The notes below the pieces were generated by a model. The model was given only the letters and a program-made list of their open reading frames with translations. It searched no databases and was not told where the DNA came from. Below, one piece after another: positions 1 through 53,364 of a stretch of 53,364 nucleotides of DNA. Source of the stretch: Acidobacteria bacterium RIFCSPLOWO2_02_FULL_61_28 (GTDB taxonomy: Bacteria > Acidobacteriota > Terriglobia > 2-12-FULL-54-10); NCBI GenBank assembly GCA_001767035.1, contig MEKR01000188.1, positions 1 to 53,364 of the forward strand, read 5' to 3'. Within the stretch, counting starts at the first letter, position 1, and every line of letters begins with the position of its first letter. The position numbers and the translations under genes are program-made.

Positions 1-740
1 GGCGGGCGGCGTTCGTCGCGGACCACTTGCCCGTCCCGGATGTGCAGGATGCGAAAGGCATGGCTGGCGACGTCCGGCTCGTGCGTCACCACCAACAGCG
101 TATTGCCCTGCTCATGCAGGCGACTGAACAGTTTCAGAATTTCCGCGCCGGTGACCGAGTCGAGATTCCCGGTCGGCTCGTCGGCCAGGATGATGGAAGG
201 GTTGTTCACCAAGGCGCGCGCAATGGCTACCCGCTGCCGCTGCCCCCCCGAAAGCTCATTCGGACGATGGTTTGCCCGGTCGCCCAGCTCGACCATCTGC
301 AAGGCGTGCCGGGCCAACTCCCGCCGCTCGGCGGCCGGCACCCCGCGATAGATCAGAGGCAGCTCCACGTTGCCGAGCGCCGTCGCCCGCGGCAGCAGAT
401 TGAACGTCTGGAAAACGAATCCGATTTCGCGGTTCCGGATGCGCGCCAATTCGTCATCATCGAGCTCACTGACAAGCTGGTGATTGAGCCAGTAGCGGCC
501 CGTCGTGGGCGTATCCAGGCATCCGATCAAATTCATGAGGGTGGATTTGCCGGAGCCGGAAGGCCCCATGATCGCCACGTACTCGCCCCGCCCGATCTCG
601 AGATTCACGCCGCGCAACGCGTAAATTTCTTCCAAGCCCATCCGGTAGGTCTTCGACAGGTCCTCGGTCCGGATGAGTTTTTCGTTCTGCGCTTCCGCCG
701 GGCGCGGAAGCACTTCGCGGGAAGGGGTGCTCGAGGACAT
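1..740 (-). CDS. ABC transporter ATP-binding protein, MacB/LolD type (3' end outside window)
   Basis: ATPase subunit of a MacB/LolD-type ABC transporter, which drives export of substrates or lipoproteins from the inner membrane. Translating the complement gives Walker [10 protein letters not shown] at residues 59-67, a Q-loop ([10 protein letters not shown]), the signature LSGGQRQR, Walker B with [13 protein letters not shown], and the switch histidine in VVTHEP. The frame is open to base 1, so about 246 residues are present and only the end of the nucleotide-binding domain is missing. The start is the ATG at 740-738; it shares its A with the TGA stop of the upstream adaptor gene (TGATG), which implies translational coupling. 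In MacAB-type operons the permease comes next and would lie outside the window. Family is certain; substrate is unknown. Confidence 0.95.
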
Positions 741-2170
741 CAGGACTGCCCGCCCGTCTCGCCGGGAGCGGAGTTGTCAACGCGGACCCGCTCGCCGGAC
801 TTCAGGGTTCGCAAGACCTCGTAGCTGCCGGTTACGATCTCATCGCCTTCCTGAAGCCCCGACAACACCTCGATGTCGGAAAGGCCGCTGATCCCGGTTT
901 GAACGGACTGGAATACGGCCCTGCTGTCACGAATCACGAAGACCCCTTCGAGGTCCTGTTGTCTCTGGGCATCGGAATCCGGAGGGGTGTCGGCGGCTTC
1001 GGTGACGTTCTCGCCTCCAGGCGGATCGAGATCGCGTTGCTGGCGGATGGTGAGCGCCTGGAGCGGAATCGCCAGAACGTTCTTCCGGGTTGCGGTGGTG
1101 ATTTCAGCCGTCGCCGAAAGGCCGGGGCGGAGGTTGGCCTCGGGATTCGCCAAGGTGATCACGACTTTGAAGTCCTTGGCTTGCTGGCTGGAGGTGGCGC
1201 TCTGGGCGGCCGCCAGGCCGGTCGAGCGGATCACTGCCGTGTTGCCGATCTCGGTCACCTGTCCGGAGAACGTGCGTTCCGGAAACGCGTCCACCTTCAC
1301 CTCCGCGGTCTGTTCGAGCCGGACGGCCGCGATGTCGGTCTCATCCACCATCACCTCGGTCGTGATGACGGAGAGGTCGGCAATCGTCATCAGCAGGCTG
1401 CCGGGCATGTTCTGCACGCCTACGACTGCATTCTCGCCCTCGCTGACCGGAAGATCGGTGACCACGCCGTCAATGGGGGCAACAATCGTATGCTTAGTCA
1501 GCGCATCGCTCACACGGTCGAGCACCGCCCGGGCGCGCCGGACTCGCTCCTGCGCGATCCGGGCTTGGGCGCGGGCTTGGTTCAACTGGGCCTGGGCTTG
1601 GGCGCTGCGCGCTTCCGCTTCCTCGACGGCGGCCACGGCCACGGAGTGTTCGGCATGGGCCTGCTCGAAGGCGGCCCGGGAAATCAACTGTTCTTCGTGG
1701 AGTGATTGGGCCCGCTCAAAGTCGCGCTTCGCGCGCTCGAGCTGTGCCCTGGCTCGCGCCAGCGCCGCCACGGCGGTCTTGCCATTGGCCTCCATGGACT
1801 CGACGGCGGCCTGCCCGCTCTCGACATCGGTCTCCGCCGCCGCCAACTCGGCTTGCTGGCCGCGCACGTCCGCCGCCGGCTGGATGGCCTCCAGGCGCGC
1901 CAGCAACTGCCCCTTGCGCACCCGGTCCCCTTCTTTCACGTAAATCCCGGTTATCTTCCCGAAGGCATTCGCGGTGATGTGCACATAGTCGCGGGGCCGC
2001 ACCTCGCCGGAAGCCATGACCACCGCGATCACATCCTGGCGGCGGACCCGAGTGGTCTGGACCGTCTTGGCGCCTCGCCGGTACCAAACAATCCCGGCCG
2101 CTGTCAGCAGGCCCGCGGCCACCAGGAAGGCCAACGGATAAATGATCCGCTTCTTCGTCTTCTGTGCCAT
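740..2170 (-). CDS. Efflux transporter periplasmic adaptor subunit (HlyD/MacA family)
   Basis: Membrane-fusion protein that links an inner-membrane exporter to an outer-membrane channel. The product (about 476 aa) begins MAQKTKKR, followed by one membrane anchor ([21 protein letters not shown]). Next comes the first half of a biotinyl-lipoyl-like domain ([18 protein letters not shown]), a long Ala/Glu/Arg-rich coiled-coil hairpin (residues about 95-235), the second lipoyl half ([18 protein letters not shown]) and beta-barrel regions. This order is diagnostic of MacA/HlyD adaptors. An upstream in-frame start at 2260 would add 30 Arg-rich residues before the anchor and would lie almost at the predicted transcription start, so the ATG at 2170 is preferred. 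It is coupled to the downstream ATPase gene by a one-base overlap. The substrate cannot be read from the sequence. Confidence 0.92.
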
Positions 2171-2264
2171 GCGAGCGGCGGCAAGAAACCTTTCCCCGTC
2201 GCGCGATTCGACGCGGGGAGTCCTTACTCCTGCCAACCCATTCCTTTCCCGTGCTCCCAAGAAA

Positions 2265-2273
2265 ATTATAGCA
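2265..2273 (-). promoter_or_regulatory. Extended -10 promoter for the adaptor-ATPase operon
   Basis: The complement reads TGCTATAAT, a perfect extended -10 (TGn plus TATAAT). No good -35 lies 16-18 bp upstream, as is usual for extended -10 promoters. Transcription would start near 2258, giving a leader of about 90 nt before the ATG at 2170. Confidence 0.5.
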
Positions 2274-2399
2274 TCTGCGCGCGACCGTCCCCGCCCATTG
2301 GCCGAAGAAACAACACCCTGGAGCGAGTTTTCGGAAGAAATGCCACTCGGAAGGAGGCGACAGATAGCTTCCTGGGTCTCGGATTTGTGTCAGGAGATG

Positions 2400-2933
2400 T
2401 TAGAAAACGCCGGCCACGGGAAGGTCAAGGCCGGGAAAAAGCGGGCTTGCGACGGCTTCGCCGCAGGAGAACGTCCGGGTGAGTCGCAGCAGGCCGCCCT
2501 CGCGCGCGTAGAGTTCGATGGTCTGCGCCTCCGGGTCCACGAGCCAGCATTCCCGGACTCCAAACTGCGAGTACACCGCGAGCTTGCGGCGGCGGTCCTT
2601 CTCCAGGGTGCTGGAGGAAAGAACTTCGATCGTCAGGTCCGGCGCGCCTTCAATATGCTCTTTGACCGTATCGGGAATGCGCTCACAGCTCACAAACAGG
2701 ATGTCGGGCTGGAGCACGGTGTAGGGGTCGAAGATCGTGTCCACCGGCGAAACCAGCAGTAAGCCGAGCGAATGAGCCTCGACGTAGGTCAGCAGTTGCG
2801 CACACAGTCTCCCGACAATCCTCTGATGGCCCACGTTGGGCGAGGGCGTGATCACCAGTTCCCCGTCAAAGAGCTCGTACTGGTTGCGGCTCTCGGGCAG
2901 GAGGCGATACTGGGCGTAGGTCATTTTGGCCAT
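2400..2933 (-). CDS. Uma2 family protein (DUF820, PD-(D/E)xK-like nuclease fold)
   Basis: A 177-residue member of the Uma2/DUF820 family, which has a restriction-endonuclease-like fold; family members are abundant in cyanobacteria and acidobacteria, and their biological role is largely unknown. Visible family motifs are the N-terminal YELFDGELVITPSPNVGHQR, LQPDILFV, the core PDLTIEVLSSST followed by the lysine-bearing KDRRRKLAVYSQFGV, and WLVDP near the end. The Asp, Glu and Lys expected for the active site are all present, so the nuclease site may be intact. Length is normal. It is a single gene on the minus strand, about 110 bp from the next gene, with no toxin-antitoxin partner. Confidence 0.9.
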   Translation of the reverse strand: MAKMTYAQYRLLPESRNQYELFDGELVITPSPNVGHQRIVGRLCAQLLTYVEAHSLGLLLVSPVDTIFDPYTVLQPDILFVSCERIPDTVKEHIEGAPDLTIEVLSSSTLEKDRRRKLAVYSQFGVRECWLVDPEAQTIELYAREGGLLRLTRTFSCGEAVASPLFPGLDLPVAGVF

Positions 2934-3045
2934 CGTTTATTTCATCGGCAAATGCCCAGCAGTGGTTTACGGCCGAGGGGACAAATGGGCACCGGTCCCG
3001 GCAGGCCGGGACCCTTCCCCCGGCGGGGAGCGACGGGGCTGCCGT

Positions 3046-4125
3046 TTAGGAATCCCGGATCACCCAATTCTCCGGCGGCTTCGAGAACTGCGCCTCGATC
3101 AATTGTCCTTCGCCCCGTTCCAGGAGGCGGGTGACCGTAGCGGTTTCCAGGAAACTTCCGTCGTGGAAACTAATCGTCAACCCGGAATGAACGGGCAGAT
3201 GCTTTTTCAGGGAAAACCAGATGCGGTCCGCGGCGACCCGTTCCGTCAGCACGGATTCCTGGAAGGGTTGGCCTTCCCTGTCTATTCCTTTGACGCGAAG
3301 TTCCAGAGTTAATCCGACGCTCTTTTCCCGCCGCCCCAAGGCCGGATTCGCAGAAGAGGGGGAAGCGGGCGCGGCCTGCTCATCGTCCAGCAAGCGCTGC
3401 ACCTCGATCAAAATGTCTCCGGAAAGCCCCAGACTTTCCGAGGTGACTGCACGGGTTTGGAACACCGGGGGCGCGCTGTCAAAGTGTGCCTCGGCCCACT
3501 TCTCCAACTGGGTGCGGATACGAAAGCCGACGCCGGGCAGTTCCTGCCGCGTTACTTCTGGAAACACGAGAAGAAACGAATCCGGAGTCCACCGCAGCAG
3601 GGAATCTATCGGGCGCGAAAGACGCCGGATCTGGCGGACCAGCTCTTCGGTGAGGGGGCGCGTCTGCGGGTCGAGCGAGAGTTTGTGGAGGTTCGGGACG
3701 GTCATCTCCAGAAGCGAGATCGGGGAGTGCAACCGACTGGAGTAGCTGGCGTGGCGGAGCAGGATGTCCCGGCAGACTTCGGGGTGATGGAACTGCGTAA
3801 TGGGATCGAGCCGCCGCGCGCGCGTGATCGCTTCCTCTTCGAGCAATTGCTCAATGAGGCGGCGCTGGTAGCGGGTCGTCGTCCAACTCTTGCCCACCAA
3901 GTACCCGACGGTCAGCAGCATGAGGAGCACAAAGCCGCCCAGCAACTGGTTCGGGTTGTCCAGGACTTGCGCCAGAGCGACGCTTTGCCGGAGTTGGCCG
4001 TACACGATCACAGCTACGCCCGCGGTGAGCAACAAGATGAGGACAACGGCAAAAATCCGCACCGAGCGGCCCACCTTGAGCAGCGAGTCGCTGGTCAACC
4101 GTTCGATTCGATGGTTTTCATTCAT
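3046..4125 (-). CDS. Membrane protein with degenerate GGDEF domain and C-terminal PilZ-like domain
   Basis: A 359-residue inner-membrane signalling protein. Two membrane helices are visible at the N-terminus (about residues 20-42 and 60-77), followed by a short helix and a GGDEF-like domain beginning LDPITQFHHPEVCRDILL. The catalytic loop reads TPDSF instead of GG(D/E)EF, so diguanylate cyclase activity is not expected. The last 90 residues (VKGIDREGQPFQESVL to PPENWVIRD) resemble the PilZ domains of Acidobacteria but lack a clear RxxxR motif. The start at 4125 has an AGAAGGAG ribosome site and follows the HD-GYP regulator gene by 82 bp on the same strand, so the two probably form one cyclic-di-GMP operon. 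A role as a c-di-GMP sensor or scaffold is inference. Confidence 0.75.
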   Translation of the reverse strand: MNENHRIERLTSDSLLKVGRSVRIFAVVLILLLTAGVAVIVYGQLRQSVALAQVLDNPNQLLGGFVLLMLLTVGYLVGKSWTTTRYQRRLIEQLLEEEAITRARRLDPITQFHHPEVCRDILLRHASYSSRLHSPISLLEMTVPNLHKLSLDPQTRPLTEELVRQIRRLSRPIDSLLRWTPDSFLLVFPEVTRQELPGVGFRIRTQLEKWAEAHFDSAPPVFQTRAVTSESLGLSGDILIEVQRLLDDEQAAPASPSSANPALGRREKSVGLTLELRVKGIDREGQPFQESVLTERVAADRIWFSLKKHLPVHSGLTISFHDGSFLETATVTRLLERGEGQLIEAQFSKPPENWVIRDS

Positions 4126-4207
4126 AGCTGAAGTCTTCTCCTTCTGGGCCTTGCGACCCGTACCACCGATCTCTTGTCGCGGCTTGCAACCTTGGCTTCG
4201 ATGGCGG

Positions 4208-5290
4208 TCATGGCTGCTGCTTCTCAGCGGCGGGGATAGCCGGCGATGGCTCTTGGTCTGCCGCGTCCTCCAGAGGGACCGCTTCGAGCCCTTCCGTTTC
4301 CGCGATCTCCAGGAACGCCGCCACCACCTGAGGGTCAAAGAGCGTCCCGGCGCAGCGCCGCAACTCTTCCCGGCCGATGGCCGCGGATTGCCCCTTGCGA
4401 TACGGCCGGTCCTGCGTCAGGGCGTCATAGGAGTCGGCGACGGCGAAGATCCTTGCCCCCAGGCTGATCTGGTCTTCGCGCAGCGCGCGGGGGTAGCCGC
4501 TTCCCCCGTAGCGTTCATGGTGTTCGAGCACAATGCGGGCAGCTCCTTCCAGGCCGGGAATGCCCGCCACGATGCGGTATCCGGCTTCCACGTGATTCTT
4601 CATTACGCTATATTCCTTATCGGTCAACGGACCCGGTTTCAATAGGATTCGGTCCGGAACCACCACTTTCCCAATGTCGTGCAGCAAGGCCCCGAGCCGC
4701 AGGGCTTCCTCCTCTTCGGCGCTCAAGCCCATCCGCTCGGCGAGGCGGCAGGCATAGCCCGTCACGCGCCGCACGTGCGCAAACGTCTCCGCATCCCGCA
4801 TCCGCTGCATCTGGGCGAAGGCCTCGGCAATCAACCCCATCATGGCCTGGTTGTGATTGGCGAACTCGTTCAGCAGACCTTGCACGCGCAGCAGCTCCTG
4901 CTCGGTCTTGCGCTGCACTTGCTTCTTGGAGACGGCTTGCTGGACCGAGCGCTCCGCGGTGCTGAAATCGAGCGGCTTAAGCAGGAAGTCGGAAGCCCCG
5001 GACCGCAAGGCCTCGATAGCAACCTCGGCACTTGCCCTTCCGCTCATCAGAACCACCGCCGTTTCCGGATGCGTCTCCAGCACAGTGCGCGCAACTTCCA
5101 GGCCGTCCACGCCAGCCATTCCCACGTCGCTCAACACGGCCTGGGAAGGGCTCTCGCGGAATATGCAGAGTGCCGCTTCGCCGCTCGGCGCCGTGCGGCA
5201 TTGGTATCCCCGCCGCGCGAACAACTCCGCCATCCCATCCCGAATCCCCGACTCATCGTCCACGACCAAGATGCTTTGCTGCTCCAACAT
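4208..5290 (-). CDS. Response regulator with REC and HD-GYP domains (c-di-GMP phosphodiesterase)
   Basis: A 360-residue two-component regulator. Residues 1-120 form a receiver domain (VVDDE, phosphoacceptor Asp55 in LSDVGMAG, Lys105 in LLKPLD). Residues about 165-330 form an HD-GYP domain with HDIGK (204-208), HVEAGYRI and HHERYGGSGYP (257-267), then VADSYDALTQDRPYR. HD-GYP domains hydrolyse cyclic-di-GMP; the Asp that often precedes G(S/T)GYP is Gly here, but GYP itself is intact. The ATG at 5290 follows GGAGGAAG at good spacing; the frame extends upstream to 5491 but that extension is not family-like. The C-terminal 30 residues are low-complexity and acidic. No histidine kinase gene is adjacent. 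Confidence 0.93.
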   Translation of the reverse strand: MLEQQSILVVDDESGIRDGMAELFARRGYQCRTAPSGEAALCIFRESPSQAVLSDVGMAGVDGLEVARTVLETHPETAVVLMSGRASAEVAIEALRSGASDFLLKPLDFSTAERSVQQAVSKKQVQRKTEQELLRVQGLLNEFANHNQAMMGLIAEAFAQMQRMRDAETFAHVRRVTGYACRLAERMGLSAEEEEALRLGALLHDIGKVVVPDRILLKPGPLTDKEYSVMKNHVEAGYRIVAGIPGLEGAARIVLEHHERYGGSGYPRALREDQISLGARIFAVADSYDALTQDRPYRKGQSAAIGREELRRCAGTLFDPQVVAAFLEIAETEGLEAVPLEDAADQEPSPAIPAAEKQQP

Positions 5291-5903
5291 AGCCTCGCTT
5301 CCTCCGCACTGCGACAGAGGGTCCTCGCACTCCAAATACCAATGGGGGAGATCACGATAAGTAACTAATATTAAATAGGTTACAAATGCATATTCCGCCG
5401 AAGAGCCAAACCGTCCGAAGGCGGGTCGGGCTTCCAGGAGAAACGGCAGTATCCTGTTAAGTATAAGTTTATCAATCAGATAGTTGGCCATCAGAGGAGT
5501 AGATCGGGGCCATTCGGTCTCCTTCTCGACTGTTCAGTTTTTGACATGCGGGGCAAACTCCCGGCGGGCAGGAGCCTCTTCCATCGCCTGGCCGGAAAGA
5601 ACCGAAGAGGGTGGTTTGTGGCCTAAACTACTAGGACTTCACCCCGATTTCCTCTTTTTATCTTCAAGAAGTCCCATAAGTATTAGTCCCAATATAGATT
5701 CTCTTTGGCGAAAGATTTTTTCGCTCCTGCCGCTTTGGGCAGGAGTATAATTGCCTCCGCTGTTCTCAGTTCCAGCGCGAACACGGCGAACTCATGCTCC
5801 AGCTCAACAGCAAGAAATAAGAAACTTTCTCGGTCTCCTGGGCGGGAAGGAATCCGAGCCGCGACCGTGAGGGAGCGGACAATCCGGCCGCCAACGAGGA
5901 ACC
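5291..5903. other. Intergenic region between divergent genes, with AT-rich promoter zone
   Basis: No convincing gene. The part next to the HD-GYP regulator (5350-5400) is markedly AT-rich for this genome and holds its probable promoter. A short frame at 5484-5750 has no coding features. Near the right end, 5851-5878 carries a copy of the dispersed repeat that begins AATCCGAGCCGCGACC and continues GTGAGGGAGCGG. The same family occurs inside the gene that follows and at 24139-24235. Confidence 0.5.
5357..5385 (-). promoter_or_regulatory. Possible sigma70-type promoter for the HD-GYP regulator gene
   Basis: On the minus strand TTGTAA (5385-5380) is followed after 16-17 bp by TACTTA/ACTTAT, inside an AT-rich patch about 70 bp upstream of the ATG at 5290. 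The match to consensus is only moderate. Confidence 0.3.
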
Positions 5904-8900
5904 ATGAGGAAAACGCCTGTCGCTGTTTGCTTCTCGTTGCTCGTTGTCGTAGCGACCATCTTCACGCAAGTCCCCAAAGGACAGGAGTCAGAAGTCAGGA
6001 GTCAGAAGTCAGAATCAGAGCCGCGACCCGTTCGGCAAGCTCAGGGCAGGCCGCAAGGGAGCGGTGGTTCTGAATCCGCGACCGTGAGCGAGCGGCCGGA
6101 AGTCGGCAAGCAGCTCGTTTTGGAAACCTACGGGCGATTGCCGCTGAGCTTTGAAGCGAACCACGGCCAGACCGACGGTAGCGTGAAGTTTCTCTCGCGC
6201 GGCAACGGCTACACGCTGTTCCTGACCGCGAACGAAGCAGTGCTAACGCTTCGCAGGAGTCAGGAGTCAGAAGTCAGGAGTCAGAATCAGAGCCCCGACC
6301 GCGAGGGAGGGGGCATTCATCCGAGCCGCACCAATCCGAGCAGTGCGCGCCTGCCCCGAGCGGAGTCGAGGGGTCAGCGAGTGGGCTATCCCCAGGTTAC
6401 GCAGATTCCCCCGATTGTCATCCCGAGGAGCGTTAGCGACGAGGGACCTGTACGTTCTTCACCATCTGTGCCATCTGCGAAATCTGCGGACCTGTACCGG
6501 CTTGCTGTGGATGAAACGGCGGTGCTGCGCATGAAGCTGGTCGGCGCGAATCCAAACCCGGCGGTAACGGGCCTCGCCGAACTGTCCGGCAAGAGCAACT
6601 ACTTCATTGGGAACGACCCCTCGAAGTGGCGCACCAACGTCCCCACTTACGCAAAGGTGAAGTATGAGGATGTCTACCCCGGCATTGACCTGGTCTATTA
6701 CGGCGCACCAGCCCCGGCTGGCCGGGGCCAGCGCCAACTCGAATACGACTTCGTGGTTGCTCCCGGCGCGGACCCACGCGCTATCACGCTCGACTTTGCG
6801 GGCGCGCAGCGAATGGAAATTGATCCGCAGGGCGAGTTGGCGCTCCAGACAAGCGCGGGTGAAGTCCGCTTGCACAAGCCTGTCGTGTATCAGGAGGTCG
6901 GCGGCATTAGGCAGATGGTGGACGGCCATTATGTGCGGAGGGGCAAAGAGGTCGTGGGCTTTGCGGTCGCCTCCTACGATCCGCGCCATCCTCTGATCAT
7001 TGACCCCGTGTTGGTTTACTCCACCTACTTGGGCGGGAGCGGCAACGACAGGGGCTTTGGCATTGCGGTGGATACTTCGGGAAACGCCTATGTGACGGGC
7101 GATACCCAATCGGCCACTTTCCCCGGAACCAGTGCCAGTTCCTTCCAGGCTGCTATCGACGGCGGCCTAGATGCCTTTATAACGAAGCTGAATGCGGCGG
7201 GCAGTTCCCTGGTCTATTCCACCTACCTGGGCGGGAGCGGCTCTACCAGTGGCAACGGCATCGCGGTGGATTCTTTGGGCAACGCCTATGTGACGGGCTG
7301 GACCGAGTCGGGCAACTTCCCCGGAACCAGTTCCAGTCCCATCCAGTCTGCTTTCGCTGGAGTCCAAGACGCCTTTGTGACAAAGCTGAATGCCGCTGGT
7401 AGCGCTTTGGTCTACTCCACCTACCTGGGCGGGAGCAGCGGAGAGAACTACCACCCACAAGCGGGCATCGCCGTGGACCCCTCGGGCAACGCCTATGTGA
7501 CGGGCACTACCTTTTCGAGGGACTTTCCCCTGGTCAATGCTTTCCAGCCCGCTTACGGCGGCAGCTGGGACGCCTTTGTGGCAAAGCTGAATCCTGCGGG
7601 CTCCGCTCTGGTTTACTCCACCTACCTGGGCGGGAGCGGCACCGACAAGGGCTTTGGCATTGCGGTGGATTCTTCGGGCAACGCCTATGTGACGGGCGGG
7701 ACCGGTTCGACCAACTTTCCCACGGCCAATGCCTTGCAGGCCGCTTTTGCAGGCGGCGCCCCGGATGCTTTTTCGGGCGCTGATGCCTTTGTGACGAAGC
7801 TGAATGCCGCCGGCAGCGCTCTGGTCTATTCCACCTACCTGGGTGGGAGCAGCGTCGACCAGGGCAACGGCATTGCGGTGGACTCCACCGGCAACGCCTA
7901 TGTGACGGGCGACACCCTTTCGGGCAATTTCCCGACGGCCAATGCCTTTCAGTCCACTCTTCGCGGCCACTATAACGCCTTTGTGACGAAGCTGAACGCG
8001 GCCGGCACCGCTCTGGTTTATTCTACCTACCTGGGCGGGGGCGCCGAAGGTGGCCACGGCATCGCCGTGGACTCCGCCGGCAACGCCTACGTGACGGGGA
8101 CCACGTTCGGTTCCACCGATTTTCCCACCGCGAACGCTTTCCAGGCAGCGCTTGGCGGCGCCGACGACGCCTTTGCGGCGAAGCTCGATACCAACGCTAC
8201 CGGCGTTGCCTCCCTGGTCTACTCCACCTACCTGGGCGGGAACAGCTTTGAAGAGAGATCTAGCATTGCGGTGGACTCCTCCGGCAACGCCTATGTGACG
8301 GGCTATACCACTTCGGCCAATTTCCCCACAGCGAATGCTTTCCAGGCAGCGTTTGGCGGTAGCACCGACGCTTTTGTATCAAAAATATTTTGTCAGCCCC
8401 CCAACAGCCCGCCCGTTATCACCAGTGTGAGCGGACCGACCAGCCCGATTGCGCTAGGCAACGCTGCGACCGTATCCGCAAACTTCACTGACGCTGACGC
8501 CCAGGACACGCATACCTGTACCTTTGCCTGGGACGATAGCAGCTCGAGCCCAGGCGCTGTTACAGAGCCGACGACTAGCATCCCCGGCCAGTGCATGGCA
8601 TCGCATACCTACGCCACCGCCGGTGTTTACGCTGTTGCAATCACGGTCACCGACAACAGCGGGGCCAGCGCCTCCACCACGTTCGAGTCCGTGGTGATCT
8701 TTGCCGCGAACGCCGGCTTCATTACCGGGGGCGGCTGGATTAACTCACCCGCGAGTGCTTATGCGGCCAACCGGAGCTTGAGTGGGAAAGCGAATTTCGG
8801 CTTTGTCTCGAAATACCAGAAGGGCGCGAACACGCCCACGGGTCAAACCGAATTCCAGTTCCCAGCCGCTAATTTCAACTTCCACAGCAGTGTTTGCGAA

Positions 8901-9155
8901 TGGCTGGTCGTGGCCGGGGCAATGGCGCAGTACAAAGGAAGCGGCACCGTCAACGGCGCGGGCAACTACGGCTTCCTGCTGACGGCGACTGATCGTCAAT
9001 TGCCCGTTGGCGGAGGGGTAGATAAGTTTCGGATCAAGATTTGGAACAAGGCGACCAACGCGGTGATTTACGACAACGTCGGAGGCTCAGACGACATAGA
9101 CTCGGCCAATCCGCAGGCGATCAGCGGCGGGAGCATCGTCATCCACAATCAGTAG
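5904..9155 (+). CDS. Secreted SBBP beta-propeller protein with PKD and C-terminal domain
   Basis: A 1083-residue exoprotein. A signal peptide (MRKTPVAVCFSLLVVVATIF) follows a GAGGAA ribosome site. A DUF7948-type domain (FEANHGQTDGSVKFLSRGNG to LEYDFVVAPGADP) spans roughly residues 75-345. Seven SBBP repeats follow, each with YSTYLGG, GIAVD and GNAYVTG (bases 7014-8390), enough for a seven-bladed propeller. Then come a PKD-like domain (about residues 833-935) and a C-terminal module starting GGGWI, similar to the post-COAP-1 domain. Residues 27-70 and about 115-195 are not family sequence: they are translated repetitive DNA inserted in frame (5983-6095 and 6255-6490). The function is probably extracellular adhesion or scaffolding; no catalytic motif was seen. 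The gene faces the cytochrome gene at 9400 and ends at a block of seven-base repeats. Confidence 0.9.
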   Translation: MRKTPVAVCFSLLVVVATIFTQVPKGQESEVRSQKSESEPRPVRQAQGRPQGSGGSESATVSERPEVGKQLVLETYGRLPLSFEANHGQTDGSVKFLSRGNGYTLFLTANEAVLTLRRSQESEVRSQNQSPDREGGGIHPSRTNPSSARLPRAESRGQRVGYPQVTQIPPIVIPRSVSDEGPVRSSPSVPSAKSADLYRLAVDETAVLRMKLVGANPNPAVTGLAELSGKSNYFIGNDPSKWRTNVPTYAKVKYEDVYPGIDLVYYGAPAPAGRGQRQLEYDFVVAPGADPRAITLDFAGAQRMEIDPQGELALQTSAGEVRLHKPVVYQEVGGIRQMVDGHYVRRGKEVVGFAVASYDPRHPLIIDPVLVYSTYLGGSGNDRGFGIAVDTSGNAYVTGDTQSATFPGTSASSFQAAIDGGLDAFITKLNAAGSSLVYSTYLGGSGSTSGNGIAVDSLGNAYVTGWTESGNFPGTSSSPIQSAFAGVQDAFVTKLNAAGSALVYSTYLGGSSGENYHPQAGIAVDPSGNAYVTGTTFSRDFPLVNAFQPAYGGSWDAFVAKLNPAGSALVYSTYLGGSGTDKGFGIAVDSSGNAYVTGGTGSTNFPTANALQAAFAGGAPDAFSGADAFVTKLNAAGSALVYSTYLGGSSVDQGNGIAVDSTGNAYVTGDTLSGNFPTANAFQSTLRGHYNAFVTKLNAAGTALVYSTYLGGGAEGGHGIAVDSAGNAYVTGTTFGSTDFPTANAFQAALGGADDAFAAKLDTNATGVASLVYSTYLGGNSFEERSSIAVDSSGNAYVTGYTTSANFPTANAFQAAFGGSTDAFVSKIFCQPPNSPPVITSVSGPTSPIALGNAATVSANFTDADAQDTHTCTFAWDDSSSSPGAVTEPTTSIPGQCMASHTYATAGVYAVAITVTDNSGASASTTFESVVIFAANAGFITGGGWINSPASAYAANRSLSGKANFGFVSKYQKGANTPTGQTEFQFPAANFNFHSSVCEWLVVAGAMAQYKGSGTVNGAGNYGFLLTATDRQLPVGGGVDKFRIKIWNKATNAVIYDNVGGSDDIDSANPQAISGGSIVIHNQ
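5983..6095 (+). repeat. Seven-base tandem repeat plus composite dispersed repeat, inside the SBBP gene
   Basis: 5983-6010 is AGGAGTC and AGAAGTC alternating (four units), with a partial fifth. It is followed at 6018-6095 by a composite repeat containing GGGCAGGCCGCAAGGGAGCG and CGACCGTGAGCGAGCGG. A closely similar block lies at 24157-24235 inside the unrelated M28-like gene. All of it is translated in frame just after the signal peptide. Confidence 0.85.
6255..6490 (+). repeat. Mosaic of dispersed repeats inside the SBBP gene
   Basis: In order: seven-base units AGGAGTC/AGAAGTC (6255-6288); a degenerate copy of the GAGCCGCGACCG repeat (from 6288); CCTGCCCCGAGCGGAGTCGA plus GGGG (6350-6373); a block at 6417-6448 beginning GTCATCCCGAGGAGCG, repeated in inverse at 42307-42337; and ATCTGTGCCATCTGCGAAA-type sequence (6467-6490). 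The whole stretch stays open and splits the DUF7948-like domain. Confidence 0.75.
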
Positions 9156-9158
9156 GGG

Positions 9159-9226
9159 AGTGGTGAGTAGTGAGTGGAGAGTAGGGGAAAACGGGGAACA
9201 GGGAACAGGGAACAGGGAACAGGGAA
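9159..9226 (+). repeat. Two adjoining seven-base tandem repeat arrays
   Basis: AGTGGTG-type units (four, 9159-9186) are followed by GGGAACA (4.7 perfect units, 9194-9226). They start four bases after the stop codon of the SBBP gene. Confidence 0.85.
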
Positions 9227-9266
9227 GAACAACCCCATTCCCCACTCCCTATTCTCCTAGATTGCC

Positions 9267-9292
9267 CGCTTGCTTACGCGCGCGGCTCGGAT
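9267..9292 (-). repeat. Dispersed repeat copy (26 bp, identical at 44862-44887)
   Basis: The 26 bases beginning CGCTTGCTTACGCGCGCGGC and ending TCGGAT recur exactly at 44862-44887. The reverse complement resembles the repeat family that begins ATCCGAGCCGCGACCG, found at 5851, 6073 and 24208. Confidence 0.7.
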
Positions 9293-9301
9293 GATAAGAA
9301 C

Positions 9302-9392
9302 AGTGACGAGTGAAGAGTGATAAGTGACGAGCAGGGGAAAAACTCACTCAGCCTGTTCTTGCTCGTCACTCGACACTTGTCACTCATCACTG
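9302..9392. repeat. Long palindrome of seven-base repeats, probable bidirectional terminator
   Basis: The left arm is AGTGACG-type units (9302-9336); the right arm is the inverse (CGTCACT, CGACACT, TGTCACT, CATCACT; 9362-9392), followed by a T-rich run. It lies between the convergent SBBP and cytochrome genes, so the transcript would fold into a long imperfect hairpin on either strand. The terminator role is inference from position. Confidence 0.7.
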
Positions 9393-9399
9393 CTTTTAC

Positions 9400-11592
9400 T
9401 TACCGCGCCAGCGGGTCGGGGCGAAGCTGGAACTTGACGACCTTGCTGGTCATCCCTTTGCCGCCTTCGGCGTGGAACGGCGTGCGGTTGGCCCAGGTGG
9501 ACCACAGCCCTTTGCCCTTCCAGCCGGCTCGCGGATCGTCAATGCGGCCATCCATCCCTTTCCCATAGAACCCCGAGGGATAGGGGACGCGCAGACTAAC
9601 GAACTTCCCGTTCACCAGCGCAATCAGCGATTCATTTCCATTGCCGGTGATCATGGGCACGTCCTTGCCCAGGCCGAACGTGTCAAACTGATCCACCCAG
9701 GTGTAGTAGGGGGCTTCGGCGCTGCCGGAGTCGGTAATGCCCTTGAACTGTGGGCCGGGCAGCGGATAGAGCGTCCAGCCTTCCGGACAGTGCTGCCCGG
9801 TGGCGGTCGGTCCGTTCAGAGGCCCTTTGCACTTGCGCCGGTCGAAGCTGGCAAAGTGGCCGCTGGCGAGCGCGGCCCAGACCACGCCCTGGAGATCAAT
9901 GTCCATGCCGCGCGGCGAGAAGCCTTGCACGGCCGCCTTGGGGTTGTTCCAGGGCACTTCGTAATATTCCGCCAGCGTTGTCGCCGGCGGATTCGGCCCC
10001 GGGTTCAGGCGCACGACCGCGCCCGGAAAGCCCAACTGCGTCCCCCAGGCGGAATCATCAATCGGGCTGGGCGAGACGGCGTAGAGGGTCGGGCTGATCC
10101 GCTTGTCCTTGGAGGGGTCCAGGGGCTGGCCGGGCTCCACCCAGGGGTCCTGTTTGCCATTGCCGTTGGTGTCGAGGATGAGCGGAGCCCAGGTCTGCGA
10201 CTTCTGCTCATCGCCGGTTTCGTCGTACATCTTGGTGTTCAGCCAGCCGACCACCTGGCTGCCGGCGACGCCGCCGCTGGTCCACAAGGTGTGGTTGGCA
10301 TCGCCGTCAAACTGCAAGTGGTGCGTGCCGAAGCAGGTGGCGATGAGCTTGAACTCCTTGGTCTTAGGATCGTACATGGAGAGATGCCGGCCGGAGGCGG
10401 CGATCGGGAAAAGCTTCGCCGAAGGGTGGCTCGATCCCTGTTTGCAGAAGTCGAGGTTCTCGGCCGGACGGACGCGGGAGGTGAGCCAGAGCCGCCCCTT
10501 GTGATCAAGCATGGGGTTGTGGGCGTTGGCCTTGCTGTCCCAGATGACTTCGTCGCCCCAGTAGGGCGACGGCGCAGCCGGCTTGGTCTCGGCGGTCGAG
10601 GGGGTATTCGGATCGCGGACCGGAATCTTGACCTGGCTCGCCGTGTGGCGCACGGGATCGAGCACGGGCACGTAATCCGCACTCAGCTCCAGCGCCCCGT
10701 AAATCGGCCCGTTGGCGTTCACCGAAGGGTTCCGGCGGTCCGACGAGACTTCATCGTGAAGATAAACCTTGGGGTCGGCCCAGTCCCATTGGGTGACCAC
10801 GATGTTGCGCTCGACGCCTTGCGGCCGGGGCGGGGTCGGGGGCACTTCGCCGGCGGCGATTCGATCGGTCCAGTCCGCGAACATCGCGAGCGCGCGCTGC
10901 TGGCCCAGATTGTTGATCGAGCCGACCATCTGTGCGCCCGCTTGTCCTGACTGCACGCGCCGCCGCCAGGCGGCCACCGAGGAATCAAAATGACCCAGGC
11001 TCTCGGGGATTTGGCGTGTCCCTTTGCTGCCCATTTGATGACACGACATGCAGCTATCGGTCTTGATGGTCCGCAACCACTGCGCCTGGCTCTTGATGTT
11101 TTCGGAAATGCCGTTTGCGCCCGTTCCGGGAAACTCGCTCTTGTCCGGGACCTTGAGGAGTGAATACCAATAGACGGCCGGGTAGTATTGCGCCGCGGCG
11201 CGCGCGTTGGGCGCCACTTCCGCCTTCAGGTTCACGAGCTTGCCCGGCTCCGATTGGACCGGGGAGGAATCCACCAGGCCGTAGCCGCGCGCCCACACTT
11301 TGTAGCTCGCTTTGGGGAGGTCCGGCAGCAGGTAGCGCCCGCGATCATCGGTGACCACGGTGCGGCTGAACCGGGTCGGCAAGTCGGTGGTTTCCGCGAT
11401 CACCCAGACGCCGGCTTCAGGCCCCTTGGCGCTGGTCACCACGCCGCCGATGTCGTCGTTGTCAATCCGCACGGCTCCGTTGGTGGCTTGGGAGCCGTAC
11501 TGGGGCGCGCTCATCCCGACGCGCGAAACGGCCAAGAACAACGCCAACCCAACCACCCCGATGCTTCCATACAACACTCGTTTCGTCCTCAT
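9400..11592 (-). CDS. Exported cytochrome c protein with carboxypeptidase-like regulatory domain
   Basis: A 730-residue exported haem protein. After MRTKR comes a signal/anchor segment (VLYGSIGVVGLALFLAVSRV). A carboxypeptidase regulatory-like beta domain follows (GGVVTSAKGPEAGVWVIAET to YKVWARGYG). One c-type haem site CMSCH lies near residue 182, then a long region with propeller-like strands (DHKGRLWLTSRV, HHLQFDGDANHTLWTSGG, GMDIDLQGVVWAALASGHF). The ATG at 11592 has a GAGGAGA site; the frame opens at 11658 but the extra residues precede the signal. Similar exported proteins are common in Acidobacteria. It is related in plan to the cytochrome/Vgb protein at 42376-43701. Substrate is unknown; a periplasmic redox or lyase role is inference. 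Confidence 0.8.
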   Translation of the reverse strand: MRTKRVLYGSIGVVGLALFLAVSRVGMSAPQYGSQATNGAVRIDNDDIGGVVTSAKGPEAGVWVIAETTDLPTRFSRTVVTDDRGRYLLPDLPKASYKVWARGYGLVDSSPVQSEPGKLVNLKAEVAPNARAAAQYYPAVYWYSLLKVPDKSEFPGTGANGISENIKSQAQWLRTIKTDSCMSCHQMGSKGTRQIPESLGHFDSSVAAWRRRVQSGQAGAQMVGSINNLGQQRALAMFADWTDRIAAGEVPPTPPRPQGVERNIVVTQWDWADPKVYLHDEVSSDRRNPSVNANGPIYGALELSADYVPVLDPVRHTASQVKIPVRDPNTPSTAETKPAAPSPYWGDEVIWDSKANAHNPMLDHKGRLWLTSRVRPAENLDFCKQGSSHPSAKLFPIAASGRHLSMYDPKTKEFKLIATCFGTHHLQFDGDANHTLWTSGGVAGSQVVGWLNTKMYDETGDEQKSQTWAPLILDTNGNGKQDPWVEPGQPLDPSKDKRISPTLYAVSPSPIDDSAWGTQLGFPGAVVRLNPGPNPPATTLAEYYEVPWNNPKAAVQGFSPRGMDIDLQGVVWAALASGHFASFDRRKCKGPLNGPTATGQHCPEGWTLYPLPGPQFKGITDSGSAEAPYYTWVDQFDTFGLGKDVPMITGNGNESLIALVNGKFVSLRVPYPSGFYGKGMDGRIDDPRAGWKGKGLWSTWANRTPFHAEGGKGMTSKVVKFQLRPDPLAR

Positions 11593-11923
11593 GTCTGCTC
11601 TCCTCTCTTCGCTTCCCGCGGCTCCCATCGGGAGCGCAGCTCGGCATTCTTTGACCATTCCTCGGACGGAGTCTCACCCCAGCGCCTTGGCTCTGTCCCT
11701 GCTCACCATCTGTTTCCGATTGCGGCAACGCATCGGCCTGGCTCGGTACGATTCCAGAATTTCCCGCCTCGGGTCCCGCCTGCTGGTAGTCTACACCAGC
11801 CGGGTTCGTTTTGGCCCGATTTCTTCACGTGGCCAATGGCCCCCCGCTGGCCCCCCTGATCTTAATTGAGGAGCCACGGCCCGGCATGTTAGAACATTCC
11901 GGTACAATGCGACCAGGAGAATT
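11593..11923. other. Intergenic region between divergent genes
   Basis: No gene is seen. The region must hold promoters for the cytochrome gene (left) and the nucleoside transporter (right). AGGAGA at 11915-11920 is the ribosome site of the latter. A TACAAT hexamer at 11903-11908 is too close to the start codon to serve as a normal -10 box. Confidence 0.4.
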
Positions 11924-12409
11924 ATGGAAACGCTCCAGTCCGCTCTGGGAATAGTCGCTCTGCTGCTGATGGCCTGGGCCTGCAGCGAGAATCGCCGCGC
12001 GGTCTCCCTGCGACAGGTTCCGATGGGCCTGGGGCTTACGTTCCTGCTCGCGGCGCTGCTGCTGAAGGTCCCGCCGGCGCGGGCGGCCTTCGCGTCGGCC
12101 AACCGGGTCGTGGATGCGATCGCGGCTTCGACGCGCGCGGGAACGGCGTTTGTGTTTGGCTATCTCGGCGGCGCCCCCCTGCCGTTCGATTCGAAAGTGC
12201 CGGGCGGCGAATTCATCCTCGCACTGCAAGCCCTGCCGATTGTCCTGATCATGAGCGTTCTGACGTCGCTGCTCTATTACTGGCGCATCCTGCCGCCGAT
12301 TGTCCGCGGCTTCGCCTGGGCGCTCGAGCGAACCCTGGGTGTCGGCGGGGCGGTCGGCCTCTCGACGGCGGCCAACATCTTGTGGGCATGGTCGAAGCGC
12401 CGCTGCTGA
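11924..12409 (+). CDS. Nucleoside transporter, CNT family: N-terminal part (frameshifted)
   Basis: The first 150 residues of a concentrative nucleoside transporter (NupC-like): METLQSALGIVALLLMAWACS, three membrane helices, the loop FGYLGGAPLPFD, and the motif region LGVGGAVGLSTAANI. The family then continues FxGMVEAPLLIRPYL, but here the frame changes to WAWSKRRC and stops at 12409. The expected continuation is present one base out of phase from 12382. The sequence CATCTTGTGGGCATGG lacks one base between ATC and GTG. The ribosome site AGGAGA lies just upstream of the start. This is either a recent mutation or a sequencing error; without the shift the protein would be about 431 residues, normal for the family. 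Confidence 0.85.
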   Translation: METLQSALGIVALLLMAWACSENRRAVSLRQVPMGLGLTFLLAALLLKVPPARAAFASANRVVDAIAASTRAGTAFVFGYLGGAPLPFDSKVPGGEFILALQALPIVLIMSVLTSLLYYWRILPPIVRGFAWALERTLGVGGAVGLSTAANILWAWSKRRC

Positions 12410-13218
12410 TCCGCCCGTACCTCGACCGGCTGTCGCGCAGCGAATTATTCGTCGTGATGACCGGCGGCATGGCCGGAATCGCCGGGACGGTGCTGGTCCT
12501 CTATGCCACGATCGTGGGGCCGGCCGTGCCGGAGGCGGCCGGGCATTTCCTGATTGCTTCGGTGCTCGGCGCGCCGGCGGCGATCTTGATCGCGCAGATC
12601 ATGGTCCCCCCAATCATGGCCCCCAAAGTCGTGGGCCCCCAAGTCGTGGGTCAAAAGACGCGGGAGCGGCCCACCGGCGGCGCGTTCGATGAACCCCAGT
12701 CCGTTGCCGGCAGCGCCATGGACGCCATCGTGAAAGGCACCAGCGCGGGTCTCGAACTTCTCTTGAACATCGTCGCCATGCTGGTCGTGCTCGTCGCGCT
12801 GGTGCATCTGGCCAACACGATCCTCGGGCTTCTGCCCTCGCTCGGCGGAGAACCGCTCACGCTCGAACGCGGGCTGGGCATTGTCATGGCGCCGGTCTGC
12901 TGGCTCATGGGCGTGCCCTGGCGCGAAGCGGCCACGGCGGGCAGCCTCATGGGCATCAAAACGATTCTGAATGAATTTGTAGCCTACCTGCGGCTGGCGG
13001 CGCTGCCAGCGGAGGCGCTCTCACCCCGCTCCCGCGTGATTATGCTTTACGCGATGTGCGGCTTTGCCAATTTCGGCAGTTTGGGAATCATGATTGGCGG
13101 CCTGGCTACCATGGCTCCGCACCGCCGCGACGAGGTCATGGCGCTCGGCGTCCGGTCCATCGTCTCGGGCACACTGGCGACCTGCCTGCTGGGAGCGATC
13201 GTCGGCATTCTGGAGTAA
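12382..13218 (+). CDS. Nucleoside transporter, CNT family: C-terminal part (frameshifted)
   Basis: The continuation of the CNT transporter in the other frame: GMVEAPLLIRPYLDRLSRSE, MTGGMAGIAGTVLVLYA, LIASVLGAPAAILIAQIMVP, then the helices of the transport domain with LMGIKTILNEFVAYL and CGFANFGSLGIMIGGLATMAP, which carry family signature residues. The GTG at 12382 is only the first start-like codon in this frame; no ribosome site precedes it, so the part is unlikely to be made separately. Residues about 75-90 contain a short tandem repeat (PKVVGPQVVG, from CCCCCAAGTCGTGGG repeated at 12620-12650) in a loop that varies in the family. A REP hairpin with a T-run follows the stop by 14 bp. Confidence 0.85.
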   Translation: MGMVEAPLLIRPYLDRLSRSELFVVMTGGMAGIAGTVLVLYATIVGPAVPEAAGHFLIASVLGAPAAILIAQIMVPPIMAPKVVGPQVVGQKTRERPTGGAFDEPQSVAGSAMDAIVKGTSAGLELLLNIVAMLVVLVALVHLANTILGLLPSLGGEPLTLERGLGIVMAPVCWLMGVPWREAATAGSLMGIKTILNEFVAYLRLAALPAEALSPRSRVIMLYAMCGFANFGSLGIMIGGLATMAPHRRDEVMALGVRSIVSGTLATCLLGAIVGILE

Positions 13219-13231
13219 TTTAGGTCAACTG

Positions 13232-13268
13232 GTAGCCACGGCGAGCGCTTTTCTCGCCGTGGGCTTTT
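13232..13268 (+). repeat. REP element (GTAG plus hairpin), also a terminator for the transporter gene
   Basis: GTAG (13232-13235) is followed by a perfect 10-bp stem, CCACGGCGAG (13236-13245) with CTCGCCGTGG (13253-13262), a 7-nt loop, then GCTTTTT. The GTAG tetranucleotide at the hairpin foot is the hallmark of REP elements used by RAYT transposases. Stem plus T-run also fits an intrinsic terminator. A near-identical 47-bp copy lies at 14401-14448. Confidence 0.85.
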
Positions 13269-13446
13269 TCTCAATACATGCTTTGATTGTCCGGCCCCTG
13301 CGGGGCCGTGATCCCGTTGATGATTCCGTTTCCTGCGTTCATTTCCTTCGGATTCTTTTCATTGAACCGTACCGGGACGATGCGTGTCTTGCGTTACAAT
13401 ATTACGATTCTTGACGAACGCTCCAAATTAGGAGGCTGGCAAACCC

Positions 13447-14337
13447 ATGCCAGAAGAAGGTAAACCCAAGAGTGATGGCACCGACCCCGAGCCAAATGCG
13501 CGAGTTGAACTTTATGTTCCACCCTCCGTAATAGAGAGCTATAAAGCCCAGCAAGCAAAGTCCCATGGCCTCGAAAAGCGGAGATTTGCCGTTGAAATTC
13601 TTACATTCCTCGCCATCGTCGCTTATGCCATCATCGCGTATTATCAGTGGTCTTCCCTGCGCGAAGCTACCCAGGCTTCTAAGAAGAGCGCCGATGCTGC
13701 CACTAGTGCTGCCAGGATCGCCGGAGATACCCTGAAATCCGGCAATGAATCGTCCAAAAACATCTTGGCTGAAATGGGGAAACAGAGCGCGGCGATGCAA
13801 AAAGCCGCCGATGCTGCCAAAAATCAGGCCGATACCAGCACGAGAGCGCTGAATGCTACTATTGCCCAGTCCCGCTTGGATCAGCGCGCTTGGCTCGGAA
13901 CGCCTTTTACCATTGAGCCGGAATTTAGAGACAGCGGGAAACGTGTGTATCTGAAGGTTGGAGAAAGGCCAAACTTCGCCGTGCAGATTGCGAACTCTGG
14001 GAAAAGTATAGCTAGGAACGTGACTGTGCAAGTTGATTTCAAAATTATCGGACGGCAAGAGCCGTTCGCTCCAACCTATAGAGTGCCGATTCCAGGAAGT
14101 AGTGTAACGGTATTGCTTCCTGGCGCTCACGTCTCTATTGGCACTGGCGTAATTCCCGCCGCAACAACGCAAAATGAGGTAGATGATATTGTTAGCGGAA
14201 GTAAGGTTCTTTATGTATATGGGAGTATCGTATATGAGGACATTTTCAGGGAATCCCACCACTCCAATTTTTGCCTGCATCTCGATCCAAAATTGACTAA
14301 CTTTGCCGTATGTCCCACTTATAACGATGCCGACTAG
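13447..14337 (+). CDS. Membrane-anchored coiled-coil protein of unknown function
   Basis: A 296-residue protein with AGGAGG 11 nt before the ATG. The first 46 residues are polar and charged. One membrane helix follows (residues about 47-66, FAVEILTFLAIVAYAIIAYY), then an Ala/Ser/Lys-rich coiled coil (70-140) with repeated AADAAK-type units. The C-terminal beta-rich domain contains AWLGTPFTIEPEF, NFAVQIANSGKSIARNVTVQ and YGSIVYED. This plan matches a widespread family of bacterial proteins without an assigned role. Base composition is less GC-rich than the flanking genes, and the gene lies exactly between two direct REP copies (13232 and 14404), suggesting recent acquisition. The complementary strand is also open over this length but shows no family features. 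Confidence 0.8.
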   Translation: MPEEGKPKSDGTDPEPNARVELYVPPSVIESYKAQQAKSHGLEKRRFAVEILTFLAIVAYAIIAYYQWSSLREATQASKKSADAATSAARIAGDTLKSGNESSKNILAEMGKQSAAMQKAADAAKNQADTSTRALNATIAQSRLDQRAWLGTPFTIEPEFRDSGKRVYLKVGERPNFAVQIANSGKSIARNVTVQVDFKIIGRQEPFAPTYRVPIPGSSVTVLLPGAHVSIGTGVIPAATTQNEVDDIVSGSKVLYVYGSIVYEDIFRESHHSNFCLHLDPKLTNFAVCPTYNDAD

Positions 14338-14403
14338 GGCCATCAGGATGACAAGCCCCAGTGCCACAACGCCGACTTGGCGGTTCTGGCCCATACCTAG
14401 CTG

Positions 14404-14490
14404 GTAGCCACGGCGAGCGCTTTCCTCGCCGTGGGCTTTTTCTCAATACAACCCCACGGCCAATTGATACTGCCAATTGACCGTGGCTAC
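14404..14490. repeat. Inverted pair of REP elements (BIME) upstream of the RAYT gene
   Basis: A forward REP (GTAG 14404-14407; stem 14408-14417 with 14425-14434; GCTTTTT) is followed by a reverse REP. The reverse copy has outer stem CCACGG (14454-14459) with CCGTGG (14481-14486), inner stem CAATTG (14461-14466) with CAATTG (14474-14479), and CTAC (14487-14490), the complement of GTAG. The CTAC ends about 7 bp before the RAYT start codon. Confidence 0.85.
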
Positions 14491-14496
14491 CATGCT

Positions 14497-14949
14497 ATGA
14501 TTTGCAGCATGTCGGGCGTGCATCGGCTTCGGCTGAGCGACCGAATTTTCTTCGTCACCGTGAATCTCCGCCGGCCGCTTCCGCGATTCACGGAAGCAGA
14601 GTTCCCACTGATCCTGGCGACTCTTGAGGAATCCCGCCGTCGGCTGGGATTTGCGCTTTGCGGATATGTGCTGATGCCAGACCACTGGCACGCGCTCTTG
14701 GGGCCTCGCGCCCCCCTCACGATCTCCCGCTTGGTCCAAGACGTGAAATATGTCTCCGCGCGCCGCTTGAACCGCCAGCGCCAGAGCCACGACCCCCTTT
14801 GGCAACACCAGTTCTGGGATCGTTTTGTGAGGCATAACAGAGAGTTCGGACAGCGACTCCATTACATGCACTTCAACCCGGTGCGAAAAGGCTTGGTGGC
14901 GAAGCCGGAGGACTGGCGGTGGTCCAGTTGCCGGAATTTCAGCTTGTAA
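14497..14949 (+). CDS. REP-associated tyrosine transposase (RAYT), Y1_Tnp/IS200-like
   Basis: A single-domain HUH-type transposase of about 150 residues, related to IS200/IS605 TnpA but domesticated to mobilise REP elements. Visible motifs are FFVTVNL near the N-terminus, the HUH-type metal motif in YVLMPDHWHALL, a helix with VSARRLNRQ, QFWDRFVRHNREFGQRLHYM (the presumed catalytic Tyr is in this helix) and HFNPVRKGLVAKPEDWRWSS, a strong RAYT signature. Possible starts are ATG 14497 or ATG 14509; a longer frame from GTG 14431 would begin inside the REP hairpin and is unlikely. No terminal IS structure is present. REP hairpins with GTAG feet flank it on both sides, as is typical for RAYT genes and their substrates. 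Confidence 0.93.
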   Translation: MICSMSGVHRLRLSDRIFFVTVNLRRPLPRFTEAEFPLILATLEESRRRLGFALCGYVLMPDHWHALLGPRAPLTISRLVQDVKYVSARRLNRQRQSHDPLWQHQFWDRFVRHNREFGQRLHYMHFNPVRKGLVAKPEDWRWSSCRNFSL

Positions 14950-15052
14950 GGAATCTGAACGAGCGGCGTGTCCCATCCAGATTGATTATGTCGAATTGCC
15001 GGATTCCTACCGAGGGTGAATGGCAGCCTCGGCAATTTTGCTTTTCCAATTT

Positions 15053-15114
15053 GCCGTGGGTTTGTTCCCGGGGTAGAAAAACCCACGGCGAGATACGACA
15101 TTCGCCGTGGCTAC
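15053..15114. repeat. REP-type hairpins downstream of the RAYT gene
   Basis: CCACGGCGA (15083-15091) pairs with TCGCCGTGG (15102-15110) and is followed by CTAC (15111-15114), so it is a REP in reverse orientation. The preceding GCCGTGGGTTT (15053-15063) can pair instead with AAACCCACGGC (15079-15089), giving two mutually exclusive hairpins. Confidence 0.8.
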
Positions 15115-15134
15115 CCATCCCCCCTGCGCTTCAA

Positions 15135-15163
15135 TTGCTTTTTCCCTCCTCCGGTGCTACCTT
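15135..15163 (+). promoter_or_regulatory. Possible promoter for the isocitrate dehydrogenase gene
   Basis: TTGCTT (15135-15140), a 17-bp spacer and TACCTT (15158-15163), about 105 bp upstream of the start codon. The match is weak to moderate. Confidence 0.3.
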
Positions 15164-15267
15164 AAATTTCTATGGGGGAACGGCACGATCTCCCCATTGC
15201 GCGTGGGATTTCGGTGTTTTGCTTCCATGTAGCAATTCTATAAATCCAATTTGGAGGGTAAACGAGC

Positions 15268-16686
<1,419 letters not shown>

Positions 16687-16699
16687 GGGGAATTTTGCC

Positions 16700-16903
16700 T
16701 TGACACACGAGGAACTGCGGGATCGGGTCACCGTTATTCCAGAGGTTTGCGGCGGACAGCCTTGCATCCGGGGAACGCGAATTCCGATCGCTGTTGTCCT
16801 GGATGCGCTCGCCGAGGGCCTTTCTCCGGAGGAAATCGTTGACCACTATCCTTCCCTGACAGTCGAGGACATCCGGGCGGCCGTGGCGTACGATTCCGTC
16901 TGA
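16700..16903 (+). CDS. DUF433 family antitoxin-like protein
   Basis: A 67-residue DUF433 protein, a family usually found as the antitoxin (VapB-like) next to a DUF5615/PIN-like toxin gene. Visible features are the core CGGQPCIRGTRIPIAVVLDALAEGLSPEEIVDHYPSLTVEDIRAAVAY, with the helix-turn-helix-like GTRIP segment. The start is TTG at 16700 with AAGGGG upstream, 13 bp after the icd stop, so it may be read from the icd transcript. The toxin partner that would normally follow is absent; instead there is a 204-bp palindromic element (16955-17158). It may therefore be an orphan. Confidence 0.88.
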   Translation: MTHEELRDRVTVIPEVCGGQPCIRGTRIPIAVVLDALAEGLSPEEIVDHYPSLTVEDIRAAVAYDSV

Positions 16904-16954
16904 ACCTTTACCTGGATTATTCATGAGTAATCACAACAGGAAAACGACTGCCAC

Positions 16955-17158
16955 ATTTTTCTCTAGCCCAGGCGTTCACGCCTGGGTCGAAGGGAGCCCC
17001 CGAATTTCTTAGCCCCCTTCAGGGGGCTTGCCAATCCTTGCGGCTTCAGCTCTCGTAAGGTCGAGGGGCTTAAGCCGTTATCGAGAAGCCCGCTGAAGCG
17101 GGCTTTGTACGTCTTCGCAACATTCGACCCCGCCCTGAAGGGCGGGCTAGAGAAAAAT
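16955..17158. repeat. MITE-like palindromic element with 15-bp terminal inverted repeats
   Basis: The ends are perfect inverted repeats, ATTTTTCTCTAGCCC (16955-16969) and GGGCTAGAGAAAAAT (17144-17158). Inside lie several hairpins: CCCAGGCG/CGCCTGGG (16967-16986), GCCCCCTTCAGGGGGC (17012-17027), AGCCCGCTGAAGCGGGCT (17087-17104) and CCGCCCTGAAGGGCGG (17130-17145). The first two recur in inverse order at 52190-52262. No coding capacity. Confidence 0.75.
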
Positions 17159-17256
17159 GCCCGTCAAGGCACTGGTACGACTGAAATCATGCCCTGACGA
17201 AAGCCAACATTTTCACTCCCCAGTCTTTCAATGTCTTTCTTGTCCAAGGAGAAACT

Positions 17257-17973
17257 ATGTCATCCAGTCAGGCCGTCACTTACAAATATCTCGGCCACTC
17301 CACGTTTCTGTTCACCACGCCGGCGGGCAAGAAGCTGATCATTGATCCTTGGCTCAAGAACAACCCGGCCTGTCCTGCCGCCGACAAGACACTCGCCGCG
17401 CTCGACACCATGCTCATCACCCACGGCCACTTCGACCACATTCAGGACGCCGTGGAGCTGGCCCAGCAGCACAAGCCGCAGATCGGCTGTATTTTCGAGA
17501 CCGCTCTCTGGCTCCAGCGCAAGGGCGCGCAGAACGTCAGCCCGATGAACAAGGGCGGATCGCAGAAGTTGAATGACGTGCGGGTCACGATGGTGGACGC
17601 CCGGCACAGTTGCGGCATCCTGGAGGACGACGGCTCGGTCACTTACGGCGGCGAGGCCGCCGGCTACGTGGTCGAATTCGAGAACGGCTTCCGCATCTAC
17701 CACGCGGGCGACACCACCGTCTTCGGCGACATGAAGATCATCGCCGAGCTGTATCAGCCGCACCTGGTCTTGCTGCCGATCGGGGACCTGTTTACGATGA
17801 GCCCCAAGGAAGCCGCGTACGCCTGCCGCCTGATGCAGGCCAAGCGAGTCGTGCCGATGCATTACGCGACGTTCCCGCCGCTCATCGGCACGCCGGAGGA
17901 GTTGCGGCAATTGACGAAGGATTTGGGGACCGAAGTGATCGCGCTCCGCCCCGGCGAGACCGGAAAGCAGTGA
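17257..17973 (+). CDS. Metal-dependent hydrolase, UPF0173 (metallo-beta-lactamase fold)
   Basis: A 238-residue cytosolic hydrolase of the UPF0173/YtkL group with the metallo-beta-lactamase fold. Features: KYLGHSTFLF at the N-terminus, LIIDPWLKNNP, the metal-binding THGHFDHI near residue 54, DARHS, the metal-bridging Asp in YHAGDTTVFGDMK, LLPIGDLFTMSPKEAA and the final metal His in VVPMHYATFP. All ligands for a two-metal site are present. The ATG follows AAGGAG at 6 bp. The physiological substrate of the family is unknown. The stop codon merges into a seven-base repeat array (17969-17996). It could be read with malate dehydrogenase, but a 420-bp repeat-rich gap separates them. Confidence 0.93.
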   Translation: MSSSQAVTYKYLGHSTFLFTTPAGKKLIIDPWLKNNPACPAADKTLAALDTMLITHGHFDHIQDAVELAQQHKPQIGCIFETALWLQRKGAQNVSPMNKGGSQKLNDVRVTMVDARHSCGILEDDGSVTYGGEAAGYVVEFENGFRIYHAGDTTVFGDMKIIAELYQPHLVLLPIGDLFTMSPKEAAYACRLMQAKRVVPMHYATFPPLIGTPEELRQLTKDLGTEVIALRPGETGKQ

Positions 17974-17996
17974 CGAGTGACCAGTGATGAGTGACG
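17969..17996 (+). repeat. Seven-base tandem repeat at the 3' end of the UPF0173 gene
   Basis: Four units (AGTGACG, AGTGACC, AGTGATG, AGTGACG) overlap the stop codon. It is the same unit as in the palindromes at 9302-9392 and 52644-52727. Confidence 0.85.
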
Positions 17997-18135
17997 AGGA
18001 GATTTTTTCCCTCGCAACTTGCGGTTGTTCACTGCTGCCTGCTGCGGAGCCCCTGCGGACGGTCGAGCGCCTGATTGGGGAGCAGGGGACAGCTAGCTCT
18101 TCTGGCTACTGGCTCCTGACTTCTAACTTCCGGGT

Positions 18136-18309
18136 AGTGTCTCAGTTTGAATTTTCTGGACCGTAAGGGCACGGTTTCAACCGTGCCGTAACAGCGCATT
18201 CTCCAGCGGTTTTAACCGCTGAGGGATGCACCTCAGGGGCTGAAGCCCCCCCGTCGGCGGCGGTTTTCGGCATGGCTGAAGCCATGCCCTTACGTCAAAC
18301 TGAGACACT
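18136..18309. repeat. MITE-like element with terminal inverted repeats and nested hairpins
   Basis: AGTGTCTCAGTTTGA (18136-18150) and its exact inverse TCAAACTGAGACACT (18295-18309) bound 174 bp. A second inverted pair, CGTAAGGGCA (18171-18180) and TGCCCTTACG, lies just inside. Within are GGCACGGTTTCAACCGTGCC, CAGCGGTTTTAACCGCTG and GGCATGGCTGAAGCCATGCC. The 9-mer AACTTCCGG occurs 2-3 bp outside each end (18125-18133 and 18313-18321) and could be a target-site duplication. No coding capacity. Confidence 0.8.
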
Positions 18310-18393
18310 GCCAACTTCCGGTTCCCCTCGAAATTCCCGCCCCATCTGTGGTAAATTTTCTGCAATATGTTTTCATAAACGGAGGAGGTATTT

Positions 18394-19320
18394 ATGCGTC
18401 AGAAAGTAACGGTAGTGGGATCGGGCAACGTCGGGGCTTCGACGGCGTTGCGGCTCGCCGACCGGGAGCTGGCCGACGTGGTGATGACCGACATTCTGGA
18501 AGGAATCCCCCAGGGGAAAGGGCTCGACATTCTCGAGGCCGGGCCGGTGGTGGGTTCCGATTCCCGAGTGCTGGGAACGAACGACTATAAGGACACCGCC
18601 AATTCCGACATCGTGGTGGTGACCGCCGGGTTTCCCCGGCAGCCCGGCATGAGCCGCGATGACCTGCTGATGAAGAACTACGACGTCCTCAAGGCGACCA
18701 CCGAGAAGGTCGTGCAGTATTCCCCGAACTGTATCCTGATCATCGTGACCAATCCGCTCGACGCCATGTGCCAGGTGGCGCTGCGGGTGAGCGGTTTCCC
18801 GAAACACCGCGTCATCGGGATGGCCGGAGTGCTCGACTCGGCCCGCTTCCGGACGTTCATCGCGCAGGAGTTGAACGTCTCGGTCGAGAACGTGACCGCC
18901 TTCGTCTTGGGAGGCCACGGCGATGAAATGGTGCCGCTGGTGCGCTACTCCCAGGTGGCCGGCATTCCCCTCACGGAATTGCTCAATGCCGAAACCCTGG
19001 CCCGCATCGTGCAGCGCACGCGCAAGGGCGGCGGGGAGATCGTCAATCTGCTGAAAGCCGGCAGCGCCTTTTACGCCCCTTCGGCGGCCATCGTCGAGAT
19101 GGTCGAGGCGATCTTGAAGGACAAGAAAAAGATTCTGCCCTGCGCCGCCTACCTCGAAGGCGAGTACGGCATCCAGGGGCTGTACGTCGGGGTTCCGTGC
19201 AAACTCGGCGCGCGCGGCATCGAGCAGATCATGGAAGTCAAGCTCGCCGACGACGAACGCGCGGCCTTGCAGAAGAGCGCCTCGGCGGTGCGCGAGCTGG
19301 TCGAGGTCATTAAGGTGTAG
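18394..19320 (+). CDS. mdh: Malate dehydrogenase (NAD-dependent, LDH-like type)
   Basis: Interconverts malate and oxaloacetate in the TCA cycle (cytosol). The 308-residue product starts [22 protein letters not shown], a Rossmann glycine motif, with the Asp of MTDILEG near residue 35 indicating NAD. Substrate and catalytic motifs are [44 protein letters not shown] and [12 protein letters not shown] (catalytic His). Arginine in the GFPRQPGM loop marks malate rather than lactate specificity. A strong ribosome site (GGAGGAGG) lies 6 bp upstream. The gene stands alone, 84 bp downstream of the MITE-like element. Its last 11 bases overlap, tail to tail, the TPR remnant on the other strand. Confidence 0.97.
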
Positions 19321-19537
19321 CCGGTCCCGCGGCGCGGATGGCCTGGGCGCGCGCTTCCAGTTGCTCGGCTTCGCTGGCGCGGTTCGTTTGGCGCAGCAGC
19401 AGGGCGCACTCTTCGAGGCTCGCGGCCACGTTCGGGTGATCGGGGCCGAAGGCGCGTTCCAGAATTCCCAGGACGTGCCGAGAGAGCCGCTCCGCGAGGG
19501 GGTACTTGCCTTCCGAAGGAGGGCACGGCCGCGTCAT
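19310..19537 (-). pseudogene. Remnant of a TPR (kinesin light chain-type) protein
   Basis: The last 75 codons of this minus-strand frame encode TPR sequence: SEGKYPLAERLSRHVLGILE, AFGPDHPNVAASLEECALLL and RASEAEQLEARAQAIRA. The GPDHPxVAxSL motif is typical of kinesin-light-chain-like repeats, which normally occur in long arrays. Upstream in the same frame the sequence loses all TPR character, so only one and a half repeats survive. It is most likely the 3' end of a degraded gene cut by rearrangement next to the receptor gene. A small functional protein is possible but less likely. Confidence 0.55.
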
Positions 19538-19695
19538 CAGCGGCAGGCGCGCGATACAGGAACCATGAAACCACAGTAGGGGAAAATCCCCCTTCTTCAA
19601 AAATTGATCCAGGTGACAGTTGGAGCTGCAAGAAATCCGTCCCCCTGCTCCAAGTAAGACACTCACAGAAATCTCTACCCATCGGAGACGGATTT

Positions 19696-22632
19696 ATGAG
19701 AAACTGTGTTGGTATCCTTACGAATCCTGGTGGCAGCCGCCGGCGGGACGGGTGTGCGCCAAATGGGGGGCCTGTGAGACGGTTGCGACTACTTTCCTGT
19801 TTTGTGTTCCTGAGCGCCATGGTGTTGTTCCTGGTGTCGAGCGCCTGGGCGGCCACGGTTGCCGGACGCGTTTCGGACCCGGAAGGCGCGCCCATTCCCG
19901 GCGCGCAGGTGATCGCGCAAGGCCCGGAGGCCGGCGTCTCGAAGACAGCCGTCACGCGGGAGGACGGCAGCTTTTCGCTCGACCCGCTGCCGGCCGGCGT
20001 CTACACGCTCACCGTGCGCCGCGCGGGATTCGCGGAGCTGGTGCAGCAGAACGTCCCGGTGGGCGAAAACGGGGACTCGGTCCAGCTCAATCTGCGGTTG
20101 CGCTCCAACCGAGAGCAGGCCGTGAGCATGGGGATGGAGGAACTCAACCCCAACATCTTCATCGTCAAGCTCGATACCAATGAGATCGTCCGGCAACTCA
20201 GCACGCGCGGCGCCAACACCCAACTGGTCACCGAATTTCGCCCGCAGGAAAATTCCTTCGGCGCTCCCTATGGCTACCCGCTGCGGCGGGTCGAGTTGGC
20301 GCGGCCCGGAGGGCTCCTCCGCAGTTTTCACGGCTCGCTCTACGAAACGCACCAGAACAGCTCCCTGAACGCCCGCTCCTTCTTCACGGTGGGGGACCTT
20401 CTGCCTTCGCGGCGCAACGATTACGGCGCGTCCGTGGGCGGGCCGCTCGTGAGAGACAAATTGTCCACCGACTTTGCCTGGAGCCAGACGCGCGATTCCG
20501 GCTACGTCAACGGCAACATTCAGGTGCCCCTGCTGGAAGAGCGGATTCCGCGCTCGGCCGATCCGGCCACCAACGCCCTGATCGCCCGCCTGCTCACGGC
20601 TTATCCGAACCAACTGCCGAACCTGCCGAGTGTCGCCGCGCGGCAACTGAATACGAATGCACCGCGCGACGTCCGCAGCACGGGCTTCTCTACGCGCCTG
20701 GACTACCGGCCCCGCACGGCCGACCAGGTTGCCTTCGAACAGCGGTACTACGACGTGACCGAGGACCCTTTTGAGCTGGTGATCGGGCAGAACCCGATGA
20801 CCTTCCTGCGCCCCCAGAGCTATCACTTGACGCACAGCCATACGTTCTCGCCGCGCACGGTGTCCCGCCTGGGACTCAACTACGACCGCCTCGCGGTGTC
20901 TCTCGATGTCACCGACCGGTACAAGAATTTGCTCGCGCCGCTGGGATTGGCGACCGTCCCTGAGATCACCTTCGGGCGCAACGGCGATTTAACCGGCCTC
21001 GGTCCCGGCACGAATTATCCGCGACGCCGGATTGAGAACCGCTTCCACGTCGCGCCGGAGATCACGCAGGCGCGGGGCGATCATACGCTCGCCTTCGGAT
21101 TCCTGGTCTCGCGGTATCAGATCAACGATTTGCAGAGCGAGAATTCCCGCGGCGTCTTTGATTACACCCGGAACTTCGGACGCTCCGCCGTGGAGAACTT
21201 TCTGCTCGGACGGCCGAGTTCGTTCAAGATCAATCTGGGGGATTTCTACCGGGGATTCCGCAACTGGGAACAGGCCGTCTATTTCCAGGACCGCATCCGC
21301 TTGCGTCCCAACCTGACGATCTCGCTCGGCATGCGCTATGAGATGATGACGGCGCCGGTCGAAGTCAACAATCTGACTCCGATCACCTACCGGACCGATG
21401 CCAATAATTTTGCGCCGCACTTCGGCTTTGCGTGGAACCCGCGCGGAGGAAAGACGGCCATCCGCGGCGGCTACGGAGTCAGCTTTGGCGCGCTGTTCCC
21501 CTTGCTCTACCAGCGTGCGCGCTTCAATCCGCCGGCCGTCAAGGTGATTTCCGTGGACAACAATCCGAGCCTGGTCAATCCCCTGCAAGGGCTCGATCTC
21601 TCGAGCAGCGGGAACGAACGCTCCGGGCTGAACGCGCTCAGTCCCGACCTGGTTGTGCCGTACACGCACCTGTACACGCTGTCGGTCGAGCGCGAGCTGC
21701 CGGCGGGCCTGTTCTTCCGCGTGGGCTACATGGGCAGCCGCACGATGAAGCTCCCCTGGGAGGTGATTACCAACCGCGCGGAGCCGGACCCCGATCCGCG
21801 CCGCAACATCACCGCCACCATCAACGAGCGGCGGCCCGATCCGCGGTATCTGGAGATTGACACCGTCACCAACGGCGCCACCGCGTACTATGATTCGCTG
21901 AATGTTTCCGTCGAGAAGCGCCTCAGCCGGACCATGACCTGGAGCGCCCGCTACGTGTTCAGCAAAGTCATGGACACGGGCGACACCACCTTTGCCGACA
22001 TCGGCACCGGACGCCACAAGAGCATGATGCCGTACGATATCGTCGGCGACTTGAAAGGGGTCTCGCAGTTTGATACACCGCAGGCGCTCACCCTCACCTA
22101 CCGCTTCCAGCTCCCGGCATTCGGCGGGCAGGGCGTTCTGGCGCACGCGCTGGGCGGATGGAGATTCCTGGGCACCTATTCCTACCGCACCGGCGTGCCG
22201 TACATGCTCCATACCGGCTCCGATGCTCCCGGCTTCGGCAACGTGGACGGCGTGGGACAGGACCGGCCTCACATCTTGAACCCCAGCATCCTCGGCAAGG
22301 GAATCAACCATCCGGACACGTCTCAGTCCATCCTGCGCCGGGAGTACTTCGACCCGAACATCCCCGTCGGCGGACGCGGGAATCTGGGCTTTGACACGTT
22401 TCGGCTGGACGGCACCAACAATTTGAATTTCGCCGTGGAACGGGAATTCGCTCTCCGCAAAGGCGGCGACCAGTTGCCCGCGCTCCAGTTCCGCTCGGAA
22501 TTTTTCAATTTCCTGAATCACCCGCAGTTTGACACCTACGCTCCGCACTGGGGCAACGAAATCTTCGGAAAAATCACCAATACCGTCAACCGGGGCCGCA
22601 TCATCCAGTTCCTTCTGCGAGTGCGGTTTTAG
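19696..22632 (+). CDS. TonB-dependent receptor-like outer-membrane protein, Oar type
   Basis: A 978-residue outer-membrane beta-barrel of the type very abundant in Acidobacteria, thought to take up large substrates. A signal segment (about residues 30-52, LLSCFVFLSAMVLFLVSSAWA) is followed by a carboxypeptidase regulatory-like domain (ATVAGRVSDPEGAPIPGAQV to RRAGFAELVQQ). Long barrel sequence follows with Oar-like motifs (FHGSLYETHQN, DYGASVGGPLVRDK, PNLTISLGMRYE, YDSLNVSVEKRLSRTM, FRSEFFNFLNHPQFD) and a C-terminal Phe typical of barrel proteins. The usual plug domain seems very short (about residues 150-205). The start is ATG 19696 (GGAG upstream) or GTG 19774, which is closer to the signal. 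No TonB or ExbBD gene is nearby. Confidence 0.9.
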   Translation: MRNCVGILTNPGGSRRRDGCAPNGGPVRRLRLLSCFVFLSAMVLFLVSSAWAATVAGRVSDPEGAPIPGAQVIAQGPEAGVSKTAVTREDGSFSLDPLPAGVYTLTVRRAGFAELVQQNVPVGENGDSVQLNLRLRSNREQAVSMGMEELNPNIFIVKLDTNEIVRQLSTRGANTQLVTEFRPQENSFGAPYGYPLRRVELARPGGLLRSFHGSLYETHQNSSLNARSFFTVGDLLPSRRNDYGASVGGPLVRDKLSTDFAWSQTRDSGYVNGNIQVPLLEERIPRSADPATNALIARLLTAYPNQLPNLPSVAARQLNTNAPRDVRSTGFSTRLDYRPRTADQVAFEQRYYDVTEDPFELVIGQNPMTFLRPQSYHLTHSHTFSPRTVSRLGLNYDRLAVSLDVTDRYKNLLAPLGLATVPEITFGRNGDLTGLGPGTNYPRRRIENRFHVAPEITQARGDHTLAFGFLVSRYQINDLQSENSRGVFDYTRNFGRSAVENFLLGRPSSFKINLGDFYRGFRNWEQAVYFQDRIRLRPNLTISLGMRYEMMTAPVEVNNLTPITYRTDANNFAPHFGFAWNPRGGKTAIRGGYGVSFGALFPLLYQRARFNPPAVKVISVDNNPSLVNPLQGLDLSSSGNERSGLNALSPDLVVPYTHLYTLSVERELPAGLFFRVGYMGSRTMKLPWEVITNRAEPDPDPRRNITATINERRPDPRYLEIDTVTNGATAYYDSLNVSVEKRLSRTMTWSARYVFSKVMDTGDTTFADIGTGRHKSMMPYDIVGDLKGVSQFDTPQALTLTYRFQLPAFGGQGVLAHALGGWRFLGTYSYRTGVPYMLHTGSDAPGFGNVDGVGQDRPHILNPSILGKGINHPDTSQSILRREYFDPNIPVGGRGNLGFDTFRLDGTNNLNFAVEREFALRKGGDQLPALQFRSEFFNFLNHPQFDTYAPHWGNEIFGKITNTVNRGRIIQFLLRVRF

Positions 22633-22669
22633 GGCTGTATCACAATTGCTGTATAGCAGGTTCGCCGAG

Positions 22670-22759
22670 GTAGCCACGGCACGTTTTCTGTGCCGTGGGC
22701 TTTTGGCCGTGGGCTTTTGTCGGAACGAACCCACGGCATCAAGAACCTGCCGTGGCTAC
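22670..22759. repeat. Inverted pair of REP elements (BIME) after the receptor gene
   Basis: The forward REP has GTAG (22670-22673), CCACGGCAC (22674-22682), a 7-nt loop, GTGCCGTGG (22690-22698) and GCTTTT. The reverse REP has CCACGGC (22731-22737) pairing with GCCGTGG (22749-22755), then CTAC (22756-22759). The arrangement is the same as upstream of the RAYT gene. Confidence 0.85.
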
Positions 22760-22821
22760 TCCCATTCCCGAATCCCCTGCCGCTTGCGCGATGAGCGCGC
22801 TACTGCTACACTCGCCTCACT

Positions 22822-24663
22822 TTGCCGGACCAGTCTGCTTCAATCCGGCTGCCGCTGCGCGACGATGCCGATGCGCGCGTCGCGGAATTGCTGCGCAACA
22901 TTGCCGAAGCCTGCCGCCGCCAATCGAGCGAAGACTACAATCAATCGAACAAGCGGTTAGCGGAAGAATTTCTGGCGCAGATTGAGCGCGATTTCCCCGG
23001 CCGCTGCATAGCGCGCCGCCAGCCGATCCCGACCTTTCACATTCGTACCACGGACTCGAACTACATCTTCACCGTGCCGGGGCGCTCGGAGAATGAGCTG
23101 GTTCTGGTGGCGCACTTCGACACCTGGCGCGGGCCGGGGGCCGACGACAACACCACCGGCGAGGAGGTCTTGAAGCAATACCTGCTCGAAGACCTGCGGC
23201 GGGCGGAGCCGCCTCCGCTGACGCATACTTACATTTTGGCAGGGTCGGAGGAATGCGGACTGATCGGGTTCGTATCGCAATGCCTGCTCGCCGCCGGTTT
23301 GGTGGCGGCGAATCTCTCCTACCAATCCGGCAGCGTGATCGAAGCGCTGATCGCGCTGATTGCCATTCCGCTCGCCAAGTACCGCTTTGGCGTGGCCGGC
23401 TCGCGCGTCTATGTCCAGAGCCTCAGCCCGGACGAGCTGGCGCGGACGCAGGCCGTCATTGCCGTGGACTCGGTCGGCGAAGGGCGCATGTATGTCCCCA
23501 GCACGAGCCTGGGCGCCGATTTTGTGCGCGCCTTCATTCCGTTCCCCGGCTACGACCGCTTGAATGACTTGCTCGAAGAAGCCGCCCATCTGCACGGCAT
23601 CAAGTACAACCGCTTTCTCTCGGGCGGCACCACGGACCACGTCTCGTGGCTCGAAGTCAACAACAGCCTCCTCGATTGGGTTCGGGAACACCTCGGAGGA
23701 AAGAAAAAATTAAAGGTCCCGGCGGCGGCGCTCATTACGATGTGTCCCGGCAAGGCCTCGCCGTTTGTCTTTGGCGGCAAGATTCACACGCCGGCCGATA
23801 CGGCCGACCGCGTCTACCCCGAGCCGCTGCGCCAGACGCTCCACGTCCTCGACTACTTCTTCCACATCTTCGAAGGAGGCGCGAAACCGAGCGAGCCTCG
23901 CACGCCGGAGGACTGCCACTACGCCCGCCTCTACGCCGCCGGGAGCGAGACCTATCTCGTGCTCAAAGACGCCGTCGAGCCGAATCGCCGCAACCTGAAC
24001 ATGATCTACCGCGTCGAGGCCGGGATCACCGAGGACGGGCCAAACCGCGTCGCCCGCGTCCGCATCGGAGCGTGTGTTAGGTGGGGCGTGGAGACTTCGA
24101 TGGACGAAGAGATCGCAAACTTCCTGGCGGGGAAAGAAAATCCGAGCCGCGATTCCGAGCCGCGACCCACGGCAAGCCGGGGCAGGCCGCAAGGGAGCGG
24201 TGGTTTGAATCCGAGCCGCGACCGTGAGCGAGCGGTCCTGACTGCCTGCCGGCGCATTCCACTTACAGAAATTCACGTTGAAAACGGCCCCACGTTCTGG
24301 CGGCGGTTTGGGTTGATTCGGAGCCTGCGGGCGGCGGCGCATTCGGTTGTCGGCCACGTCGCGGAGTGGATGGGCCGCTACAGCTTCCTGATTTACTTTC
24401 TCGCCGCCTACCTGGTTGCGGAAGCGTTCAACATGGCGATGGACGCCGCGTTCTGGGCTTCGCCAGAGTTCGCCGTTCAGTTCTTCCGCTTCTATTGGGC
24501 GACCATCCCGTTCACGGTGGCCCTGGAATTCGGGCTGATTACATACCTCTTTGTGGTGGCCATTCCGACGGTGATTGACAACAGCTATCGGCATCTCAAC
24601 CGGGCCGACAATCTGCTGAGCCTGAAGCGGGCAAGAAAGCAGGGAGCAGGGAACAGGGAATAG
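22822..24663 (+). CDS. M28-like peptidase with C-terminal membrane segments
   Basis: A 613-residue protein. Residues about 60-360 resemble M28 zinc aminopeptidases: VLVAHFDTWRGPGADDNTTG (first metal His and bridging Asp), AGSEECGLIG (catalytic and metal Glu), VIAVDSVGEGRM (metal Asp) and TTDHVSW with IHTPADTADRVYPE (last metal His). A hydrophobic insert (about residues 165-195) and two or three C-terminal helices (515-590) suggest membrane attachment. The segment of about residues 440-480 is not protein-family sequence; it is an in-frame dispersed repeat (24139-24235). The start is uncertain: TTG 22822 without a clear ribosome site. The last codons and the stop fall inside a seven-base repeat, giving the tail QGAGNRE. 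Confidence 0.82.
   Translation: MPDQSASIRLPLRDDADARVAELLRNIAEACRRQSSEDYNQSNKRLAEEFLAQIERDFPGRCIARRQPIPTFHIRTTDSNYIFTVPGRSENELVLVAHFDTWRGPGADDNTTGEEVLKQYLLEDLRRAEPPPLTHTYILAGSEECGLIGFVSQCLLAAGLVAANLSYQSGSVIEALIALIAIPLAKYRFGVAGSRVYVQSLSPDELARTQAVIAVDSVGEGRMYVPSTSLGADFVRAFIPFPGYDRLNDLLEEAAHLHGIKYNRFLSGGTTDHVSWLEVNNSLLDWVREHLGGKKKLKVPAAALITMCPGKASPFVFGGKIHTPADTADRVYPEPLRQTLHVLDYFFHIFEGGAKPSEPRTPEDCHYARLYAAGSETYLVLKDAVEPNRRNLNMIYRVEAGITEDGPNRVARVRIGACVRWGVETSMDEEIANFLAGKENPSRDSEPRPTASRGRPQGSGGLNPSRDRERAVLTACRRIPLTEIHVENGPTFWRRFGLIRSLRAAAHSVVGHVAEWMGRYSFLIYFLAAYLVAEAFNMAMDAAFWASPEFAVQFFRFYWATIPFTVALEFGLITYLFVVAIPTVIDNSYRHLNRADNLLSLKRARKQGAGNRE
24139..24235 (+). repeat. Composite dispersed repeat inside the M28-like gene
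   Basis: Two overlapping copies of AATCCGAGCCGCGA-type sequence (24139, 24152) lead into GGGCAGGCCGCAAGGGAGCG. A full copy then begins AATCCGAGCCGCGACCGTGA and ends GCGAGCGG (24208-24235). 24157-24235 aligns with 6018-6095 in the SBBP gene, with two short length differences. Confidence 0.85.
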
Positions 24664-24728
24664 GGAAGAAACCGGAAGCAGAACCATTACCGATTCCAGA
24701 TTCCATTTTCTCTAATCCCTGTTCCCTA
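24641..24728. repeat. Seven-base repeat palindrome between convergent genes
   Basis: AGGGAGC, AGGGAAC, AGGGAAT, AGGGAAG (24641-24668) include the stop codon of the M28-like gene. The inverse arm ATCCCTGTTCCCTA (24715-24728) ends one base before the stop codon of the methyltransferase gene on the other strand. It can form a hairpin at both transcript ends, hence a possible bidirectional terminator. Confidence 0.7.
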
Positions 24729-26513
24729 CTACGGCCGATACCGCCGCGAGGGGTGTCGGCACGGAAGCCAATCTTTGCGGCGCAGAGTCCGGACCTGGTT
24801 CCAGTCTTCGGCGCGGCAGGCCGGAAACCAGAAGGCGCTGTCGGCGGCCCAGGCCAGGCCGGCGGCGCCGAGCAGCCGCAGCGGCAGCCGCTTTCGCAGA
24901 GCGTAGTCGCGCCAATCCATTCCCCATGGGAAATCGTGCACAACGCGTAGGCCCGCGCGCCGCAGCAGCCGCGCCAGCTTCCACGGTCCCAGCAGGTGCA
25001 CGTCGCCGTAGGTCTTGTACTCCTGGAGGAAGCTCGGGTTCTTCCAGCGGATGTAGCGGTCTGCGAGCCACACGGGCAGGTACTGCGGCCCGTAAAGAAA
25101 CGTGTGGCCTTCGAAGGGATAGAGCCGGTTCGGCGTGGTCAGCAGCAGGAGGCCGTTCTGCCGCAGCACGCGGCGAATTTCCTGAAGGAAACGCAACTGC
25201 CAGTCCTCGCCGCCGACCAGGTGCTCGATGACGTCGAAGGCGACCACGATGTCAACCGAGCCGTCCGCGAGCGGCAGGCCCGTTCCCGAAGCCCGGATCA
25301 GGCTCGCGCGTTCCGGCTGCGGCAGGCCGTGAATGACCGCGTGGGCCATCTCCAGGATCGCGGGAAAGAAATCCGAGCCAATATAAAACCCCCCTTCTGC
25401 GGTGACGATCTGGCTCAGTCCGCCGGTGCCGCAGCCGATGTCGAGCACTCGCTTGCCGCGAAAATCAATCCGGATGCGGGAGCAGAACGCTTCGACCAGC
25501 TCGAAGTTCCGCGCGAGCGTTTCGGTCCAGTAGCCCACCCACTTGGCGATGGCCGCCTCGTTCTCCCGCCCGAACTTCAGTTCCGCGTAGTGGCGGGCGC
25601 GCTGCTCGAATTGCGACCGGGGAGAAAGTTGCGGCGCCGGCGGCGCTTGCTTGGAATGCTTCCACGGGCGTGGCTTGCGCCGGCGCGCCTGCTCCCAGTT
25701 CTCTCGGCGGCAGGCCGAAACCCAGAAGCAAGCGGGCGCGGCCCAGCCGAGTCCCAGCGCGCTCAACAGTCGCAGGCAGAGGCGCTTGGGGAACGCATAG
25801 TTTTCAAGCGGCTTCCCGCCGGGGAAATCCGGGATCAGCGTGAGGCCGGCCTTCTCAAGAAGCTCCTTCATCTTCCAGGGGGTCAGCAGGTGGACCTCGC
25901 CGTAGGTCTTGTATTCCTGGAGGAAGCTCGGGTTGCGCCAGCGGATGTAGCGGTCGGCGAGCGGGACCGGGAGGTAATGCGGGCCGTAGAGGGCCGTGTG
26001 CGGCTCAAAGGGGTGGAGACGGTTCGGCGTGGTCAGCAGCAAGATTCCGTCCGGGCGGAGCACCCGGCGGATTTCCCGCAAGAAGGCCAGTTGCCAGGAT
26101 TCGCCGCCGACCAGATGCTCGATCACGTCGAAGGCCGTGACCAGGTCCACGGATTCATCCCGCAGCGGCAAACTCGTGCCGGAGCCGCGCAGGAGCTGCG
26201 CCGGGGGCGAATGCGGAAGATCGCGGATAAACGCCTGGGCCATCTCCAGCACCGCTGGATAATAATCCAGGCCGATGTAGGAACCGCCTTCCTCGGTGAC
26301 CACCGAGGCCAGGCCGCCGGTCCCGCATCCGATGTCGAGCACGGTCTTGCCGGCAAAGGCCACCTCCGTTTGCGTCGAGAGAATCTCGACCAGCTCGATG
26401 TTCCGCCCGGCGGTCTCGCGCCAATACTCCACCCATTCCGAAATAGCCGGCTCGTTCTCTTTGCCGAACTTGATTTCGGCGTAATGGCGGACTAAATTCT
26501 CGAAGTTGGACAT
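24729..26513 (-). CDS. Tandem-duplicated class I SAM-dependent methyltransferase (two domains fused)
   Basis: The 594-residue product holds two homologous methyltransferase units, residues about 1-290 and 305-594. Each begins RHYAE(I/L)KFG(K/R)ENE with W(V)xYWxET, then the SAM-binding motif VLDIGCGTGGL (both copies), FDVIEHLVGGE, FLxEIRRVLRxxG, LLLTTPNRLxPFE, ADRYIRWxNPSFLQEYKTYG and VHLLxPWK. The linker (RRRKPRPWKHSKQAPPAPQL) is basic and Pro-rich. Both SAM sites look intact. The ATG at 26513 has an AAGGG site; the frame runs on to 26867 but that part overlaps the divergent reductase gene and has no family sequence. A single unit of about 290 residues is the normal size, so the gene arose by in-frame tandem duplication. 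The substrate is unknown; the units resemble glycosyl/O-antigen-type methyltransferases. Confidence 0.88.
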   Translation of the reverse strand: MSNFENLVRHYAEIKFGKENEPAISEWVEYWRETAGRNIELVEILSTQTEVAFAGKTVLDIGCGTGGLASVVTEEGGSYIGLDYYPAVLEMAQAFIRDLPHSPPAQLLRGSGTSLPLRDESVDLVTAFDVIEHLVGGESWQLAFLREIRRVLRPDGILLLTTPNRLHPFEPHTALYGPHYLPVPLADRYIRWRNPSFLQEYKTYGEVHLLTPWKMKELLEKAGLTLIPDFPGGKPLENYAFPKRLCLRLLSALGLGWAAPACFWVSACRRENWEQARRRKPRPWKHSKQAPPAPQLSPRSQFEQRARHYAELKFGRENEAAIAKWVGYWTETLARNFELVEAFCSRIRIDFRGKRVLDIGCGTGGLSQIVTAEGGFYIGSDFFPAILEMAHAVIHGLPQPERASLIRASGTGLPLADGSVDIVVAFDVIEHLVGGEDWQLRFLQEIRRVLRQNGLLLLTTPNRLYPFEGHTFLYGPQYLPVWLADRYIRWKNPSFLQEYKTYGDVHLLGPWKLARLLRRAGLRVVHDFPWGMDWRDYALRKRLPLRLLGAAGLAWAADSAFWFPACRAEDWNQVRTLRRKDWLPCRHPSRRYRP

Positions 26514-26541
26514 AAGTCGCCCTTCGATTCTACTATCGGTT

Positions 26542-27456
26542 ATGGAACTTGGACCACCGTTCGGCCTGCAACCCTTTGAGGTGCTGTTTGACAAGAGCGA
26601 GTTCAATCGCGTCTTGCCGCCGGGCTTGCTCGCGTTCGTGGGGAATCTGGGTTTCCCGCCCCGGCCAGCCGGGGAGCGCCCCTGGGTCTTCGCCAATTTT
26701 GTGCAGAGCCTTGACGGGCTGGTGAGTTTCGGCGGCCGGCGGCACAGCGGCGAATGGGTGGCGCGGAGCCGCCACGACCGCTGGATGATGGACCTGCTGC
26801 GCGCGCACGCTGACGCGCTCCTCTGCGGCGCGCGGTCGCTCGCGCTCGAAACGCTCTCGGGCTCCATCCCCGGCGGGCCAGTCTATCGCATTGTCCACCC
26901 GGAGCTGCTCCGGTATCGGCAGGAACGGCTGGGCCGCAAGAAGCTCATCGTCATTCTCGTGACCGTCAGCGGAAACTTGCGCCCGGCGGACTACCGGCTT
27001 TTTCACTCCGAGCACGTCGAGGCATGGATCGCTACAACCCCCGACGGACGCGCGCGCCTGGGCGATCCCGGCAAAGCGCGCGTTCTGGTCACCGGACAGG
27101 GAAGCGTTTTTGACCTGGGAGACTTATTGCGCCGCCTGCGGAGCGAGCACGGCATCGAGTACCTGTTGTGCGAGGGCGGGCCGACGCTCTATGGCCATCT
27201 CGTTCGCGGCGGTTGGGTGGATGAAAAATTCATCACGGTCGCGCCGCAAGAGATTGGCCCGGGCATTCCTCCCGAGCAGGAACTGACGGATTGGGAAAAG
27301 GCCGGCGGGACCCCGATCCGTCCGACGAGCTTTGCGGGGACCGGGTTCACCATCGAGGAGGCGCGCTGGTATCGCTGGGTGAGCTGCCGGAAGGCGGGCG
27401 ACCACGAGTTCAGCCGGTACCGGGCGGCGTCGGTGGGAATGCCAGTTCTTCCTTAG
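26542..27456 (+). CDS. RibD C-terminal domain (dihydrofolate reductase-like) protein
   Basis: A 304-residue protein with the RibD_C fold, used by 5-amino-6-(5-phosphoribosylamino)uracil reductases and related NADPH-dependent reductases. Visible are WVFANFVQSLDGLVSFGG, the block RHDRWMMDLLRAHADALLCG that lines the NADPH site, VLVTGQGSVFDLGDLLRRL and YLLCEGGPTLYGHLVRGGWVDE, a strong family signature. There is no deaminase domain, so it is not a complete RibD. The start at 26542 (MELGPPF) avoids overlap with the divergent methyltransferase gene, 28 bp away; an in-frame start at 26506 exists. A riboflavin role is possible but no other rib genes are present. The stop overlaps the stop of the next minus-strand gene by 4 bp. 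Confidence 0.85.
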   Translation: MELGPPFGLQPFEVLFDKSEFNRVLPPGLLAFVGNLGFPPRPAGERPWVFANFVQSLDGLVSFGGRRHSGEWVARSRHDRWMMDLLRAHADALLCGARSLALETLSGSIPGGPVYRIVHPELLRYRQERLGRKKLIVILVTVSGNLRPADYRLFHSEHVEAWIATTPDGRARLGDPGKARVLVTGQGSVFDLGDLLRRLRSEHGIEYLLCEGGPTLYGHLVRGGWVDEKFITVAPQEIGPGIPPEQELTDWEKAGGTPIRPTSFAGTGFTIEEARWYRWVSCRKAGDHEFSRYRAASVGMPVLP

Positions 27457-28259
27457 GGTTTCGCTTCTCCGCGTCGCGCCCTCGGCAGATGATCTTCGAG
27501 CAGATGGTCCTCGCAGACCACCGACTCCAGCATCAGCGCGTTCCTCCCCGTCGCCAACTGGAAAACCCTCTTTCCATTCCAGGGTTTCGCATAGGTCTTC
27601 GGGTCTTCAAAGGTGAAGTCAATTTGCAAGATGTCCTGTGCAGTGCGCCGGATGCGCTCCACGATGTGCATCGCGTCGCTTTGCGGATGCCCCATCGTGT
27701 CAAGCCAGGTAAGCCCGTTGAGCGCGATCGTATCCACGACCAGCGTGTCGCCTTCATACTTGCCGGTCGAGTGCCCCATGTAGGTGTTGTACATCCCCTC
27801 GGGATGTTCCTGATTCATGTGGACTCGGCGGATGCCGTTGCCCGACTCAAACAGAATGTACACGACGCCGGGCGTTTGAACGATCTCAAACGGGTGGTTG
27901 ACCGTGAACGCCCGTGTCGGGCCGTAGGGAAGACAGTGGATGGTGGGGTCGAGCGGCTCGTGTCCACGATCGAACGGATTCCGCAGATACCCCGAGCGGA
28001 TGGCTTTGTATTTCGCCGCCGCTTCCGGGAGCATCTGCGGCTCCACGCCGTTCACCGTTATGGCGAAGCCCGGCCCCTCTCCGGGAGCCAGCACCCGCTC
28101 ACCACCCCGCGTGAGTCTTCCCCACACTCCAGAGAGGTTCGGGATCGAGGTCTTGGTGGTTCCCGACTCCGGCTGCGCCGGGGTCTGAGCGAGGACCACC
28201 GGCGAGAGGGCGAGCGCCCCGGTCAGCACAACGAACGAAACCAGTAAACGATTTCGCAT
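27453..28259 (-). CDS. Exported protein of an acidobacterial 'SGVW' family, function unknown
   Basis: A 268-residue secreted protein starting MRNRLLVSFVVLTGALALSP, a signal peptide cleaved after VLAQ. Mature sequence begins near IPNLSGVWGRL and contains PEAAAKYKAI, HCLPYGPTRAF, PFEIVQTPGVVYILFE, RRVHMNQEHP, YMGHSTGKYEGDTLVVDT, WLDTMGHPQSDAMHIVERIR and FEDPKTYAKPWNGKR. These are conserved in a large family of exported proteins expanded in Acidobacteria and other soil bacteria, with no assigned activity. The ribosome site AAGGGGGGG precedes the ATG at 28259. It follows the VOC gene by 17 bp on the same strand, so the two are cotranscribed. Confidence 0.8.
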   Translation of the reverse strand: MRNRLLVSFVVLTGALALSPVVLAQTPAQPESGTTKTSIPNLSGVWGRLTRGGERVLAPGEGPGFAITVNGVEPQMLPEAAAKYKAIRSGYLRNPFDRGHEPLDPTIHCLPYGPTRAFTVNHPFEIVQTPGVVYILFESGNGIRRVHMNQEHPEGMYNTYMGHSTGKYEGDTLVVDTIALNGLTWLDTMGHPQSDAMHIVERIRRTAQDILQIDFTFEDPKTYAKPWNGKRVFQLATGRNALMLESVVCEDHLLEDHLPRARRGEAKP

Positions 28260-28276
28260 GTTGCCCCCCCTTGTTC

Positions 28277-29086
28277 TCAATGCTCGTTCAGCTCGATGTA
28301 GGTCCCCCACGGATCGGTGAAAAAAGCGATGCCAACACCCGTCTGCGGGTTTTTGCTATAGGGCCTGTCGAACTTCATTCCGCCTGCTTCGAGCTTCTTG
28401 CAGTAGGCCTCGAGGTTCTTCACCTCAAACCCGATATGATCGAGCAATCTTCCTTTGGTTCCCACGGTGGGAGTGTCAGATTTGGAAAACGTCAGGTTTA
28501 CGCCGGGCATGTCCGCCGCCTGGTTTTGGCCCCGCATTCCGGGCTTGGCGCCGAACATTTTGGCGTACCAGGCCTGGATTTCCGGAATGGCGGCCTCCGC
28601 CACATAGAAATGGATGTGGTGCATCGCCATCGGAACAGCGAGCGACTTGTCTTCGAGAATCTCAATCCGCATGTCGTCCGGGGAGTACACGTAGGCCTGT
28701 CCGGGGATCCGGCCCGGCTCCACTTTCACGCCCGCGGCCTTCCATCGGGTAACCGCCTGCTCGGTGTTCTGCACCCGGAACCCGATGTGATTCACCACCG
28801 TTCCCACCATGCCGCCGGAGGACGGCTGTGCGCCGGCCGCCAAGTGGAGATAGACATAGACGCCGGGGATTTGCGAGACCTCGAACTGTCCCACTTTCAT
28901 CGGCGTGCCCCCGAGCGCGGTCCAGAACTTCTTGTTGGCCTCAACATCGCCTGTATTCAAATGCAGATGTCCCATGGCCGCGCCCGCTTCATTCGGAGGC
29001 GGGTACTGGAGAACAGGCGCTTGCGCCCACGACGCCGCCAGCGGCCACAGCACGACCAGACTCAGCATGGAAATCAATCGTTTCAT
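28277..29086 (-). CDS. Exported protein with two VOC (glyoxalase-like) domains
   Basis: A 269-residue protein with signal peptide MKRLISMLSLVVLWPLAASW and a site near AQA. There are two vicinal-oxygen-chelate modules: residues 35-135 (GHLHLNTGDVEANKKFWTAL, VVNHIGFRVQN, EILEDKS) and 140-265 (HHIHFYVAEAAIPEIQAWYA, LDHIGFEVKNLEAYCKKLEA, FFTDPWGTYIELNE). Metal-ligand His/Glu positions (HLHL, HIGF, EIL; HIHF, HIGF, YIEL) are retained, so a metalloenzyme such as a dioxygenase or isomerase is possible, but VOC enzymes are normally cytosolic and this one is exported. The ribosome site AAGGAG supports the ATG at 29086. It is the first gene of a two-gene unit with the SGVW-family protein. Confidence 0.85.
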   Translation of the reverse strand: MKRLISMLSLVVLWPLAASWAQAPVLQYPPPNEAGAAMGHLHLNTGDVEANKKFWTALGGTPMKVGQFEVSQIPGVYVYLHLAAGAQPSSGGMVGTVVNHIGFRVQNTEQAVTRWKAAGVKVEPGRIPGQAYVYSPDDMRIEILEDKSLAVPMAMHHIHFYVAEAAIPEIQAWYAKMFGAKPGMRGQNQAADMPGVNLTFSKSDTPTVGTKGRLLDHIGFEVKNLEAYCKKLEAGGMKFDRPYSKNPQTGVGIAFFTDPWGTYIELNEH

Positions 29087-29198
29087 GGATCGCTCCTTCC
29101 GTGTCAAGAGATAGAAAGTCGCCCATCCGCCTCGTTCATGAACCATCCCGGTTTCGTCATGCCCGGACGAATTCGTGTGCCACTATACTACTCAATTC

Positions 29199-31787
29199 TC
29201 AATCGGCAAAGTAGTCTTTGAGGTCCTGGCGGTCGCGTTCGAGCCAGGCGATGTTGGAGCGAATGAGTTCGAGCGTCTTTCGAATGGCGCGTTCCGTGCC
29301 GGGGACGCGGTGGCGGCGGAAGAAATCTTGCGCGTCTTCCAAATGCCGGCGGTCCGTGAAGCCGCTGGTGATGGCGATCATGCGGGAGAGCAGCCCGATC
29401 CCCCCGCCGTGGTACCGCTCCACAAACATCTTCCAATTCTTCTTGAGGCATTTCCAGGCCAGGTCGCGGCCCAGAGGATGGGTCGCGGCGCTCGCCAGCA
29501 CAATGGGCGTGTCCTGGAACCGCACCTGCTCGGAGAGGGAATATTGCAATACCGCCTGGATCAGCTCCGCTTCCCGGAAACTGCCGGCGGCACGCAGCAC
29601 CCGCACCTTTTCCTCATGCAGATCGGTCGAATGGTAGACCTCGAGCAGCCCTTTCCATTCCGTTTCGCCGCCGTTTTCGGCGACCAGCGAATAGACGGCC
29701 TGGCGCAGATTGGGATCAAGTTCTCCGCCCCGTCGGAAGCGGGCAAAGCGGCTGCGCGCTTCGCCAATCGTGGCCCGGTCGCCATAGCCGCCGAAACCTC
29801 GCAACGCCAGCGCGCGCAGGAGCACGTCCAAGTGCCCGTCCGACGGCCTCCTCTCCCATCCCTGCTTTTGGGCGACAGGCTCGAACAGTTGCCGAGCCGC
29901 TTCCTGGAACTTGGGCCGGAACCGCTCGCGGGAGAGCAAATTGTCAAGTGAGTCCAATACGGCGGCGATGCCGGTCCAGACGCTGAAGTCGCTCTCATTT
30001 TCATAAGCTCGGAGAACGCGCAACGCTGCGGAAGTCTTTCCATACCCGGCGCGCGCCAGGGCGAAGGCGTCATCGAGCAGCCCCAGACGGTCCACGGTCG
30101 GCAAGGCCCCGGCTGCGACCGCCTTCGTCAGCCGGCCCCAAAGCTCTTCCGAGTACGCCACGCGGTAGAGGCCGCTCTGGCCAGGATTGAGCTTGATCCA
30201 TTGCCCATCGCTCGCCGCGAGGCGCAGCCGGTGCCGCTGGCCCTTCATGGACTCAAAGACGGGCCGCGAGGCGCCCTCGACCCACACGCCCAGGGGAACT
30301 TGCCAGCGCAGGTTCTGGGGGTCGTGTCTGCCATCCGCCAGAAACCGTTTCTGTTCCACCTCGAGCAGAAGCTCTCCGTTGGATTGCTTCTCTCGCACGA
30401 TCAGCACGGGGTAACCGGGCTGGCGCGTGTAGCCCGCCATGATGCCGCGCACCGGCTTCCCGGACTCTTTTTCGAGCGCCTTCCAGAGGTCGTCGGTGGC
30501 CGCATTGCCGAACGCATGTTTCCGCAGATAGTTGTGCAGCCCTTTGCGGAAGCTCTTCTCGCCCAGGTAGTGCTCGACCATCCGGTTGACGACCGAACCC
30601 TTGCTGTAAGAGATGGCGTCGAAGACCTCGCGGATTTCGTACGGATTCTTGACCGGAACCTCGACCGGATGCGTATTCCGAAGGGCGTCCTGGTGCAGCG
30701 CGGCCAGGTAGTCGTCGGCCACGTATTGCGTCCAGGTCTGCCATTCCGGGAAGCGATGGTCCGTGGCTTTTGGCCCCATGTAGGAGGCAAAGCCCTCATT
30801 GAGCCAGAGGTCGGTCCACCATTGCATGGTGGTGTAGTTGCCGAACCATTGGTGGGCCAGCTCGTGGTCCACAACTTCGGCGACACGCTGCCGGGCCGAT
30901 TCGGAAGAATTCTGCGGGTCTACCAGCAGCGCGGTCTCGCGGTAGGTGACCAGACCCCAGTTCTCCATGGCCCCGGCGGCAAAGTCAGGCAGCGCCACCA
31001 TGTCGAGCTTCGGAAAGGCATACGGAATGCCAAACCAGTCGGCGAAGTAGGCGAGCGTGTGGCAGCCCTGCTCCAGAGCAAAACGGCCCTGCTCGCGCTT
31101 TCCGGGACTGGTCCAGACGCGGACGGGAACACCGTGCCGGTCCTTGTCTTCCAGCAATTCAAGTTCGGCGATGACGACGGCGAGCAGGTACGTGGACATG
31201 CGCGGGGTGGTTTCATAGCGAATGGTCTTCCAGCCCGGCTCGGCCCGCGCTTCTTTCCGGATCGGCATATTGGAGAGCGCCGTCAAGTTCTCGGGGACCG
31301 TCAGCGTCACGCCGAAGGTCGCTTTGCGGGCCGGCTCGTCCCAGCAGGGGAAAGCGCGGCGGGCGTCGGTGGCCTCGAACTGCGTGGCGGCGCCCCAGCG
31401 CTTGGCTCCGTCCACCAAGTACGATGTGCGATAAAAGCCGTGCATCTTGTCGTTCAGCTCGCCCTCGAACTCAAAGATCAGCTCGGCGGGGCCGCGCTTC
31501 AGTTTCCGCCCCCCCTTCCCAAAGTCGAGCGTGATGCTCTCCAGCTTCTTGTTTGGCTTGATCTGCCGGGCGTCGAGCGGCTCGGACCCGGCCGGGGAGC
31601 AAATTTGGGCTTTCGTGATTTTCAGATCCAGGGCGTGCAGCGTGATTTTCGAAACCGGCCTGCGAATGATGACCGTGATCCGCTCCGATCCCTGAAACGT
31701 GAAGTCTGCGAGATTCGGCTGCAGCGCGATTTCGTAATGAACTGGCTCAACTTCTTCCGGTAACAGGTATGGATTGCGATCCCTCAT
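29199..31787 (-). CDS. M1 family zinc aminopeptidase (ERAP1/PepN-like)
   Basis: An 862-residue M1 aminopeptidase that removes N-terminal residues from peptides. The exopeptidase motif GAMEN is at residues 272-276 and the zinc site HELAH (308-312) with the second Glu in WLNEGFAS (331). The catalytic Tyr is expected in ISYSKGSVVNRMVEHYLGE. The N-terminal beta domain starts at EEVEPVHYEIAL, and the C-terminal helical domain (ERAP1_C-like) occupies about 510-860. Length is normal for the eukaryote-like M1 type found in many bacteria. No signal peptide is seen, so it is probably cytosolic. GAGGAGA precedes the ATG at 31787. It is a single gene; 110 bp separates it from the VOC gene downstream. Confidence 0.96.
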   Translation of the reverse strand: MRDRNPYLLPEEVEPVHYEIALQPNLADFTFQGSERITVIIRRPVSKITLHALDLKITKAQICSPAGSEPLDARQIKPNKKLESITLDFGKGGRKLKRGPAELIFEFEGELNDKMHGFYRTSYLVDGAKRWGAATQFEATDARRAFPCWDEPARKATFGVTLTVPENLTALSNMPIRKEARAEPGWKTIRYETTPRMSTYLLAVVIAELELLEDKDRHGVPVRVWTSPGKREQGRFALEQGCHTLAYFADWFGIPYAFPKLDMVALPDFAAGAMENWGLVTYRETALLVDPQNSSESARQRVAEVVDHELAHQWFGNYTTMQWWTDLWLNEGFASYMGPKATDHRFPEWQTWTQYVADDYLAALHQDALRNTHPVEVPVKNPYEIREVFDAISYSKGSVVNRMVEHYLGEKSFRKGLHNYLRKHAFGNAATDDLWKALEKESGKPVRGIMAGYTRQPGYPVLIVREKQSNGELLLEVEQKRFLADGRHDPQNLRWQVPLGVWVEGASRPVFESMKGQRHRLRLAASDGQWIKLNPGQSGLYRVAYSEELWGRLTKAVAAGALPTVDRLGLLDDAFALARAGYGKTSAALRVLRAYENESDFSVWTGIAAVLDSLDNLLSRERFRPKFQEAARQLFEPVAQKQGWERRPSDGHLDVLLRALALRGFGGYGDRATIGEARSRFARFRRGGELDPNLRQAVYSLVAENGGETEWKGLLEVYHSTDLHEEKVRVLRAAGSFREAELIQAVLQYSLSEQVRFQDTPIVLASAATHPLGRDLAWKCLKKNWKMFVERYHGGGIGLLSRMIAITSGFTDRRHLEDAQDFFRRHRVPGTERAIRKTLELIRSNIAWLERDRQDLKDYFAD

Positions 31788-32331
31788 GCGGTGCTCTCCT
31801 CGTAACTGGGGCGTGGCTCGCCGTCCGCCGGAGCGTTCTCTTGCCAGGATAATCCAGTGGGCCGCGCGTTAACGGGTCCGCCCAACTCTCGAATATACCC
31901 GAAACACCCGGCGGGAAAAAATTGTGGAGCAGGGAGAAAACCGAGTCAACCGCTCCCAGCTCAACTTTCCCACAGAAGGTTAAGAGGATGAAAGGTGGAC
32001 CTTGGTAGACGATTTCAGAACTCTTTCGATGCGGGACTTTATCCCGGAACTACCCAAGTGTCCCCAGTTCTTGACGGCCTGAGCCTACCGAAAAAGTCCC
32101 TGGAATCGTTTTGACCCCTCCAATTTGTTGAATTATAATTCCCCTGCTACCGGAAAGGGCTTTTCGTGCCCAAAGGGAACGATTTCGGAACAGTCTTTGG
32201 GGGGGCAACTGGGGCGTGATAGCCGAATGAACGAGGGGCTCAATCTTTTCTGTCTGGTTGCGCTGACAGTTGTGTGCGTTTGGACCTGGAGTGGCTTTGC
32301 TCGTCAAAGTCGGATGAGAGAATGATCGTTC
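31788..32331. other. Intergenic region with a copy of the tRNA-Ala flank
   Basis: There is no well-supported gene. 31942-32002 is a diverged copy of the sequence at 33082-33143, next to and including the 3' end of tRNA-Ala. A 33-codon frame at 32227-32325 (MNEGLNLFCLVALTVVCVWT) could encode a one-helix peptide just before the phosphoesterase gene, but it lacks a ribosome site and is not annotated as a gene. Confidence 0.4.
31942..32002 (+). repeat. Diverged direct copy of the tRNA-Ala 3' flank
   Basis: Shares CGAGTCAA, GCTCAACTTT, AGAAGGT, GGATGAA and GGTGGACCT, in the same order and spacing, with 33082-33143. The last nine bases are the 3' end of the tRNA-Ala gene. The two copies bracket 1.1 kb holding the phosphoesterase gene. 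Confidence 0.6.
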
Positions 32332-33018
32332 ATGAAGATCTGCATTATTTCAGACGTTCACGGCAATTATGACGCCCTTTCGACCCTGCCCGCCGAATAC
32401 GACGAGCTTTGGGTGCTGGGAGACCTGGTGAATTACGGCCCCCAACCCGCCGAGGTCGTAGACTACGTTTCGCAAAAAGCTTCGGTCGTCGTCCGTGGCA
32501 ACCACGACCACTGCATCGCGTATAACGAAGACCCACGGTGTGCTCCGCGCTTTCGTGCCATAGCAACCGCGATGCGGAAATTCACAAACGAGGTGCTCAG
32601 CAAAAGCCAAAACCAATTCCTACATGCCCTGCCGCTCCACGCGGAGGTCAAGCGTGGAAACACGAGCTTTTGCCTGGTTCACTCCGTTCCATCCGACATG
32701 CTCTACGGACATTACGACGAAAACTTCGAGGGCTGGCTCGTTGAAGTGGACAGCATAAATGCCGACGTTCTGTTTGTGGGACACACGCACAAGCCATTTG
32801 TGAAAATGGTTGGGGGGCGCACGGTTTGCAATCCCGGCAGCCTCGGACAGCCTCTCCACGGAAAACCGGAGGCCCGTTACGCTATTTGGGAAGACGGCTC
32901 GATCGAGCTCAAAGGATTCGACTATCCCGTGGAAGAAACCATCCGCAAAGTCATGGCGATGCCTGTGGAGGATAAAATCAAGCGGGAGCTCGCCAAGGTG
33001 TTGCGGAAGGGCAAGTAA
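32332..33018 (+). CDS. Calcineurin-like metallophosphoesterase, YfcE-like
   Basis: A 228-residue phosphodiesterase/phosphatase of the YfcE/MJ0936 type. The metal-site motifs are all present: SDVHGNYDAL (DxH) near residue 7, LGDLVNYGP (GD), VVRGNHDHCIA (GNHD), the later His in LVHSVP and the final GHTHKPF. The usual closing motif NPGSLGQPLHG follows. Length is normal. No good ribosome site precedes ATG 32332. The gene lies between two diverged copies of the tRNA-Ala flank, so it may have been brought in at the tRNA. The physiological substrate is unknown. Confidence 0.93.
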   Translation: MKICIISDVHGNYDALSTLPAEYDELWVLGDLVNYGPQPAEVVDYVSQKASVVVRGNHDHCIAYNEDPRCAPRFRAIATAMRKFTNEVLSKSQNQFLHALPLHAEVKRGNTSFCLVHSVPSDMLYGHYDENFEGWLVEVDSINADVLFVGHTHKPFVKMVGGRTVCNPGSLGQPLHGKPEARYAIWEDGSIELKGFDYPVEETIRKVMAMPVEDKIKRELAKVLRKGK

Positions 33019-33133
33019 GTCCCGAAGGATTTACCTCTGGCGCGGGATTGGTATCACTCCGCTGGGTGTACGACGCGACTGCGAGTCAAACCGTTCCACG
33101 CTCAACTTTTCCAGAGAAGGTCAAACGGATGAA

Positions 33134-33209
33134 TGGTGGACCTGGGGGGAGTCGAACCCCCGACCTCTTCAATGCCATTGAAGCGCGCTCCCAACTGCGC
33201 CACAGGCCC
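33134..33209 (-). tRNA. tRNA-Ala (GGC anticodon)
   Basis: The complement of 33134-33209 folds as a complete 76-nt cloverleaf. The acceptor GGGCCTG pairs with CAGGTCC and includes the G3:U70 wobble pair that identifies tRNA-Ala. The D arm is GCGCAGTTGGGAGCGC. The anticodon arm CTTCA/TGAAG carries loop ATGGCAT with anticodon GGC. The T arm is GGGGGTTCGACTCCCCC and the CCA end is encoded. Confidence 0.97.
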
Positions 33210-33367
33210 ACGGTCGAGTTGATTGCCCTATTTGTAGCATCTTTCCCGAAACGGTGTCAAACCCAACGGGGCTGGGAATTCCGGCTGTCTGCTCGGCGCC
33301 TATGAATCGGGTCCGGCGGCTGCAATGGATATTGCGCGGGGGATTGGGCATCAGTAGACTGAAGGCG

Positions 33368-34285
33368 ATGCACGCTCACGACGTAAAGACGGGGTCGGTC
33401 TTGAAGTGGTCCATCGCGCTCATGCTGGCGCTGGCTCTGGCAGAAGCGGCGGCGGGGTATATGGCCAATTCGCTCGCGTTGTTGAGCGACGCCGGACATA
33501 ACTTCACCGATTCACTCGCCCTGGTTCTCGCCTGGTTCGCCTTGTATGTGCAGTCTAAACCGGCGACCGAGAGCAAGACCTACGGCTACCCTCGCGCGGG
33601 CGTCCTGGCGGCGTTCGTCAATGCGCTGCTGCTGGTTGCCATCGCGTTGTATGTTTTTTACGAAGCCTATCACCGGCTGCGGACTCCCCATGCGGTGGAC
33701 CCGCAGTGGATGATGGTGGTCGGCGGCTTGGGGTTTGTAGTGGATGCCGGGGTCTCCCTGGCACTGCTGCGGCAGATTCGGGGCGACGTGAACGTCCGCA
33801 CCGCGTTTCTCCACACTGCCGCCGACGCGGTCTCAACCGCCGGCATCGTAGTCGGAGGATGGCTGATTGCCAGGACCGGCGTGTCCGAGATTGACCCGCT
33901 GCTCGGCTTCTTGATCGGCGGGCTGATCCTCTGGAGCAGCGTGGACATCATCAAGGAGACTCTGAATATCCTGCTCGAAGGATTGCCGCGCGGCATGGAA
34001 CTCGACACCGTGGTCACCGCGGTGCGCCGCGTTGAGGGAGTCGAGAACGTCCACGACGTTCACATTTGGAGCCTGGGTTCCCGTACCCACGCCATGAGCT
34101 GCCATGTGGCCATCGCGGATATTCCGCCGTCGGAGAGCAACGAAATTCTGCGGCGCATCAACGCGCTGCTCGACCAGGAATTCCAGATCAGCCATACCAC
34201 CATCCAGTTTGAACATGCCGTGTGCGAGCCGAGTCCCAAGTGCTACGATCCGGCAGAGCCGGCCGCCGAGAGGAAAGGCGCATGA
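33368..34285 (+). CDS. Cation diffusion facilitator (CDF) family metal exporter
   Basis: A 305-residue inner-membrane antiporter that expels Zn, Co, Cd or similar divalent cations in exchange for protons. Six membrane helices are visible, with the metal-site pairs HNFTD (in LLSDAGHNFTDSLAL, helix 2) and HTAAD (in FLHTAADAVSTAGIVVGG, helix 5). A cytoplasmic C-terminal domain (from about residue 205: LPRGMELDTVVTAVRRVEGV, VHDVHIWSLGSRTHAMSCHV) binds regulatory metal. The N-terminus MHAHD is short. The start at 33368 is chosen because the longer frame (33254) runs toward the tRNA. It is transcribed away from tRNA-Ala. The HxxxD type in helix 2 suggests Zn/Cd/Co rather than Mn or Fe; this is inference. 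Confidence 0.94.
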   Translation: MHAHDVKTGSVLKWSIALMLALALAEAAAGYMANSLALLSDAGHNFTDSLALVLAWFALYVQSKPATESKTYGYPRAGVLAAFVNALLLVAIALYVFYEAYHRLRTPHAVDPQWMMVVGGLGFVVDAGVSLALLRQIRGDVNVRTAFLHTAADAVSTAGIVVGGWLIARTGVSEIDPLLGFLIGGLILWSSVDIIKETLNILLEGLPRGMELDTVVTAVRRVEGVENVHDVHIWSLGSRTHAMSCHVAIADIPPSESNEILRRINALLDQEFQISHTTIQFEHAVCEPSPKCYDPAEPAAERKGA

Positions 34286-34328
34286 GCCGGGATGCAGTTT
34301 CTACCTGGATTTATGGAGAGGTGGTTCT

Positions 34329-34676
34329 ATGTCTAAGAATCCGAGCGGGCCAAGAATATTCCTGAAAACTTGGAGCGGAAAGTCTACGTTCGAGTATCAC
34401 GGGACTGTTAAGGACGGAATCACGCTGCATTACGGGAAAGGGCATAAGAATCGCCTAGAAATAAGAGGGGCCGACATCCTCAAGGCAATTGCTGTTTTTA
34501 AGGGTAAAGAGGTATCCATTGGTACACACCATAGTAAGCCACCAGTGGGGAGCTTTGGCCACTGGTTCCAAAGAAACGTGACGAAGACAAGTGTCGCGTC
34601 GTACTTGGGGCCGATTTTTATTGCGGAGGGCTATGCCGAACGTGGTTCTCAGCCAGATTTGATCCTATTTCTCTGA
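34329..34676 (+). CDS. Hypothetical protein, 115 residues
   Basis: The ATG at 34329 has GGAGAGG seven bases upstream. The product is basic and globular, with no signal peptide or membrane helix; it contains FEYHGTVKDGITLHYGKGHK, LKAIAVFKGKEVSIGTHHSK and SVASYLGPIFIAEGYAERGS. No family was recognised. It starts 43 bp after the CDF gene but its composition is clearly less GC-rich, like the zinc-ribbon gene that follows 37 bp later, so these two probably arrived together and form one unit. Confidence 0.65.
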   Translation: MSKNPSGPRIFLKTWSGKSTFEYHGTVKDGITLHYGKGHKNRLEIRGADILKAIAVFKGKEVSIGTHHSKPPVGSFGHWFQRNVTKTSVASYLGPIFIAEGYAERGSQPDLILFL

Positions 34677-34713
34677 GATTAACAAAATTGGGTGTAAGCT
34701 TCCCCATGCGTTC

Positions 34714-35268
34714 ATGCTCAAGCGATTCATAGAGTACCTGAAGTATGGTGCCGGACGCCCACCTGGAACTATGTGGGCGATGGAAAAGTGCTACTTTGTC
34801 TTGAGACACCACTATCCTAACCTATCCGAGGATGCGTACCTGCTTCTTACGCTACGATCGCGCTATCCCCTAAGAAGAGACGTTGGCGAGATTGCTTCCC
34901 GTTGTCAGAATCTGGATGATGCGATACTTGAAGCTGTGCGACTGGATTTCGGCGACTTTGTTGTGCAGATGTTTCGACCCGCCTTAGAAGCGTTTCCGTT
35001 CTGCTCTGCGTGTCAAGAATACCGCGCCCTAAGTTTGACCGACACGCTCTGTTATGGATGTCGGAATTTCGGTGATTTAATTCCCTGTAACAGATGTAGA
35101 CTTTATTGGCCGAAGAACCAGAAATTCTGCGGACAGTGTGGTGCGCCGTTAGCCGTAGAAAAATCCGTGACTCTAATTCCCTGTAACAGATGTAGACTTT
35201 ATTGGCCGAAAAACCAGAAATTCTGCGGACAGTGTGGTGCCGCTTTGGTCGCGGCGCAAGAGGAGTAA
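34714..35268 (+). CDS. Zinc-ribbon protein with recently duplicated C-terminal ribbon
   Basis: A 184-residue protein of unknown function. The N-terminal 100 residues are helical (MLKRFIEYLKYGAGRPPGTM). A first metal motif is FCSACQEYRAL with LCYGCRNFG. Two almost identical copies of a zinc ribbon follow, IPCNRCRLYWPKNQKFCGQC, separated by a short linker; each has CxxC and CxxC. The DNA of the two copies is identical over 67 bp except for one base (35078-35144 and 35174-35240). Low GC content sets it apart from flanking genes. Double ribbons of this kind are often protein- or nucleic-acid-binding tails; the role here is not known. Confidence 0.75.
   Translation: MLKRFIEYLKYGAGRPPGTMWAMEKCYFVLRHHYPNLSEDAYLLLTLRSRYPLRRDVGEIASRCQNLDDAILEAVRLDFGDFVVQMFRPALEAFPFCSACQEYRALSLTDTLCYGCRNFGDLIPCNRCRLYWPKNQKFCGQCGAPLAVEKSVTLIPCNRCRLYWPKNQKFCGQCGAALVAAQEE
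35078..35240 (+). repeat. Two direct 67-bp repeats (96-bp period) inside the zinc-ribbon gene
   Basis: Copy 1 is 35078-35144 and copy 2 is 35174-35240. They differ at one base (GAAGAACC versus GAAAAACC). The period of 96 bp keeps the frame. Confidence 0.95.
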
Positions 35269-35370
35269 AAACTCTGCCACCTGAATCTGAGAGGATTCAC
35301 CTGGAAGAAATCCACACATCGTTAGGGTATATCAGCAACGGAGAGGCAAGAGATAGGCCAGCACTGCTCA

Positions 35371-37842
35371 ATGCTTCCCGACACCATCCAGCAGTTAGAG
35401 TTCGACGGAGTGCTCGCCCTGCTCCGTCGTTATGCCGGAAGCCCGTTGGGAGAGGCCAAACTCCTGGCGCTGCTTCCCGCGGCGGACGAGGCAGAACCTG
35501 TCGAGCGGTTGCGCCTCGCCGCCGAGGGCAGGGAGTATCTGCGCGTCAGCCGGGGAATCGCCCGGGGAACCGCCGGTCAGGGAATAGAAGCCGCGCCTGC
35601 CGGCGCGCTGCCGCTCGATTTCTCCGGGTTCACCGATCCAGCGGAGGTCTTTGGCAAGCTCGGCGTCGAAGGAACGATTTTAGAAATTCCCGAGGTCGTC
35701 CAACTACTCCGCCTGGCCGAGCGGGCTACCGACGTCCGCCGGGCGCTGCTCGCGGCGCAGAGCCGCTTTCCGCATCTCGCGCGCGAGGCGGATCGCGTGG
35801 CTGACTTCCATTTTCTGCTCCAGGAATTCCACGGAAAGATTCTTCCTTCGGGTGAGCTCGACGACCACGCCAGCCCCGAGCTGCGGCGCATCCGGCGCGA
35901 GATCGAGAAGCAGCGCGCCGTGATCCTGTCGTCGTTGCGCGAATTCTTGCGGAGCCAATCCGAGGAAAGCCTTTCGCGCGAAGAGATCATCACGATTCGC
36001 GGCGACCGCTTTGTGGTCCCCGTCCGGGCGCAGAAGAAAGGGCAGGTGCGCGGCGTCGTGCACGGCTCCAGCTCGAGTGGCCAGACGATGTACGTCGAGC
36101 CGCTCGAGACGATTGAACTTAATAACGAGCTGGTCCGGCTGCGGGAAGAAGAAACGCAGGAAATTCACCGCATTCTGCGCGAGATGACCGCGCGCCTGCG
36201 CCAGCGGTTGCTGGAATTGTCCGAGGCGGCCGAGGCCATCGGCGTGCTCGATCTCGCGTTCGCCTGCGGGCGCTATGCTCTGGACTACGACTGCGTCATC
36301 CCTAGCTTCAACCCCGCCCGGCTCGTGCTCCGCGACGTCCGCCACCCGTTGCTCGAAGCCCTGTTCCGTAAGAAAGGCGGCGCGGTGGTCCCGTTCTCGC
36401 TGACGCTCGAAGACGGGAACCACGTGCTGGTCATCAGCGGGCCGAACACCGGGGGGAAAACCGTCGCTTTGAAGACAGTCGGATTACTGGCGCTGATGGC
36501 GAAGGCGGGCCTGCCGGTCCCGGCAGCGGAAGCCGAATTCCCTTTCTTTGACCGAATCCTGGCCGACATCGGGGACTATCAGTCCATTCAGGAAAGCCTC
36601 AGCACGTTTTCCGCGCATCTGGTCAACATCGCCGCCATGCTGGACTCGGCCACGCCCGACTCGCTCATCCTGCTCGATGAATTGGGAAGCGCCACGGACC
36701 CCGAGGAAGCTGGCGCGCTGGGCGTGGCGATAGTGGATCGCTTTCGCTCCGCCGGAGCGTTTACCATCGCCTCAACGCATCACCTGGCGCTCAAAGCCTA
36801 CGCCATGAATACCCCAGGCGTGCGCAGCGCGAACATGGGGTTTGACGAGCAGACCCTCGCGCCGACCTATCGGTTGGAGATAGGCCGGCCGGGAAAATCG
36901 AGCGGCCTGGCCATTGCCCAACGCCTGGGCCTGCCGCGCGAAGTCCTCGAACGCGCCCGGCAAGCGATGAGCGTGGCGCATCAGGAAGTCGAGCGTTTCC
37001 TCGTGCGGCTGCGCGAAGAGGAAGCGGCAGCAACACGACTGCGCCTGGAAGCGGAGGAGAAAAGCGCCGCCCTCGAACAACGAGAGAAGGAGTGGAACGA
37101 GACCGTTCAGAAACGCGAGGCCCAGCGCGCGGCGGAGTGGGAACGCCAGCTCGAAGCCTTGTGGCATTCGGTCGAGGAGCGAGCGGAAGAAAAATTGCGG
37201 GAAATCAGCGCGCGGGCCGCCAAGGCGTCACGGCTTCGTGAGCCTAAGAAGGAAGCCGCACAAGTTGCCTCGCTCCTGCGGCAAGAGGCCAAAGAAGACC
37301 TGCGGACCACGCTACTGAGTCACTGGGGTGGAGGAGGCGAATCCGCGCCCCGGCCCGCCGATGCCGCCCCTCGCCCAGAGCCGCAGGTCGGCGACACCGT
37401 GCGGCTCCAGAGCTTCGGCAAGCAAGGGGTCGTGCGCAGCAAGTCGGGGAATTGGCTCGAAGTGGAGGTCGGGCATCTGCGGACCAAAGTTCCGGCGGAC
37501 GACGTGGCGGAGATCATGGCCGCGCCCCGGCTCGCCGGGGGCAAGTCTCTTGCTCCAGGCAGGATCAGCGTGCACGTCGAACGAGTCGCGGAAGGCTCTC
37601 TTTCCGAAATCAACGTCATCGGCGAGACCGCGGACGAAGCCCGGCGGCGCGTGGACAAGTTCCTGGACAATGCGTTCCTGGCCCAGATGGCGCGCGTCCG
37701 CGTGGTGCACGGGAGCGGCAAGGGAATCCTGCGCCAGGCGCTGGCGGAGATGTTCGCCGACCACCCCCACGTTGAAAAGTTCTTCCCCGCCCCCCAGGCC
37801 GAAGGCGGAGCCGGGGCCACGATTGTCGAATTGAAAGTTTAG
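35371..37842 (+). CDS. mutS2: Endonuclease MutS2
   Basis: An 823-residue MutS2. This family acts in suppression of recombination or in rescue of collided ribosomes, depending on species. Order of domains: N-terminal core (MLPDTIQQLEFDGVLALLRR), clamp/lever (EIITIRGDRFVVPVRAQKKG, VHGSSSSGQTMYVEPLETIE), ATPase with Walker A GPNTGGKT near residue 360, Walker B and switch LLDELGSATDPEEAGALG and ASTHHLALKAYA. Next come a Glu/Arg-rich coiled coil (about 530-640), a small beta domain (VGDTVRLQSFGKQGVVRSK) and the C-terminal Smr nuclease domain (from about 745; VVHGSGKGILRQAL). No mismatch-recognition domain is present, as expected for MutS2. The start ATG 35371 lacks a clear ribosome site. It is a single gene. 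Confidence 0.97.
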   Translation: MLPDTIQQLEFDGVLALLRRYAGSPLGEAKLLALLPAADEAEPVERLRLAAEGREYLRVSRGIARGTAGQGIEAAPAGALPLDFSGFTDPAEVFGKLGVEGTILEIPEVVQLLRLAERATDVRRALLAAQSRFPHLAREADRVADFHFLLQEFHGKILPSGELDDHASPELRRIRREIEKQRAVILSSLREFLRSQSEESLSREEIITIRGDRFVVPVRAQKKGQVRGVVHGSSSSGQTMYVEPLETIELNNELVRLREEETQEIHRILREMTARLRQRLLELSEAAEAIGVLDLAFACGRYALDYDCVIPSFNPARLVLRDVRHPLLEALFRKKGGAVVPFSLTLEDGNHVLVISGPNTGGKTVALKTVGLLALMAKAGLPVPAAEAEFPFFDRILADIGDYQSIQESLSTFSAHLVNIAAMLDSATPDSLILLDELGSATDPEEAGALGVAIVDRFRSAGAFTIASTHHLALKAYAMNTPGVRSANMGFDEQTLAPTYRLEIGRPGKSSGLAIAQRLGLPREVLERARQAMSVAHQEVERFLVRLREEEAAATRLRLEAEEKSAALEQREKEWNETVQKREAQRAAEWERQLEALWHSVEERAEEKLREISARAAKASRLREPKKEAAQVASLLRQEAKEDLRTTLLSHWGGGGESAPRPADAAPRPEPQVGDTVRLQSFGKQGVVRSKSGNWLEVEVGHLRTKVPADDVAEIMAAPRLAGGKSLAPGRISVHVERVAEGSLSEINVIGETADEARRRVDKFLDNAFLAQMARVRVVHGSGKGILRQALAEMFADHPHVEKFFPAPQAEGGAGATIVELKV

Positions 37843-38103
37843 GTGGGGCTGTCCGAGAATTGTGGCTTCACCTATTGGCAAGCGGGAAGATGCAGTAGTG
37901 CCACCGTTGGTGCTGACGACTGGCTCGGTCAATTCGCTTTCGATTGATCTGGCGCCCCTCTCGGTGGTCGAGTCGCTCGGGATCGAAAGATGAAAAAACG
38001 GCCCCAACGGAGGCGAGGGAGTATACTGGCTTGCGGCCGGGAAGGTAAAATGGAAATTCTGGCTGAGGTGATCGTGTAAACTCCGTGTCGTGGAGGTCCG
38101 AGA

Positions 38104-39153
38104 ATGAAGCGCCTTCCGCGAGACCCAATTCGATTCGATATATTCAATGCCTACGCCGTCTACGGACGGGAGGAACGGCTCTCATTACGTGATCCGGCAG
38201 CGACTGGAGGGTTTGTGAATCAAATACGAACCTCGATTCAGGGGTCGCTATCGAATGACGCGCTCCTGTACGGACGTAGAACGGAATCAATGTTTGAGGC
38301 GATGATTGCTAGCATCGGCGAAGTCGAAATTCTCAAGCAAGAGGATTCGGGCGAAATTTACGTATCAAACGACGCGCTGAAGGTTCCAGACTTCCGATTG
38401 GTTTTGGCAGATGGAAGTCAAGTCCTGGTAGAGGTTAAAAACCACCACCAGGGGACAGACGCGATGAAACCGTTCGAGCTAGACAAAGATTACCTGGACG
38501 GCCTTGTGGGATACGCGAATGTAATGAAATGCGACCTCTTTCTTGCCGTTTATTGGTCTCGGTGGAACCTCTGGACTCTAGTACCACCACAAGCGTTTCA
38601 CGAGAACCGCAACAAGAGGGAGCTTGATCTGCTTAACGCGATGAAGGCGAATCACATGGCAAGCCTTGGCGATTACAGCATAGGGACGCGTTTCCCCCTC
38701 AGCATTGTCATGTATGCGGACAAAGCCGAATCACGATTTCTTGGGCCGGACGGGTCCGGAGATTTTAGGATATCGAACGTCGAAGTCTATTGTGCCGGAA
38801 CATTAGTTGCAAAGCCGGAGGAACGCCGCATCGCGACCTACCTGATGTTCTACGGGAAATGGCACTACGAATCGGATGCCAAGATCGTTAAAAATGAAAT
38901 CGAATCGGTCGAGCACAGATGGGTCCCGCAAGAGGATAACAACCAAGGGTTTGAAATCGTAGGCTCGCTAGGAGAGATGTTTTCAACGTATTACAGATTC
39001 TTCACCCAGGAGGAGGGCAGAGTCGAAAGACTGCAGGTGAATTTCACTCCCGGCTCGCTCGGCCAACTCATTCCCAAAGACTACAAGCGTGATGTGCTTC
39101 CCCTCTGGCGATTTAGGCTGAAACCCTCAGTCCCGTCAGGCGGGCAAGAGTGA
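38104..39153 (+). CDS. Putative PD-(D/E)xK nuclease-fold protein
   Basis: A 349-residue protein with a restriction-endonuclease-like core: VPDFRLVLADGSQVLVEVKN (Asp, then E-V-K at 14-16 residues' distance, about residues 97-116), preceded by a helix with a Glu in GRRTESMFEAMIASIGEVEI. This resembles type II enzymes and VRR-like nucleases. Further on, DYLDGLVGYANVMKCDLFLA and WTLVPPQAFHE are typical of such nuclease domains. The C-terminal half matches nothing recognised. Base composition is less GC-rich than its surroundings. No methyltransferase or specificity gene is adjacent, so a restriction-modification system is not supported; a single-gene defence or repair role is inference. There is an antitoxin-like gene 150 bp downstream. 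Confidence 0.65.
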   Translation: MKRLPRDPIRFDIFNAYAVYGREERLSLRDPAATGGFVNQIRTSIQGSLSNDALLYGRRTESMFEAMIASIGEVEILKQEDSGEIYVSNDALKVPDFRLVLADGSQVLVEVKNHHQGTDAMKPFELDKDYLDGLVGYANVMKCDLFLAVYWSRWNLWTLVPPQAFHENRNKRELDLLNAMKANHMASLGDYSIGTRFPLSIVMYADKAESRFLGPDGSGDFRISNVEVYCAGTLVAKPEERRIATYLMFYGKWHYESDAKIVKNEIESVEHRWVPQEDNNQGFEIVGSLGEMFSTYYRFFTQEEGRVERLQVNFTPGSLGQLIPKDYKRDVLPLWRFRLKPSVPSGGQE

Positions 39154-39305
39154 TTGTTTTGGAAAAACTGGGGGGGAATGGGGACAGCCTAAACTGCGCG
39201 TTTTTTTGCAAATAGAGAATTTCTAAAACGCCTGGAATCAGCAAACAGTTTGGAGGCGCGGGCGGCCCAACCTGTTGTAGCATGGTATGAACATCAGGCG
39301 AATCC

Positions 39306-39539
39306 ATGAGCAATCAACCAACCAAAAATGACGACATGGCGGACGAGATAGACTTCAGCAAAGGGGTTCGCGGCCTCCATCACATCCCGCCTGGCGCAAA
39401 GGTGTTTTTGCCCGCCTCCATCGAGCGGAGCGTCTGGGAATACTTCTCGGAAAAGGCTGAAGAGAAGGGCGTGGAGCTTTCAGAGCTTCTCACCGAGGTC
39501 CTCCAGCGCGATATCGAGATCAACGAGGCGCTGAAGTAA
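39306..39539 (+). CDS. Small antitoxin-like protein (CopG/BrnA-like C-terminus)
   Basis: A 77-residue acidic protein. It begins with DEIDFSKGVRGLHHIPPGAK, a motif seen in many small antitoxin-type proteins. A helix pair follows (ERSVWEYFSEKAEEKGVELS, ELLTEVLQRDIEINEALK) whose last part resembles BrnA/CopG antitoxins (LLNxxLRRDIELNEAL). No toxin (BrnT-like or other) gene lies on either side; the nearest gene upstream is the PD-(D/E)xK protein. No strong ribosome site is present at ATG 39306. Ribbon-helix-helix DNA binding is inference. Confidence 0.6.
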   Translation: MSNQPTKNDDMADEIDFSKGVRGLHHIPPGAKVFLPASIERSVWEYFSEKAEEKGVELSELLTEVLQRDIEINEALK

Positions 39540-39719
39540 TTGCGATTCCGGAGCCGACTCGTGGATCATCGTTAGGCTGCATGGGAACCTTCCTCGATTA
39601 AAAACACCTCACAACAACCGTAATGACAAGCCATCCGCCCCAGCGATCCGGCAAGGCACACCGGCGGACAAAGCGTGGTAGGATAATTTTCTCAATAAGA
39701 TGCCTTCGGCGAGGTACGA

Positions 39720-41153
39720 ATGCCCTACCACGATCTGCGCGAATATCTCCAGGTACTAGAGAAAAAAGGTCTGCTCTGCCACGTCACGGCGGAGGTGGAC
39801 AAGGACTGGGAGATCAGCGCGGTGTGCCGGCAGGCCTTCCGGACCATCCCCCAGGCGCGCCGCCCGGCCCTGATGTTCGATCGCATTAAAGGGCACACCA
39901 TCCCGCTGGTGGTCGGCATCCTGGGCGGTTCCCGCGAAATTTACGCGACGGCGCTCGAGACGGACCAGGCCGGGGTCTGGGAAAAATGGCAGCGCGGGAA
40001 GAATCCGATTACCCCTCGCTTGGTGAATAGCGGGCCGTGCCAGGAAGTAGTTCAGATGGGCGACGAGGCCAACTTCGAGATGCTGCCCGCGCCGGTCTGG
40101 ACCGTGGGGCAGGACCCGGGTCCCTATCACACCTCTCCGTTTGTCATCTCCCGCGATCCGGAGACCCGCATTCCGAACGTGGGGACCTACCGTCTGCAAG
40201 TCAAAGGTCCCCGCAAGGGTGGATTCATGATTAACCCGCAGCGCAACATGCGCCAGCACCTGCGAAAGAATGAGGCGCGGGGCTGCGGCACCGATGCCGC
40301 GATCGTGTTCGGCACCGATCCGGTCATCGGCCTGACCTCGGTCAGCCCGTTTCCGTATGGGGCGGATGAGCTGGCGGCGGCGGGAGGAATCCGCGGGGAG
40401 CCGGTCGAGGTGGTGAAATGTCTGACCGTGGACCTGGAAGTCCCCGCCACGGCCGAAATCGTCGTGGAAGGCCGGGTGCCCTTCCAGGGTCTCGAAAAAG
40501 AAGGCCCCTTTGGCGAATATGCGGGCTATATGGGCGCGGGCGGAAACAATCCCCTGTTTGAAGTGACCTGCATCACGCACCGGCGCAACCCGATCTACCA
40601 GGCCTTCCTGAGCCAGATGCCTCCCAGCGAATCGAGTTGCATCAAGGCCTTTGGACGCGAGATGGAAATCCGCCGGCACCTCAAAAATAATTGCGGCATC
40701 CCGGTCGAGGACGTCTGCCTCACCGAAAGCAGCGGCGCCACCGCCTACCTAATCGTTTCCATCAAAAAGCAGAACCGCTTTCAACCGCTGAAAGCGATGA
40801 TGGGAGTTTGGTCGCTCAATATCGGGATCGGCAAGATCATGATCGTGGTGGATGACGACATTGACGTGCGGGACCCCTGGCAGGTCGAATGGGCGCTGAG
40901 CTTTCGCATGCAGCCGGCCGAGGACATCCACATCTTCCGCAACATGGACCCCACTACGCTAGACCCTTCGCAGCCCCCCAAAGACGGGAAGCCGGTGCCG
41001 CCCCCGGAACAGGTGAGTTCGAAGGTCGGCATTGACGCCACCCGGAAATTCCCTTACCCGCCGCTCGCTGTGCCGCCCAAGGAGCACTTGGAGCGAGTTG
41101 CCGCCAATTGGGCGCACTACGGAATCCGCGAGGTCAACCCGCAGGGGTCCTAG
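39720..41153 (+). CDS. UbiD family decarboxylase
   Basis: A 477-residue member of the UbiD family, which reversibly decarboxylates aromatic or unsaturated acids using prenylated FMN. Motifs: MPYHDLREYLQVLEKKGLL, NSGPCQEVVQMG, NVGTYRLQVKGPRKGGFMIN (cofactor-binding loop), RNMRQHLRKNEARG, EGPFGEYAGYMGAGG (with one catalytic Glu) and FLSQMPPSESSCIKAFGREM. The C-terminal tail DATRKFPYPPLAVPPKEHLE is typical of the family. Length agrees with UbiD (about 480-500). GAGG lies 6 bp before the ATG. No UbiX (prenyl-FMN synthase) gene or ubiquinone genes are adjacent, so substrate is open: ubiquinone/menaquinone precursor, or phenolic acid. Confidence 0.95.
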   Translation: MPYHDLREYLQVLEKKGLLCHVTAEVDKDWEISAVCRQAFRTIPQARRPALMFDRIKGHTIPLVVGILGGSREIYATALETDQAGVWEKWQRGKNPITPRLVNSGPCQEVVQMGDEANFEMLPAPVWTVGQDPGPYHTSPFVISRDPETRIPNVGTYRLQVKGPRKGGFMINPQRNMRQHLRKNEARGCGTDAAIVFGTDPVIGLTSVSPFPYGADELAAAGGIRGEPVEVVKCLTVDLEVPATAEIVVEGRVPFQGLEKEGPFGEYAGYMGAGGNNPLFEVTCITHRRNPIYQAFLSQMPPSESSCIKAFGREMEIRRHLKNNCGIPVEDVCLTESSGATAYLIVSIKKQNRFQPLKAMMGVWSLNIGIGKIMIVVDDDIDVRDPWQVEWALSFRMQPAEDIHIFRNMDPTTLDPSQPPKDGKPVPPPEQVSSKVGIDATRKFPYPPLAVPPKEHLERVAANWAHYGIREVNPQGS

Positions 41154-41188
41154 GGTCGGGCCTCCACCCAGGCGCCGTCCCGATCAGG

Positions 41189-41194
41189 TATAAT
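41189..41194 (+). promoter_or_regulatory. Possible -10 box for the HEPN gene pair
   Basis: A perfect TATAAT at 41189-41194 lies about 100 bp upstream of the HEPN start codon. No good -35 is seen 16-18 bp upstream, so it is only a candidate. Confidence 0.35.
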
Positions 41195-41296
41195 TAGCAC
41201 GTTAACGCATGACGGATTCTAACCGGGCCAGCAAATTCGAGAGCTAGGGTTTCAGCCGAGACGGTCGCACGCGCGGTCGGGGGAGGACCGAGCGGA

Positions 41297-41719
41297 ATGG
41301 ATAGAACTCAGCTTCAGCAACTCGCCGAGCTTCGCGTAGAGGACGCCGAGGTTCTGCTCGCGGCAAGCCGATGGGCGGCGGCTTACTACCTGCTCGGCTA
41401 CTCCATTGAGTGCGCGCTGAAGGCTTGCGTCGCCAAGCAGTTCCGCTTCAGTCCATACGAAGTGCCAGATAAGAAGGTTGTCAACGATTTTTATACGCAT
41501 GATCTTGGCACATTGCTCAATCTCTCAGGTCTCAAGTCGGAGAAAGAGAGGCGAGCCAGGACCGACTCGGCCTTTGAAATCAACTGGAACATAGTGAAGG
41601 ATTGGAACGAAACTTACCGTTACTATTTGGGTGGCACTGAAACGGACGCTCGCGGAATGTACGAGGCTGTCACAAATAGTACGTCAGGGGTTCTACCATG
41701 GCTGAAAACACAGTGGTAA
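41297..41719 (+). CDS. HEPN domain protein
   Basis: A 140-residue HEPN-fold protein: MDRTQLQQLAELRVEDAEVL, then AAAYYLLGYSIECALKACVA, the core helix that identifies HEPN, then FYTHDLGTLL, which matches the HDLxxLL helix. HEPN domains are often RNases in toxin-antitoxin or defence modules. The usual RxxxxxH catalytic motif is not visible, so RNase activity is uncertain. The ORF overlaps the next gene by 22 bp, indicating translational coupling. GGAGG precedes ATG 41297 at 11 bp. Composition is a little less GC-rich than in the neighbours. HEPN proteins more often pair with an MNT nucleotidyltransferase; here the partner is a different, unnamed protein. Confidence 0.85.
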   Translation: MDRTQLQQLAELRVEDAEVLLAASRWAAAYYLLGYSIECALKACVAKQFRFSPYEVPDKKVVNDFYTHDLGTLLNLSGLKSEKERRARTDSAFEINWNIVKDWNETYRYYLGGTETDARGMYEAVTNSTSGVLPWLKTQW

Positions 41720-42102
41720 AGGAACAGCTCACGGAAGAGATGATCGAGGCTGGCGCCGAGCTGACGGCTAAGCTCGACGAGATGGGTTTGCCTATTGCGG
41801 CTGCTATGTGGTTCTTCATGCCGGAGATCAACGAATGGCGTCTTCTATTCGCCTCTGCCGAAGTATCCTCAGTGGGGCCACGCAGCGTCTACAAAAAGAT
41901 CCAAGAAGCCCGGCAAGCCCTCGGTCCGAAGGTCGAGGCGTCGCCGTTCTCAGCTATCGGCCTCCTGGACGCGAATGATCCACTTGTCCAGCTTCTTCGG
42001 ATCGCCCTGCGTACGGAAGGCGGGGTGTCGCGCATTCGCTTCTCGAAGAATGTGATCAATGGGCATTTCATAGAAGATGCGCTGATTTATCGCATCGCAT
42101 GA
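41698..42102 (+). CDS. Unknown protein overlapping and probably partnered with HEPN
   Basis: A 134-residue cytosolic protein with no recognised domain name. It contains MAENTVVKEQLTEEMIEAGA, IAAAMWFFMPEINEWRLLFA, VGPRSVYKKIQEARQALGPK and an Asp/Leu-rich helix (LLDANDPLVQLLRIALR) with a final strand (GHFIEDALIYRIA). Proteins of this appearance commonly follow a HEPN gene in bacterial genomes (family knowledge, not searched). The 22-bp overlap with the HEPN gene gives coupled expression, as in toxin-antitoxin pairs. It could be the antitoxin or a regulatory partner; this is inference. Confidence 0.7.
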   Translation: MAENTVVKEQLTEEMIEAGAELTAKLDEMGLPIAAAMWFFMPEINEWRLLFASAEVSSVGPRSVYKKIQEARQALGPKVEASPFSAIGLLDANDPLVQLLRIALRTEGGVSRIRFSKNVINGHFIEDALIYRIA

Positions 42103-42306
42103 GGCAGCCTAACCTGCGGCGGAACCCGAAAAAAACAGACTCCAGACAGAGGCTAATTGCAACCTGTTTGACTCCGAGTGAGGTTGAATCCACCGGCCGG
42201 CTGGGGGTATGATTTTGCTCGGCGGCTCAGGAAAAACCTGGAATTCATGACCTCCACGTTGGCCTCGCGGGGCGAGGAACCTGCGCGATCCTGGATTCAA
42301 AGTGCA

Positions 42307-42337
42307 GGTCCCTCGTCGCTACGCTCCTCGGGATGAC
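42307..42337 (-). repeat. Dispersed repeat copy, inverse of 6417-6448
   Basis: The complement begins GTCATCCCGAGGAGCG and ends GCGACGAGGGACC, matching 6417-6448 inside the SBBP gene except for one inserted T there. It lies in the 270-bp gene-free region 42103-42375, in which nothing else is seen. Confidence 0.75.
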
Positions 42338-42375
42338 AGCGGAGCGGCACGGATACAGGGCTTCCCAAAACCGCG

Positions 42376-43701
42376 CTAGTTACCCTTCACTTCGACCTTG
42401 GCGATTCCGTTGACGCCGCTGGTTGCCAGCCACAGGTTGCCGTCCTTGGCCGCCACCATGTTGCGCACGACACCGCCGCCCGAGGGGATCAGCCAGGTCT
42501 GGAATTTTTCCGTCTTGGGGTCAAAGCGCACGACCGTGTTCTTGCTCACTCCGGACTCGCTATACCAGAGGATGTTCCCCACGGCGGCAATTCCGTACGG
42601 TTGAGATTTCGCCCCGCTCGGGGAAGGCCATTCCTTGGCCGCGCCGGTCTTGGGGTCGTAGCGGCCCAGATAGCCCCGCGAATAGTCGCTGTACCAGATG
42701 GCGTCGTCGGGAGTCACGGCGATGCGCCGGGGGCGCGTCTCGGGATTCGGCAGAGTGTATTCGCGAATCTCCATGGTCTCCGCATCAATGCTGGCCAGCT
42801 TGTTCGTGCGGAACTCGCAGAAGAAGACCACGCCCTTCGAGTTCACCGCCATCCCGTAGGGATTCGCGCGCGGGGTGGGCGTCGGCACCACCTTCACCTC
42901 GCCCGTCTTGGGATTGATCCTCCCCACCATGCTCGCTCCCTGCAAGGTGAACCAAACGGTCCCGTTGTGGTCAATGATGGGAGTATGCGGATCGCGGGCC
43001 TTGGGGTCGGGCATCTTGTATTCGGTGACCTCGCCCGACTTCGGGTCGAGCTTGCCGACGTAGGACCCCGATTGCGCCGTGAACCAGATGTTGCCCTCCT
43101 TGTCGGCGACCAGACCGTGGGGTCCGGACCGCTCGGTCTTCAAGCGGTATTCCTTGAACTGCTCGGTCTTGGGATCAAACCGCCCCATGACGTTGGCCAT
43201 CTGCCCCGTGTACCAGACCGAACCGTCGGGCGCCACGAGCGGATCGTGCGGCCGCGAGCCGGGCGTGGGCACGGTCCATTCTTTGATCGAGACCTCGACG
43301 CTGCCGGGCAGCAACACGCCGGCCGGCCTCGGCTGACCCAGGTAATTCCGGGTCATATACTCGACCACCACCGGGACATCATCCCCCGTCAAAATCGCGC
43401 CGTAGGCGATCATCCGGTTGATCGTGGCCTGCCAGTCCTCGCGCGTGTAGCGGGCTGCGACCACCCGCTCGAGCGGGTGGCAATTCGAGCATACCTTCTC
43501 CACGACCACCTTCCCGTTTCCTTCGGGCAATTGCACGGGAGCCGCGCCTGGACGGCGGCCCTCTCCCGGGCCTTGGCTGAAAGCCGGAAGCGCAGAGTAG
43601 ACCGCAGTGTAGAGCGCAGTGTAGAAAAAGACTGCTGCGAGCAGCGACGCGCTGTGGACTCGGCCGGAAAGCAGTTCCTTGCCACCAGAGATTGCCTTCA
43701 T
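42376..43701 (-). CDS. Exported cytochrome c with streptogramin lyase (Vgb)-like beta-propeller
   Basis: A 441-residue exported protein. A signal peptide (ASLLAAVFFYTALYTAVYSA) is followed by a c-type cytochrome domain (residues 45-120) with haem motif CSNCH and a likely distal Met in INRMIAYGA. A propeller with repeats of the form DPKTGEVxxY and DGxVWYT/GNIWFTxQ runs from residue 130 to the end, as in virginiamycin B lyase-like proteins (PHDPLVAPDGSVWYTGQMAN, GPHGLVADKEGNIWFTAQSG). The lyase activity itself is not implied; such propellers are widespread in Acidobacteria. A strong ribosome site (GGAGGAGGG) precedes ATG 43701. The gene-free segment downstream carries an inverted dispersed repeat. 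It resembles the 9400-11592 protein in joining haem and propeller. Confidence 0.87.
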   Translation of the reverse strand: MKAISGGKELLSGRVHSASLLAAVFFYTALYTAVYSALPAFSQGPGEGRRPGAAPVQLPEGNGKVVVEKVCSNCHPLERVVAARYTREDWQATINRMIAYGAILTGDDVPVVVEYMTRNYLGQPRPAGVLLPGSVEVSIKEWTVPTPGSRPHDPLVAPDGSVWYTGQMANVMGRFDPKTEQFKEYRLKTERSGPHGLVADKEGNIWFTAQSGSYVGKLDPKSGEVTEYKMPDPKARDPHTPIIDHNGTVWFTLQGASMVGRINPKTGEVKVVPTPTPRANPYGMAVNSKGVVFFCEFRTNKLASIDAETMEIREYTLPNPETRPRRIAVTPDDAIWYSDYSRGYLGRYDPKTGAAKEWPSPSGAKSQPYGIAAVGNILWYSESGVSKNTVVRFDPKTEKFQTWLIPSGGGVVRNMVAAKDGNLWLATSGVNGIAKVEVKGN

Positions 43702-43803
43702 AATCCCTCCTCCGTCATTTCTTCGATTTCGATGTTCGTTCCGCCGTTACTGGCTTTGATTCTATGCCAATCCCCACGGCGTTGCAATCACAAATCGGCG
43801 TGT

Positions 43804-44313
43804 CTAGTCCTCGGTCGGCAGATCGGGGATGAGTCCCTTCCGGCGGGCTTCTGCCTGGATCTCGGGCGGCATCTGCCGCGCATCCACAATAAAACCGTTG
43901 ACGGAAATCATCCACGCCATCGGATTCTTTTCCAGCAACTCCCGGCGGCAAAATTCCGGGTGCAATGGGTGCAGGTGAAGAAGTTCGCCGATGAGCTTGA
44001 ACTTCCCCGACAGCGTGCTCATCGAAACGCCGGTCAGATGGGCGAGCTGGTCCCCCGTCAGGTGCGGGCGCTGCGTCGGGTCGGACAGGAAGTTAATCTT
44101 CCCGACCGTGTAGATCACGGCTCCGGCCCAGGTGCGCAACTCACCACGGAGCAGCGGGGAGGGACGCTTGCGGGCCAGCTTGGCGACCAGCTTGCGGCAC
44201 AATTCGGCGTATTCCGCATCCAGGTGCTCGGCGCAAAACGGGTCGGTCCGCTCGATAATCTCCTGGGCTGTGTGCTGAAGATCGCTTGGGATCGGAAGAC
44301 GGGTGTTTTTCAT
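43804..44313 (-). CDS. DUF6398 family protein
   Basis: A 169-residue protein of the DUF6398 family. The N-terminal segment has HTAQEIIERTDPFCAEHLD, then EYAELCRKLVAKLARKRPSP, WAGAVIYTVGKINFLSD, HLTGDQLAHLTGVSMSTLSG (a helix-turn-helix-like stretch) and KFKLIGELLHLHPLHPEF. The family has no known function, though the helix-turn-helix-like part would fit DNA binding. GGAG lies near ATG 44313. The gene follows the 44344 gene by 30 bp on the same strand, so they are probably one operon. Confidence 0.82.
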   Translation of the reverse strand: MKNTRLPIPSDLQHTAQEIIERTDPFCAEHLDAEYAELCRKLVAKLARKRPSPLLRGELRTWAGAVIYTVGKINFLSDPTQRPHLTGDQLAHLTGVSMSTLSGKFKLIGELLHLHPLHPEFCRRELLEKNPMAWMISVNGFIVDARQMPPEIQAEARRKGLIPDLPTED

Positions 44314-44343
44314 CGTTGCTCCAGTGTGTCGGCTCTGCTTCCC

Positions 44344-44757
44344 TCAGCCCTGCAAATACACCGCGGAGGAGTTGAAGGCTTCCTCCGGCGTTGCCACAAA
44401 CGAACCCGAGGCGCAGACCGAAGGCGCGTACTTTTCCGTGCTGTACTTGAAGAAGGCATACTCCCAGCGGTTCCTGCTCCCGATGTAACCGAGGCGGCAC
44501 AGTTGCAATGGGTACTCTTCCTCCTCCACGTACCGGCAAACCTGGGGAATTGTTTCTTCGCCGGGCGCGGGCTCGACCACGGCAACGTATGCATATCGCC
44601 CGTGGAAGCGGAGCAGAATCTTTCGAACGCGATTCTTCCAGTGTTGCGTAACGTGGCGCAGCAAGCGGGCTGCAAGCTCCTGCTGAACGCTCTCCGGAAC
44701 GGGTTGATTGCTCGGACCCCTTTTCCAGGTTTTCCAACTCTTCCGTCGTGGGGTCAT
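44344..44757 (-). CDS. Conserved hypothetical protein, 137 residues
   Basis: A cytosolic protein with no named domain. It begins MTPRRKSWKTWKRG and contains WKNRVRKILLRFHGRYAYVA, VCRYVEEEEYPLQLCRLGYI, WEYAFFKYSTEKYAPSVCAS and ATPEEAFNSSAVYLQG. The series RFxGRYAYV, LCRLGYxG, FFKYSxEKY and ATPEEAF is that of a widespread unnamed family. AAGGAAGAG precedes ATG 44757; the frame opens at 44856 but earlier residues have no such pattern. Likely an operon with the DUF6398 gene, 30 bp downstream. No function can be assigned. Confidence 0.72.
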   Translation of the reverse strand: MTPRRKSWKTWKRGPSNQPVPESVQQELAARLLRHVTQHWKNRVRKILLRFHGRYAYVAVVEPAPGEETIPQVCRYVEEEEYPLQLCRLGYIGSRNRWEYAFFKYSTEKYAPSVCASGSFVATPEEAFNSSAVYLQG

Positions 44758-44861
44758 GAAGCTCTTCCTTACATTCGTTTGCGGTCTCTTTCCCGGTGAC
44801 GCAGAGCATACCAAATCGCGTGTTTGAACCCAAGCGATACGTAATGGGGAAGCCAAACCAA

Positions 44862-44887
44862 CGCTTGCTTACGCGCGCGGCTCGGAT
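44862..44887 (-). repeat. Dispersed repeat copy identical to 9267-9292
   Basis: 26 of 26 bases are identical to 9267-9292. It lies 16 bp beyond the tsaD stop codon. Confidence 0.7.
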
Positions 44888-44902
44888 CAATTTGCACGAA
44901 CA

Positions 44903-46171
44903 CTATTGGCCGAGCGCCAGCGAAGCGTCGGGCGGGACATCCCAGGCGGCGAACTGGCGGGCGAGATATTTGGGGAAGGCGGCGGCGGCGATCATGGCGG
45001 CGTTGTCGGTCGAGAGCGACAGGCGCGGGAAATAGACCGGCGGGCAGGCGGCGCTCCAACGCTCCGTCGCTCGAACTTGTGGAGCGCCGCGCGGCTGTGG
45101 CTCCGGAGGGCCAGCGCGGAGCCGCGAGAAGCGTTCGCGCAGGAGCGAGTTGGCGGCGACGCCGCCGGTGACGAAGATCGAGTTCACGCCCTCGCGCTCG
45201 GCGGCTTCGAGCGTGTGCTCGACCAGGTCGTCCACCACGGCGCGTTGAAAGCTCGCCACCAGATCGAGCGTCGTGCGCGAGCTGTGCGCCAGCAATTCGT
45301 CGAAACCGGCCGTGGGATTCTCGCGGCGAAAGGAGTTGCGTTCGGCGATCTCCTCCGCCAGGCCGTGGGATTCGACGTAGCGCAGCACCGCCGTTTTGAT
45401 TCCGCTGAAGCTGAAGTCGAGCGCATTGCCTTTCGTCGTTTTCGTCACCTTCATTTTGGGCTTGGTGAAGGCGACCGCGCCGGAATTGCCGTGGCGGGCT
45501 AGTCTGTCTAGGACTGGACCGCCGGGATAGCCATAGCCGAGCAACTTGGCTACCTTGTCGTAGGCCTCCCCGGCCGCATCGTCGCGCGTCCGGCCGAGAA
45601 TATGATACGAAAACACCGCCGAAGAATCCGAGAGAACCGAATCTTTTTTGGTCTCGCGCTCGGCCACCGCCAGCAGCGTGTGCCCGCCGCTGACGACCAG
45701 GGCCAGGGCAGGGAACTCAGGGTCGGGGCGGCCGGCGAGGTGTTCTTCCAGGATCACCGCATGGATGTGGCCTTCGAGATGATTCACCGCGACAAGCGGC
45801 TTGCCGAGCGCCAGCGCCAGCGACTTGGCGTAGGTGAGGCCGCCCAGCAAGGAGCCGACCAGCCCCGGCCCCTGCGTGACGGCGATGGCGTCGAGTTGGG
45901 AATAGGAGAGGCCGGCGTCCTCGACCGCCTGGCGAACGATCGGCACAATCGCCCGCAGATGCTCGCGGCTGGCCAGCTCCGGCACCACGCCGCCGTATTT
46001 CCCGTGCGTCGCCATCTGCGAAGCGACCACGCTCGAGCAAATGCGCACGCCATCTTCGATGACCGCCGCCGCCGTCTCATCGCAGGACGTTTCAATTCCC
46101 AAGATACGAATGGGTCCCAGGATGCGAACGGGCGGAGTGGATCGTGTTGGAGTCTCGTTGGGTTCCGTCAT
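44903..46171 (-). CDS. tsaD: tRNA N6-adenosine threonylcarbamoyltransferase TsaD
   Basis: Transfers the threonylcarbamoyl group from TC-AMP to A37 of ANN-reading tRNAs, with TsaB and TsaE; nearly universal in bacteria. Diagnostic motifs: [51 protein letters not shown], the metal-binding HLEGHIHA near residue 130, [48 protein letters not shown] and [12 protein letters not shown]. Between LLRERF and VYFP there are about 20 extra residues ([20 protein letters not shown] and a few more), encoded by a palindrome-bearing insertion near 45050-45115. The N-terminus has 20-odd extra residues including a repeat of RILG. The start 46171 has AGGAG in front; a GTG at 46189 is possible. Confidence 0.97.
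45050..45088. repeat. Palindromic insertion inside tsaD
   Basis: GGCGCTCCA (45050-45058) and TGGAGCGCC (45080-45088) form a 9-bp stem with a 21-nt loop. The surrounding segment encodes the extra residues that TsaD proteins normally lack. Confidence 0.6.
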
Positions 46172-46581
46172 CCGCTCCTGTGCCGCCACCTTCCATCTCT
46201 ATCCTAACCGAAGTGTCCCATTACCGTTCAGGGCCAGCGGTCAGGTCTGGAGGAGTTACCGCGGGGATCCGACTTTTCCGGCCCCCAGATGTCCGAATCC
46301 CCGGTTGATCGGTCACAGGGGCGGAGTGCCAAGGCAGGGTACTGGGAGACCACTGGAAGGGAATTGGCAGGGAACTTTTCCCTGCTTCTCCAAATCCGTT
46401 TCGCATCTGCACTTGTAACTCGCTGATACAAAACAGAATATTTAAGAATCGGCTTGGCACACTGGTTGCTTCTCCCTGCACGACGACAAGACGCAAGGGT
46501 TCCCAATCGAGATCGGACCCTCGGTCCTGTCGAGCGCCATCCCTGAGGTGGCGGAGAGAGATGCGGATTCAGGAGGACGAC
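46172..46581. other. Divergent intergenic region between tsaD and the envelope locus
   Basis: No gene is seen. It contains a candidate promoter for the lipoprotein gene (46413-46441) and must contain the tsaD promoter. Confidence 0.4.
46413..46441 (+). promoter_or_regulatory. Candidate promoter of the envelope locus
   Basis: TTGTAA (46413-46418), a 17-bp spacer and GAATAT (46436-46441), about 140 bp upstream of the OmpA-lipoprotein start, in a locally AT-richer stretch. Confidence 0.4.
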
Positions 46582-47385
46582 ATGGAAGCAAGGAATGGTT
46601 TTTGGCGAGCGGCGACAATCACAGGAATGGCACTTCTTCTGGTTGGGGTGAGCAGCGGGTGTGTGGCTACGAGAAAGTTCACCCGCAGCAGAGTGAATGA
46701 AAAAGCGCAGGAACTCAATGCCCGGGTTGATACGACCGACCAGAACGTTCAGACCAACACCAATCAAGTCCAGGCGCACACGGGCCAGATTGATGAGCTC
46801 AATTTCGTCACACGGGACCACTCGGGAAAAATCTCCACTTTGGACAGCGGGTTGAAGCAAGTGGATCAGAAAGTGGATCAGAAAACGCAAGAGGCGATGA
46901 GTGTCGGCCAGGGAGCGCAGGGCACGGCGGACAAGGCCGTGGTCCAGGTCACTTCTCTCGGCGAGAAGTTTGAGAACCGCAACAATTACATCGTTCTGTC
47001 GGAGGAGAAAATCAAGTTCAAGTTCGACAGCGCCACTATGGATAAGACCTATTTCCCCGCACTCGATCAACTCGCGCAGCGGCTCAAGGGCACCCCGGAC
47101 GCCATCCTCGTGATGGAAGGGCGCACGGACTCGGTGGGCAACGATACCTACAACATCCGGCTCGGGGAAAAGCGCGTCGAGGCGGTCATTCGCTACCTGG
47201 TCGTCAACCAGGGCGTTCCCATGCACAAAGTCTACCGGATGAGCTTTGGGGAGGACAATCCTCTCACCCTGAACAAGACCCGCGAGGAGCGAGCCGAAAA
47301 CCGGGCGGTGGTGATGCGCGTCATGGGGCCTAGCTTCTCCACAACGTCGGGAGGGATGGTTTCCTCCGCCGCGCCGACCCCCTAA
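46582..47385 (+). CDS. OmpA-family outer-membrane lipoprotein (Pal-like)
   Basis: A 267-residue lipoprotein that probably anchors the outer membrane to peptidoglycan. The start is ATG 46582, 5 bp after AGGAGG; a longer frame begins at 46561. A signal with lipobox (GMALLLVGVSSGC, Cys near residue 26) is followed by a coiled-coil stretch (about 40-125) of Asn/Gln/Asp-rich heptads. A C-terminal OmpA/MotB domain (about 140-250) has LSEEKIKFKFDSATMD, GRTDSVGNDTYNIRLGEKRV and RAENRAVV, retaining the Asp and Arg that hold diaminopimelate. It opens the 46.6-51.5 kb locus, 57 bp before the first of two paralogous membrane coiled-coil proteins. Confidence 0.92.
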   Translation: MEARNGFWRAATITGMALLLVGVSSGCVATRKFTRSRVNEKAQELNARVDTTDQNVQTNTNQVQAHTGQIDELNFVTRDHSGKISTLDSGLKQVDQKVDQKTQEAMSVGQGAQGTADKAVVQVTSLGEKFENRNNYIVLSEEKIKFKFDSATMDKTYFPALDQLAQRLKGTPDAILVMEGRTDSVGNDTYNIRLGEKRVEAVIRYLVVNQGVPMHKVYRMSFGEDNPLTLNKTREERAENRAVVMRVMGPSFSTTSGGMVSSAAPTP

Positions 47386-47442
47386 CATTCGCCACGGCCA
47401 TTCCTCGCGCACGCGAGGGGAGCCGGAAAAAGGAGACGACTC

Positions 47443-48306
47443 ATGAATACCTCAGTTCCATCTCGAAGCACCTGGATTGTGCTGGGAGCGTTGCTGCTCT
47501 TCGTTCTGGGCGAGGGCATCTATACGGTGCGGCTCAGCCACCGCATTACCGAAAGCGGGAATCGGCTCGAAAGCACTGTGAACATGCAAGGAGAAACCAT
47601 TCAGAAGCTCGCCCGCAGCATCGAGCAGGCCGACGCGCACTACGGTGAATTGCAAGGGAACTTTCGCACCGCCGAACAGCGGCTCGGGAGGACCCAGGCC
47701 GATCTCCAACGCGCCCGCCAGCTCTCCGACCGCCTGGCGCAGCAACACAAAGAGGCGACCGAACAACTCAGCCAGCTTCGGCAGGAGCAGGTGGCCACGC
47801 AAGGAACCGTGGGGACTCTTTCCTCGGACGTCTCGGGCATGAAGCAAGAGGTCAGCCTGACGAAAGACCAACTGGCCTCCACCCGCTCCGAGTTGCAGCG
47901 CGTGGTCGGCGACCTCGGCGTGCAGAGCGACCTGATCGCTCATAACCGCGACGAGCTGGGCGACCTGCGCCTGCGAGGCGAGCGCGACTACCACGAGTTC
48001 GACCTGAAAAAGAGCAAAGCCCCCGTCCGCCTCGGCTCCCTTTCCCTTCTGTTGCGGAAAACCGACGTCAAGCGGCAGAAGTACACCCTAAACTTGGTTG
48101 CCGACGACCGCACGATTGAGAAGAAGGACAAGACCACCAACGAGCCGGTGCAGTTCTATCAGGATGGCTACCGGCAGCCGACCGAGATTGTGGTCAACCA
48201 AGTCTATAAGGACCGGATCGTGGGGTACATTTCGGTCCCCAAACAAAAGGCGTCCCGGCCCGTTACGGCCTCCTCCGGACCAGGGAGTCCGAAGAGCACG
48301 TTGTGA
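47443..48306 (+). CDS. Membrane-anchored coiled-coil protein with C-terminal beta domain (paralog 1)
   Basis: A 287-residue protein starting MNTSVPSRSTWIVLGALLLF after AAGGAG. One membrane helix (residues 9-28) is followed by a long periplasmic coiled coil (35-185) rich in Gln, Leu, Arg and Glu. The C-terminal domain (about 190-280) contains DYHEFDLKKSKAPVRLGSLS, RKTDVKRQKYTLNLVADDRT, EPVQFYQDGYRQPTEIVVNQ and DRIVGYISVP. The last domain matches, with shared FEL, T(D/N)V(K/R)xQ, P(V/M)xFY, EIV and GY(I/L)xxP, the C-terminus of the 48750 protein, so the two are paralogs. No known family name was recognised. Between OmpA lipoprotein and paralog 2 in one locus, a cell-envelope structural role is likely but unproven. 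Confidence 0.75.
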   Translation: MNTSVPSRSTWIVLGALLLFVLGEGIYTVRLSHRITESGNRLESTVNMQGETIQKLARSIEQADAHYGELQGNFRTAEQRLGRTQADLQRARQLSDRLAQQHKEATEQLSQLRQEQVATQGTVGTLSSDVSGMKQEVSLTKDQLASTRSELQRVVGDLGVQSDLIAHNRDELGDLRLRGERDYHEFDLKKSKAPVRLGSLSLLLRKTDVKRQKYTLNLVADDRTIEKKDKTTNEPVQFYQDGYRQPTEIVVNQVYKDRIVGYISVPKQKASRPVTASSGPGSPKSTL

Positions 48307-48362
48307 CCCATGCTGCCGGAGGAATACCTTCGCGGCAGCTTCGGAGACCGAAAGGAGGACGC

Positions 48363-48689
48363 GTGCAAGACCGGAAGCAGAATCCGCCAGCGGGGGGCAG
48401 ATCAGACAAGTCCGGGACAACGGCCTGGAAAATCAGGATCGAGAACGAGGATCTCCACCTTCTGAAACAGATTGCGGAAAAAATCGCGGAGCCGGATCGA
48501 GGTTTGATCCCGAAGCCAACGGTCACCGCCCTGATTCAGAAGGCGATCAAGAACTACATTGCGGAGGCCTTGCGGCGCTACCGAGGCAATCTGGAGGGCA
48601 AGCAACTCCTGCTGGTCCGCGCAGAAACCAAAGAGCAAGCCCGGGCCGCGGCTGCCTCCGGAGGCGGCGCTTCGCTCAGCGCGTCCTGA
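48363..48689 (+). CDS. Small hypothetical protein, possibly ribbon-helix-helix-like
   Basis: A 108-residue protein starting at GTG 48363, 5 bp after AAGGAGG; this strong site decides the start, since an in-frame ATG at 48303 has none and overlaps the previous gene's end. The N-terminal 20 residues are polar and disordered-looking. The core WKIRIENEDLHLLKQIAEKI plus PTVTALIQKAIKNYIAEALR could form a strand and two helices. The Ala-rich C-terminus (RAAAASGGGASLSAS) looks disordered. Similarity to ribbon-helix-helix proteins is a weak impression. It lies between the two paralogous coiled-coil genes, 56 and 60 bp away, on the same strand, so it probably belongs to the same operon. Confidence 0.6.
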   Translation: MQDRKQNPPAGGRSDKSGTTAWKIRIENEDLHLLKQIAEKIAEPDRGLIPKPTVTALIQKAIKNYIAEALRRYRGNLEGKQLLLVRAETKEQARAAAASGGGASLSAS

Positions 48690-48749
48690 TTCGGAATGGA
48701 TTTTGGAACAACTCCACCCGGAACGCCTCAACCATGGAAGGAGGAAGCA

Positions 48750-49844
48750 ATGGAAAACCAAGAGATGCAGACTCCCTTAACGGGCCAATGGAACGACTTT
48801 TCGAAGAGGGTTCAGCAACTGTCGGTGGAATCCGCGCGAGCGCTGGAGTCCGCCGAGCAGGCTCGGTCGGAAGCGACCCATGCGCGGTTCGACGCCGAGG
48901 CGTGCACTGCAAAACTGCACAGCCACCGCCGCAGCCTGGCGGGACTTTGGAGCGTCGTGGCGGTGGTCGCCCTCGCCCTGGGCGGCGTAACCTGGTACGG
49001 CTATCGCACCGCTCAGCGCCACGACAACTGGTTCGCCAAACTTCCCGCCTGGGAGCAAACGCTCCAGGGGATAGGCGATCGGATCAACGCTACCGAAACC
49101 AAGCTCGGAACCTGGGCTGGCGATTGGAAGGGCGCAGGAGAGCGCCTGGGGAAACTTGAAAAACGGGTTACCGCCAACGTCCAACTCGTCCGCAATTACG
49201 CGAAGGAACAGGCCAATGAAGTGCACCGCCAAGTCCTAATGGAACTCGATAACCGCACGGAATGGATGCAGACTCGCCTGAGCCGGGTCGAGTCCAGCCA
49301 GGAATCCCAGCGCGCCCATATCGTGGAAGTTCAAGAAGAGGTGGCGCAAGTGCGCCGGGAAATGCACCAGCAAATCGCACAACTCGAGCGCGAAACCGGA
49401 CGCGAGCTGGACGGGGTGCACCAACGCGCAACCGCAACCAGGAATGATGTCGCCGCAACCCGGAATGATTTGGACCGGATGACTGCGCAGCTCAGCCGGG
49501 ACCGCGTGGACTTCGAATTGGCCAGAAACAGGAGCCAGGAACTGGTCGCGGGCATTTCCATGACCGTGAAAGACACCAACGTCCGTTACCAGCGGGTCGA
49601 GGAGGGTTGGGTGCAGTTGGTTCCGGAAGGCCGTTTCCTGTGGATTCGCAGCCAAGGCATCCAGCAGCCGATGATTTTCTACTCGCAGCGGGACAGCCGT
49701 CCCTACGAGATCGTATTCACGCGAGTTAGCAGAGATGGCGCCATAGGTTACCTGGTGCATCCGGGGGGACCACCAGTAGCCTCGGGCGCCAGCGGGCCTC
49801 TTGTCGGGGAGGATCTCTCCGCTTCCGCCATTGAGGCCCGCTAA
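48750..49844 (+). CDS. Membrane-anchored coiled-coil protein with C-terminal beta domain (paralog 2)
   Basis: A 364-residue protein from ATG 48750 (AAGGAGG 6 bp upstream; a longer frame opens at 48696). The cytosolic N-terminus (about 60 residues) is followed by one membrane helix (SLAGLWSVVAVVALALGGVT). A coiled coil follows (95-265) with heptads and two near-repeats ATRNDV/ATRNDL. The C-terminal beta domain (270-345) has FELARNRSQELVAGISMTVK, TNVRYQRVEEGW, PMIFYSQRDSRPYEIVFTRV and GAIGYLVHPGG. Membrane helix, coiled coil and C-terminal domain match the plan of the 47443 protein, but with a longer coiled coil and a cytosolic tail. No named family was recognised. A strong hairpin (49849-49885) follows the stop immediately. 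Confidence 0.75.
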   Translation: MENQEMQTPLTGQWNDFSKRVQQLSVESARALESAEQARSEATHARFDAEACTAKLHSHRRSLAGLWSVVAVVALALGGVTWYGYRTAQRHDNWFAKLPAWEQTLQGIGDRINATETKLGTWAGDWKGAGERLGKLEKRVTANVQLVRNYAKEQANEVHRQVLMELDNRTEWMQTRLSRVESSQESQRAHIVEVQEEVAQVRREMHQQIAQLERETGRELDGVHQRATATRNDVAATRNDLDRMTAQLSRDRVDFELARNRSQELVAGISMTVKDTNVRYQRVEEGWVQLVPEGRFLWIRSQGIQQPMIFYSQRDSRPYEIVFTRVSRDGAIGYLVHPGGPPVASGASGPLVGEDLSASAIEAR

Positions 49845-49848
49845 GCTC

Positions 49849-49885
49849 GGCCTCAGAGCATTCTTTCCCCCTGTGCTCTGAGGCC
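49849..49885 (+). terminator. Intrinsic-terminator-like hairpin after paralog 2
   Basis: GGCCTCAGAGCA (49849-49860) and its exact inverse TGCTCTGAGGCC (49874-49885) give a 12-bp stem with a 13-nt loop, followed by only a short T-run (TTTCC). It starts four bases after the stop codon. Confidence 0.65.
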
Positions 49886-49976
49886 TTTCCAGCAGGAGAA
49901 CAGCGATTGCCCCTATGCAAGCGCGGAGGACAATCCCTCCCGGCAAGGTTTAAGGTTTAAGGAGAAAAAAACAATC

Positions 49977-50696
49977 ATGACAAAACGGTACTTGATCTAC
50001 GCGGTGTTCGTGGCATTGGTACTGTTCGGTTCGAGACTCGCTCGAGCCGAGGACGGTGAAGACGAAGGGCGGGGGGAAAAGCTCCTACACTCGGACCTGG
50101 TGCGCGTGACGGAACTCAGCACGGCTCTTCCGTTGGGCCCCTTCCTTCCTGCCGGAAGCGACACCCTTCGGGAAGGGGAAGCCGAAGTGCGGCGCAAGCG
50201 AGAGCTGGGAGTGAAGGTGGAAGGCGCGGTGGCATCGGCTGCCTACGGAGTCTTGTTCTGCCCCTTCGGGCACCCACAGAGTTCCTGTCTGGCTTTGGGG
50301 TCCCTCTTCACGGATGTCGAAGGGAAGGGAGAAGCCCGGCTCGATTTCCTGGCGGCGGGGAACACGTGGGCGGGAGTGATGCTACTCACTCGGGACGCCA
50401 AGAACCAGTTCATCAGCGGCTTTAACTTTCCGCCGGCGGAGGAAGTCACCCCGGCCGGCGCCGGCGAAGTCGAAGTGGAACTGAGCGGCCGGATCGCCTC
50501 GCTGAATCCCGCCAACACTTCGTTCCGCTTAGTAGGCTTTCCGGTGGACATCTTTGTGGGTGCGTCCACGAGGTTCAAGAAAGTCGGCGGGTTCGCGGCC
50601 TTGTTCGTGGGCCTGCAAGTAGAGGTGAAGGGATTCAGCCGCCCGGACGGGACCATTTTCGCCACCGAGGTGAAAGCCGAACAGGACGACGATTAG
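49977..50696 (+). CDS. Exported protein with DUF5666-like C-terminal domain
   Basis: A 239-residue exported protein starting MTKRYLIYAVFVALVLFGSR, a signal peptide cleaved near ARAED. The first mature segment is acidic and charged. An undefined middle region (about 75-165) contains VKVEGAVASAAYGVLFCPFG and two Cys that could pair. The last 75 residues are DUF5666-like beta sequence (EVELSGRIASLNPANTSFRL, LFVGLQVEVKGFSRPDGTIF, ATEVKAEQDDD), a small OB-like domain common in exported proteins. AAGGAG stands 13 bp before ATG 49977, a long spacing. It follows the terminator-like hairpin, so it may have its own promoter. Function unknown; an envelope role is inferred from context. Confidence 0.75.
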   Translation: MTKRYLIYAVFVALVLFGSRLARAEDGEDEGRGEKLLHSDLVRVTELSTALPLGPFLPAGSDTLREGEAEVRRKRELGVKVEGAVASAAYGVLFCPFGHPQSSCLALGSLFTDVEGKGEARLDFLAAGNTWAGVMLLTRDAKNQFISGFNFPPAEEVTPAGAGEVEVELSGRIASLNPANTSFRLVGFPVDIFVGASTRFKKVGGFAALFVGLQVEVKGFSRPDGTIFATEVKAEQDDD

Positions 50697-50703
50697 AAGC
50701 GAG

Positions 50704-50737
50704 GTAGCCACGGCACGTTCTGCGTGCCGTGGGCTTT
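50704..50737 (+). repeat. REP element
   Basis: GTAG (50704-50707), stem CCACGGCACG (50708-50717) with CGTGCCGTGG (50723-50732), a 5-nt loop, then GCTTTT. It starts seven bases after the DUF5666-like gene and may also terminate its transcript. Confidence 0.85.
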
Positions 50738-50783
50738 TGCCAGAGAAGACGATAGGAGTTTGATCCCCCCAAGGAGGAACACC

Positions 50784-51473
50784 ATGAAGCATTGGAAACT
50801 GATCGGAGCGGGTGCGGGGATCGCGGCGGCAGCCGCGCTTTCCTTTGCCTTTCTCGGCCGCCGGGATGCCACCGTGTCAGCCGACAACGCGGGGACCAGC
50901 GCCCCGCAAGACAAATCCTTTCTTTCGCGACTTTCCCGTCAGCCGGAGTTGATCACGGTGCCGGCGAACACCAAACTGCCCATCCGGCTGGAACACGCCA
51001 TCAGCACGGAGAAAAACTCCCCCGGCGATTCCTTCACCGGATCGTTGGATGGGCCGTTGATGGTGGACGGCAAACTGGTCGCGCCTTCACACAGCAAGGT
51101 CGTCGGCCAGATTACCCAGGTGAAGGAGTCGGGACGGGTGGAAGGCCGAGCCAGCCTGACGATGGTGGTGCAGAAGTTGGTGGTGGACGGCAGGGAATAT
51201 GATCTCAACACCGTGCCCATCACGCGCATCGCCCGCAGCACCAAAAAGAAAGACGCCGCGATCATTGGCGGCGGCGCAGCGGCGGGAGCCGTCATCGGCG
51301 CGATTGCCGGCGGCGGCAAGGGAGCGGCCATCGGCGCCGGAGTGGGCGGAGGTTCCGGGACGGGTTACGTGCTCGCCACCAAGGGGGCACCGGTCGCCTA
51401 TGGCCCGGAGGCCCGCTTTGTCTTTGTTCTCTCGAACCCCGTTGAACTGCCGGTTTACAAGCAGTCCAGTTAA
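50784..51473 (+). CDS. Exported glycine-zipper protein
   Basis: A 229-residue envelope protein from ATG 50784 (AAGGAGG, 6 bp). The N-terminal segment GAGAGIAAAAALSFAFLG is a membrane anchor or signal. A beta domain (residues about 50-150) has ITVPANTKLPIRLEHAISTE, VAPSHSKVVGQITQVKESGR and VVQKLVVDGREYDLNTVPIT, resembling exported acidobacterial proteins distantly like TrbI/VirB10 beta domains. It is followed by a glycine zipper (AAIIGGGAAAGAVIGAIAGG) that could insert in or associate with a membrane. The C-terminus ends FVLSNPVELPVYKQSS. It faces the TPR lipoprotein gene, stop to stop, only one base apart. Confidence 0.78.
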   Translation: MKHWKLIGAGAGIAAAAALSFAFLGRRDATVSADNAGTSAPQDKSFLSRLSRQPELITVPANTKLPIRLEHAISTEKNSPGDSFTGSLDGPLMVDGKLVAPSHSKVVGQITQVKESGRVEGRASLTMVVQKLVVDGREYDLNTVPITRIARSTKKKDAAIIGGGAAAGAVIGAIAGGGKGAAIGAGVGGGSGTGYVLATKGAPVAYGPEARFVFVLSNPVELPVYKQSS

Positions 51474-51474
51474 G

Positions 51475-52131
51475 CTACCGCGGCGGCGTGGCGGGGCGGC
51501 GCTGCAAGTCAATTTGCTTGAGTTGTTCCAGTTCCGCCTTGAGCTTCTCGAGTTCCTCGGTGAGTTGCCGGATGCGTTCCTCGCGGCGGGTCAGGTCGGC
51601 GCGCAGCCGCTGCAATTCCACCTGCCGGATCCGGTCGAGTTCCTGGTTGATCTCCTGAATCCGCGCCTCCCGCTGGCCGAGGTCGGCACGCAGCATCTCG
51701 ACTTCCCCCTGTTGCTGCGAGAGTTCGGTCTGTTGCCGCGCCAGTTCACTCTGCTGGCGGATGAAAAACTCGGCGGGTGACCGGAAGAGGCTGTTGGGAT
51801 ACTGGCGGATGAGTTGTTCCAGCAATTCCGTGGCCCGGGCCGCGTCCCGCGCCGGACTCTCCGGGAACGCGTGAGCCAGGGCCAGGCGAAACAGCGCGCG
51901 GTCGGCGTTCGGCCCCAGCGGCGTCGCCCGCAGGTAAGTGTTGTACGCTTCGATCGCCTGCCCGTAGTCGCCCGACTCGAAGGCCCGTTCCCCCATCTCG
52001 AAATAGTTGGGAGGAGGCGGCGCTACGGGCGCGCTCGGCCTTCGCTGGCAGGACCACGGCAGCGGGATCAACACCACGCCCAGCAGCCCCGCCGAAAGAA
52101 TCCGCCTCGCTGTCTGATACTCCCGCTTCAT
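51475..52131 (-). CDS. TPR lipoprotein with C-terminal coiled coil (BamD/YbgF-like repeats)
   Basis: A 218-residue lipoprotein. The signal ILSAGLLGVVLIPLPWSC ends in a lipobox-like Cys near residue 28. A Pro-rich stretch follows, then TPR units (NYFEMGERAFESGDYGQAIE, LFRLALAHAFPES, LLEQLIRQYPNS), like those in outer-membrane assembly lipoproteins. The last 95 residues form a Gln/Glu/Arg/Leu coiled coil (QQSELARQQTELSQQQGEVE, LTRREERIRQLTEELEKLKA). Order is the reverse of YbgF/CpoB, where coiled coil comes first. GAAGGA lies before ATG 52131. The gene converges on the glycine-zipper gene with one base between stops, so both transcripts run into each other. Confidence 0.82.
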   Translation of the reverse strand: MKREYQTARRILSAGLLGVVLIPLPWSCQRRPSAPVAPPPPNYFEMGERAFESGDYGQAIEAYNTYLRATPLGPNADRALFRLALAHAFPESPARDAARATELLEQLIRQYPNSLFRSPAEFFIRQQSELARQQTELSQQQGEVEMLRADLGQREARIQEINQELDRIRQVELQRLRADLTRREERIRQLTEELEKLKAELEQLKQIDLQRRPATPPR

Positions 52132-52189
52132 TCCTTCAGCATAGCACCGCTAACACACGCCGGAACGCGAAGATGGAATCGGGTAGTGC

Positions 52190-52262
52190 TTGGCAAGCCC
52201 CCTGAAGGGGGCTAGAAAAATCCGTGGCTCTCGGAGACCCAGGCGTGAACGCCTGGGCTAGA
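52190..52262. repeat. CTAG-type palindromic repeat pair
   Basis: AAGCCCCCTGAAGGGGGCT (inside 52190-52215, then AG) and CCCAGGCGTGAACGCCTGGG with CTAGAG (52238-52262). They are the inverse of hairpins at 16961-17034, in inverse order, and CTAG sits beside each stem. Confidence 0.75.
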
Positions 52263-52354
52263 GAAAAAACCGGGGGGCGGTTGTCCTGCGCCGATTCCCC
52301 ATGAGGGTCGAGCCGGTGTCGCCGCCGAGGATTTCGCGGGGCGCGGCGGCCGGT

Positions 52355-52633
52355 TTACGGCGCGGCCATTTCCGGCCAGCGCCACTGGGTCCACTGCTGC
52401 GCTTGCGATTCGTCCAGGCGCTCGACGCGCTCGATGCCGACCGTGCTTTCGAGTTCCCGCACGATCTGGTCCACGGTGATCGGTGGGGCTTCGACCAGCA
52501 CGGTGGCGCGGTGGTGATCTCCGACCGGGGCGCACCAGACGGCCTCAATCAGCAGGCCCCGGCGCGTGAAGCAATTGAGCGCGCGCATCATCGCGCCCGG
52601 AATGTTGTGAAAGTAGATGGCAAGTCCAGTCAT
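52355..52633 (-). CDS. Acetolactate synthase small subunit-like ACT-domain protein
   Basis: A 92-residue ACT-domain protein: MTGLAIYFHNIPGAMMRALN (the usual N-terminal strand with the VENxPGVL-like site), CFTRRGLLIEAVWCAPVGD, ATVLVEAPPITVDQIVRELE and VGIERVERLDE. This fits the short (IlvM-like) regulatory subunit of acetolactate synthase, which confers feedback control by branched-chain amino acids; the longer IlvN type would have a second domain. It follows the large-subunit gene by 96 bp on the same strand. That gap is filled by a seven-base-repeat palindrome, which may lower read-through. No clear ribosome site lies immediately before ATG 52633. Confidence 0.85.
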   Translation of the reverse strand: MTGLAIYFHNIPGAMMRALNCFTRRGLLIEAVWCAPVGDHHRATVLVEAPPITVDQIVRELESTVGIERVERLDESQAQQWTQWRWPEMAAP

Positions 52634-52643
52634 AAATTAAAGG

Positions 52644-52727
52644 CAGTGACAAGTGAAAAGTGACGAGTGACAAGAAAAAACCGCTCCACGAGCGCCGGTT
52701 GTCTATCACTCGTCACTCATCACTGTA
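52644..52727. repeat. Seven-base repeat palindrome between the two acetolactate synthase genes
   Basis: The left arm CAGTGACAAGTGAAAAGTGA (and on to 52674) and right arm (CACTCGTCACTCATCACTG, to 52727) are inverse AGTGACN-type arrays around a GC-rich centre. It fills nearly the whole intergenic gap. Confidence 0.75.
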
Positions 52728-52729
52728 GT

Positions 52730-53364
52730 TCACTTCTTCTCCTCCAGCAGCATATCGGTCAGCGCCGCTCCGGCGGGGACCATCGGGTAGACGTTGGCTT
52801 CGGCGGGGCACTCGACCACGAGCTGCGCCGCGCCCGGGGTGGCCAGGAACTCGCCGAGCATCCGCTCCATGTCCGCGCCGCAGTTCATGAGCGTGCCGGG
52901 GATGCCGTAGGCTTCGGCGATCTTGACGAAGTCCGGGTTGTCGTACAAATCCACTTCCGAGTAGCGGCGGTCCCAGAACAGTTGCTGCCACTGGCGGACC
53001 ATGCCGAGGTACTTGTTGTCAATCACCAGAATCTTGATGGGCAGCGAGTACCGCTGGACCGTGGCCAGCTCCTGAATATTCATCTGGAAGCCGCCGTCGC
53101 CGGCGACGCAGATCACCTGGCGATGGGGGAACGCAAGCTGCGCGCCAATGGCGGCGGGCAGGGCAAAACCCATGGCCCCGAGGCCGCCCGAGGTGATGAA
53201 CTGCCGGGGGTTGGCGATGCCGGAGGCGCGCTGCGCCGCCCACATCTGGTGCTGGCCCACGTCGGCAGTCACCAGCGCCTCCGGGTCCATTCTGTCGAAG
53301 AGCAATTCGAGCACCCGGGTGGGCGACGGTTTGCCGCCCTCCAGGTTCTCCTTGTGCTGCGGAT
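52730..53364 (-). CDS. ilvB: Acetolactate synthase large subunit (5' part outside window)
   Basis: The C-terminal 210 residues of the thiamine-diphosphate enzyme that condenses pyruvate to acetolactate (valine/leucine/isoleucine synthesis). The frame is open to the window edge, so the N-terminal two thirds are missing. Visible sequence: TADVGQHQMWAAQ, FITSGGLGAMGFALPAAIGA, the ThDP/Mg motif VAGDGGFQMNIQELATVQRY, IDNKYLGMVRQWQQLFWDRR and the tail EANVYPMVPAGAALTDML. These match the catalytic subunit closely rather than other ThDP enzymes (MVRQWQ is typical). The short ACT-domain subunit gene follows on the same strand. Confidence 0.96.
   Translation of the reverse strand, partial: PQHKENLEGGKPSPTRVLELLFDRMDPEALVTADVGQHQMWAAQRASGIANPRQFITSGGLGAMGFALPAAIGAQLAFPHRQVICVAGDGGFQMNIQELATVQRYSLPIKILVIDNKYLGMVRQWQQLFWDRRYSEVDLYDNPDFVKIAEAYGIPGTLMNCGADMERMLGEFLATPGAAQLVVECPAEANVYPMVPAGAALTDMLLEEKK

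Follow-up and report, generated by a model that had tools for sequence, protein, structure and literature searches.

The window (the whole 53,364-nt stretch of contig MEKR01000188.1 from Acidobacteria bacterium RIFCSPLOWO2_02_FULL_61_28 that was analysed) carries, on the forward strand at 5904..9155, an open reading frame for a 1083-aa protein in which a DUF7948 domain is joined by a PKD domain and seven stretches of SBBP type; a hydrophobic N-terminal stretch is taken by eye as its signal peptide. Curated profiles score well above their cut-offs (for the DUF7948 / SBBP family, 224.6 bits against 27 and 222.3 against 20.5). The DUF7948 match spans residues 83-369 on a profile of only 214 positions, so the domain holds some 70 extra residues. 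As the sequence-only reading of this DNA had claimed, two blocks of repeats are read in frame as part of the protein, both on the forward strand. Block 1 (5982..6095) lies between the signal peptide and the DUF7948 domain, and block 2 (6254..6490) fills a loop of the domain itself, at residues about 118-196 of the protein (P0001).

Both blocks are mosaics of short modules, for which we have coined the names E1, E2, B, B2, C and D. Block 1 opens with a tandem array of the heptamer CAGGAGT/CAGAAGT (5982..6012, +; counted as a tandem array, 5982-6019), all three of whose forward frames are open and all three reverse frames closed. It continues with a copy of the E1 element (GAATCCGAGCCGCGACCGTGAGGGAGCGG) interrupted by a 24-bp piece (6013..6064, +, as seen from genome matches and the listed E1-type copies) and ends with a second E1-type copy (6067..6095, +). 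The 24-bp piece (module B, 6029..6052, +) has a frame-neutral length, and all six copies of it in the own-genome DNA chosen by block matches sit at the same point of an E1-type element. Block 2 begins with a second heptamer array (6254..6290, +), so that the seven-base arrays noticed in the sequence-only reading are there in both blocks. It goes on through an E1 variant, GAGCCCCGACCGCGAGGGAGGGG (6284..6312, +), the GCCTGCCCCGAGCGGAGTCGAGGGG module (B2, 6349..6373, +; block 2 query positions 83-135 match contigs C59, C123 and C64, and 100-126 match C107), the GTCATCCCGAGGAGCGTTAGCGACGAGGGACC module (C, 6417..6456, +) and CCATCTGTGCCATCTGCGAAATCTGCGG (D, 6462..6489, +), which has a repeat-like look and is covered by no genome match. 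Module C has an inverted copy elsewhere in the window (42299..42338, -). Within it the CATCCCGAGGAGCGTTAGCGACGAGGGACC module at 6434-6456 is 91% complementary to 42299-42321, which bears out an inverse copy previously placed near 42307. A further E1 copy (5850..5878, +) lies upstream of the start codon of the gene. The claim that a composite of about 80 bp is shared with another gene also holds: it recurs, 85% identical, at 24151..24235 (+), in frame in an M28 peptidase reading frame (22795-24660).

Both heptamer arrays of the 5904-9155 gene have one orientation, the open one. Among block matches in the own genome (G000) there are also eight inverted pairs of arrays, 10-113 bp apart, that could form long hairpins (C88 15274/15399; C182 4292/4440 and 11582/11692; C174 1101/1185; C107 3853/3958; C29 34982/35058; C95 30614/30650; C152 16734/16786). 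When paired arrays were sought with a strict heptamer pattern, one inverted pair emerged among 19 arrays, where the BLAST lists give these eight. The window contains two other repeats: an inverted pair of 79 nt at 16956-17034 and 52190-52268 (89% complementary), and two 78-nt copies at 35078-35155 and 35174-35251 (92% identical, starts 96 nt apart) in or beside the reading frame 34714-35268.

The repeats are dispersed through the genome, which is available as a 3.86-Mb assembly of 199 contigs, 92% complete. At E<=10, block 1 (as a 124-nt query) gives 55 own-genome matches and block 2 (251 nt) gives 51, self included in both cases; the best non-self match of block 1 has an E-value of 3.9e-20. 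A control query of 251 nt from the DUF7948 core (6640-6890) returns 21 matches at E<=1, self included, the others being two paralogues below 1e-10 and 18 short matches at 0.0186 or worse. The block matches far exceed this control, and the blocks are therefore dispersed repeats beyond what chance would give. The claim that they consist of repeats stands for most of their length, which is matched elsewhere. It is not borne out for positions 6385-6398 and from 6461 onward, which have no other match in the own genome at E<=10, so that the repeat status of block 2 is demonstrated for part of it only. The exact E1 sequence occurs in 68 copies, or 103 with at most one mismatch, and the reversed pattern in none. 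Of 199 genomes sampled from the phylum, five contain exact E1: the own genome with its 68 copies and four others with 6, 5, 2 and 1. A 29-nt heptamer run is exact in at least 117 stretches of named genomes from several phyla (cyanobacteria, acidobacteria, Bacillota, Deltaproteobacteria, Verrucomicrobia, Nitrospirae, Phycisphaerae and others among the matches listed). None of the 117 named loci fetched through the heptamer contains E1, E2, B, B2, C or D, so a spread of these modules across phyla cannot be claimed.

Copies read in frame are found well beyond the SBBP gene. Dropping matches above E 0.01 (8 of 55 for block 1, 3 of 51 for block 2) and repeats of listed rows leaves 74 merged places. 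A home-made codon model trained on the own genome, whose frame call is correct for 1001 of 1199 windows, puts six of these inside an open gene and three between differing frames, with coding on one side at 37 and an unclear result at 28. For the 68 exact E1 copies with their flanks, the corresponding counts are 10 in an open frame coding on both sides, 12 with the same frame on both sides and a stop between (broken genes or neighbours) and 46 not inside a gene. One of the ten, in a gene with a metallo-hydrolase fold (C175), was set aside because its E1 precedes the likely start. The remaining nine genes encode a second DUF7948 protein (C102), the B12-dependent ribonucleotide reductase (nrd), a GlcD/GlpC-like oxidoreductase, a UbiD-family enzyme (matching a menaquinone decarboxylase model), Mpl, TsaB, an RluB-like pseudouridine synthase, an amidase and Fmt. 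Compared with solved structures, the E1 insert shows as a gap in the UbiD-family enzyme (query 203-242 against chain 224-231), in the RluB-like protein (query 199-258 against chain 167-182) and in Fmt (14 residues). Variant E1 copies lie in the M28 peptidase gene of the window, in a UDP-glucose dehydrogenase-family gene and, antisense, in an LptA/LptD-like gene; less surely, a RecX gene carries module B2.

A search of the genome for coding sequences with the repeat, which had been proposed along with the original claim, thus yields nine genes with exact E1 in addition to the composite in the M28 peptidase, and it supports the view that this repeat family tolerates in-frame insertion in coding DNA. 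The suggestion that the family favours coding DNA finds no support: 58 of the 68 exact E1 copies are not called inside an open gene, and a bacterial genome is mostly coding. All nine in-frame copies of exact E1 are in sense orientation (9/9). Of the E1 copies outside genes that could be scored, 40 of 55 run the same way as the gene upstream, which makes the orientation a general bias and no proof of selection on the peptide. Exact copies are read in two forward frames, and the E1 with the 24-bp piece in the third; reading in more than one forward frame suggests that the DNA, not the peptide, is the unit.

Long inserts in the DUF7948 domain fall chiefly in the loop that holds block 2. Between conserved flanks this loop measures 81 aa here, against a median of 18 in the 114 measurable among 119 homologues, the longest of which reaches 53 residues save for one outlier of 982. 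(The homologues were ranked by a search with residues 200-372 only, that is, without the words of the loop.) When inserts are mapped in 114 regions from 120 proteins, the window's own included, 90 have some insert, and 40 of the 45 inserts of at least 8 residues fall at positions 52-64 of a 228-position profile. In an AlphaFold2 model (44-sequence alignment, mean pLDDT 68) strands 42-48 and 136-143 of the modelled fragment flank block 2, whose pLDDT is mostly below 50; the insert is thus predicted to be a disordered excursion from a beta-hairpin. Searches of the PDB with DUF7948 gave no match by sequence and none by fold at E<=0.001.

The phenomenon is genuine, and wider than the first description had it. 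Each of the three DUF7948 genes detected in the genome carries such DNA, in the same loop and with differing modules. The other two loops (C164, EPRPIRQAQGKPQGSGGLNPSRARKQAVNPSSAGFQPA..; C102, QKSEVRIRAATVRERAG..) hold E1-type and heptamer DNA that differs in arrangement and reading frame. The C164 loop DNA is 92% identical to block 1 of the window's gene over 63 nt, though the two lie at different protein sites, and the DUF7948 core DNA of the same two genes is 75% alike. Two of the 72 non-self places lie within the C164 and C102 loops (270 nt of loop in all; Poisson P 1.3e-5, calculated post hoc).

Four loops from other genomes were chosen by eye, three for a repeat-like look and one, in G009, for the opposite. 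The G031 loop, with a different heptamer-like array, has 46 matches in its own genome besides self at E<=0.001 (58 at E<=1), the E1-like G002 loop has 16 (50) and the G004 loop 12 (39). For the G009 loop DNA (153 nt) there is no further match in its own genome at E<=0.001, and there are two at 0.84; it is not repeated, so long loops also come about in another way. Hence the same DUF7948 loop holds repeats in four of the genomes examined, and tolerance of the loop is the likely cause. Signature repeat peptides occur in 15 of 113 loops and nowhere else in the same 113 proteins; the dictionary of these peptides was compiled after the loops had been viewed, and five of the 15 are owed to module D, for which no second copy was found in the own genome; without D the count is 10 of 113. 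One DUF7948 match in another genome (G008:C13:24278-24874) has a single in-frame TAG.

Close homologues outline the inserts in the protein. P0007 and P0009 preserve the hydrophobic N-terminus and match the core closely (flank A at 95% and 90% identity, flank B at 89% and 77%, respectively). P0007 keeps 29 block 1 residues (QESEVRSQ..PQGSGG) unchanged, so block 1 is inherited in this small group and not recent. At the same site P0009 has 27 residues against 40, lacks those 29 and ends in a similar TVSEQP. The DUF7948 loops of both are shorter than the window's and of other make-up. At a further site, after VVAPGADPRAIRLAF, an E-like peptide is present in P0009 and P0028, and a differently composed insert in P0007. 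Alignment with homologues, a check the sequence-only reading had recommended, therefore shows the corresponding points to be either much shorter or occupied by different modules, with empty sites at the protein level; as judged from these alignments, modules vary among close relatives of the 1083-aa protein.

The mpl gene (L307:286-1782 in contig C156) was chosen for a wider comparison since its insert resembles a single E1. Between two anchors, 99 of 120 listed Mpl proteins have 31-33 residues and the query 45; 21, the query's entry included, have 37 or more. Among the 25 next-ranked proteins, 17 (74-82% identical) carry varied peptides at exactly the query's insert point, many with E-like NPSRAR, SRDREGA or SRAESRG motifs. 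The insertion site is filled in close relatives (P0211-P0229) and empty in most other homologues, and some of the proteins from this search are named Acidobacteria or Terriglobia. In terms of aligned proteins, mpl is the clearest empty-to-filled comparison, and it suggests that a site, once filled, remains so and goes on changing. All the empty sites are protein-level ones, with no insertion event seen in DNA between close strains.

It would appear, with a probability of about 0.8, that the blocks are dispersed repeats inserted in frame and kept because the linker after the signal peptide and the predicted disordered loop tolerate added residues. On this explanation repeat copies would land in many places, selection would remove those that break genes, and the survivors in coding DNA would be copies that are stop-free in the frame of the gene and lie in surface loops or linkers. 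A loop once filled may then change by heptamer slippage, by nesting (as with the 24-bp piece in E1) and by module exchange.

One candidate for moving the repeats is RAYT. There are nine matches to PF01797 (Y1/RAYT-type) in the own genome, one of them in the window at 14617-14823, and the C164 loop contains a GTAG-type palindrome; the blocks could thus be REPs moved by the cell's own Y1 transposases. This is unlikely. Several of the nine loci have GTAG palindromes or inverted repeats of other kinds at their borders. Matches to E1, B and C at the nine loci are absent or more than 1 kb off, with the one exception of a 14-nt partial match to module C, some 190 bp away from a Y1 gene, and there is no heptamer match. 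By inspection of 29 E1-type copies with their flanks, no GTAG or CGTC tag stands at a constant place. For E1 neither a target-site duplication nor a transposase was found, empty sites having been seen at the protein level alone. An E2 arm lies within 150 bp downstream of 15 of the 58 E1 copies outside genes and of none of the 10 inside. The Y1 match in the window has two GTAG-type palindromes of its own upstream (13229-13278 and 14401-14450, 98% identical), the nearer about 170 bp off.

The use of the same loop by several genomes with different repeats, and the filling of all three of the cell's own paralogues, could also mean that the loop is a slot for selected diversity, where repeats provide an exposed part of a secreted protein with new peptide and the resulting variants are favoured. 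We regard this as quite improbable, because the same repeats lie in cytosolic-type enzymes, because E1 in different frames makes the peptide sequence seem irrelevant, and because tolerance accounts for the pattern without selection. There is little to commend phase variation, in which gain or loss of one 7-bp unit would shift the frame and turn the secreted protein off: two arrays of 4-6 units do lie near the 5' end of the gene, and 7 is not a multiple of 3, but the units are imperfect, and elsewhere E1 occurs in genes that lack arrays.

An old functional linker peptide that merely resembles repeats is barely credible and was rejected on account of the dispersed genomic copies. Conservation of the inserted residues in close homologues had been named beforehand as the mark of such a linker, and it is seen for block 1 in P0007 but not in P0009, which lacks the 29 residues; dozens of copies lie outside the gene, and the modules of the paralogues differ. 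An artefact, either a chimeric contig or a translation start downstream of block 1, is scarcely worth entertaining: a 1023-aa shorter version (P0002) exists in the protein collection and the assembly is in 199 contigs, but P0007 and P0009 retain the hydrophobic N-terminus that precedes block 1, other assemblies have the same kind of loop, and block 2 is independent of the start.

For selfish repeats in frame within conserved genes, Rickettsia is the best-known host, and REPs add a few scattered cases. The Rickettsia palindromic elements (RPEs) are short repeats inserted in frame in conserved genes; a review counts 19 interrupted reading frames and describes as active a guanylate kinase with an RPE insert (PMC2229807). 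RPE proteins are also mentioned in PMC2635572. The likeness in idea that had been drawn to these elements is supported, as both are dispersed short repeats in frame within conserved protein genes. The host is a different one, and the sequences differ as far as seen, the two being set apart by description only, and no membership of the RPE families is claimed. Here, moreover, heptamer arrays and other modules occupy the same sites as an arm of 23-30 nt, and the loop of one family is reused. REPs inside genes form composites, with several inserts per gene, and have been suggested to lie in flexible linkers or loops (PMC3733652). The present repeats are likewise small, intragenic and composite; unlike intragenic GTAG/CGTC REPs, E1 has by inspection no GTAG or CGTC tag, and no RAYT among the nine Y1 loci is closely flanked by it. 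Fusions of MITEs with genes are covered in the same review, where the stop-free version, as of the 107-bp Correia repeat, is the one found within genes (PMC2229807). Such MITEs with open frames resemble E1 in that a stop-free version is used inside genes, and differ from it in that no inverted-repeat partner is seen on intragenic E1 (an E2 arm within 150 bp downstream in 0/10, against 15 of 58 for the other copies). The heptanucleotide repeats of cyanobacteria and Xanthomonas, which we take to be those named STRR, share the tandem array of a 7-nt unit; the unit here is its own, though its 29-nt run is exact in cyanobacteria and other phyla. Those tandem 7-mers are described as mostly intergenic (PMC4692102). 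In a partial literature search we found no report of in-frame repeats in acidobacterial genes or of an insertion slot in DUF7948. In-frame dispersed repeats are therefore a known kind, from RPEs and intragenic REPs; the element family is new, and so is the use of one loop by several repeat families across genomes.

A bolder proposal, possible but doubtful, is that the DUF7948 hairpin loop is a shared slot for whatever repeats are active in the host, so that a secreted surface protein is continually re-edited by parasitic DNA, and that E1 represents a new class of in-frame element that spreads, with no RAYT, into fmt, tsaB, mpl and other core genes. What we have is a non-Rickettsia genome of 3.9 Mb with in-frame repeats in fmt, tsaB, mpl and other genes and several families in one loop. 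If the tolerance reading is true, the repeats would amount to a natural insertion scan of the protein loops that accept new sequence, and would provide a path for loop lengthening. They would also be a warning for annotation, as such peptides are not signatures of the families in which they occur. The mpl and DUF7948 series, going from empty to filled at one point, would make the steps of this process testable.
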